A stretch of 34,727 nt of DNA, taken from Clostridia bacterium (lineage in GTDB: Bacteria > Bacillota > Clostridia > Oscillospirales > CAG-272). The stretch spans positions 1 to 34,727 of the forward strand of contig JAFWPR010000167.1 in the NCBI GenBank assembly GCA_017545225.1. The letters run 5' to 3'. This document shows positions 1 to 34,727 of this stretch, piece by piece. The position numbers were made by a program, and so were the translations under genes. The number at the start of each line of letters is the position of its first letter. Position 1 is the stretch's first letter. Below the pieces are notes generated by a model, which ran no database searches, was not told the DNA's origin, and saw nothing but the letters and a program-made list of their open reading frames with translations.

Positions 1-21
1 AAGAGAGAAGAGAAAAGGCAA

Positions 22-38
22 CGCCCGCAGCGCGGGCG
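22..38 (+). other. GC-rich hairpin just upstream of the first gene's SD
   Basis: A perfect 7-bp stem (CGCCCGC / GCGGGCG) with a 3-nt loop lies a few bases before the AAGGAG Shine-Dalgarno of the gene starting at 52. No T-tract follows, so it is not a standard terminator. It may be a processing or stability element in the late phage mRNA. A similar arrangement occurs at 2619-2634. Confidence 0.45.
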
Positions 39-51
39 GAAAGGAGTAAAA

Positions 52-273
52 ATGGCAGCAGTAAAGATACCCGAAGAAGAAAAGAAAGTAACTATCCGTC
101 TGCCGAGATCGAAGGACGAACAGAGCGACGTTTTCGTATCGGTCAACGAGCGCACGTTCCTCATCAAACGCGGCGTGCCCGTCACCGTTCCCGAGTCCGT
201 CGCGGAAGTAATCGCGACGTCGGAGAGAGCGGAGGAGGAAGCGACGGATTTCGAGATCGCGGCAAGAAAATAA
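52..273 (+). CDS. Small phage structural-region protein (73 aa)
   Basis: This short acidic and charged protein is preceded by an AAGGAG SD about 5 nt before ATG. It has no membrane segment or recognisable catalytic motif. The core (IRLPRSKDEQ, VFVSVNERTF, IKRGVPVTVPESVAEV) resembles small proteins encoded near the major capsid and connector genes of Clostridia phages. The resemblance is from memory and no function is assigned. It is the first gene of a tightly packed plus-strand late operon, 24 bp before the next gene. The phage assignment rests mainly on its neighbours. Confidence 0.6.
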   Translation: MAAVKIPEEEKKVTIRLPRSKDEQSDVFVSVNERTFLIKRGVPVTVPESVAEVIATSERAEEEATDFEIAARK

Positions 274-297
274 CCGCAGCAAGGGAAGGAAAACGCC

Positions 298-663
298 ATG
301 ACGGTGCAACAAATAATTACGCGAGCCGACGCGCTGAAACCGAACGCGGTACCGGAGGCGGAAAAGATCCGCTGGCTCTCGGCGCTCGAGGCGATGATAA
401 AGAACGAGATCGCCGATACCCACGACGGGTGGGAAGAGCCTGTCCCGACGGGGGAGCCGCTGACGCCGACGGACGCTCTTTTCGCTCCGCCGCCGTACGC
501 CGACGCGTACGTCTTCTGGCTGTTGGCAAAGATCGACTTCACGAACGGAGAGTTCGACTCTTACGCCAACTCGACGGCGTCGTTCAACAGCGTATATTCG
601 GCATTTGCCGATCACGTCAACAGAACGAAAACGCCTAAGAATTCCAAAGTAAATTTCGGTTGA
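298..663 (+). CDS. Phage head-tail connector-like protein (121 aa)
   Basis: This 121-aa protein has an SD (GGAAGGA) 7-8 nt before ATG. The N-terminal half looks helical (VQQIITRADALKPN, KIRWLSALEAMI). A Pro-rich centre is followed by a helical segment ending near FNSVYSAFADHVNRTK. Size, predicted helicity and position directly before a large tail/neck gene fit the small head-completion/connector adaptors of tailed phages. No family signature is decisive, so the role is inferred from synteny. The stop codon overlaps the SD region of the next gene. Confidence 0.5.
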   Translation: MTVQQIITRADALKPNAVPEAEKIRWLSALEAMIKNEIADTHDGWEEPVPTGEPLTPTDALFAPPPYADAYVFWLLAKIDFTNGEFDSYANSTASFNSVYSAFADHVNRTKTPKNSKVNFG

Positions 664-673
664 GGTGATCTTT

Positions 674-2458
674 ATGAAACTACCCGCATTGCGCTCTCTG
701 AAAAGAACGCGCAAAACGGTATCCGCGTTCGGCGGGATCGACCGCCGTCCCGTGATCGCGGACGGAAAGTGGGCGGATATGGAGAATATGACGGGCGAAG
801 GGTACCCGACCGTTTCCGTCAGAGGACGGCGCGGGACGGTATCGCTCCGCGGAGAGGGCGAGATAACCGGAATCGGAGTCGCTCTCGGCGAGCCCGCCGT
901 CACGCGCGGTTCGAGCGTCGTCGTAGGAGACAAGGTCGTGGACGTCGGCCTTACCGCGGGGAGAAAAACGCTCGTCACGATGGGTTCGTATCTTCTGATC
1001 TTCCCGGACGGGAAATATGTGAACGCCGCGACCGTCCATGACGGCGGCGTACCGGAGTGGGGCGATATAGACGCCGGGACGACGGTGACCTCTGAGGGCG
1101 AGGAGCCGAACGCACAGACGCTCTTCTGCAGCACCTGCGACGCGGACGGCAACGTTATCGACTATTCGCGTTCCGTTACTGTCCCGCAGTCGCCCGAAAA
1201 CGGCGCGTTCTGGTACGATATCGGCTCGACTCCCGCCGTTCTGAAACAGTACAAGGCGGACACGGATACCTGGGAGGAATTCGAGTCGTACAGGAAATAC
1301 AAATTCGACCGGAATATCTCCCTCCCGCTCTCGGTCGGCGAGACGGTCTTCGTCGACCCTGAGATCTTCCGCACGGAGGGCGGAACGGACGGAGCGCCCG
1401 CGCGCGGATATTTCAAACTAATCAAAAAGGGAAGCGACTATTTCGTGATCCCGGGACCCGTCATCAACAGGATCTACGACGGTTTTACTGTCAGGATCAG
1501 CCGGAACGTCCCCGAGATGGACTACGTGACGGAGGCGGGAAACAGACTGTGGGGATGCAGATACGGCGAGGAGGGCGGCAAAATCGTGAACGAGATATAC
1601 GCGTCCGCGCTCGGAGACTTCCGCGCGTGGCACACGTTCGAGAACGTGTCGACCGATTCCTACGCCGCTTCGATCGGACCGGACGGCCCGTTCACGGGTG
1701 CGGCGACGTACCGCGGCAATCCCGTTTTCTTCAAGGAGAAAACGGCACTTCGCGTTTACGGCTCGACGCCGTCGACTTTCAGGATCGTGACGCTCGAATG
1801 CGACGGGGTCGCGGAGGGCGCCGCGGGATCGGTCGCCGCGGTCGGAGGGCTGCTTTATTACGTCTCGCCCGCAGGCGTGATGAGATACGACGGCAGCTCG
1901 TCCGAGAAAGTCTCGGAGGCGCTCGGCGACGGCGTATTCTCCTCGTCCGCGGCGGGGGAGTACGGCGGCAAGTATTACGTCTGCCTTTCCGGCGCCGCGG
2001 ACGGTCTGTTCGTTTACGACCCGCGCCTCAGAACGTGGCACCGCGAGGACTCCGCGCGCGCGGCGGGTTTTTGCAGCGCCTGCGGGGATACGTTTTTTTA
2101 TCGGACGGGAGACTCCGTCCTCACGTCGGTCGGCGGGACGGGAACGCCCGAGGCGGGTCCGCTTTTCTGGTTCGTCGAATCGGGCGATCTCGGCCTCCGG
2201 TCGCCGGGCAAAAAGTACCCGTCGCGCGTCACGGTCAGGATGCGCCTCGCAGTCGGTACGGCTGTCCGCTTTTTCATCCGCTGCGACGGGAAAGGAGACT
2301 TCATTCCCGTATCGTCCGCGGAGGGCAGGGGACTCGGGTCGTTCACGGCGTCCGTTCCGCTCAGAAGATGCGACAGTTTCAGAATAAGGATATCGGGCGT
2401 CGGCGACGCCGCGATCTATTCGGTTGCTCTGACCGAGGCGGAGGGAAGCGAAAGATGA
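674..2458 (+). CDS. Phage tail/neck structural protein, beta-propeller-like (594 aa)
   Basis: The ATG at 674 is preferred over the GTG at 665, because GAGGTGATC just before it is a near-perfect anti-16S match and the GTG lies inside that SD. The protein starts basic, then carries the motif FGGIDRRPVIADGKWADMEN typical of phage proteins that begin 'F.GID...'. Further on it has repeated short beta-blade-like units (GGLLYYVSPAGVMRYDG, GGKYYVCLSGAADGLFVYDP). This pattern fits the tail-tubular-B/P22 gp10-like neck or stabilisation proteins of short-tailed phages. That family link is inference from architecture. There is no signal peptide or membrane segment. The stop overlaps the next start (ATGA). 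Confidence 0.5.
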   Translation: MKLPALRSLKRTRKTVSAFGGIDRRPVIADGKWADMENMTGEGYPTVSVRGRRGTVSLRGEGEITGIGVALGEPAVTRGSSVVVGDKVVDVGLTAGRKTLVTMGSYLLIFPDGKYVNAATVHDGGVPEWGDIDAGTTVTSEGEEPNAQTLFCSTCDADGNVIDYSRSVTVPQSPENGAFWYDIGSTPAVLKQYKADTDTWEEFESYRKYKFDRNISLPLSVGETVFVDPEIFRTEGGTDGAPARGYFKLIKKGSDYFVIPGPVINRIYDGFTVRISRNVPEMDYVTEAGNRLWGCRYGEEGGKIVNEIYASALGDFRAWHTFENVSTDSYAASIGPDGPFTGAATYRGNPVFFKEKTALRVYGSTPSTFRIVTLECDGVAEGAAGSVAAVGGLLYYVSPAGVMRYDGSSSEKVSEALGDGVFSSSAAGEYGGKYYVCLSGAADGLFVYDPRLRTWHREDSARAAGFCSACGDTFFYRTGDSVLTSVGGTGTPEAGPLFWFVESGDLGLRSPGKKYPSRVTVRMRLAVGTAVRFFIRCDGKGDFIPVSSAEGRGLGSFTASVPLRRCDSFRIRISGVGDAAIYSVALTEAEGSER

Positions 2459-2613
2459 TCGAGATAGAAAAAATGAGGTTCGAGTCGGACGATACGGCTG
2501 AGCGGGTGATCGAGCTCTTGAAGTATCTCGACCGCCTCGCCGACGATCTCAACTATGCGTTCGACGTTCTGGCGGAAAAGACGGGACTTTGCGAGAACGA
2601 ACGCGGCAAATAA
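2455..2613 (+). CDS. Small helical phage protein (52 aa)
   Basis: This gene starts at the ATG of an ATGA overlap with the preceding stop, so translation is probably coupled. The 52 residues are highly charged and predicted to be one or two helices (AERVIELLKYLDRLADDLNYAFDVLAEK). No family is recognised. Small coiled-coil proteins at this location can be neck or chaperone proteins, but that is only a possibility. A larger overlapping frame through this region is a shadow of the tail gene. Confidence 0.55.
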   Translation: MIEIEKMRFESDDTAERVIELLKYLDRLADDLNYAFDVLAEKTGLCENERGK

Positions 2614-2618
2614 AAAAA

Positions 2619-2634
2619 GCGCCTGCAGAGGCGC
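2619..2634 (+). other. Hairpin before the SD of the 236-aa gene
   Basis: GCGCCT and AGGCGC form a 6-bp stem with a GCAG loop. An A-tract precedes it and GGAAGGAG follows directly. The layout (A-rich, GC hairpin, GGAA(A)GGAG, ATG) repeats what is seen at 22-46. Confidence 0.45.
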
Positions 2635-2648
2635 GGAAGGAGACGGTC

Positions 2649-3359
2649 ATGGAGAAAACGGGAATTGACGAAGTGAAAAAGAAAAAGAAAAGCGAAGAAG
2701 AAACGGAAGATAAAGGGCAGATCGTCTCGGAGGACCTTCTGAACGAGTTTTTGAAGAGCGACGGATTTGCGTACGACGTGAACGGAGACGAACTCTACCG
2801 CAAGTACCGCGACCGTTACGAGCGCGAAGGAAGGCTCGCCATGAAGGACGCGATGGGAAAAGCGGCGGCGCTGACGGGCGGCTACGGGAACACATACGCC
2901 GAGACGGCGGCCGCCGCGGTCAGGGACGAATACGCGGCGCGCGCCGCGGACAAGATACCGGAGCTGTACTCGCTTGCGCTTGAGCGGTACCGGATGAACA
3001 GAGACGGGGCGAAGGACAAATACGAGACTCTTTTCGCCCGCGAAAAATACGAAGCCGCAGCCGAGGCGGAGCGCGAGGCGCTCGCCCGTCAGATCGTCAA
3101 AGAGGCGGCGGAGGCGGAGCGTCAGGCGCGCCTCGACGCGCTGAACGAGGAGAAGGTCAGAGGGGAGCTTGCCGTCAAGCGCGACGCGCAGAAACTCAAC
3201 GAAAAGAAAGAGGAAAACTCCGCGGCGCAGGCGGCGGCGAAGCTTGCGGCGGACACGGAGTACAGGCGGAATTCTCTCAGCGCGAAGGAACAGAACGATT
3301 ATCTCGACTACCTGATCGCCCTGGAGAAACTCGCGGCGAACGGCCGGTCTGTGAGATGA
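2649..3359 (+). CDS. Ala/Glu/Lys-rich coiled-coil phage protein (236 aa)
   Basis: The ATG at 2649 is chosen because AAGGAG sits 7 nt upstream; the longer frame from 2589 would run through the 3' end of the preceding gene and the leader hairpin. The N-terminus is very Lys/Glu-rich. Around residues 70-115 is a motif, ALTGGYGNTYAE followed by KIPELYSLALERY, that I associate with a recurrent unnamed protein of Clostridia prophages. From about residue 120 to 215 the sequence is long amphipathic helix rich in Ala and Glu, probably coiled coil. It may be an internal virion or tail-associated protein. Function is not established. Confidence 0.5.
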   Translation: MEKTGIDEVKKKKKSEEETEDKGQIVSEDLLNEFLKSDGFAYDVNGDELYRKYRDRYEREGRLAMKDAMGKAAALTGGYGNTYAETAAAAVRDEYAARAADKIPELYSLALERYRMNRDGAKDKYETLFAREKYEAAAEAEREALARQIVKEAAEAERQARLDALNEEKVRGELAVKRDAQKLNEKKEENSAAQAAAKLAADTEYRRNSLSAKEQNDYLDYLIALEKLAANGRSVR

Positions 3360-3372
3360 GGAGGCGAATAGG

Positions 3373-5583
3373 ATGAACGAATCGATCTGCTCGCTCACTC
3401 TCGACCTGCACAGGGCAGTCGCGCCGCACGTGATATCGCTGAAGCGCGGCGACACGGCGAGAGAGTTACATATAACGCTGACGGATAACGGCGCTCCGTA
3501 CGTGATAACGGATGACTGCACGGCGGAACTTGTGGGTTATCTGCCCATACAGACGGCGGCGGAACTGCCGCTGACGGCGGAAGGAAACGTCCTCTCCGCG
3601 ACGATCCCTTCCTCGTGGGTGACTACGGCGGGCGAGATCGTCTGCGAGGTGCGCGTCTACAGCGGGACGTCGCTTCTGCTGATATCCCCGTCGTTCTCGT
3701 TATACGTCGGGACGGAGTTCGGCGCGGCGGTGACGATAGATCAGACGCTTCCGCTTATTACCAACGCAGACGACGGAAAGGCTCTTGTGGCGAACGGGGG
3801 AGTTTGGGATAAAGCGTTCGTTCTCCCGGAAGTAACCGATTCGGATTCCGGCAAAGTCCTCTCGGTAGTGGACGGAGAATGGGACGCCGCGGAACCGGAA
3901 AAAGAACTTCCCGCCGTTTCGTCTGAAGACAACGGCAAAGTCCTCGCGGTCAATAACGGAGAATGGGGCGTCGGACAGGACCTGTCGGGTCTTCCCGGTC
4001 TGGTAAAAGACGTCGGCGACATAAAAGAGCGAGACGCCGTCACCCCGTCGCTCAATCTGTTCGATCCCGACACGGTAGAGGAAGGCGTCTACTGTAAAAG
4101 CACCGATCTGGAACGGAAGACGGGAAGCAGTTTCAACATTGTCAAAATCCCGGTCACGCCGGGGGAGACCTACGTCGTCGCGGCTGTCAGACCTTCGGAC
4201 GCGCAGGACAACACTTCGTGTTGGCGATACGTCGTATTCCTCGATTCATCCGGCGCCGGGTTATCGGTTCTTGACGCGGGGGTCGACGGTTACGACTACG
4301 GAGGATTTACGGCGCCGACCGGAGCCGCGTACGCTCTTATCAGTTACAGAAATCAGTACACCGAGAACCTTATTTTCAACGCTCCGATACCCTCGACGTG
4401 GAACCGTTTCTACGAATACACGTCCCCTGATCCGAGTTACAGTCTGAAGGACACCGTCGAGATCCCCACCGCGCTTATGGGAGTAAGCACGGCAAACATC
4501 GTAGACGAGACGAAAATGATCGACGGGTACGTGTCGGGCGGTAAGCATAATTCAACGTCGGGAACCTACAAACACACGCCCGTGATCCCGATAGAGCCAA
4601 GCACGACTTATTACAGCCTGACGCCCTTGAGGTTCGTCGAACATTACGACGCCCGCAAAATGTTTATATCCGAGGAGGCGGCTACCTCGGAAGCCACTCT
4701 GATATACAGTTTTACCACGGGAGCAGACGACCGCTACGTAATAATTACGGGCAGGGTCGCAGACGAGGGAACGATCTGCGTTTCCACCGATCCCAACGCG
4801 CAGTACCGACCGTACAAAAAAGTGTTCAAGCCGGACTTCCCGATGCTGAACGACGCGCAGAAAAACGATTTTCTGAACTCCGTCCATCTCGATCATAAAC
4901 TGGAGGGTAAAAAGTGGGTCGTCTGCGGCGACTCGTTCACCTACGGAGCGACCGACACCGTACTGCCGGACGGACCGTACAAAGGGCATAAGGCTGTTTA
5001 TCCCTATCTGATCGGCAACAGGACCGGGATCAACGTCGTACTGTACGCCCGCAACGGTCAGACGCTCGGCTATCTGAACGACGCGACAAATCCGAATAAC
5101 AACAACTCGCTTACGTCCCCGAACAGCCAGTTCTACTACCAGTCGATCCCCGAGGACGCCGACTACATAACGATCTACCTCGGGATCAACGACGTCAATT
5201 ACGATATACCTCTCGGAACGATCGAAGACGCTACCGTTGAAACGTATTGCGGAGCGTACAACGTCGTCCTGTCGTGGCTCCGGGCAAACAGACCGTTCGC
5301 GCACGTCGGAATAATCGTAACGAACGGCACGGGCAGTAACGGTAACGAAAGAACGCTCGCACAGATCGCTCTGGCGAAGAAATACGGCTATCCGTATATC
5401 AATCTGAACGGAGACGAACGGACTCCCGCGATGATCCGCTCGACCAATCCGGATATTCCGGCGGCGATCAAGCAGAACATCCTTAACGCGCAGGCGGTCA
5501 ATCCGAGTTCCAACACTCACCCGAACGACGCCGCCCACGCTTTCGAGTCAACATTCATTGAGAACTTCCTCAAATCTTTGTAA
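3373..5583 (+). CDS. Phage receptor-binding protein/tailspike: BppU-like N-terminus, collar repeats, SGNH esterase C-terminus
   Basis: AGGAGG lies 8 nt before the ATG. Residues 1-120 resemble the BppU/DUF2479 baseplate-attachment domain (LKRGDTARELHITLTDNGAPY). Three copies of a D-x-GK-(V/A)-L-x-V-x-x-G-x-W unit start near residues 133, 158 and 186. A jelly-roll-like central region follows. The C-terminus carries SGNH/GDSL hydrolase blocks: GDSF with nucleophile Ser521, an ARNGQT block, GIND with Asn606, and D719-A-A-H722 as the Asp/His pair. The usual role of such a domain is removal of O-acyl groups from surface polysaccharide during adsorption; the substrate here is unknown. It lies between virion genes and the lysis cassette, as expected for a distal tail protein. 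Confidence 0.75.
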   Translation: MNESICSLTLDLHRAVAPHVISLKRGDTARELHITLTDNGAPYVITDDCTAELVGYLPIQTAAELPLTAEGNVLSATIPSSWVTTAGEIVCEVRVYSGTSLLLISPSFSLYVGTEFGAAVTIDQTLPLITNADDGKALVANGGVWDKAFVLPEVTDSDSGKVLSVVDGEWDAAEPEKELPAVSSEDNGKVLAVNNGEWGVGQDLSGLPGLVKDVGDIKERDAVTPSLNLFDPDTVEEGVYCKSTDLERKTGSSFNIVKIPVTPGETYVVAAVRPSDAQDNTSCWRYVVFLDSSGAGLSVLDAGVDGYDYGGFTAPTGAAYALISYRNQYTENLIFNAPIPSTWNRFYEYTSPDPSYSLKDTVEIPTALMGVSTANIVDETKMIDGYVSGGKHNSTSGTYKHTPVIPIEPSTTYYSLTPLRFVEHYDARKMFISEEAATSEATLIYSFTTGADDRYVIITGRVADEGTICVSTDPNAQYRPYKKVFKPDFPMLNDAQKNDFLNSVHLDHKLEGKKWVVCGDSFTYGATDTVLPDGPYKGHKAVYPYLIGNRTGINVVLYARNGQTLGYLNDATNPNNNNSLTSPNSQFYYQSIPEDADYITIYLGINDVNYDIPLGTIEDATVETYCGAYNVVLSWLRANRPFAHVGIIVTNGTGSNGNERTLAQIALAKKYGYPYINLNGDERTPAMIRSTNPDIPAAIKQNILNAQAVNPSSNTHPNDAAHAFESTFIENFLKSL

Positions 5584-5597
5584 AAGGAGAATAAACA

Positions 5598-6341
5598 ATG
5601 GGACAGACAGAACCCGGTGATCGTGAAGAAATGCTCCTTCAGGGCATACTGAACGGCGATACGACTACGAATATCGAACCCGGCTCGCGCAAGGAGATGC
5701 TCCTCAAGGCGATACTTGAAAACGGCGGAGGCGGCGGGGGAGAACCGTTTTTTGTCGAACTCACGCCGTATCTTGAAGAGGACGACTTTATCGTCGCGGA
5801 GGCGGACAAATCTTTATCGCAGATACTCGATGCGTCGAGATCGGGAAAGCAGGTCTGGATGAAAGCGAACCTCGGCGGCAGAATCGGATACGGCTTGTGC
5901 AATATGGTAGTCGAGGAAGACGGAGATACCATTGTAGGTGCTAACTACGTCGACGAATCCGGGGCAGCCCTCACGGCGTTTGCCGCGCCGAGTGAAGAAG
6001 TGCCGAACCGCTGGCTTATCGCGTCAAGGTATATCAAGAAAGGTCATACTGTTGAAATTACCGACGACGGGGCCGGCAACTTGGTGAGCGAACAAACGCT
6101 GGTGACCATCTACGATTGGCTCGCAAATGGCGACGAGGTAACATTGCGATTCGTTCATCCGTTTTACGCGGGTTACACATATGACTTGCCGATCACCGCA
6201 CGTGGTACGGATAATGTTAATTTCTTCCTCGCGGCTCAACTTGTTGATCCTCTCTCCGGTGCGTTGTCGCTCCTTTACGCGATGGGGAGCGGGAGCGATG
6301 TCAACTGGACGATGTCGGCTTACCCTATAAGCAATTCATAA
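5598..6341 (+). CDS. Fibre-like phage protein with duplicated N-terminal tag (247 aa)
   Basis: SD AAGGAG precedes ATG. Residues 8-24 and 27-44 are two copies of an E-P-G-x-R-x-E-M-L-L-x-x-I-L unit. I associate such motifs with the N-terminus of head-fibre and tail-fibre proteins of Firmicutes phages. A run of six Gly follows as a hinge. The remaining ~195 residues look beta-rich and have no catalytic motif that I can identify. The most likely role is a second fibre or decoration protein. The coding sequence from about 6040 on is slightly less GC-biased than upstream, consistent with module exchange, though this is only by eye. Confidence 0.5.
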   Translation: MGQTEPGDREEMLLQGILNGDTTTNIEPGSRKEMLLKAILENGGGGGGEPFFVELTPYLEEDDFIVAEADKSLSQILDASRSGKQVWMKANLGGRIGYGLCNMVVEEDGDTIVGANYVDESGAALTAFAAPSEEVPNRWLIASRYIKKGHTVEITDDGAGNLVSEQTLVTIYDWLANGDEVTLRFVHPFYAGYTYDLPITARGTDNVNFFLAAQLVDPLSGALSLLYAMGSGSDVNWTMSAYPISNS

Positions 6342-6353
6342 CGAGGTGATGAA

Positions 6354-6569
6354 ATGTTCAGTAATCGCATATACGACATACTCAAGTGGATCGCGCTCGT
6401 CGTACTTCCCGCCGTCGGGACTCTTTACTTCTCACTCGCGCAGATATGGGGTTTCCCTTACGGCGAGGAGATCGTCGGGACGATAACGGCTATTGACCTA
6501 TTCCTCGGCGCGTTGTTGGGGATATCTACAGCGCAGTACAACAAGGTGAAGAAAGATGACGATATATAA
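6354..6569 (+). CDS. Phage holin, Dp-1-like (71 aa)
   Basis: SD GAGGTGAT lies just before the ATG. The protein has two hydrophobic segments (about residues 10-30 and 41-58) separated by a short loop, a charged C-terminus (KVKKDDDI), and the pattern LKWIALVVLPAVGTLYFSLA..WG.P that matches the Dp-1-type holin family. Holins form the membrane lesion that releases endolysin. The 3' end overlaps the amidase gene by 14 bp, the classical lysis-cassette arrangement. Confidence 0.85.
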   Translation: MFSNRIYDILKWIALVVLPAVGTLYFSLAQIWGFPYGEEIVGTITAIDLFLGALLGISTAQYNKVKKDDDI

Positions 6570-7374
6570 GAATATCACGCCGTTCAACCGATGGATCGGG
6601 CGGGACGGACAGAAGGTCGAGTGGATCGTGCTTCACTACACGGCGAACACGTATCAGCCGGACCTTGCGAAGAACGAGTGCGCGGCGTTCGCAAATCAGT
6701 ACGTCGGCGCGTCGGCTCACTTCTTCGTAGACGAGAAGGAAGTGTGGCAGTCCGTGGCGGTCGAGGACACGGCGTGGCATTGCGGGGACAACCCGCCGCC
6801 GAAGAACGGGTGTACGAACAGGAACAGTATCGGGATCGAGATGTGCGTCAAGTATAAAAACGGGGTCTATTCGATCCCGGAGAAGACGGTGGACAATACC
6901 GTCTCCCTTGTCTTGGAACTGCTCGAGGCGTTCCCCGAGGCGAAACTGTGCCGTCACTACGACGTGACCGGAAAGATATGCCCACAGCCGTGGGTCAACG
7001 ATCCTTCCCTGTGGGAAGATTTTAAGAAAAGAGTAGAGGAGAACAGACCGATGACACCTGCTGAAAGAAAAGAATTCGACGCGCTCGCGGCAAAAGTGAC
7101 CGCTATTGAAAAATGGGCGGTAAAAACCGAGGCTGCCGTGAATAAGGGCGATAAGAAGATCGAGGACCTTGAGGACAAGGTCGCCGTCGTAGACGAGCGG
7201 ACCGAGGCTAAGTATCATACGGTAAAAGAGGTCCCGGAATGGGCGCGTCCGACGATACAAAAGCTCGTCGACGAGGGATATCTCAAGGGCGAAAAAGCGG
7301 GGAACCTTGCGCTGAACACGGATCTGACCCGGACGCTTGTTATCGTAGACAGAGCAGGAGGATTCGACAAATGA
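6556..7374 (+). CDS. N-acetylmuramoyl-L-alanine amidase (phage endolysin, Amidase_2 type)
   Basis: Residues 20-160 are an Amidase_2 (T7-lysozyme/PGRP-like) domain. The expected zinc ligands are visible: His27 in IVLHYTA, His134 in CRHYDVTGK and Cys142 in ICPQPW. It cleaves the MurNAc-L-Ala bond of peptidoglycan. Residues ~170-215 form a coiled-coil linker. The last ~50 residues (VPEWARPTIQKLVDEGYL, then DLTRTLVIVDRAGG) resemble a C-terminal module often found on clostridial phage amidases, probably for wall binding. There is no signal peptide, so export should depend on the upstream holin. The stop overlaps the next gene (ATGA). Confidence 0.9.
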   Translation: MTIYKNITPFNRWIGRDGQKVEWIVLHYTANTYQPDLAKNECAAFANQYVGASAHFFVDEKEVWQSVAVEDTAWHCGDNPPPKNGCTNRNSIGIEMCVKYKNGVYSIPEKTVDNTVSLVLELLEAFPEAKLCRHYDVTGKICPQPWVNDPSLWEDFKKRVEENRPMTPAERKEFDALAAKVTAIEKWAVKTEAAVNKGDKKIEDLEDKVAVVDERTEAKYHTVKEVPEWARPTIQKLVDEGYLKGEKAGNLALNTDLTRTLVIVDRAGGFDK

Positions 7375-7592
7375 GCGAACTGACAAAAGAAGCGCTGACC
7401 GAGTTCTTCGACACGCGGTACGTCAAAAAAGACGACTGCGACAGCACGACGCACGACATCGAGAAGAAGCTCGCAAACGACGACAAGCGGCTTGCCGTGA
7501 TCGAGCTGCAGGTGAAGATAAACAACTGGCTGTCGCTCGCGATCGCCGGCGGCGTGATCGCGCTCGTTATCAAAGTGTTCCTCGGGGGATGA
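7371..7592 (+). CDS. XhlA-like lysis-associated membrane protein (73 aa)
   Basis: The ATG of an ATGA overlap with the amidase stop is the likely start. A longer frame beginning at 7239 is a shadow inside the amidase gene. Residues 1-50 are charged and probably coiled coil (IEKKLANDDKRLAVIELQVKI). Residues 52-70 form one transmembrane helix ending in FLGG. Size, the soluble coil followed by a C-terminal membrane anchor, and position after an amidase match haemolysin XhlA-type proteins, which assist lysis in Bacillus phage-like elements. It is the last gene of the phage module. Confidence 0.65.
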   Translation: MSELTKEALTEFFDTRYVKKDDCDSTTHDIEKKLANDDKRLAVIELQVKINNWLSLAIAGGVIALVIKVFLGG

Positions 7593-7601
7593 CGCAAAAA
7601 A

Positions 7602-7639
7602 AAATACCCGGAGAGGTTTTCTCTCCGGGTATTTTTGTT
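7602..7639. terminator. Bidirectional intrinsic terminator ending the phage module
   Basis: A 14-bp stem (AAATACCCGGAGAG / CTCTCCGGGTATTT) with a 5-nt loop is bounded by A-tracts on the left and T-tracts on the right. It serves both the phage late operon (plus) and the convergent secreted-protein gene (minus). Confidence 0.9.
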
Positions 7640-7647
7640 ATTCCGGA

Positions 7648-8808
7648 TTATTTGCGGACTTTGCGTCTTACGATGAACGCGCCTGCCGCGGATACCGCCG
7701 CGACCGCCGCCATGATCGCCATGGGGTCGCCGGTCCTCGGCGCGGTTCCGCCGCCCTGGGTTCCGCCGCCCTGGCCGCCGCTTTCGCCGCCGCCCTGGGT
7801 TCCGCCGCTGTTACCGCCGCTTTCGCCGCCGCCCTGGGCTCCGCCGCCCTGGCCGCCGCTTTCGCCGCCGCCCTGGGTTCCGCCGCCCTGGGTTCCGCCG
7901 CCCTGGCCGCCGTTTCCGCCGCCTTCACCGCCGTTGCCGGTCTTCTCGATCATCGTGTCGGAGAGCAGATACGGGACGTGGTTGTGCATCATCTTCACGT
8001 TGACTCCGTAACCGAAGTCGCCGAGCGTGACGGCGTAGCTGTCCTCATCATCGTGAGCGGCTCCGGGGGTCTCCGCCGTCCCGGCGGTCGCGGTGAGCGT
8101 CGCTTTGATCGTGCTTCCCGGTCCGATAGCATCGGCGTGGATATCCTCGAAGGGGACGGACCATTCGACCGTGGAGTACCCGGTCGCGTAGTCGTAATTG
8201 ATGACGCAGTCGACGCCGGGCGTCGGGTTATAGGTGTTCTTCGCTCCGAGCTGGGTCGGGCCGTTCGGATTGACGTAGTAGCCCTCGAGATAATCGCCCG
8301 TGTCCGTTCTCTTGCCGAGCGCGTAGTACAGGATCGGATGCTCCTCGTACTCGGTGTCGAAGTTGATGATGTAAGCGAGACCGCGGCAGAAGTCGTCCTC
8401 GGGAGATTCGCCTTCCTTGACGCCGAGGACCTGCTTGATCTCGACCGGTTTGTTGCGGATCGCAAAGTTGAAGCCGTGGGTCTCGTCCCAGGAGAAGTAG
8501 TACTCCATCGTCGGGAACATGGCGAGGCAGTTGTCGAGACTGTTGGCGCCGAAAGCGACGACGAACAGCGGGCTCGTCATATTATCCTCGGCGTCGAGGT
8601 CGGGATAATATCTCTCATACTCTCCGTCGCCGATGACGCCGTCTTTGACGACGTCTGCGGGATCGGCCTTTTTGACCGTGATCACTTCGTTCGGATCCCA
8701 GCCCGTTCCGTTCGGAGCGAACGAGGCCCTCGCCCCTGCGGGGATCGCGGCCGCGATCATCATCGCAAGCGTCGCGATTGTGAGAAGAATGGAAAGAAGC
8801 TTCTTCAT
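7648..8808 (-). CDS. Secreted CBM9-like surface protein with Gly-rich stalk and C-terminal anchor (386 aa)
   Basis: The N-terminus is a signal peptide (MKKLLSILLTIATLAMMIAAA, cleavage near residue 27). Residues ~35-285 have features of the carbohydrate-binding family 9/DOMON-like fold: KDGVIGDGEYERY near the start, then alternating beta-strand patterns and YSTVEWSVPFEDI. Residues ~290-357 are almost entirely Gly, Gln, Ser, Glu and Thr, a flexible stalk. The end is APRTGD, a hydrophobic segment, then RRKVRK, a sortase-like or membrane-retention tail that lacks the canonical LPxTG. A ligand cannot be named. The gene converges on the phage lysis cassette and shares its terminator. Confidence 0.7.
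   Translation of the reverse strand: MKKLLSILLTIATLAMMIAAAIPAGARASFAPNGTGWDPNEVITVKKADPADVVKDGVIGDGEYERYYPDLDAEDNMTSPLFVVAFGANSLDNCLAMFPTMEYYFSWDETHGFNFAIRNKPVEIKQVLGVKEGESPEDDFCRGLAYIINFDTEYEEHPILYYALGKRTDTGDYLEGYYVNPNGPTQLGAKNTYNPTPGVDCVINYDYATGYSTVEWSVPFEDIHADAIGPGSTIKATLTATAGTAETPGAAHDDEDSYAVTLGDFGYGVNVKMMHNHVPYLLSDTMIEKTGNGGEGGGNGGQGGGTQGGGTQGGGESGGQGGGAQGGGESGGNSGGTQGGGESGGQGGGTQGGGTAPRTGDPMAIMAAVAAVSAAGAFIVRRKVRK
7742..7935 (-). repeat. Degenerate Gly-codon tandem repeats in the stalk region
   Basis: The plus strand reads as repeats of GCCGCCCTGG, GTTCCGCC and GCTTTCGCC units, coding for GGGTQ, GGESGGQ and related blocks. The units are imperfect and in frame, consistent with expansion and contraction by slippage or recombination that varies stalk length. 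Confidence 0.85.
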
Positions 8809-8881
8809 TTTTTACCGTACCTTTCTTCTTTGGATAATTCGTATATTCCGAAAGCGCGGGCGCGCCTTCTTTACCGATTAA

Positions 8882-8910
8882 ATGATATCACTCTTTGAGC
8901 GCGAAGTCAA
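8882..8910 (-). promoter_or_regulatory. SigmaA promoter for the secreted CBM9-like gene
   Basis: On the minus strand TTGACT is followed after 17 bp by TATCAT (5/6 matches each). It lies about 75-100 bp upstream of the ATG at 8808 and just 3' of the diacylglycerol-kinase-family gene, so the gene can be expressed on its own. Confidence 0.7.
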
Positions 8911-8920
8911 CACGCCGGGG

Positions 8921-9769
8921 TCATTTGGTAATATGATATTCCGTGACGTTGAGAACGGTCTCGCCGTCTACCTGAGCGGCTACGGGGCGGTCGAACTTCA
9001 CCGTGATGTCGCGGCCGGTGAACGAAGTGACGGAGCCCGTGTGCTTGACGTGCTCGCCCTTGAAGATCTTCGGGAAGATGATCAGCGTTGCGATCCTGCC
9101 CTTGCCGTGCATCAGCATGGTCGTGAGCTTTCTGTTCGGGTCCAGACGGTCCTGCGCGGGGGTCGGCATCATGCCGCCGCCGTAGCATTTCCCGTTCATC
9201 GTCGGAGCGATCCACGTCTTCTCGATCACGTGCTCCACGCCGTCGACGGTGACCGTGGCGCGTACCGGCTTGAAGTGGAACAGAAGCCCCTTGATCGCGA
9301 TGCCCGCGTAGTTGATCTTGCTGCCGGGATCCTTTTCCCTGATCACGTCCGCAACCTCGCAGCAGTACCCGTCGATGCCGTATCCGACGCCGTTGAGCAC
9401 TCTCATCCTTTTGCCCGCGATCTCGACGATCGGCAGGTCGGCGAGGTATTCGTTGACTTTGATCGGCGCGTCGCCCGGCTTGTATCCGAGCTCGTGCCAG
9501 AAATCGCTTCCGGTGCCGGTCGCGAAGTAAAAGATATCGCACTTTTTCTCAATATCGTCGGTGTCGTTGACGAAGCGGTTGAGCGTCCCGTCGCCGCCGC
9601 AGATGCAGATATCGTCCCCTTCGGGAAGACCGGCGAAGAACGCGCCGTAGTCGACCGACGTCATATCTACGAATTCGGTCTCCTTCCCCTCATAGAACTT
9701 TTTGACTTCCTCTGCGCGGACCTTGCCTTCGCCGTTGCCTGAAAAAGGGTTGTAGAGTATATGCGTCAT
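8921..9769 (-). CDS. Diacylglycerol kinase-family lipid kinase (DagK/YegS-like)
   Basis: The catalytic domain motifs are clear: NPFSGNGEG at residues 7-15, GGDGTLNRFVN with G58-G59-D60-G61-T62 for nucleotide binding, GTGSDFW near residue 85, and VDGE near the C-terminus. The family phosphorylates diacylglycerol or related lipids at the membrane face. At 282 aa it has normal length for the family. The start lies 3 bp after the plsY stop, so the two form an operon. PlsY makes lysophosphatidate and this enzyme would give phosphatidate from diacylglycerol. Substrate preference cannot be read from sequence. Confidence 0.85.
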   Translation of the reverse strand: MTHILYNPFSGNGEGKVRAEEVKKFYEGKETEFVDMTSVDYGAFFAGLPEGDDICICGGDGTLNRFVNDTDDIEKKCDIFYFATGTGSDFWHELGYKPGDAPIKVNEYLADLPIVEIAGKRMRVLNGVGYGIDGYCCEVADVIREKDPGSKINYAGIAIKGLLFHFKPVRATVTVDGVEHVIEKTWIAPTMNGKCYGGGMMPTPAQDRLDPNRKLTTMLMHGKGRIATLIIFPKIFKGEHVKHTGSVTSFTGRDITVKFDRPVAAQVDGETVLNVTEYHITK

Positions 9770-9772
9770 CTT

Positions 9773-10441
9773 TCATTCCTCCTTGGGATCGTTTTTATTT
9801 TCGCCGGAGTCGTCCTCAACAGCTCCGATCCGTTTCATTTCGGAATCCTTTTTCCAGAGATAGGAGAATTTCAGCTCTTTACCGTTTTTGATCTTTTTGA
9901 AGTTATCGATATGGCGGAAGAAGATCACGGCGGTGATGATACACAGCATCAGCGCGCCCCAAAGGTCGTTTTTCATTATCCCCCACACTATGGGGAACGC
10001 GACGGACGCCGTCAGCGGAACGAAGCAGATATAGTCGGTGACGAGCACGACGATCACGGCGCCGCCGAGCATGATGAGGAAAACGAGCGGGTTGAATGCG
10101 AGGATCGCTCCGCCGAGACAGGCAAACCCCTTGCCGCCCCTGAACTTCATATACGGCGGGAAGACGTGGCCCAGCACGACGCCGACGGCGGCGGCGGGGA
10201 AGGAAAGAGCGCATTCGGGGAAAATGCGCGCCGCGCCCCACGTGACGAGAGCCGCTTTGGCGAGGTCGAACAGGATACACAAAAGCCCGATCACCTTGCC
10301 CATCGTTATCAGGGCGTTGGAACCGCCTGCGTTGCCCGATCCGCGCTTCCTGATGTCGAATCCGCGGATCCTGCCGATTATGTACGAGGGATTTATCATC
10401 CCGACTGAGTAACCGAGAAGAAAACTCAGAAAAACGTCCAT
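9773..10441 (-). CDS. plsY: Glycerol-3-phosphate acyltransferase PlsY-like
   Basis: This integral membrane protein of 222 aa has the three PlsY motifs: GSGNAGGSNAL (consensus GSGNxGATNxxR, here altered after the Gly), GHVFPPYMKFRGGKGFA, and FFRHIDNFKKIKNGKE. PlsY transfers acyl from acyl-phosphate to glycerol-3-phosphate to start phospholipid synthesis. The first motif has GGSNALITMG in place of the common GATNVLRT-type sequence, so it could be a divergent paralogue rather than the housekeeping copy. It has a basic and acidic C-terminal tail (about 25 residues) beyond the last helix. SD AAGGAG precedes ATG. Confidence 0.85.
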   Translation of the reverse strand: MDVFLSFLLGYSVGMINPSYIIGRIRGFDIRKRGSGNAGGSNALITMGKVIGLLCILFDLAKAALVTWGAARIFPECALSFPAAAVGVVLGHVFPPYMKFRGGKGFACLGGAILAFNPLVFLIMLGGAVIVVLVTDYICFVPLTASVAFPIVWGIMKNDLWGALMLCIITAVIFFRHIDNFKKIKNGKELKFSYLWKKDSEMKRIGAVEDDSGENKNDPKEE

Positions 10442-10474
10442 TCCGGGCTTCTCCTTTTTTCATTTTCACGACAT

Positions 10475-10503
10475 ATTGTATCATTATATTCTTAAAAAAT
10501 CAA
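10475..10503 (-). promoter_or_regulatory. SigmaA promoter for plsY
   Basis: On the minus strand TTGATT, 17 bp, TACAAT lies 34 bp upstream of the plsY ATG. It is back to back with the plus-strand promoter at 10536-10564. The AT-rich 200-bp gap holds only these two promoters and a short repeat. Confidence 0.7.
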
Positions 10504-10535
10504 TAATATGACTTCATTCGGAAAGATTTGATCAT

Positions 10536-10564
10536 TTGACACTTAAAAGCCGCTGTGATAAAAT
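10536..10564 (+). promoter_or_regulatory. SigmaA promoter for the MPE-SLH-serpin gene
   Basis: Perfect TTGACA, 17-bp spacer, TAAAAT (5/6). The predicted start is near 10571, giving a leader of about 70 nt. Confidence 0.8.
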
Positions 10565-10597
10565 TATTATGAAAAAATACCGTTTTTCGCGCTTTTT

Positions 10598-10624
10598 AAT
10601 TTTCAATTGTCCATTGTCAATTTT
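10598..10624 (+). repeat. AT-rich CAATTGTCC/ATTGTCAATT motif in the leader
   Basis: The leader contains TTTCAATTGTCC directly followed by ATTGTCAATTTTT, a partly self-complementary pair. I recall similar CAATTGTC-type strings between genes in Oscillospirales genomes, but only one occurrence was noticed here. Confidence 0.3.
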
Positions 10625-10641
10625 TCGAGAGGACTTTCACT

Positions 10642-13600
10642 ATGAAAAAAATCATATCTTTCCTCGTTGCGATCATAATTCTCGCGGCTCCCGTCTTCGC
10701 CGCGTTCGATTCGCCCTACCACGAATACGACGGCGCCCCGTGGCACCCGGTCAAGTTCGAATGGGAGCCGATCTCCGAGGACGGCGTGGTCGCGCGTTTC
10801 GCGATCGGCGCGGACGTCCACTATGGCATCGGCGGCAACTTCTCGGACGACAAGATGAGGGCCGTTTACGACGCGCTCCGTATATTCGGAGGCGTCGACG
10901 CACTCTGCCTCGTCGGCGACGTCAACAACTACGGCGTGCCGGTCTTTTACGAACCGCTGATGACGACGGTCCGCGCGAATTCCGCGTCGCTCCCCGACGA
11001 CGTCGAGGGCTTCGACAATTCCGCGGAGGGCGATTCGGTCGGCGTGACGCTTATCTCGATGGGCAACCACGAATCGTACGAGGCGGGAGTGGGCTGCTGG
11101 GACGTGTTCAGAGAGTGCGTCGGTCAGGAGCCGACGAAACTTTACTATATCGCCGGCGTCCCCGTCGTCAAGATGAGTCCGGACGATCTGACCGGCCTTG
11201 AAAAGGGATCGAATACCTATCACGCTCAGGAAGCGGAGATCCTCGCCATGTTTGACGAGATCGACGCGTCGGGCTACACGGGACCGATCATCGGTCTTTC
11301 TCACCACAGAGTCCCGACTTCGGCGTCGACCGCCTCGAACGACGCGTGGACGGAGGCGGAACTGAACTGCTTCAAAGCGCATCCGAACCTCATACTTTTC
11401 ACGGGTCATACCCACTCGAACTACTACGACACGCGCCTGTTCGTCGAGCAGGATCTCGGCTTCACGATGGTCCGCTCGGGCGTTCTCGGCACCGTGTTCG
11501 GCGGCGACTTCGTCGACCCGAAAAGCGGTCAGAACACAGGCAATACCACTTTCAACGGAGCGGACGACTCCTGCTGCTTCGTCCTTGCCGACGTGCTTGA
11601 AAACGGAACGGTGCGCCTGCGCCGCGTTAATATCGCGAAGGGCGAGTTCGTCTTCCCGGACGAGGATTTCATTATCGACCCGTCCGCCGACTTCACCCGC
11701 GACGGCGGCGACGGCAATGTCGTGAGTTATTACAGCAGATCGCACGGCAAGGGCAATTACGGCTACGGCAGAAAGAAAGCGGTCTTTCCGGAAGACGCGG
11801 AGATAACGGTCTCCGTCGACGGCAGCCACGACGCGGCGATCGTCACGTTCCCGGCGGCGTCGCCGGCGACGGGGCTCGCACGCGACTATGTCGTCGAATA
11901 TCAGGTCGTCTTCACCGGTCCCGAGGGGACCGACCCCGTCTCGATCAGTCTGATGAACGACGGGTATCTCTCCGAGCCGCACGAAACGTGGACGGTGCCG
12001 GTGATCGGCCTTCTGCCCGATACCGACTACACAGTGAAAGTCAACGCCGTCACCGCGTACCGCGCGTCGGCTTCGCTCGGATACGAAGGCGTCGTCAACG
12101 TCGGTCACGCCGACCCGAGAGATGCGGCGGCCGTCCTCTCCGTCGACGCGTCGGAGGGCTCTTGGGCGGACGCCTGCGGCAGGAAGACCGTCGCGGAGCC
12201 TTCGCGCCTTTCCGCAGCCGACGATAAGACGATCGGCAAAAAGGCGGTCAAACTGATGGGCGTCGGCGCGATCGGTTACGAATTCTCGCCCGAGGAGTTC
12301 GACTCGATACGGACCGATTTTTCCCTCGAGGCGTATTTCAAGGCGAACGATACCGAGGGACCCGCGTACGTCCTCGGCTCGATAGAATCGCTCAACACGG
12401 GTCTGCGCATCGAAGACGGGAAACTCTGGTTCTACGGCCGGTTCAGATCGGCCGCAGATGATCTGTCGCCTTACGCTGTCGGCGCAGATATCGACGCCGG
12501 CGTGTGGTATCACGCCGCCGCGACGTACGACGGGACGACGGCGCGCCTGTATCTCAACGGAGAGCTTGTCGGAGAGAGGGCGATCTCCGGCGGTCTGCTC
12601 GAGCCCGGCTTCGAGAACGCAGCGCTCTGCGTGGGCGGTGCGTCCTCGGATCCCGCGTCGGCGGTCTCGTACAAGTTCTCGGGCCTCATCAACGAGGCGA
12701 AGATATACGCGGGCGTGCTCACGCCCGATCAGATAAAGGGCGACTTTGAAAAAGCGCAGAGAAAGAACGCTGACGCCGTCTTCTCCGACGTCTCGGCGTC
12801 CGACTGGTTCGCCCCATACGTAAATTACGCGTACAAAAACGGTCTTATGAACGGAGTTTTCGCGACCCGTTTCGATCCCGAGGGCGACATGAACCGCGCG
12901 ATGATCGTGACCGTCCTCTGGAGGACGGAGGGGACCCCCGCGCCGTCGGGCCCGTCGCCGTTCGACGATCTGAGGGAGGAATGGTACCGCGGCGCCGTCG
13001 TCTGGGCGGCTGAAAACGGGATCGTCAACGGAACGGGGAAGGGAAAATTCTCGCCGGACGATCCGCTGACCCGCGAACAGATCGCGGCGATCATGATGAG
13101 ATTCTCGACGTATAAGGGCTACGGCGTTTCGGCGCGCGCCGACATATCCACGTTCCCCGACTCGGCGAAGGTCGACGGATACGCCGTCGATCCGATGAGA
13201 TGGGCGGTCGGCTCGGGCCTCATAACCGGCTCCGCTCAGAACGGAAAGATCTATCTCGACCCGCTCGGCCACGCGACGCGCGCGCAGGTCGCAACGATCC
13301 TCAACCGCTATCTCGAGAGCGAAAAAGACGGCTCGACGGTGACCGTCGACCGCGGCGGCAGAGTCACGCTGTCCGAGGGCGTCGCTCCCTCGCCTGCCGC
13401 GAAAACGGAGGATCTTTCGGCGGGGGCCGCCGCGTTTTCCGATTTCGCGGTCCGCCTTTTCCGCGAAGCGGGCGAGCCCGGCAAAAACGTGCTCGTCTCT
13501 CCGCTCTCCGTTTATACCGCGCTCGCGATGACGCAGAACGGCGCGCGAGGCGATACTCTTTCCGAGATGGAAAGGACGCTCGGACTCTCCGCCCCGGACG

Positions 13601-14520
13601 CGAACGGCTTCCTTTACACGCTGACCGACTCATTTGAGAACGGCGAAAGTGCGAAACTGAACGTCGCGAATTCCGTCTGGTTCACCACGGACGCGCGGTT
13701 TTCCGTCAATAAGGATTTTCTCAAAACTAACGCGGATTGGTACGGCGCGGATATCTTCGCCGCACCGTTTGACGGCCGGACGCTCGACGATATAAACGGT
13801 TGGGTGAGCGGCAGGACCGACGGGATGATCGAAAAGATCCTCGACGCGATACCGCCCGAAGCGGTCATGTACCTGATTAACGCCGTCTGTTTCGAAGCGG
13901 AGTGGGCGCACCGGTACGCCGAGGCCTCCGTGAAGGAGGACATCTTCAACAATTCCGACGGAACGGCGTCGACGGTCGAGATGATGAGATCGGCAGAAAA
14001 TCTGTATCTCGAGGACGGCGAAGCGGCAGGATTCGTCAAATATTACGCGGGCGGGAAATACGCATTCGCGGCGATCCTGCCCGGCGAGGGCGTCGCCCCC
14101 GAAGAATACGCGGCGACGCTCGACGGCGCGCGTCTCTGCGGGATCCTTAAGAACAGACAGTCCGTCAATGTCGACGCTTATCTGCCGAAGTTTGAGACCG
14201 AATTCGACGCCGAACTGTCGTCCGTCCTGAAAAATATGGGAATGGTCACCCCGTTCGATGAAGACTTCGCGGACTTCTCGGGACTCGGCTGCTCGGAGGC
14301 GGGAAACCTCCGTATCAGCAGAGTGCTCCACAAGACTTACATGACCCTCAACGAGACGGGGACGAAGGCCGGCGCCGCCACGGCGGTCGAGATCGTCGAC
14401 AAGAACGCCTCGCCGTGGGAGGACGGAAAAACGGTAAGGCTCGACAGACCGTTCGTCTATATGATAATCGACGTCGCGACGAACGTCCCGATCTTCATCG
14501 GCTCCGTCAACGAACTGTGA
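10642..14520 (+). CDS. Giant surface protein: metallophosphoesterase + LamG-like + 3x SLH + C-terminal serpin (1292 aa)
   Basis: SD GAGAGGA precedes ATG. Residues 1-21 are a signal peptide. Residues ~45-350 are a calcineurin-like phosphoesterase with D58-x-H60, GD93, GN142-H143, SH221-H222 and GH256-T-H258. Residues ~375-490 look like a fibronectin-type linker, and ~545-700 like a LamG/concanavalin domain (WYHAAATYDGTTARLYLNGE). Three SLH repeats (~713-765, ~773-828, ~834-893) should bind secondary wall polymer. Residues ~928-1292 are a full-length serpin with the hinge ETGTKAGAAT, usually taken as a sign of inhibitory activity. By counting from P15 (Gly1240), P1 would be Lys1254, suggesting trypsin-like targets, though the loop is a few residues longer than usual. 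No frame break is visible. A phosphoesterase joined to a serpin is very unusual. Confidence 0.85.
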   Translation: MKKIISFLVAIIILAAPVFAAFDSPYHEYDGAPWHPVKFEWEPISEDGVVARFAIGADVHYGIGGNFSDDKMRAVYDALRIFGGVDALCLVGDVNNYGVPVFYEPLMTTVRANSASLPDDVEGFDNSAEGDSVGVTLISMGNHESYEAGVGCWDVFRECVGQEPTKLYYIAGVPVVKMSPDDLTGLEKGSNTYHAQEAEILAMFDEIDASGYTGPIIGLSHHRVPTSASTASNDAWTEAELNCFKAHPNLILFTGHTHSNYYDTRLFVEQDLGFTMVRSGVLGTVFGGDFVDPKSGQNTGNTTFNGADDSCCFVLADVLENGTVRLRRVNIAKGEFVFPDEDFIIDPSADFTRDGGDGNVVSYYSRSHGKGNYGYGRKKAVFPEDAEITVSVDGSHDAAIVTFPAASPATGLARDYVVEYQVVFTGPEGTDPVSISLMNDGYLSEPHETWTVPVIGLLPDTDYTVKVNAVTAYRASASLGYEGVVNVGHADPRDAAAVLSVDASEGSWADACGRKTVAEPSRLSAADDKTIGKKAVKLMGVGAIGYEFSPEEFDSIRTDFSLEAYFKANDTEGPAYVLGSIESLNTGLRIEDGKLWFYGRFRSAADDLSPYAVGADIDAGVWYHAAATYDGTTARLYLNGELVGERAISGGLLEPGFENAALCVGGASSDPASAVSYKFSGLINEAKIYAGVLTPDQIKGDFEKAQRKNADAVFSDVSASDWFAPYVNYAYKNGLMNGVFATRFDPEGDMNRAMIVTVLWRTEGTPAPSGPSPFDDLREEWYRGAVVWAAENGIVNGTGKGKFSPDDPLTREQIAAIMMRFSTYKGYGVSARADISTFPDSAKVDGYAVDPMRWAVGSGLITGSAQNGKIYLDPLGHATRAQVATILNRYLESEKDGSTVTVDRGGRVTLSEGVAPSPAAKTEDLSAGAAAFSDFAVRLFREAGEPGKNVLVSPLSVYTALAMTQNGARGDTLSEMERTLGLSAPDANGFLYTLTDSFENGESAKLNVANSVWFTTDARFSVNKDFLKTNADWYGADIFAAPFDGRTLDDINGWVSGRTDGMIEKILDAIPPEAVMYLINAVCFEAEWAHRYAEASVKEDIFNNSDGTASTVEMMRSAENLYLEDGEAAGFVKYYAGGKYAFAAILPGEGVAPEEYAATLDGARLCGILKNRQSVNVDAYLPKFETEFDAELSSVLKNMGMVTPFDEDFADFSGLGCSEAGNLRISRVLHKTYMTLNETGTKAGAATAVEIVDKNASPWEDGKTVRLDRPFVYMIIDVATNVPIFIGSVNEL

Positions 14521-14548
14521 AAAATCGCTATATCTCTTCTCTCGGATA

Positions 14549-14582
14549 AAAAAAGAACGCTCCGATCGGAGCGTTCTTTTTT
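14549..14582. terminator. Bidirectional terminator between the serpin gene and the minus-strand lipoprotein gene
   Basis: A perfect palindrome centred at 14565/14566 (AAAGAACGCTCCGA / TCGGAGCGTTCTTT) has A-tract and T-tract flanks, so it works in both directions for the two convergent genes. Confidence 0.9.
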
Positions 14583-14589
14583 ATTCGTT

Positions 14590-16089
14590 TCAGTCCTGAT
14601 TGTCCGCGGTCTTGATGATGTTCTTGATCGTGTACTTGGTCACTTTCACGTTGGACTTCCAGTTCGACGTGATCGACGTGTTGTCGTAGGTCATGTCGTA
14701 GCTGAGAGCCTGCATCAGAGGACCCCACTGGTTGACGTCGCCGCCGGAGTAGATGTCGACCATATCGTAAACGGTCGTCTGGAAGATGATGTCGAGCATA
14801 TCGCGGCTCTCCATATCGAAGATGGACTGACCGCGCAGAAGCATGTCGTAGTAAGCGGTCTTGACGTACTTCGCGGACAGGGCGCCCATCGCCTCGGTGA
14901 TCGTCGAGGTCACGTCGATGTTCTTCGTGGTCTTCGGGATCGTCAGAGAACCGGAGCCCCACGGATCGGCGTAGGAGTAATACTGCGCCTGAGAAGCGGA
15001 TCCCTTGGGCATCGGAAGGATACCGAACACGACGTCGAACTGACGAAGTGAGATCGCGCCGCCGGTGCCGCTGAACTGGAACAGGGCCTTGTTGTCCTGG
15101 AACCAGTCGTAATCCTCGTCGACGCCGTACTTGGTCATCTTGTCCTCGCCCTTCCTGTAGTCCGCCGTCGGAGTCTGGGAGTTGTCCGCGAACATTCCGA
15201 CTGTGATCTGCGACAGGTCGAGGAATTCGACGGGAAGCGCGTCGACGATGTAAGGAGCGCCTTCCTCGTCAAAGTTCGTGATCTTCAGGCCGCTCGAGAA
15301 GAGAAGGCCGATGGCGTCGGCGTTGTCGTAACGGTAGATGCCTGTACCCGTCGGGTTCTCGGGAACGTAAGAGGCGACCCTCTGCATTTCGTCGATCGTC
15401 CATTTTCCGTCTCTGGCGAGGGAGTAGAGCTCGTCCTCGTCGATGCCGTCAAACATGGAGGCGACGGTCTTGTTGAAGAGGACGCAGTCCGTATCCTGGA
15501 AGCTCTCGACGGTGGCGTAGCCGCGCAGGAAGAACAGTTTGCCCTTGATGGAATAAACGTCGCGCAGCGACTGTACCCACCACTCTTTGTCAAGGTTGAT
15601 CGTGTCGAGCGTGTCGACTCTTCTGATGACGCCGGAGTTGAACAGGTACTGCGAAACGGTGATGACGTTTCCGTAAACGAGGTCGTAGGAGTCGCCGCCC
15701 GCGGTGACTTCATTGGTGACCTGGTCGGTCGTCGTCGGACCGCCGTCGGTGATTACGGCCTCCCAGTCGATGCCGAAGATCTCCTCGAGGTCGCGCTGTC
15801 TGTAGTAGACGGCGTCGCTCTGGATATCGCCCAGCTCGCGCTCTTCCTTCGGGAAGTTGTCGCTCGATCTGCCGATGTAGGTGAAGGTGCTGCCGTCGGT
15901 GTTCGTGCCCTCGGCGAGCTCTTCTACGTACGCGTCGAGTTCGGCGTACTCGTTTTCGTTCTCGCCTGTTCCGGCGGTATCGGACGCGGTCTCTTTACCG
16001 GTCTCGCTGCCTCCGCCGTTGCCGCAGGAGACTGCGACGGGAAGGACGAGGGTGAGAACGAGCAGAAGGATGAGTATCTTCTTTGCCAT
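14590..16089 (-). CDS. Solute-binding lipoprotein, ABC-type family 1-like (paralogue A, 499 aa)
   Basis: The N-terminus is a lipoprotein signal with lipobox VAVSC and acylated Cys22, followed by a Gly/Ser/Thr/Glu linker. The mature part has the alternating alpha/beta pattern and length of large extracellular solute-binding proteins. It shares long blocks with the divergent gene at 16307: YYRQRDLEEIFGIDW, NEVTAGG.DYDL, EWWVQS.RD, FGILPMPK, EAMGALS.KYVK.AYYD. No permease or ATPase gene is adjacent, so it either works with a distant transporter or as a sensor. The ligand is unknown; many such proteins bind oligosaccharides. SD AAGGAG precedes ATG. Confidence 0.75.
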   Translation of the reverse strand: MAKKILILLLVLTLVLPVAVSCGNGGGSETGKETASDTAGTGENENEYAELDAYVEELAEGTNTDGSTFTYIGRSSDNFPKEERELGDIQSDAVYYRQRDLEEIFGIDWEAVITDGGPTTTDQVTNEVTAGGDSYDLVYGNVITVSQYLFNSGVIRRVDTLDTINLDKEWWVQSLRDVYSIKGKLFFLRGYATVESFQDTDCVLFNKTVASMFDGIDEDELYSLARDGKWTIDEMQRVASYVPENPTGTGIYRYDNADAIGLLFSSGLKITNFDEEGAPYIVDALPVEFLDLSQITVGMFADNSQTPTADYRKGEDKMTKYGVDEDYDWFQDNKALFQFSGTGGAISLRQFDVVFGILPMPKGSASQAQYYSYADPWGSGSLTIPKTTKNIDVTSTITEAMGALSAKYVKTAYYDMLLRGQSIFDMESRDMLDIIFQTTVYDMVDIYSGGDVNQWGPLMQALSYDMTYDNTSITSNWKSNVKVTKYTIKNIIKTADNQD

Positions 16090-16108
16090 TTTTTCTCCTT
16101 ATCCGTAT

Positions 16109-16134
16109 CCGGGACCTCACGGGTCCCTGTTTTT
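16109..16134 (-). other. Leader hairpin of paralogue A (terminator-like on the plus strand)
   Basis: GGGACC and GGTCCC form a stem around a short loop in the 5' leader of the minus-strand lipoprotein, about 20 nt before its start codon. Read on the plus strand the stem is followed by a T-run, so it could also stop stray plus-strand transcription. Role uncertain. Confidence 0.4.
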
Positions 16135-16144
16135 TTGCCATACA

Positions 16145-16173
16145 ATTATACACTATCGGGAAGAAAAAATCAA
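16145..16173 (-). promoter_or_regulatory. SigmaA promoter for lipoprotein paralogue A
   Basis: On the minus strand TTGATT, 17 bp, perfect TATAAT preceded by GTG. The predicted leader is about 50 nt and contains the hairpin at 16109-16134. Confidence 0.8.
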
Positions 16174-16244
16174 TAAAAACCGTGAAAAACGGTCCCCGGT
16201 CCGCGCGCGCGGCGCACGAGCGGATATTTTTTTACAAAAAACTG

Positions 16245-16273
16245 TGGAAAAAACGAGTGTATTATGATAAAAT
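16245..16273 (+). promoter_or_regulatory. Probable promoter for lipoprotein paralogue B
   Basis: TGGAAA (4/6), 17 bp, TAAAAT (5/6) within an AT-rich stretch, about 35 bp before the ATG at 16307. It is weaker than the opposing promoter. Confidence 0.5.
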
Positions 16274-16306
16274 ACTGTTCGTAAACCAACCGAAAGGAAA
16301 AAACTT

Positions 16307-17788
16307 ATGAAAGTCAGGATTTTAGCGCTTATTCTCGCTGCCCTCATGATCGGGGCGGCTCTCGCTTCCTGCAATCAGGGCGAAGGGAGCGGTACGCAAG
16401 ACACCGAGACCGGCGTCGCGACCGAACCTGCCGAGAAAAACGAGATCGACGAATACGTTGACGAACTTGCGACAAGGTACGATACCGAAGGCAAGACGTT
16501 CACCTACATCGGTCACTCGGTCAACTTCCCGACCGAGGAGAAGGAAACCGGCGAGATCCTCAGCGACTCGCTCTACTACAGGCAGCGCGATCTCGAGGAG
16601 ATCTTCGGTATCGACTGGGATCCCGTCTCGCTTGACGGCGGTCCCGCGACGAAGGATCAGGTCATCAACGAAGTCACCGCCGGCGGCAGCGACTACGACC
16701 TCGCCTGCGGCGGGATGCTCACCTGCGGTCAGGCGCTCCTCAACGCGGGCGTCATCCGCACGGTCCAGGACCTCGAACACGTCGATTTCGACCGCGAGTG
16801 GTGGGTACAGTCGATGAGAGATACGTTCTCCGTCAAGGGGAAACTGTATTTCCTCTTCGGGCCGATCGTTCCGTACACCTACCTTGACACCCACGTCGTT
16901 CTCTTCAACAAGAGCGTCACCCATATGTTCGGCATCGACGACTCCGAACTCTACGATGCCGCTCTGAACGGCAAATGGACGGTCGACATGCTCGAAGAGG
17001 TCGCTTCGGACGTTCCGCAGGTGACGAACGTCGCGTCCGGCACGTTCCGCTACGTTCATCCCGTCGGCGTCCCGTTCCTCTTTGCGGCGGGTCAGACGAT
17101 AACGAAGTTCGACGAGGACGGCGTTCCGTACGTTGAAGACGCGCTTCCGATCGAACTCTCCGACCTCTCCGACCGTCTCGTCTCCTTCCAGGGCGACGAA
17201 ACGCAGACCGCTCTGCTCAAGACGGATGAGGAAGCCTCGAAGAAATACGGCGTCGAGAGACTCGAAGACCTGTTTTTGAACGACCACGCGCTGTTCTACT
17301 TCGCCGACACCGGCGACGTCATGTACATGCGTCAGCAGTCCGCCGAGTTCGGCATCCTTCCGATGCCCAAGCTCAACGCGGGTCAGAGCGCTTACCACTC
17401 CTACTCCAATCCGTGGGTCGGTCAGGCCGTGTATATCCCCAAGACGGTCAAGGATCTCGAATTCGTCGATCTCATGACCGAGGCGATGGGCGCGCTGTCG
17501 CAGAAGTACGTCAAGGAAGCGTACTACGACAGGATGCTCCGCACTCAGGCGATCTTCGACCTCGAGAGCCAGCAGACCCTCGAGATCGTCTTCCAGTCGA
17601 AGATCTACGATATGTCCGTCCTCTACTCCGACGGAAACGACAATACCTGGGGACCGTTCCTCGATTCGCTCGACAAGGCTCTCACGATCGACAACTCGAC
17701 GTTCTCCTCCGACTACAAGGCTAACGCCAGAGTTGCGAAAATGAACATCAAGTTCCTCGTCCAGACGATCGACGGAGACAACGGCTGA
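16307..17788 (+). CDS. Solute-binding lipoprotein, ABC-type family 1-like (paralogue B, 493 aa)
   Basis: Lipobox ALASC with Cys22 is followed by a short acidic linker. The body matches paralogue A along its whole length (shared blocks listed there), so the two come from one duplication followed by inversion, leaving them head to head. SD AAAGGA precedes ATG. The sequences differ in the central binding region (for example VPYTYLDTH against ATVESFQDTD), which suggests different ligands. No transporter partners are adjacent. It ends at its own terminator. Confidence 0.75.
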   Translation: MKVRILALILAALMIGAALASCNQGEGSGTQDTETGVATEPAEKNEIDEYVDELATRYDTEGKTFTYIGHSVNFPTEEKETGEILSDSLYYRQRDLEEIFGIDWDPVSLDGGPATKDQVINEVTAGGSDYDLACGGMLTCGQALLNAGVIRTVQDLEHVDFDREWWVQSMRDTFSVKGKLYFLFGPIVPYTYLDTHVVLFNKSVTHMFGIDDSELYDAALNGKWTVDMLEEVASDVPQVTNVASGTFRYVHPVGVPFLFAAGQTITKFDEDGVPYVEDALPIELSDLSDRLVSFQGDETQTALLKTDEEASKKYGVERLEDLFLNDHALFYFADTGDVMYMRQQSAEFGILPMPKLNAGQSAYHSYSNPWVGQAVYIPKTVKDLEFVDLMTEAMGALSQKYVKEAYYDRMLRTQAIFDLESQQTLEIVFQSKIYDMSVLYSDGNDNTWGPFLDSLDKALTIDNSTFSSDYKANARVAKMNIKFLVQTIDGDNG

Positions 17789-17792
17789 TAAT

Positions 17793-17833
17793 GAAAAAAA
17801 CGCGCGGCTGCGATAAGCAGCCGCGTTTTTTTT
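17793..17833. terminator. Bidirectional intrinsic terminator
   Basis: The stem CGCGGCTGC / GCAGCCGCG with GATAA loop has A-tract and T-tract flanks. It serves lipoprotein B (plus) and the hydrolase (minus); the stop codon of the hydrolase lies in the T-tract. Confidence 0.9.
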
Positions 17834-19010
17834 ATCTTTTGAGTTTCAGTATCTTCGGCGTCTTCGTGATCTCGAGGCGCGGGACGGTGGGGAGACCCTC
17901 TTCGTCGGCGGCGCCTTCGCCTTTCAGGCCGCCGAACTCCCACGCGAACCGCTCGCCGGGTCCCGGCAGGAATTTCTGCCTGCGTCTGACCGATACGTCG
18001 GCGACGGAGGACTCGGGGAACGTCACGCGGCTTTCCCACTCGCTCTGACGGAGCAGGCGAAGCTCGATCTCAAAGGAGTCCGTCGCGTCCGATACGTTTC
18101 TCCATCTGAAGAACCCGTTTACCTGACCGGAAGCGCCGCTTCCGCGGTGATCGGGCCACGGGATCGGATCGTCGGTCGAGGCGTTCGTGAACACCGGGTA
18201 CGGATCGTGCAGGCGGACCGATCCGATATCGAGCGAGTGGATCAGGTCGTTGACCTTTGCGATCTCGAAGTTGTTGTTCTGATGGCCGAAGGGACCGAAG
18301 AAGCCGATCAGCGCGTATTTTCTCTTCTTCATACCGGAGTAGAGAAGCTCGTGGCCGCCCGACCACTCGTCGTTCTGCGCGCTGTAGTCGATGATAAGAG
18401 GCGGATCGGGGATGCGGAAACCCGCGGGCCTTTCGCCGTTCAGGACGCATCTCTCGTTTATATGGCGCACGCCCGCCGGGACGTTGGCCTTGATCGCGGC
18501 GAAGATATCGCCGCGCGGTCCCGCGATGCCGAGCGAGCCGGACCCGCCCATCGAGTTGCCGACGGCGTAAACGCGCTCGGCGTCGACGGCGAAGTTTTCG
18601 ATCGTCCAGAGGACGGTCGCGATGCATCTGTTCTCGACCGGGCGGGGCTCGACGCCGAACCTATCGGGGGCCGATATCTCTTCCGCGACTCCCGCGGGCG
18701 TGAGTCCGCCCCACCACCAGTCGCCCGCATTTGCGCGGCAGTCGAGAACGAGCGCGAACGAGTCCTCGGGGCTGTGATAGATATCGTGGTCGCCCTCCGT
18801 TTCCATACACCGGATCGCCGAGTACAGATCGTGACCCGCCGAGTGGAAAACGACGTAGAGGGGATATTTTTCTCCCTCTTTTTCGTTTTTCGGCCTTATT
18901 ACGGCGAAGGAGTCTCTCTGCGGGGCGCCGTAACCCCACTCCTCCTCGACTCCGTGGGAGAAGAACTCCACGGGTCTGCCCAAAAGCAGAGAATGCTTTT
19001 CAGTTTTCAT
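17832..19010 (-). CDS. Alpha/beta hydrolase, PHB-depolymerase/esterase-like (392 aa)
   Basis: The fold is seen in YPLYVVFHSAGHD (strand plus oxyanion-type loop), ALVLDCRANAGDWWWGG, and the nucleophile elbow VGNSMGGSGS with Ser153. A plausible acid is in PLIIDYSAQNDEWSGG and a plausible His in FFGPFGHQNN. The C-terminal ~110 residues look like a beta-rich accessory domain. There is no signal peptide, so it probably acts in the cytoplasm. The start is 11 bp inside the end of the upstream MATE gene, with SD AAGGAG, so the two are co-transcribed. The substrate is unknown; ester hydrolysis, perhaps of a carbohydrate ester, is inference. Confidence 0.7.
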   Translation of the reverse strand: MKTEKHSLLLGRPVEFFSHGVEEEWGYGAPQRDSFAVIRPKNEKEGEKYPLYVVFHSAGHDLYSAIRCMETEGDHDIYHSPEDSFALVLDCRANAGDWWWGGLTPAGVAEEISAPDRFGVEPRPVENRCIATVLWTIENFAVDAERVYAVGNSMGGSGSLGIAGPRGDIFAAIKANVPAGVRHINERCVLNGERPAGFRIPDPPLIIDYSAQNDEWSGGHELLYSGMKKRKYALIGFFGPFGHQNNNFEIAKVNDLIHSLDIGSVRLHDPYPVFTNASTDDPIPWPDHRGSGASGQVNGFFRWRNVSDATDSFEIELRLLRQSEWESRVTFPESSVADVSVRRRQKFLPGPGERFAWEFGGLKGEGAADEEGLPTVPRLEITKTPKILKLKR

Positions 19011-20403
19011 CGCCGTCTGTCTCCTTGTCCGATTTTACTATGTTTTTAGCCCATCTGCCGGATCTCACGAGGATATATCCGAGGATGCATTTCAATACGT
19101 TAAGCGCCTGCACCGACCCGTAGACGAAGAAGACGGAGAGGTCGGTGAAACGGATGAGAAGGGCCGCCGCGGGAACGGATACCGCCCACACGAAGACCGA
19201 GTCGAAAAGGAACGTGATCAGCGCCTGACCGCCCGAGCGCAGGGTGAAGTATTCGGCGTTGGCGAAGGATTCGAGCGGCATCGAGGCCGCGCATATCAGC
19301 ATCATGACCGTCGCCGTGAGGCGCACGGAGTCCGTCGTGTTGTAGAAGTGAGGCACGGCGCCCGCGATCGCGGCGTAGATACCGCCGACCGCGATACTGA
19401 CGAGGACCGCGAAGCGCATCAGCTGTTTCGACGCGCGGATCGCCTTCTTCGTCTCGCCCGCGCCGAGCACCTGACCGAGAAGGATCCCGATGGCGACGCC
19501 CAGCGACAGGAACGCGGTCGAGAAGACGTTGAAAAACGTCGAGTTTATATTGATCGCCGCGACTACGTCGAGCCCGCGGGCGGAGTAGCAGCGGTTGAGC
19601 GCCGTCATACCCGCCGCCCACATCGTCTCGTTGAGCATGAGAGGGAAGCCGCGGTATACGATCCTCAGCGCGAGGCGGCCGGGGATCGAGAAGTGACGGA
19701 ACGCGCCTTTGATGAACGGGCTTTTCTCCCTCGTGATCCACGTTCCGACGGCTACGATGAGAAATTCGACGGCGCGCGAGACGACCGTGGCGATCGCCGC
19801 GCCCCTGACGCCGAGCGCGGGGACGCCGAGTTTTCCGAAGATCAGGATATAGTTGAGGACGAGATTGACCGCCGTGGCGGAAAGACCCGCGGCGAGAGGG
19901 AGGACGGTGCGGCCCGTTTCCCTGAGCGTCGACGACCAGCACTGGACGAGCACGAACGGGACGAGCGAGAAGAGCATTATCAGAAGATAGTCTCTCGCAA
20001 ACCCGCGCGCCGCCTGCGCGATCGCGGGATCGCCCTCGCCGCGCAGGAACGTGTCGGCGAACCGATCCCCGAGAAGCACGAACAGGACCGTCGCGACGGC
20101 GGTTATGATAAGGCCGGCGAGGATCTTGAAACGGAACGTGCGGCGCACGCCCTCGCCGTCGCCTTTCCCGTGATACTGCGCGGTGAAGATCCCGGCCCCC
20201 GACGACGCCCCGAAGATACAGAGCGTGAAGATGAAGAGCATCTGGCTTGAGACCGTGACTCCCGTCATCTCCGCGGTACCGATCCGCCCGACCATAAGGT
20301 TGTCGAGCATATTTACGAAGTTCGTGATCCCGTTGTGCAGAACGATCGGGATCGCGAGCGTGAAAACGCGTCTGAAAATCACGCGCCTTTCGGCTTTTTC
20401 CAT
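19000..20403 (-). CDS. MATE-family efflux transporter (467 aa)
   Basis: About twelve hydrophobic segments in two homologous halves are visible. The N-terminal stretch RVFTLAIPIVLHNGITNFVNMLDNLMVGRIG is the typical MATE first helix and loop. The length is normal for the family, which exports cationic drugs or metabolites using Na+ or H+ gradients. The substrate is unknown. It overlaps the hydrolase gene by 11 bp; the pair could be self-protection plus turnover of one compound, but that is inference. It has an own promoter and a GGAG SD. Confidence 0.85.
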   Translation of the reverse strand: MEKAERRVIFRRVFTLAIPIVLHNGITNFVNMLDNLMVGRIGTAEMTGVTVSSQMLFIFTLCIFGASSGAGIFTAQYHGKGDGEGVRRTFRFKILAGLIITAVATVLFVLLGDRFADTFLRGEGDPAIAQAARGFARDYLLIMLFSLVPFVLVQCWSSTLRETGRTVLPLAAGLSATAVNLVLNYILIFGKLGVPALGVRGAAIATVVSRAVEFLIVAVGTWITREKSPFIKGAFRHFSIPGRLALRIVYRGFPLMLNETMWAAGMTALNRCYSARGLDVVAAININSTFFNVFSTAFLSLGVAIGILLGQVLGAGETKKAIRASKQLMRFAVLVSIAVGGIYAAIAGAVPHFYNTTDSVRLTATVMMLICAASMPLESFANAEYFTLRSGGQALITFLFDSVFVWAVSVPAAALLIRFTDLSVFFVYGSVQALNVLKCILGYILVRSGRWAKNIVKSDKETDGDEN

Positions 20404-20431
20404 AGGTATACTCCAATAACAGACTCCAAAT

Positions 20432-20460
20432 ATTATACTACATTAAACCTATTTTGTGAA
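20432..20460 (-). promoter_or_regulatory. SigmaA promoter for the MATE-hydrolase operon
   Basis: On the minus strand TTCACA (5/6), 17 bp, perfect TATAAT, about 30 bp before the ATG at 20403. Confidence 0.8.
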
Positions 20461-20465
20461 CCCTA

Positions 20466-20494
20466 TTGACGATATCTGACGATTGTGGTAGAAT
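20466..20494 (+). promoter_or_regulatory. SigmaA promoter for the PAP2 gene
   Basis: TTGACG (5/6), 17 bp, TAGAAT (5/6). The predicted start is near 20501, which rules out the upstream GTG at 20485 as translation start and supports the GTG at 20551. Confidence 0.8.
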
Positions 20495-20550
20495 ACGGTC
20501 AAATCATCGGACCGCGGTCCCGGGCGGCCGCGAAAAAGGAGGATAAGACT

Positions 20551-21207
20551 GTGAAAAAGAAGTTTATCGCCGCAGCGGTCCTCGCCGCGGTATTCGTACT
20601 GTTTATAATACTCGTGAAGACCGTCGGCGTCGCCGTGATAGGCCCGAACGGGACGGAAGTCGGTTTCGCGGGGCTGAACGGAGCGATCAGCGGCGCGTTC
20701 GGATATAACGGATTCTTTTACAAGCTGACGCAGATACTCGGGTATCTGTCGATCGTGATAGCGCTCGTCTTCGCGGAAGAGGGGATAGAGCAGCTTATTA
20801 AGCGGAAGAGCTTAAAAGCGATAGACGGCGAGATAATCGTCACCGGAGTCCTTTACGTGCTGACCGCGATCGTCTATCTCTTCTTCGAGATCGTCAAGGT
20901 CAACTACCGCCCCGTGATCATGCCCGGCGACACCGCGCCGGAGGCGTCGTTTCCCTCGTCGCACACCGTCCTCGCGTGCGTGATCCTCGTCGGAGCCGCG
21001 GTCTTCTGCGTCAGGTACCTTGAGAACAAAAAACTCGCGAAGATCTTCGCCATAGCGTTCTGCGTCACCGCGGGCGTCACGGTATTCGGCAGGATCCTCG
21101 CGGGCGTCCACTGGTTCACCGACATAATCGGCGGACTGATCGTCAGCGCCGCGCTGATCGTCGCCTACTCCGCCGCGCTCGACTTCGTGGATTCGAAAAA
21201 GAAATAA
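20551..21207 (+). CDS. PAP2-family membrane phosphatase (218 aa)
   Basis: The start is GTG at 20551, 8 nt after AAGGAGG and downstream of the predicted transcription start. The protein has 5-6 transmembrane segments. The PAP2 signature is present: YR120-P121 (the first-motif Lys is closer than the usual K-x6-RP), PSSH with His138 in place of PSGH, and GR181-x5-H187-x3-D191. Members dephosphorylate phosphatidate, lysophosphatidate or undecaprenyl pyrophosphate at the outer membrane face. With plsY and the DAG-kinase-like gene elsewhere in the window, a lipid role fits, but undecaprenyl recycling is equally possible. It stands alone between two terminators or promoters. Confidence 0.8.
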   Translation: MKKKFIAAAVLAAVFVLFIILVKTVGVAVIGPNGTEVGFAGLNGAISGAFGYNGFFYKLTQILGYLSIVIALVFAEEGIEQLIKRKSLKAIDGEIIVTGVLYVLTAIVYLFFEIVKVNYRPVIMPGDTAPEASFPSSHTVLACVILVGAAVFCVRYLENKKLAKIFAIAFCVTAGVTVFGRILAGVHWFTDIIGGLIVSAALIVAYSAALDFVDSKKK

Positions 21208-21224
21208 CTGCTCCTCAAACGACA

Positions 21225-21253
21225 GCCCCCGCGCAAAAGCGCGGGGGCGTTTT
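21225..21253 (+). terminator. Intrinsic terminator after the PAP2 gene
   Basis: A 10-bp GC-rich stem (GCCCCCGCGC / GCGCGGGGGC) has an AAAA loop and is followed by GTTTTG. The T-run is short. It also lies just 3' of the end of the defence island on the other strand. Confidence 0.8.
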
Positions 21254-21269
21254 GTGTCGGTCGGAATTC

Positions 21270-22124
21270 TTATTCCTCGGATTCGTAGTAATACGAATAG
21301 TCGATGCCTTTTATGATGATCTCACGGTTGTTGATATCGTCGGTCAGAGCTCCCATTATGAGCGAGAAGATCTTTTCCGGATCGTCGACGCTCTCGCGCA
21401 TTGCAGAGAGATAATCCTTTTTGTCGATACGGCTCCAGTCAACGCATTTTTTCAGATTCTTTTTCAGGATTAGATCGAGCCAGATGCGCGTGCTTCTGCC
21501 GTTGCCTTCCATAAACGGATGCGCGACGTTCATCTCAACGTATTTTTCTACGATCTCTTCCAGCGTGTCCTCGGCCATCTTTTCGATATGCGCAAGAGCC
21601 CCGTCCAGATACGCCGCCGGCGCAAAGGCGAAACCGCCTTTCGCTATGTTGACCGTCCGTATCTGCCCGGCAAAATCGTACAGCCCGCCGAAAATGTATC
21701 CGTGGATCTGCCGCAGTCCCTTCGCCGTTCCGACTTCGATATTGTCTATGAATCCGCTTTCAAAAAGCTCGTACGCCTTCTGCTTGCTCTTTTCGTCAAT
21801 CGAGGTCTCCAGATTCTTCATCCACCGGGCGAAGACTTCGGATTTTTTACTCGGGATCAGCGCGATGACCGTGTTAAGCCCCTGCTCGTCCACGACGTCG
21901 GTGTCGTAGAACTTGCCGTCCCGCGCTCTTAATTTCAGTTGTTTGCAATTTGCAAACAACTCGCCGTTCCTTCTTTTTAAGGTCGCCCAATACACGCGCG
22001 GATTCCGGCTTTTTGTCAGCGCTTCCGCAATATCCGCGGCACAAAACCACCATTTCGAACTCTCCTCGTCCCAAACGGCGCGCACGGGGATATTCTCAAA
22101 AAATCGTACGGACGTTTTTTGCAT
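21270..22124 (-). CDS. Fic-domain protein with N-terminal BRO-like domain (284 aa)
   Basis: The ATG at 22124 is chosen over the GTG at 22130 because the GTG lies in the SD (GAGGTGATC). Residues ~1-105 look like a BRO-N/prophage antirepressor domain ([39 protein letters not shown]). Residues ~115-260 are a Fic domain with the intact catalytic motif HPFMEGNGR (His202). Fic enzymes usually transfer AMP from ATP to protein hydroxyls. No clear inhibitory S/T-x3-E-G/N helix is seen. The gene starts 22 bp after the hsdR stop and is the last gene of the defence island. A toxin or regulator of the restriction system is plausible. Confidence 0.8.
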
Positions 22125-22146
22125 GATCACCTCTCCGTTCGGATTA

Positions 22147-25100
22147 TTATGCCGTCAATGCGTTAGCATTGATCTTTTCGATCGCTTTTCTTATTCCCGC
22201 CCAGACGGACAGATCCGTAAAGATTTCCACGACGCTGCCCTGATCCGTAAACGGGGATTCCTGAAGCACGGACAAGTCTTTCATAATACCGTTGCGGACG
22301 ATATACTCGACGATCTGGTTGACGAAATATATCTGTCTGCTGTCGAGATTCACGTCGTTCAGATATTCGGCGAACGCCTCCTTCGCGGCGCTCATATCGA
22401 GACCGACGATCTCGCGGACCAGTTCTCCGAGCGGCTTCTGTCCGTATTCCGCTTCGTAGTCCTGCTTAGTCCCTACTTCGCTCCAGAGGATCTCTTCAAG
22501 CGCTTTGACGTCGTCGTGCGTGAGCGGCTGATTCGACTTGAGCTTCGCGATCGCGGCGTTGTCCTGATGCTGTCTGATATAGAACTCCGCTTTCGCCTTG
22601 TAGTTCTTCAGGTCGTCGTTTTCAAGTTCGGGCTCGTTCCAGTCCATCGAGAGGATATCGTCGTCGAAGTTCGTATCGTACCGGATCTTGCCGACGGGTA
22701 TATATTTCATCAGATCGCGCAGATTAACGCGGATATATTCGAACTCTTTGATCCCCGCGGTGTCCAGATAATCGGTGTGCAGGATCGTTTCGATCAGCTC
22801 CGACTGCGCCATTATCTCAGGTATATTGGCGACGTCCGCGACCGCGTTGACTTTTCTCAGCAGATCGCTGCGGTAGCGGGAGTATCTTTTGCCCGTGAGG
22901 TAAGCGAGTTCTATCCCGTACATCAGGGCGTCGAAGCGGACCGCTTTCGCGTCGTCATCGTCGGGGATGATTAGCGGAGCGAGTTCCTGCCCGATCAGGA
23001 GCGTGTCTTCATACGTCAGGGTCCGATAGTTGTCGGGGTTTGCATACAGTTTAACGTATTTCAGATGCTGTCTTACCGCAAAGTTCTCTTTATTCAGTTC
23101 TCTGACCTTGCGGACCATATCGTCGACGAGCGATTTGCGGAATTCGACGAGGTCTTCCGTCTGGTAAAGCAGATTTTGAAGTTTGAAAGCGATCTGCCCT
23201 TTGCGATGGAAGACGGCGCCCTGCAGGGCGATCATGTTCGCGGTCGGCTTTCCCTTGTTCATACGGAAAAACTCAAAGTTCCCGCAGAAATCGAAGATAT
23301 AGAATCTCTCCTTGTCCTTGCCGTCGATCAGGTTCGCGCACAGGCGCGTTCCTCGCCCGATCATCTGCCAGAATTTCGCCTTGCTCATGACCTTTTTGAA
23401 GAAGACGAGATTCAGCACCTCCGGCACGTCTATACCGGTATCGAGCATATCCACGGAAATGGCGATCTGCGGAAGTTTCTTCGGGTCTGAAAACTCGTCG
23501 ATCGCGCTTTGAGCGAACTTCATAAAGTTGTCGATGACTTTCGCGAAGCCGGGAAGGTGAGGGTACTCTTTGTTGAAGACCTCGAAGATCTTTTCGGCGT
23601 GATTGTGGTTTTTCGCGAAGATGATCGTCTTGCCGAGCTTCTCGCCGTAGTCGATCTTCAAACCGTTTTCCATCACGACGTGAAGCACTTCGCGGATCGT
23701 GTCTTCGTTGAAGATCCACTCGTTCAGAGCGGACGACGCGATGCTCTCGGGCAGCTCTCCGTTTTCGTCCTCGAACGTGTCCTCGTATGCCGCTCTGTCC
23801 TCGTCGGACAGCTCGTCGTAAACGATCCCCTGCTCGATGAACTTGAGCCGCGTTTCGACCGACGTGAAATCGACCAGAAACCCGTCCTTTACGGCCTGCG
23901 CCAGTTCGTACCCGTACGTCGGCACGCCGCTTTCGAGCTCAAAGACTTCGTAAGTATTCTTGTCGATCTCGTCTTTCGGCGTCGCGGTGAGTCCGACGAG
24001 CGGCGCGTCGAAGTAGTTGAATATGTCGCGGTATTTATTGTAGATCGAACGGTGCGCCTCGTCGCAGATCACGAGATCGAAGTGGCCGGTGGTAAATACT
24101 TTTCCTTTATCGTCCTTCGCTTCGTCGATCGTGTTCATCATCGACTGATAAGTCGAGAAAACGCAGCGGGCGTTAAAGTCCGGTTTGGCGTCGCAAAGAC
24201 TCGTGACGGATAGATCGGGAAGCAGGTTGACGAAGTTCCTTTTCGCCTGATTGACGAGCGAGACACGGTCGGCGAGGAAGAGGATATTCGTCACCCAGCC
24301 GTGCTGTAACAGAACGTCGCAGAGGGCGATCACCGTTCTCGTCTTGCCCGAACCGGTCGCCATGACGAGCAGCGCCTTCCTGCGGTTCTTTTCGTCGAGC
24401 GCGTCGCAGACCGCTTTGATCGCGCCCTCCTGATAGTACCGTCCGGCGATCTTTTTGTTGACCGTTACGTGCGCGAGGCTTGTCCGCATCGTCTGCAAGT
24501 TGAACAGTTTTTCAAGGTCTCGCTTTGAGTAGACGGACGCGACTTTCCGCTCGGGATAAAGGTTGTCCTGAATACGCGTATCAAATCCGTTTGAGAGGAA
24601 GATGACGGGGCGGCGTCCGTACTTTTTCTCAAGGATATCGGCGTACAGCTTCGCCTGCTGACGGCCTTTTGCCACGTCAACGCAGGTGCGCTTTGCTTCA
24701 AGCACGGCGAGCGCTCTGCCGTCGTCGCCGTACAGAACGTAATCGGCGTACCCGACGCCCGAGTCGGTCGGCATCCCGAACAGTTCGACCTCGTTCAGCC
24801 AGTCCTTGCCAAGGGTCCATCCGGCGTCCTGAAGCATGAAGTCGATATAGATCTTGCGCGTTTTGTATTCGGACAGATCGAGCGGCTTCGGAACGTACGT
24901 CTGCTGCTGTTCCGCTCGGCGGGACGTCAGTTCCGCTTTCATCGTCCTGTTCTCTTCGATCAGCGCGGCAAGATCGATATCCGCGTCGGGAACGAACGAG
25001 AGGGCTTCCTCAGGCGTCAGTTCGAGAAGCGAGCGGTCAAACTCGTGTTCCTCGTACCCGTCCGCGTAGAAATACGCGACCTCATCGAGGAAGTAAAAGA

Positions 25101-25440
25101 GGTTTTCAAGGCACAGCTCGGCCTGCTCTACGGTGACTTTTTTGCCGCCGTGCATGACCGTGTTTCCGAGCTTTCGGATATAGTCCATACGCCGCCAGAC
25201 GTCGGTCCCGACGATATCCTTGAACTTCTCGTCGTTCATCAGGGAAACGAGCGTGTCCTGATAAGGCGTGACAAGATCGCGGTCAACGGAATACATCCAT
25301 TTCACCGCGAATTCCATCGCCCGCCGGCAGCTCGAAACGCACGAGTCGACGTCGATATGCAGCAAGTTTTCGGCTTTGATCGCCACGTCGGCGAACCCGT
25401 CGAACCTGCCGTCCGATTTCAGGAAATCAAAGTTGGTCAT
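22147..25440 (-). CDS. hsdR: Type I restriction enzyme R subunit (HsdR, 1097 aa)
   Basis: Residues ~10-130 resemble DUF4145 (helical, HEPN-like, ending at [19 protein letters not shown]). A restriction-type nuclease core follows, with E248-A-K250 (AVLEAKRT). The SF2 motor has Walker A ATGSGKT (Lys366), DEAH at 460-463, SAT-like TATP, and the later [10 protein letters not shown] motif. The C-terminal third fits the EcoEI-type R C-terminal domain that binds the methylase. The full length is present with no frame break. It works with HsdM and HsdS to translocate and cleave unmodified DNA. It lies 47 bp after a 59-aa gene, and is separated from hsdS by about 2.3 kb of cargo. Confidence 0.95.
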
Positions 25441-25486
25441 AGGTACACCTCGAATATCTGTATGGAGTTATTTATTCCACTACACT

Positions 25487-25666
25487 TTATCCTTGTTTCT
25501 GCCCAAGTAGCCATGACAAGGCCCCGGCATCTACCACCGGTTTCATTTCTGCCAGAAATCTTGTTTTATTGCTTAAAGACATCTTATTGAAATCGTCTCT
25601 GAGTTCCTTAACTTCTTTTGAGAACTTTAACAAATAATCGTTATACTCTTGCTCTGCATCTGTCAT
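25487..25666 (-). CDS. Small protein upstream of hsdR (59 aa)
   Basis: The ATG at 25666 follows a perfect AAGGAGGTGAG SD; the GTG at 25675 lies inside the SD and is not the start. The protein is soluble, mostly charged helix (SKEVKELRDDFNKMSLSNKTRFLAEM) with a short hydrophobic end (ALSWLLG). No family is recognised. It sits between abiH and hsdR, with its own probable promoter and phased repeats just upstream. A control protein, an HsdR partner or an antitoxin is conceivable, but nothing in the sequence decides this. Confidence 0.6.
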   Translation of the reverse strand: MTDAEQEYNDYLLKFSKEVKELRDDFNKMSLSNKTRFLAEMKPVVDAGALSWLLGQKQG

Positions 25667-25689
25667 TGCACTCACCTCCTTCGTATAGT

Positions 25690-25718
25690 ATTGTAACGAA
25701 TTATCTGAACGATGAAAA
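25690..25718 (-). promoter_or_regulatory. Probable promoter for the 59-aa gene, hsdR and the BRO-Fic gene
   Basis: On the minus strand TTTTCA (4/6), 17 bp, TACAAT (5/6), followed by the SD and ATG of the 59-aa gene within 30 bp. It would uncouple hsdR expression from the methylase promoter. Confidence 0.5.
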
Positions 25719-25719
25719 G

Positions 25720-25763
25720 ATCATTTATGGTTCATTTACAGGTCATTATCGTATCATTTTAGC
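25720..25763 (-). repeat. Four 11-bp phased repeats upstream of the hsdR-side promoter
   Basis: On the plus strand four consecutive 11-bp units begin ATCATTT, TTCATTT, GTCATT and ATCATTT at 25720, 25731, 25742 and 25753. The period is about one helical turn, placing all units on one DNA face immediately upstream of the -35 element at 25713-25718 (minus strand). Confidence 0.65.
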
Positions 25764-25786
25764 ACCATCACGACTCTTATTTTGAG

Positions 25787-27022
25787 TCACATAATAGATG
25801 ATTCAGATATTTTTTCAATACTATAGAATGTCAGTCTTTGCTTACGAATCAAGTCATCAAATTCTTTTTTGCCAAAGATACGAATCAAGTTGCGAATGTA
25901 TTTTTCTTCCTCCTCCGGACGATGGTAATAAATATATATTGAACCGGCAAGTGAAAACACTTCTCTTATTATATCCTCATCCGTGATATCTAACGAATGA
26001 CCTAAAACATATACGTCATCCGCCAGCCCGCGCTTTTTGTCCGCTTCCATTAGTTCGATAGTATTCCGGAATGAATCAAAAGTGTCGCTAATCAACCTTT
26101 GATAATACTTTTTGAATAGAATATACTGCGCCGCCGAACCCTTCTCGTCATCGCTATCAGGATTGATTCCCAGTATAACACCATCACCGATCTTTCCATG
26201 AAGATGAACAACTGAGTCTGCCTTATATTGATTCTCGTATGTTTTTGTATAGTTAAAAGAAATAACTGTCTGAAACGAATTAAAGAAACTGTTAGATTTT
26301 TCCAGTGGACCTTCGGAAAGCCTTTTCTCTATAACGTTCTCGACGAAATGGTAAAGATAAAACTCGAGTATCTGTGCAAACTGTTTTAACAACTCAAATA
26401 AAGATTCCACAACCTTATTCTTGTCAATTCTTTTGACGTTTTCAAAACGGTCTTTTATTGTATACTTTTCCTTTACGACTTTTCGATTACTGATTCCACC
26501 CCAACAGGAGATATTATCAATAATCTCTTCTTCAAAGAAATCAAAATAATCCAGAACCACCTTCTCAGTGACCCTGCTTACATTATGCTTAAAAGATAAT
26601 CTTCCATTATACTGTTTCCAACGATCATCATCAATCAAAAACGAGTCAAACACCCCGATTACAAAGCGGATATTCTTCTCGACGTCAATCCAGTTACTGT
26701 CATTTTTACACTCTTCGACCATAAATCTCCACCAAGGATTATTCTCGCACATTTTAATCAACGAGGATTGCTCTTTTTCCTCCAAAATCATAGAATCGTA
26801 TTCTTTTTTGTACCTTATGTAGCTTTCCTGAAGCATCGGGCAGTTATTTTCGACCTCTGCCATAATACGCCCTAATGGTTTGTCCTCGATTGTGATTTGT
26901 TTTCGTGTGCTTTTTGAAGTATCACCGCGAACTAAATATTCTGTTATAGTTAAAAAACAGTAATATGTTGTTGGCAAATAATGATATAAATCAAACCCAT
27001 TGCCAAGGAGAAGAACTTTCAT
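25787..27022 (-). CDS. AbiH-family abortive infection protein (411 aa)
   Basis: The family hallmark is at the very N-terminus: LLLGNGFDLYHYLPT (residues 4-18), a nucleotide-binding-like loop. Later conserved blocks are SFNYTKTYE, VVHLHGKIGDG, and YVLGHSLDITDEDI. These match AbiH (originally a lactococcal phage-exclusion gene), whose molecular mechanism is not established. The length is close to other members. SD GAGGTGAAAA precedes ATG. The gene begins 9 bp after the stop of an hsdS remnant and is much more AT-rich than hsdR, consistent with arrival by transfer. It probably acts as an accessory anti-phage gene in the restriction island. Confidence 0.8.
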   Translation of the reverse strand: MKVLLLGNGFDLYHYLPTTYYCFLTITEYLVRGDTSKSTRKQITIEDKPLGRIMAEVENNCPMLQESYIRYKKEYDSMILEEKEQSSLIKMCENNPWWRFMVEECKNDSNWIDVEKNIRFVIGVFDSFLIDDDRWKQYNGRLSFKHNVSRVTEKVVLDYFDFFEEEIIDNISCWGGISNRKVVKEKYTIKDRFENVKRIDKNKVVESLFELLKQFAQILEFYLYHFVENVIEKRLSEGPLEKSNSFFNSFQTVISFNYTKTYENQYKADSVVHLHGKIGDGVILGINPDSDDEKGSAAQYILFKKYYQRLISDTFDSFRNTIELMEADKKRGLADDVYVLGHSLDITDEDIIREVFSLAGSIYIYYHRPEEEEKYIRNLIRIFGKKEFDDLIRKQRLTFYSIEKISESSIM

Positions 27023-27031
27023 TTTTTCACC

Positions 27032-27130
27032 TCATCCAAAAATTTTTTGCATCAAACTGTCAAATAACAGTTGCGCTTTTTCAAGTGATTTTTGAACTGC
27101 AATTTTTGATTTATCGATTTGTTCAATAAA
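27032..27130 (-). pseudogene. Remnant of a second hsdS 3' end
   Basis: The 32 residues before the TGA at 27032-27034 (starting FIEQIDKSKIAVQK and ending LMQKIFG) match the last 32 residues of the intact HsdS at 23 positions. The DNA is about 80% identical to 27775-27873 by eye. The homology continues through the stop into the following GGTGAA SD. The divergence suggests it comes from a different hsdS allele, not a fresh duplicate. Confidence 0.85.
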
Positions 27131-27135
27131 AACTC

Positions 27136-27167
27136 GCCGTCCGATTTCAGAAATCAAAGTTGGTCAT
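27136..27167 (-). pseudogene. Remnant of an hsdR 5' end
   Basis: Thirty-two bases starting ATGACCAACTTTGATTTC match the first 33 bases of hsdR (25408-25440) except for one missing C. A GAGG-type SD precedes both ATGs. The single deletion brings a stop after six codons, and the 3' end of the 203-aa gene reads through the first bases. Confidence 0.85.
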
Positions 27168-27765
27168 GGGTGACCTCCTCGTCGGTTTCTTTAACCAACC
27201 ATTCTTTGACCATCGCAATATGGTTTTTTTCATAGCATTCCGGCCAGTTTTTAAGGCATGACTCAATAGCTCGAATTATTTCATCCTTTCCTGTAACTGC
27301 ACATATTGCATCTTCGTGTGAATCAAACTGCTTTTTCAGAAATATCAGATTCAATTTGTTGAGCTCGGCATTCCTTTTTATATGTTTTTCAGTTTTTCTT
27401 TTTGTTAAATAGATTACATTCATTTCAGCTTTTCTGAACTTTTCAAAATCCGTATCCAATTTCACAAATATACGTTCCGCTCGTTTACCTTGTATCGCGT
27501 CTTGTCCATCAGCAAAAAGTGACAATGTGAAAATCAGATCGGAGGTCGTAGATATGTAATCATTATAGGCTTTCTTGAATTCAACTTTGTATTGTGCTAT
27601 TGTGCTAATAATAACGACGATAAAGCTACAAGCAGATCCGATAAATAATTCCTGAATAAAATGCGAGTGTGGAAACTCAATAAATTCAAAGATTACCGAA
27701 AACAAAACACACACTGTAAGACATACGATGCAAGTTTTAACTATTTTAATTAGCGGTTTCAACAT
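27154..27765 (-). CDS. Two-TM membrane protein of unknown function in the island (203 aa)
   Basis: Two hydrophobic segments lie at about residues 8-28 and 38-60. The rest is a cytoplasmic, Lys/Glu-rich helical domain (residues ~65-200) with a mid-section FEKFRKAEMNVIYLTKRKTEKHIKR. No catalytic motif or family is recognised. It starts 9 bp after hsdS with SD GGTGAAGAT. The last residues (THDQL) are encoded by the start of the hsdR remnant, so the original C-terminus may have been changed. A membrane-acting defence effector is one possibility. It is AT-rich like hsdS and abiH. Confidence 0.6.
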   Translation of the reverse strand: MLKPLIKIVKTCIVCLTVCVLFSVIFEFIEFPHSHFIQELFIGSACSFIVVIISTIAQYKVEFKKAYNDYISTTSDLIFTLSLFADGQDAIQGKRAERIFVKLDTDFEKFRKAEMNVIYLTKRKTEKHIKRNAELNKLNLIFLKKQFDSHEDAICAVTGKDEIIRAIESCLKNWPECYEKNHIAMVKEWLVKETDEEVTHDQL

Positions 27766-27774
27766 ATCTTCACC

Positions 27775-28920
27775 TTACCCGAAATATTTCTGCATTAAAC
27801 CATCAAATAACAGTTGCGCTTTATCAAGGGCTTTTTGAACGACAATCTTTGATTTGTCGACTTGTTGGACGAAGGTTGCAAACTCATCTTGCAAGCTTTT
27901 AGGCGGTCTATACATTTTGATCTGAGCCATTGCGCTAAGCACCAAATCTCTATTTGCTATTCCCTTAGTCAACTTTTGTGATTGGTCATAGCAATAATCA
28001 CAGTTAAGCATATTTTCAAAAAACAACCCGTTCAATTTCTCTTTGTCAAATTTAAGAACTGCCAAATGGACCCAATTCGCAAACTCGATATCTACATCTA
28101 TCAGTTTTGCAATACCTGTCGTTCCACCCTTGCTATAAAGCATATCTCCCTTTTCTGGACAACACTTCTTCCGTGCTTCTTTATAGTCTTCGTCAGAAAT
28201 ATACCTTGCAGTTGTAAAATCAATTACATGATTCACAATATTTCTCACAGATATAAATGGATGCCCCCCGTTTTCCTTTCCGATATCTGGAAGCGATTTA
28301 TGTGGGCCGTCCTTAATATAACAGCACTCTTTTCCAACAGTCGTTTCATCCCAATGTATCGGATTAGTAGCGGGATCCCCAAACATCTCGACAAATCGGG
28401 CTTTGATGAGATTATCAAGTAACTGTATTTGAGATGTTCTTAATGAGATGATTCTTTTTGCTTGATCAAGTATCCAAACTATTTCTTTTTGTTTACTTAA
28501 ATCAGGAAGATAGATTGGAAACTCGCATAACATTTCGAACTTGAGGTTATCTCGAACACTTCCTCTTGCAACGGTTCGAATTCGTTGGAGAGCATAATCG
28601 CTTTTCAGATAGTAATACAAATATTGTTGATTTAACTGAGGAGACACAGCGAAGACATTATATAAAGGGCTAACAATAACACGATTTTCATTTCTTTGCC
28701 AGTCAATTGATCCCACGTTAATTCTCGAAGGGTTGTAAGCAAAGTATCCCCTTGGTACGATCTTATAGGTTGATTTGTCTTTGCTCGCAACTTCTTTTCC
28801 AAAATAATCCTGACAAAAACCCTGCGTATTTGTAACGCTGAAAACAGGGATGTTTTCATTGCCCTTGTTTCTAACAGAGTATTCTTGGATATAATCACCC
28901 AACCTGACTTTTGCACTCAT
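27775..28920 (-). CDS. hsdS: Type I restriction specificity subunit (HsdS, 381 aa)
   Basis: Two target-recognition domains are visible (about residues 1-140 and 185-330). Each is followed by a conserved helical spacer: IISLRTSQIQLLDNLIKARFVEMFGDP in the middle, and FVQQVDKSKIVVQKALDKAQ to the end. HsdS chooses the bipartite DNA target for HsdM and HsdR. The full length is present. It starts 5 bp after the 270-aa gene. It is distinctly AT-rich compared with hsdM and hsdR, a usual sign of frequent exchange of specificity genes. The actual recognition sequence cannot be derived. Confidence 0.93.
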   Translation of the reverse strand: MSAKVRLGDYIQEYSVRNKGNENIPVFSVTNTQGFCQDYFGKEVASKDKSTYKIVPRGYFAYNPSRINVGSIDWQRNENRVIVSPLYNVFAVSPQLNQQYLYYYLKSDYALQRIRTVARGSVRDNLKFEMLCEFPIYLPDLSKQKEIVWILDQAKRIISLRTSQIQLLDNLIKARFVEMFGDPATNPIHWDETTVGKECCYIKDGPHKSLPDIGKENGGHPFISVRNIVNHVIDFTTARYISDEDYKEARKKCCPEKGDMLYSKGGTTGIAKLIDVDIEFANWVHLAVLKFDKEKLNGLFFENMLNCDYCYDQSQKLTKGIANRDLVLSAMAQIKMYRPPKSLQDEFATFVQQVDKSKIVVQKALDKAQLLFDGLMQKYFG

Positions 28921-28925
28921 TTCAA

Positions 28926-29738
28926 CTAATTCCTATCAGATGCATTTTTTAATGAAATCATAAAACGAATAATATTTCCGGTTTGGTACATTATGAACTC
29001 AAGACATTCTTTTTTTGTTTTATCTGCATGTTTTGCGTTGTTATTTATGAAGTTTGTATACATTTGAAGTATTGTTTCAAAAGTATTCGATAATTCTTTG
29101 GGTATACCGTGTTCCTTCATAAACTGACCATAATCACTTTTCAGGTTTTCCAAAGTCTTTTTGCTTTTGAAAAAACTCTGGAAAAAGGTTTCAAGCGCTT
29201 TTCTAAACAAATCCGCTACATTACTGTAATTGCTACTTCTTGAGTATTCCAAAAGGGCATGTGTCATTGCATGCCTTGCGGACGGATAGTTTTGTAGCCA
29301 TTCAAAGGGAATACTGACAATTGCTTCATCTAATTCTTTTGCTCCTTTAGGAAAAACAAAGAAGCCATCATTATCGCGTATTATTTCATACTGTAAATCC
29401 AAATCATCAAGTGCTTGTTTTATGTATGATTCAATGTAAAATCCACCTTCAACATGATTGAAAAGGTAAAAACAGTTTGCTAAGACAATTGCTTTACTGA
29501 GCATTGCACAAGTTTCAGTTTCTCTTTCGATGCTTTTTTTTACCTCGTTCCAAGCATAATAACGCAAAGGCTTTTCATAAACGTCAATAAAATATTTTCT
29601 GCAGATTGATTCTTCATCATCTGGATTACTAGATGAAATTATATCAAGCAATACTGACAACCTATTAGATAAGCATTTTGCTTTTTCTACATCTTCAAAA
29701 CCTATCCCCAGTTTTTTTCTATAGTCAATCCAATTCAT
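28926..29738 (-). CDS. HEPN/Abi-C-like accessory protein (270 aa)
   Basis: The protein is largely helical with no membrane segment. The C-terminal part (NNNAKHADKTKKECLEFIMYQTGNIIRFMI) resembles the abortive-infection C-terminal/HEPN-like domain in layout: a polar Asn/His stretch before a long hydrophobic helix. The classical R-x4-6-H of active HEPN ribonucleases is not clearly present, so catalytic activity is doubtful. The N-terminal ~150 residues are not recognised. It lies between the HipA-like kinase and hsdS, 5 bp before hsdS, and is AT-rich. I infer a defence-linked role, with low certainty. Confidence 0.55.
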   Translation of the reverse strand: MNWIDYRKKLGIGFEDVEKAKCLSNRLSVLLDIISSSNPDDEESICRKYFIDVYEKPLRYYAWNEVKKSIERETETCAMLSKAIVLANCFYLFNHVEGGFYIESYIKQALDDLDLQYEIIRDNDGFFVFPKGAKELDEAIVSIPFEWLQNYPSARHAMTHALLEYSRSSNYSNVADLFRKALETFFQSFFKSKKTLENLKSDYGQFMKEHGIPKELSNTFETILQMYTNFINNNAKHADKTKKECLEFIMYQTGNIIRFMISLKNASDRN

Positions 29739-29819
29739 ATAGATGCCTTCTTTCTATGTGTATAGGAGGAATAATAGTTACTCTTGTCTCAACTTTTCCT
29801 CAACTCATCCATTCCCCTC

Positions 29820-30944
29820 TTAAATACTCATCAGATAATTGAGCCGTTGGGAAAACATATTATACTGCTCGTTACTTGCAAACCAAGCTCTTGATACTTC
29901 GGAAACCTGATTCAGCCCGACGGTTTTTACCGCTTCTGCTGCGGCGTCTTTCTGGCTCGGATGACCCGTCACGGGCTGGCAAATTCCGCCTTCCAGCGTG
30001 GAATAATCGGTGAACGCTTTATTGAAGTCCATCAAAGGATAAAGACCGAGCAACTCGTTGTTGTCATTATTTACGTAGAAGCCCCAATTCCCCCAGTGCC
30101 TGTCGGAGTTTCCGATCAGGTAGTCTATAATGATCATCATACAGAAGGCGTATTTGTCTTTTTTGAAAACGAATTCTTCCGTATCAATATTGTGATTGAC
30201 GCAATAAACGTCTATGAACTCCATTGAGACGATACTTTTGTCTTCGCTTGTGATCAGTTTGCTTTTACTGACTTTCTTCTGGTCGAAAGTATCCTCGGTG
30301 TACCTGACGTGATCGATCTTGAAACAATCAGCGATTTTTGACGCAAGAAGTTCCGCCTCGACGTCGCGTTCTTCACCGTCTTTCATAAGGTAAAACGCGC
30401 CGTCCTTTCTTATCCACGCCTTTGGAGCGACGCCGTTGGTTGCAACGTCGCCCGCAGCGTCGCGATTTGCAAGCAATTCGGCGTTTTGTGCGGTTATCTG
30501 TTTTCCGAGGAGAGATACGTCCGCAAACGAATTCGACAGCGAATGCCTGTATAAGCTGACGTCTTCGAAACTTATCTTCTCTCTGTCTCCCTTGATCCAA
30601 TAAACGTCGGTAAGACAAAGCGCGTGATATGAAATGGATATCATAGCTCTTTCGCGGTCTGTGGTCGCCTGTTTTGCTCCTATGGAGTTCAGGATCTCTT
30701 TCGCGTAACGTCGGTCGAGAGTCAAAACACGCGAGGCGCACCAGTAATAGAAATTATTGAGATTATTCACGCGTGTTTCGACGTCTTTCTCCTGATCGAG
30801 CCAAAGATTATACGGCATAAACGATTTTGCGTAGATCGTTACGGTCCCATCTTCTCTTACGGATGCAACGCGTCTGTTTTTGTGCATGATCGTATAACGC
30901 GCCCACCCTTTTACAAAAGCGTTTTTTTCAATTTTGATACTCAT
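29820..30944 (-). CDS. HipA/CtkA-like protein kinase in the restriction operon (374 aa)
   Basis: The C-terminal half has kinase-like motifs of the HipA/CtkA group: YLIGNSDRHWGNWGF with catalytic Asp281, and LMDFNKAF with the metal-binding Asp306. The N-terminal half has an ATP-site-like section around GVAPKAWIRKDGAFYLMKDG. Family members phosphorylate Ser/Thr on proteins; in HipA this inhibits translation. No HipB-like antitoxin is adjacent, which is unlike classical hipBA. The ATG overlaps the hsdM stop by 4 bp, so it is translated with the methylase. This linkage suggests a kinase that monitors or modulates the restriction system. Confidence 0.75.
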   Translation of the reverse strand: MSIKIEKNAFVKGWARYTIMHKNRRVASVREDGTVTIYAKSFMPYNLWLDQEKDVETRVNNLNNFYYWCASRVLTLDRRYAKEILNSIGAKQATTDRERAMISISYHALCLTDVYWIKGDREKISFEDVSLYRHSLSNSFADVSLLGKQITAQNAELLANRDAAGDVATNGVAPKAWIRKDGAFYLMKDGEERDVEAELLASKIADCFKIDHVRYTEDTFDQKKVSKSKLITSEDKSIVSMEFIDVYCVNHNIDTEEFVFKKDKYAFCMMIIIDYLIGNSDRHWGNWGFYVNNDNNELLGLYPLMDFNKAFTDYSTLEGGICQPVTGHPSQKDAAAEAVKTVGLNQVSEVSRAWFASNEQYNMFSQRLNYLMSI

Positions 30945-32440
30945 TTCAACATATCCTCCAGATTCTTCATTTCTTCGGCGATCTGTTTTTCAAGTTCCCG
31001 CAGTTCCGCCATGATCTCGCTCGTCGGCGGGTATTCGACGGGCTTATACTCCGTCTGTTTATACTTGTTGATGCTCAGATCGTAATCGTTACCGACGATC
31101 TCGTCCTTCGGGACGAAGAAGGATTTTTCGGTGCGCTTGCGGTCGGCTTCACCGCCGAGATTACGGAACCGCGCGACGATATCGGGGATATCGTTCTCCG
31201 CGACGGGGGAGCGCTTGTCGTCGAGCGAGAAGCCGTCCGCCTTCATATCGTAGAACCACACCTTGTCCGTTCCGCCGTGCCCGGTCTTCGTGAAGATCAG
31301 GATCCCGGTAGAAACTCCGGCGTACGGTTTGAACACGCCGGAGGGCATCGAGATCACCGCCTCGAGACGGTTTTCCTCGATCAGCGCCTTTCTGATCGCC
31401 TTATGCGCCGTCGACGAGCCGAACAGAACGCCGTCGGGAACGATGCACGCGCACCGTCCGCCGACGCGGAGCATCCGCAGAAACAGCGCGATGAAAAGAA
31501 GTTCGGTCTTTTTTGTCTTGCAGACCTTCAGCAGATCTGTCGAGACTATATCCGCGTCGAGACTTCCTTTGAACGGCGGGTTCGCAAGGATCAGGGAATA
31601 CTTGTCCCGGTCGGGGTTCTGGTCGGACAGACTGTCGCGGTATTCGATGAACGGGTTGTCGATCCCGTGCGTCATCATGTTCATGGCTCCGATACGGAGC
31701 ATAGTTCTGTCCATATCGTAACCGAAGAACATGTGATTCATAAAGTGGTCTTTCTTTTCCTTGCTGTAAAAGATCTCTTCTTTCCGTGTCTCTTTGAGAT
31801 ATTCGCCCGCGGCGACAAGAAAGCCGGACGTACCGCACGCGGGATCACAAATGATATCATTCGCTTTCGGATCCATCAGCTCTACCATCATTCTGATGAC
31901 GTGGCGAGGGGTACGGAACTGTCCGTTGACGCCCGCCGTCGCTATCTTGGCGAGCAGATATTCGTAAACGTCTCCGCGCACGTCGGCGGATTGCGTTTCA
32001 TTCATGAGTTTATAGATCTCGTCGAGCGAGTCCACCACTTTGGAAAGCATAAGCGGGGTGGGAAGCTTGAAGATCGCGTCGTCCATATATTTGGAATACG
32101 CGCTGTTTTTGTCGCCGTGGAGATTCTTGATAAAAGGGAACACCCATTCCTGCATAACGGAATACATCCGCCCCGCGGGGAAATCGTGGAACACGCTCCA
32201 TTTGAGCTGAGTTCCGTCGATCCTGCGCTCGCCGATCTCGACCTCGTCCGCAAATATGCTCCTGAAAGGCAGTCCGAGCATCGCGCTCTCTTTGGCGCGA
32301 AGGTTGTCGCTGTCGTCGAGATCGCGGATGAACATAAGATACGTGATCTGTTCTATCACGTCGAGAGGGTTTGTCAGCCCTCCGGTCCAGAAGATCTCCC
32401 ACAAGCCGTCTATTTTATTTTTCAGTTCACCTGTGATCAT
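30941..32440 (-). CDS. hsdM: Type I DNA methyltransferase subunit (HsdM, 499 aa)
   Basis: The N-terminal helical HsdM domain (LKNKIDGLWEIFWTGGLTNPLDVIEQITYLMFIRDLD) is followed by the N6-adenine methylase core. This has motif I DPACGTSGF (Asp199) for SAM binding and motif IV NPPF (Asn287). The C-terminal coiled segment (EIMAELRELEKQIAEEMKNLE) is typical for contacting HsdS. It methylates adenine in the host copies of the target site, protecting them from HsdR. It starts 5 bp after the upstream Fic gene stop and overlaps the kinase gene. The length is normal. Confidence 0.95.
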   Translation of the reverse strand: MITGELKNKIDGLWEIFWTGGLTNPLDVIEQITYLMFIRDLDDSDNLRAKESAMLGLPFRSIFADEVEIGERRIDGTQLKWSVFHDFPAGRMYSVMQEWVFPFIKNLHGDKNSAYSKYMDDAIFKLPTPLMLSKVVDSLDEIYKLMNETQSADVRGDVYEYLLAKIATAGVNGQFRTPRHVIRMMVELMDPKANDIICDPACGTSGFLVAAGEYLKETRKEEIFYSKEKKDHFMNHMFFGYDMDRTMLRIGAMNMMTHGIDNPFIEYRDSLSDQNPDRDKYSLILANPPFKGSLDADIVSTDLLKVCKTKKTELLFIALFLRMLRVGGRCACIVPDGVLFGSSTAHKAIRKALIEENRLEAVISMPSGVFKPYAGVSTGILIFTKTGHGGTDKVWFYDMKADGFSLDDKRSPVAENDIPDIVARFRNLGGEADRKRTEKSFFVPKDEIVGNDYDLSINKYKQTEYKPVEYPPTSEIMAELRELEKQIAEEMKNLEDMLK

Positions 32441-32445
32441 CGTAT

Positions 32446-33504
32446 TTACTCCTTTTCATGATTCCATACGTATTTGGTGTATCGCCCGCCGCCGATTTTG
32501 ACGATCAGACCGTTTTTCAACAGATCGCTCAGGACGCGCTGGACCGTCACCTGACTGATATCCGGGCACTCTTTCATGACTTCGGTTTTCGTAATCGGCC
32601 CGATCTTGCCCCGGACGATCTCTCTGACTCGGTCGGGCTTGGACAGACTGCTGTCGACGATCAGAGCGGAGCGCGATTCAAACTCGCGATATGCCACGAC
32701 GATAACGCCGAGCATATACCTCACGAACGGGACGTAATCGTTCTCGCCTTCGTGCCACCCGAAAGAGCTTTCCCCAAGTGTCTCATAATACGTTTGTTTG
32801 CTGTCGGAGATCAGTTTTTCAATACTGATATACTTGCCTACGGTATATCCGGCGCGGTACAGAAGAAGAAGAGTCAGAAGCCGGCTCATTCTCCCGTTTC
32901 CGTCGTTGAAGGGATGAACGCACAGAAAATCGAGGATAAACATCGGTATCAGCGCCAGCGCGTCGGTCTCACCGTCGTTAAGAGCGTCGTCGTACGCGGC
33001 GCAGATCGCATTTACGTATTCCGGCGTTTCCCACGCGGGAACCGGCTGAAAACGAACCGTTTTAGTTCCGTCGGCGTGTTCTTCCGCGATCACGTTGTCG
33101 CCGGTTTTATAATTGCCGCCGATAGAATGACCCGTAAACTTGTAAAGGTCTCTGTGAAGCTGAAGGATCATGGAAGAGCGGGGAGGGATGTAGTCGTAAC
33201 TCTCGTGGATCGTCGAAAGAACGTCGCGGTATCCTGCGATCTCTTTTTCGCTTCGCGTTTTCGGTCTCGTCTTTTCTTTTACGATTTTTTGCAGACGGTC
33301 GTCCGACGTGCTGATCCCCTCGATCTTGTTTGACGCGTCGGTGCTCTGTATTTTTGCGATCTCGACCAGTTGAGTGAGTACGTCGGCGTTCTCTTCGACG
33401 GTCTGGAGCTGTCGGCTTTTGTATTCGTGTATCGCCGTAAGAAGCGAGACGATTTCGGCTGAAAGCAGTTTTCTGTATTCTTTTTTATAATCGAATTTTC
33501 TCAT
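32446..33504 (-). CDS. Class II Fic protein with C-terminal winged helix (352 aa)
   Basis: The Fic motif HPFNDGNGR (His197) is intact. An N-terminal inhibitory helix is visible as S58-N-K-I-E62-G63, fitting [S/T]xxxE[G/N], which defines class II enzymes kept inactive until the Glu is displaced. The last ~80 residues look like a winged-helix DNA-binding domain (TKTEVMKECPDISQVTVQRVLSDLLKNGLIVKIGGGRYTKY). It is the first gene of the island operon, followed 5 bp later by hsdM. The promoter region is full of inverted repeats, so this protein is the natural candidate for autoregulation, by inference. Confidence 0.88.
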   Translation of the reverse strand: MRKFDYKKEYRKLLSAEIVSLLTAIHEYKSRQLQTVEENADVLTQLVEIAKIQSTDASNKIEGISTSDDRLQKIVKEKTRPKTRSEKEIAGYRDVLSTIHESYDYIPPRSSMILQLHRDLYKFTGHSIGGNYKTGDNVIAEEHADGTKTVRFQPVPAWETPEYVNAICAAYDDALNDGETDALALIPMFILDFLCVHPFNDGNGRMSRLLTLLLLYRAGYTVGKYISIEKLISDSKQTYYETLGESSFGWHEGENDYVPFVRYMLGVIVVAYREFESRSALIVDSSLSKPDRVREIVRGKIGPITKTEVMKECPDISQVTVQRVLSDLLKNGLIVKIGGGRYTKYVWNHEKE

Positions 33505-33521
33505 AGTCGGTCTCCGGTTTG

Positions 33522-33554
33522 AATTTGATCATTTTAATACCATCTGATCAAATT
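33522..33554 (-). promoter_or_regulatory. Inverted repeat 1: probable operator downstream of the island -10 box
   Basis: AATTTGATCA and TGATCAAATT are separated by 13 bp. The element lies directly after the -10 element, over the predicted transcription start and early leader of the Fic-hsdM operon, so a bound protein would block transcription. Confidence 0.65.
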
Positions 33555-33556
33555 GA

Positions 33557-33585
33557 ATTATATCAGTTATAAATTCATTTGTCAA
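33557..33585 (-). promoter_or_regulatory. Perfect-consensus sigmaA promoter of the defence island
   Basis: On the minus strand TTGACA, exactly 17 bp, TATAAT. All twelve hexamer bases match. It should be very strong unless repressed. TTTGATCA-type half-sites lie on both sides. The ATG of the Fic gene is about 50 bp downstream. Confidence 0.9.
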
Positions 33586-33591
33586 GTTTTT

Positions 33592-33623
33592 AATTTGATC
33601 ATTTTCCGAATAATGATCAAATT
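33592..33623 (-). promoter_or_regulatory. Inverted repeat 2: 12-bp perfect palindromic arms upstream of the -35 box
   Basis: AATTTGATCATT and AATGATCAAATT are perfect reverse complements with an 8-bp spacer (TTCCGAAT). The extended unit TGATCAAATTGAA occurs at 33545 and 33614, and TGATCAGATTGAA at 33635. This looks like a multi-site operator. Confidence 0.75.
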
Positions 33624-33655
33624 GAAAGATCAAATGATCAGATTGAATAGATCTT

Positions 33656-33689
33656 GGCGGCGGGTATCTTATCCGCCGCCGAATATTTT
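33656..33689 (+). terminator. Hairpin with T-run in the leader of the S1-domain gene
   Basis: GGCGGCGG and CCGCCGCC pair around a 9-nt loop, followed by GAATATTTTTG. It could be a weak terminator, an attenuator, or a boundary between the island and the next gene. No matching plus-strand promoter was clear. Confidence 0.4.
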
Positions 33690-33739
33690 TGTCCGCCGCG
33701 TCATAGTTTGGAACGACTTCAAAAAGAAAGGCGCGGTAA

Positions 33740-34684
33740 ATGAAAATGAAGGATATCCGATATCTCCCCGAGGGGGCGAGGCTGAACACAACAGAAAACA
33801 AGTTTTATACAAACGCCGAAAATGGCCTTGCGAAGGCGAGGGCGGCGGGCGCGATCCTCGAAGGGCGGGCGCTGGAGTGCTCCCCGCGAGACATGTCGCT
33901 TCTCGTCGATCTCGGCGGCTCGTTCGGCGTGATCCCGCGCGGCGAGGCGGGCAGGGGAGAGGGCGGCGCGCCCGTCCGCGACATCGCCGTGATAACGCGC
34001 GTTTCGCGCGCCGTTTGCTTCAAGGTGATCGCCCTGCCGGGCGAGAGGGGGCCTTACGCAGTCCTCTCCCGCCGCGCGGCGCAGGACGAATGCGAGGAGA
34101 ATTATCTCTCGCGTCTTTTGCCCGGCGACGTGATACCCGCCGCCGTCACGCACATAGAGCCGTTCGGTGCGTTCGTCGATATCGGATGCGGCGTCGTGTC
34201 GCTCCTGACCGTCGACACGGTCTCCGTCTCGCGCATCGCGTCGCCCGCCGACCGCTTTTCGGTCGGAGACGCGGTCTCCGCCGTCGTCAGATCGCGCGAT
34301 CCCGAAACGGGACGGATATTCCTCACCCACCGCGAGCTGCTCGGGACGTGGGAGGAAAACGCGAGGGAGATAAAACCGTCCGCGACCGTCCGCGGGATCG
34401 TCCGAAGCGTAGAGAGCTACGGCATTTTCGTCGAGCTGTTCCCGAACCTCGCGGGTCTCGCGGAGTATAAGGAAGGGGTCGTCCCGGGCGACCCCTGCGC
34501 GGTATTCATAAAGAGTATCATCCCGGAAAAGATGAAGGTCAAGCTCGTTCTCGTGGACTGCGGAGGCGGTGAGGTGAGGATCCCCGTCAGATACTATCTC
34601 GACGCGGAGAATACCCGCCGCATCGACCGCTGGCGGTATTCGCCCGCCTGCTGTTCCCGCGTCATTGAGACCGTCTTCTCATGA
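33740..34684 (+). CDS. S1 RNA-binding domain protein, ribosomal-protein-S1-like (314 aa)
   Basis: Three S1-type OB folds are visible: about residues 36-110, 125-205 (the most canonical: LLPGDVIPAAVTHIEPFGAFVDIGCG) and 213-275 (ATVRGIVRSVESYGIFVEL). The C-terminus is a short basic tail. It is likely a translation or RNA-associated protein; Clostridia often have such short S1 proteins in place of, or in addition to, the long ribosomal S1. The exact role cannot be given. SD GAAAGG precedes ATG; a second ATG six bases later is an alternative start. GC-rich codon use matches the chromosome, not the defence island. Confidence 0.8.
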   Translation: MKMKDIRYLPEGARLNTTENKFYTNAENGLAKARAAGAILEGRALECSPRDMSLLVDLGGSFGVIPRGEAGRGEGGAPVRDIAVITRVSRAVCFKVIALPGERGPYAVLSRRAAQDECEENYLSRLLPGDVIPAAVTHIEPFGAFVDIGCGVVSLLTVDTVSVSRIASPADRFSVGDAVSAVVRSRDPETGRIFLTHRELLGTWEENAREIKPSATVRGIVRSVESYGIFVELFPNLAGLAEYKEGVVPGDPCAVFIKSIIPEKMKVKLVLVDCGGGEVRIPVRYYLDAENTRRIDRWRYSPACCSRVIETVFS

Positions 34685-34724
34685 AAAGCTCCGTTCCGCG
34701 ATTTCATCGCGGGACGGAGCTTTT
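34684..34724 (+). terminator. Intrinsic terminator after the S1-domain gene
   Basis: AAAAGCTCCGT.CCGCG pairs with CGCGG.ACGGAGCTTTT around a 7-nt loop, with one internal mismatch and a T-run. Confidence 0.85.
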
Positions 34725-34727
34725 AAT

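Follow-up and report, generated by a model that had tools for sequence, protein, structure and literature searches.

Defence genes gather inside restriction operons, as has been published, and the slot between hsdS and hsdR is itself already part of the literature. In EPEC, DarTG2 lies between hsdS and hsdR, at a site regarded as a potential recombination hotspot (PMC12255303), and prrC is located within the type I locus EcoprrI (PMC12707154). Both share with the operon analysed here the presence of defence genes inside a type I operon, but the parts of these two accounts that were available describe no hsdR-start or hsdS-end stubs between stacked modules. In Campylobacter jejuni, the hsdR-hsdS gap contains the variable rlo ORFs, and variable mlo ORFs lie between hsdS and hsdM (Miller et al. 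2005, cited in PMC5183652); variable ORFs are a feature shared with our operon, while a joint or module structure is not described in the available part of that source. Group B type I loci of Bibersteinia trehalosi underwent allelic replacement, with an inferred block exchange of hsdS and flanking ORFs (PMC4996451), whereas the scars reported here indicate the addition of a second module.

How several defence genes enter one operon we did not find described. No hsdR-start/hsdS-end scars between stacked cargo genes were found among the titles and abstract openings of the open literature, a scope that leaves most subscription journals outside, and both the grammar of stacking and the employment of stubs in exchange seem to add new detail to a locus type that is already known. 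Integron gene cassettes are modules with standard ends that are stacked in one operon. Their outcome resembles the stacking proposed here, but here ordinary recombination is proposed, and the locus lacks the one shared recombination site of an integron-like array: joint positions, like stub lengths, vary by locus, which argues against a single site-specific recombination site.

We analysed positions 1–34,727 of contig JAFWPR010000167.1 (34,727 nt, hereafter the window), which belongs to a draft genome in 178 contigs. In the hsdS-hsdR gap of its type I operon, a composite scar made of an hsdR-start copy (R') and an hsdS-end copy (S') separates two cargo genes. We consider it likely, with a probability of roughly three in four, that two cargo modules were stacked in the gap and meet at this scar.

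Materials and methods

The first set consisted of the best 80 of 308 related stretches, 68 of which had both hsdS and an hsdR start. An order search added 34 of 44 places, from which four duplicates and two places without hsdS were dropped, and a class search added 25 of 31 places, from which one duplicate and two places without hsdS were dropped; duplicates were detected only through an exact 120-nt probe. With the window included, this gave 97 + 22 loci, 88 + 16 of them with gaps of at least 100 nt, and 98 gaps after six loci with second hsdS copies (L063, L109, L118, L119, L139 and L100) had been left out of the count. Anchors were taken from all loci and covered the start, middle and end of hsdS and hsdR, and the start and end only of hsdM. 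A match was counted as a stub if it began at the hsdR start or reached the hsdS end; one match in L144 and one minus-strand match in L126 were dropped, as they fell short of the hsdS end or hsdR start. A cargo gene was called alone in the gap where no other ORF of at least 80 aa lies between hsdS and hsdR.

Description of the operon and its scar

On the minus strand fic and hsdM come first. Two genes, one weakly matching HipA_C and then one of 270 aa, separate hsdM from hsdS, and hsdS is followed in turn by the 203-aa gene, abiH, a 62-codon ORF and hsdR. The co-oriented hsdM, hsdS and hsdR genes carry the domains of their families and identify a type I restriction-modification operon. The features are as follows.

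30941..32440, minus strand: hsdM, methyltransferase subunit (Pfam N6_Mtase/HsdM_N; PADLOC MTase_I)
27775..28920, minus strand: hsdS, specificity subunit (Pfam Methylase_S; PADLOC Specificity_I)
27045..28416, minus strand: tract near-identical to L004 (six mismatches; 99% identical)
27154..27765, minus strand: 203-aa cargo gene of the proposed first module (ORF; family alone in the gap of L013 and, distantly, L030)
27177-27136, minus strand: R' stub, copy of the hsdR start and of sequence upstream of the start (local alignment, repeat search)
27030..27123, minus strand: S' stub, diverged hsdS 3' end through the stop codon (local alignment, repeat search)
25787..27022, minus strand: AbiH-family cargo gene of the proposed second module (Pfam PF14253)
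25487..25675, minus strand: 62-codon ORF between abiH and hsdR (GTG start; 59 codons from the first ATG)
22147..25440, minus strand: hsdR, type I restriction subunit (Pfam ResIII/HSDR_N/EcoEI_R_C; PADLOC REase_I)

The second cargo gene matches the AbiH family with 109.1 bits against a curated Pfam cut-off of 30.9, and phage defence is its predicted role. The 203-aa protein has no match in Pfam, PADLOC or PHROGs; read from its sequence, the N-terminal part contains long hydrophobic stretches. The small ORF beside hsdR has a weak PHROG match of unknown function and no match in Pfam or PADLOC; it had been described as a 59-aa gene, and the ORF is indeed present but comprises 62 codons when read from its GTG. 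It is possibly a further small module. The hsdM-hsdS gap (28926-30944) is a second variable slot. Its first gene reaches only 21.0 bits with HipA_C, under the Pfam cut-off of 30.5, and its relatives follow hsdM in L058, L063, L065 and L109, with none seen in L004; the 270-aa gene is PADLOC PDC-S32.

The composite scar between the 203-aa gene and abiH is real. The initial annotation, made from the sequence alone, had proposed that the 203-aa gene ends in a copy of the hsdR start lacking one C and that a diverged copy of the hsdS 3' end precedes abiH; both copies, and the gene order hsdS / 203 aa / [hsdR start] / [hsdS end] / abiH / small ORF / hsdR, were confirmed, and the suggested comparison of the scar with the hsdR start and the hsdS end gave similarities that hold in local alignment and repeat search alike. 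The R' stub aligns over 42 nt with two one-base gaps, one of which is the missing C, at a score of 64 compared with a maximum of 27 among 2000 mononucleotide shuffles, and the repeat search recovers it in two pieces (27131-27171 against 25403-25444). Because one base is missing, its hsdR frame breaks off after six codons. The S' alignment (27123-27020, 104 nt) extends past the hsdS stop through the spacer and the abiH start codon and scores 113 against a shuffle maximum of 35; in the repeat search, 27020-27123 matches 27763-27866 and is 82% identical to the resident hsdS end. Between the two copies, approximately 12 nt are not confidently assignable, and no microhomology was seen. The location originally given for the scar, 27032-27167, was right and its limits were slightly too narrow, as the alignable parts reach 27177 and 27020. 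Loss of either cargo gene through these leftover repeats, which had also been suggested, is possible, but the longest identical runs of 20 and 18 nt lend it little weight.

Loci for hsdS phase variation contain a second full or partial hsdS with a target-recognition domain. The window differs from these in having one full hsdS and, on the same strand, a tail of approximately 100 nt that corresponds to HsdS residues 349-381.

Stubs and cargo genes in related loci

Stubs of the hsdR start, the hsdS end or both were detected in 26 of the 98 gaps, the window included, while five dinucleotide shuffles of the same gaps gave 0, 2, 0, 0 and 0 gaps with stubs. Counting the common scar of the window and L004 once, and likewise the near-identical L040 and L041, reduces the 26 loci to about 24 cases. 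Stubs were strongly associated with the number of cargo genes: they were present in 25 of the 51 gaps with at least two ORFs (80 aa), whereas only 1 of the other 47 gaps had any (Fisher, 3e-8). In that gap, of L042, an ORF of 60 aa lies ahead of the stub. The association persists in gaps of at least 1200 nt (25/44 multi-ORF gaps versus 1/14 others; Fisher, 0.0014), so gap length alone is not a sufficient explanation. The class sample by itself did not replicate it (2/9 versus 0/6; Fisher, 0.49), and 26 of the 51 multi-ORF gaps have no detectable stub. Wherever two stubs abut, the hsdR start comes first and the hsdS end second, namely in the window and L004, L029 (twice), L042, L053, L073, L113 and L122; weaker cases in L032 and L040/L041 have the same order.

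Anchors from the start and middle of hsdS also matched 16-17 gaps (38 bits, plus strand). These matches were discounted as an artefact rather than other stub types, because six of the hsdS anchors were partial and hsdS has likeness within itself; with the partial anchors removed and each match given its best anchor, the stubs were assigned to the hsdS end. The idea that stubs are a feature of any operon gap was not supported either, as no hsdM-end matches of at least 38 bits were found in the 46 of 89 hsdM-hsdS gaps that are longer than 100 nt. The hsdS matches in hsdM-hsdS gaps are second or partial hsdS copies in L018, L023 and L109, and pieces of 22-29 nt just ahead of the called hsdS start in L021, L063, L066, L092 and L093, which are probably miscalled starts.

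Single-cargo relatives, which the initial annotation had proposed to look for, exist for both cargo genes of the window. In L013 a member of the 203-aa family, 44% identical to that of the window, is alone in the gap, starting 10 nt after hsdS and ending 28 nt before hsdR, and a distant member (22%) is alone in L030, while an AbiH protein (33% identity) is alone in the hsdS-hsdR gap of L005. More generally, ten cargo families (0, 1, 2, 6, 7, 10, 15, 16, 23 and 26) are alone in one locus and adjoin a stub (R' or S') elsewhere. The best example pairs the single-cargo locus L121 with the first module of L122, which are 82% identical over 1260 nt; the match spans the hsdS tail, the cargo gene and the R' stub, and stops approximately 10 nt into S'.

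The hsdS-hsdR gap holds unrelated cargo genes in related loci, and the earlier idea that it is a slot for accessory genes is borne out by the diversity of its content: in the first sample (88 gaps), the 171 gap ORFs of at least 80 aa form 33 multi-member families plus 67 singletons. Among 20 cargo proteins of scarred loci that were compared with Pfam, 8 had no match; the others included AbiH, Abi_alpha, HEPN_AbiU2, CAP12 TIR, HNH and FRG as well as DUF559, DUF4062, DUF2806, DUF2971 and DUF6173. This content fits a slot for defence genes. Compared by eye, the distances from cargo stop to R' span the same range as those from cargo stop to intact hsdR, and the 14-nt overlap seen in the window occurs in 4 of 15 cases at R' and 7 of 74 at intact hsdR.

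Origin of the joints

A two-module reading of the window is supported because both cargo families occur alone and stubs recur in multi-cargo gaps. A module would consist of an hsdS tail, a cargo gene and an hsdR head, the cargo starting next to the hsdS tail and stopping next to the hsdR head. Illegitimate recombination would fuse an hsdR head and an hsdS tail of separate origin, sometimes at a microhomology of 9-10 nt, and a second module would be added at that joint rather than swapped. The resulting operon would combine several abortive-infection-like genes with a restriction system. Among the sampled loci, no intermediate between two known parents of the same species was found.

The joints themselves are diverse. 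Of those that can be read cleanly, each of the two scars of L029 fuses an hsdR start to an hsdS end at a 10-nt run common to both. The L053 joint has 2 nt of microhomology, and that of L122 has an overlap of 0 nt relative to its own hsdR and 9 nt only relative to the hsdR of L121. Nucleotides without assignment number 6 in L073, 12 in the window, 25 in L113, 26 in L042, 32 in L032 and 69 in L040. Homeology between the hsdS tail and the hsdR head was rejected as the cause of the breakpoints, since the hsdS tail scores alike with other parts of hsdR (7.78 for the first of 15 hsdR tiles, 7.21-8.10 for the others; 63 loci), and nothing was found that explains why joints cluster at these two places.

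It is conceivable, although we regard it as somewhat unlikely, that the stubs are kept because the adjoining cargo genes use them as signals for starting and stopping translation, and that their origin is incidental. The stop codon of the 203-aa gene, at 27154, does lie within R', and the S'-abiH junction looks, by eye, like the intact hsdS-abiH junction of L005. A signalling role would nevertheless leave the arrival of the second module unexplained, and it sits poorly with the loss of the R' start codon in L042 and L083 and with the broken R' frame in the window.

The initial annotation had explained the scar by the merger of two operon versions whose inner genes were then deleted down to stubs. 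The existence of single-cargo relatives and the recurrence of stubs support the merging of two versions, but do not show the sequence of a whole-operon merger followed by inner deletion. Complete operons in tandem, trimmed later by large deletions that took out hsdR, hsdM and the greater part of hsdS on the inner side, would yield the same final order, and the stub lengths vary by locus (20 to ~263 nt into hsdR for R', 32-117 nt back from the hsdS end for S'), as independent deletions would make them. All 18 R' stubs, however, end within the first ~263 nt of an hsdR of ~3.3 kb, and even the young-looking L134, with a repeat of ~94% identity, already has an R' of only 263 nt. Moreover, comparison with whole genes of the same locus (68 loci) or gene tiles (elsewhere) revealed no long piece of hsdM or of the interior or 3' part of hsdR. 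The exceptions were dispersed repeats (L007, L058, L113), a minus-strand hsdM match of 32 nt in L072, matches not exceeding 44 bits and additional hsdS copies. The lack of a long remnant favours joints that were short from the outset over a trimmed whole inner operon; we hold complete operons in tandem with later deletion to be rather improbable, and a short joint formed in one step to be at least as likely as merger plus inner deletion.

Less probable again is a Campbell-type event, in which a circle or concatemer containing an hsdS tail, a cargo gene and an hsdR head integrates by single crossover and duplicates its flanks. L134, where a direct repeat of 336-338 nt surrounds an insert of ~1.1 kb, would fit such an event: with its flanking repeat ~94% identical (counted from the alignment), it looks like a young insertion of the kind that a single crossover would leave. 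Two scars of the same design, as in L029, would likewise be expected of repeated insertion. The L134 layout (R'-insert-S') is nevertheless unlike that of the window (cargo-R'-S'-cargo).

If the scars are joints between stacked modules, each seems to preserve the trace of one addition event, and addition versus replacement becomes a testable question. They also suggest the limits of modules, and could let cargo boundaries be called from sequence alone and flag candidates for defence genes, the 203-aa family among them.

Sister genome and possible exchange of modules

The same scar is present in L004 (contig JAFRQK010000010.1), a draft genome of the same genus from goat omasum, at 8509-8657, with R' at 8509-8550. 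The 203-aa gene, the hsdR-start stub and the hsdS-end stub are nearly base for base alike in the two genomes, and the scar is followed in L004 by a 416-aa gene without AbiH match, as opposed to abiH in the window. The near-identical tract begins in mid-hsdS (28416) and ends inside S' (27045), where the cargo beyond differs between the genomes; its aligned flanks are 83-90% identical. The simplest reading of this pattern is a DNA exchange whose two crossovers fell in hsdS and in the S' stub. On that reading the stub served as a homology arm; S' may thus act as an arm for cargo exchange, a suggestion that rests on two draft assemblies whose tract ends both sit in hsdS-like repeats, where drafts of mixed samples can be falsely joined.

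An assembly chimera or chance similarity is nonetheless a very improbable source of the scar: the window genome is fragmented (178 contigs), most of the relatives are assemblies from metagenomes and the hsdS-like repeats at both L004 tract ends are typical places for false joins, but the stub scores far exceed those of the shuffles, L004 has the same scar in another draft genome with aligned flanks differing by 10-17%, and the pattern recurs at other loci.

Because the 99% tract common to the window and L004 suggests it, we propose for the stacked modules that the stubs would be short homology arms through which incoming DNA could exchange the module on one side. Tentatively, and with the odds somewhat against so general a claim, the hsdS-hsdR gap could be a cassette stacker that works without a recombinase, in which units are added by microhomology and their joints become landing pads for homologous module swaps between strains. 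If true, the stacker would reach an integron-like outcome without an integrase.

Other layouts

In L029 (5869-9394), three stacked cargo ORFs have the two scars between them. The direct repeat of L134 (7538-9291) consists of hsdS tail and hsdR head, and the insert that it flanks contains ORFs of 141 aa and 163 aa.

In the six loci that were left out of the count, the hsdS-hsdR gap contains an additional hsdS copy, complete or partial, and in L100 this copy is inverted. These loci are possibly phase-variable, and a 321-335-aa gene (family 8) recurs in four of them. Dispersed repeats of ~100 nt are located in the gaps of L007 (8945-9960), L058 (6312-7413) and L113 (7737-8074, reverse complement), and the hsdR and hsdM matches of these three loci were not counted as stubs on that account. 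The repeats recur inside hsdM (L007, L058) or hsdR (L058) of the same locus and, judging from these copies, seem to have entered the restriction genes themselves.
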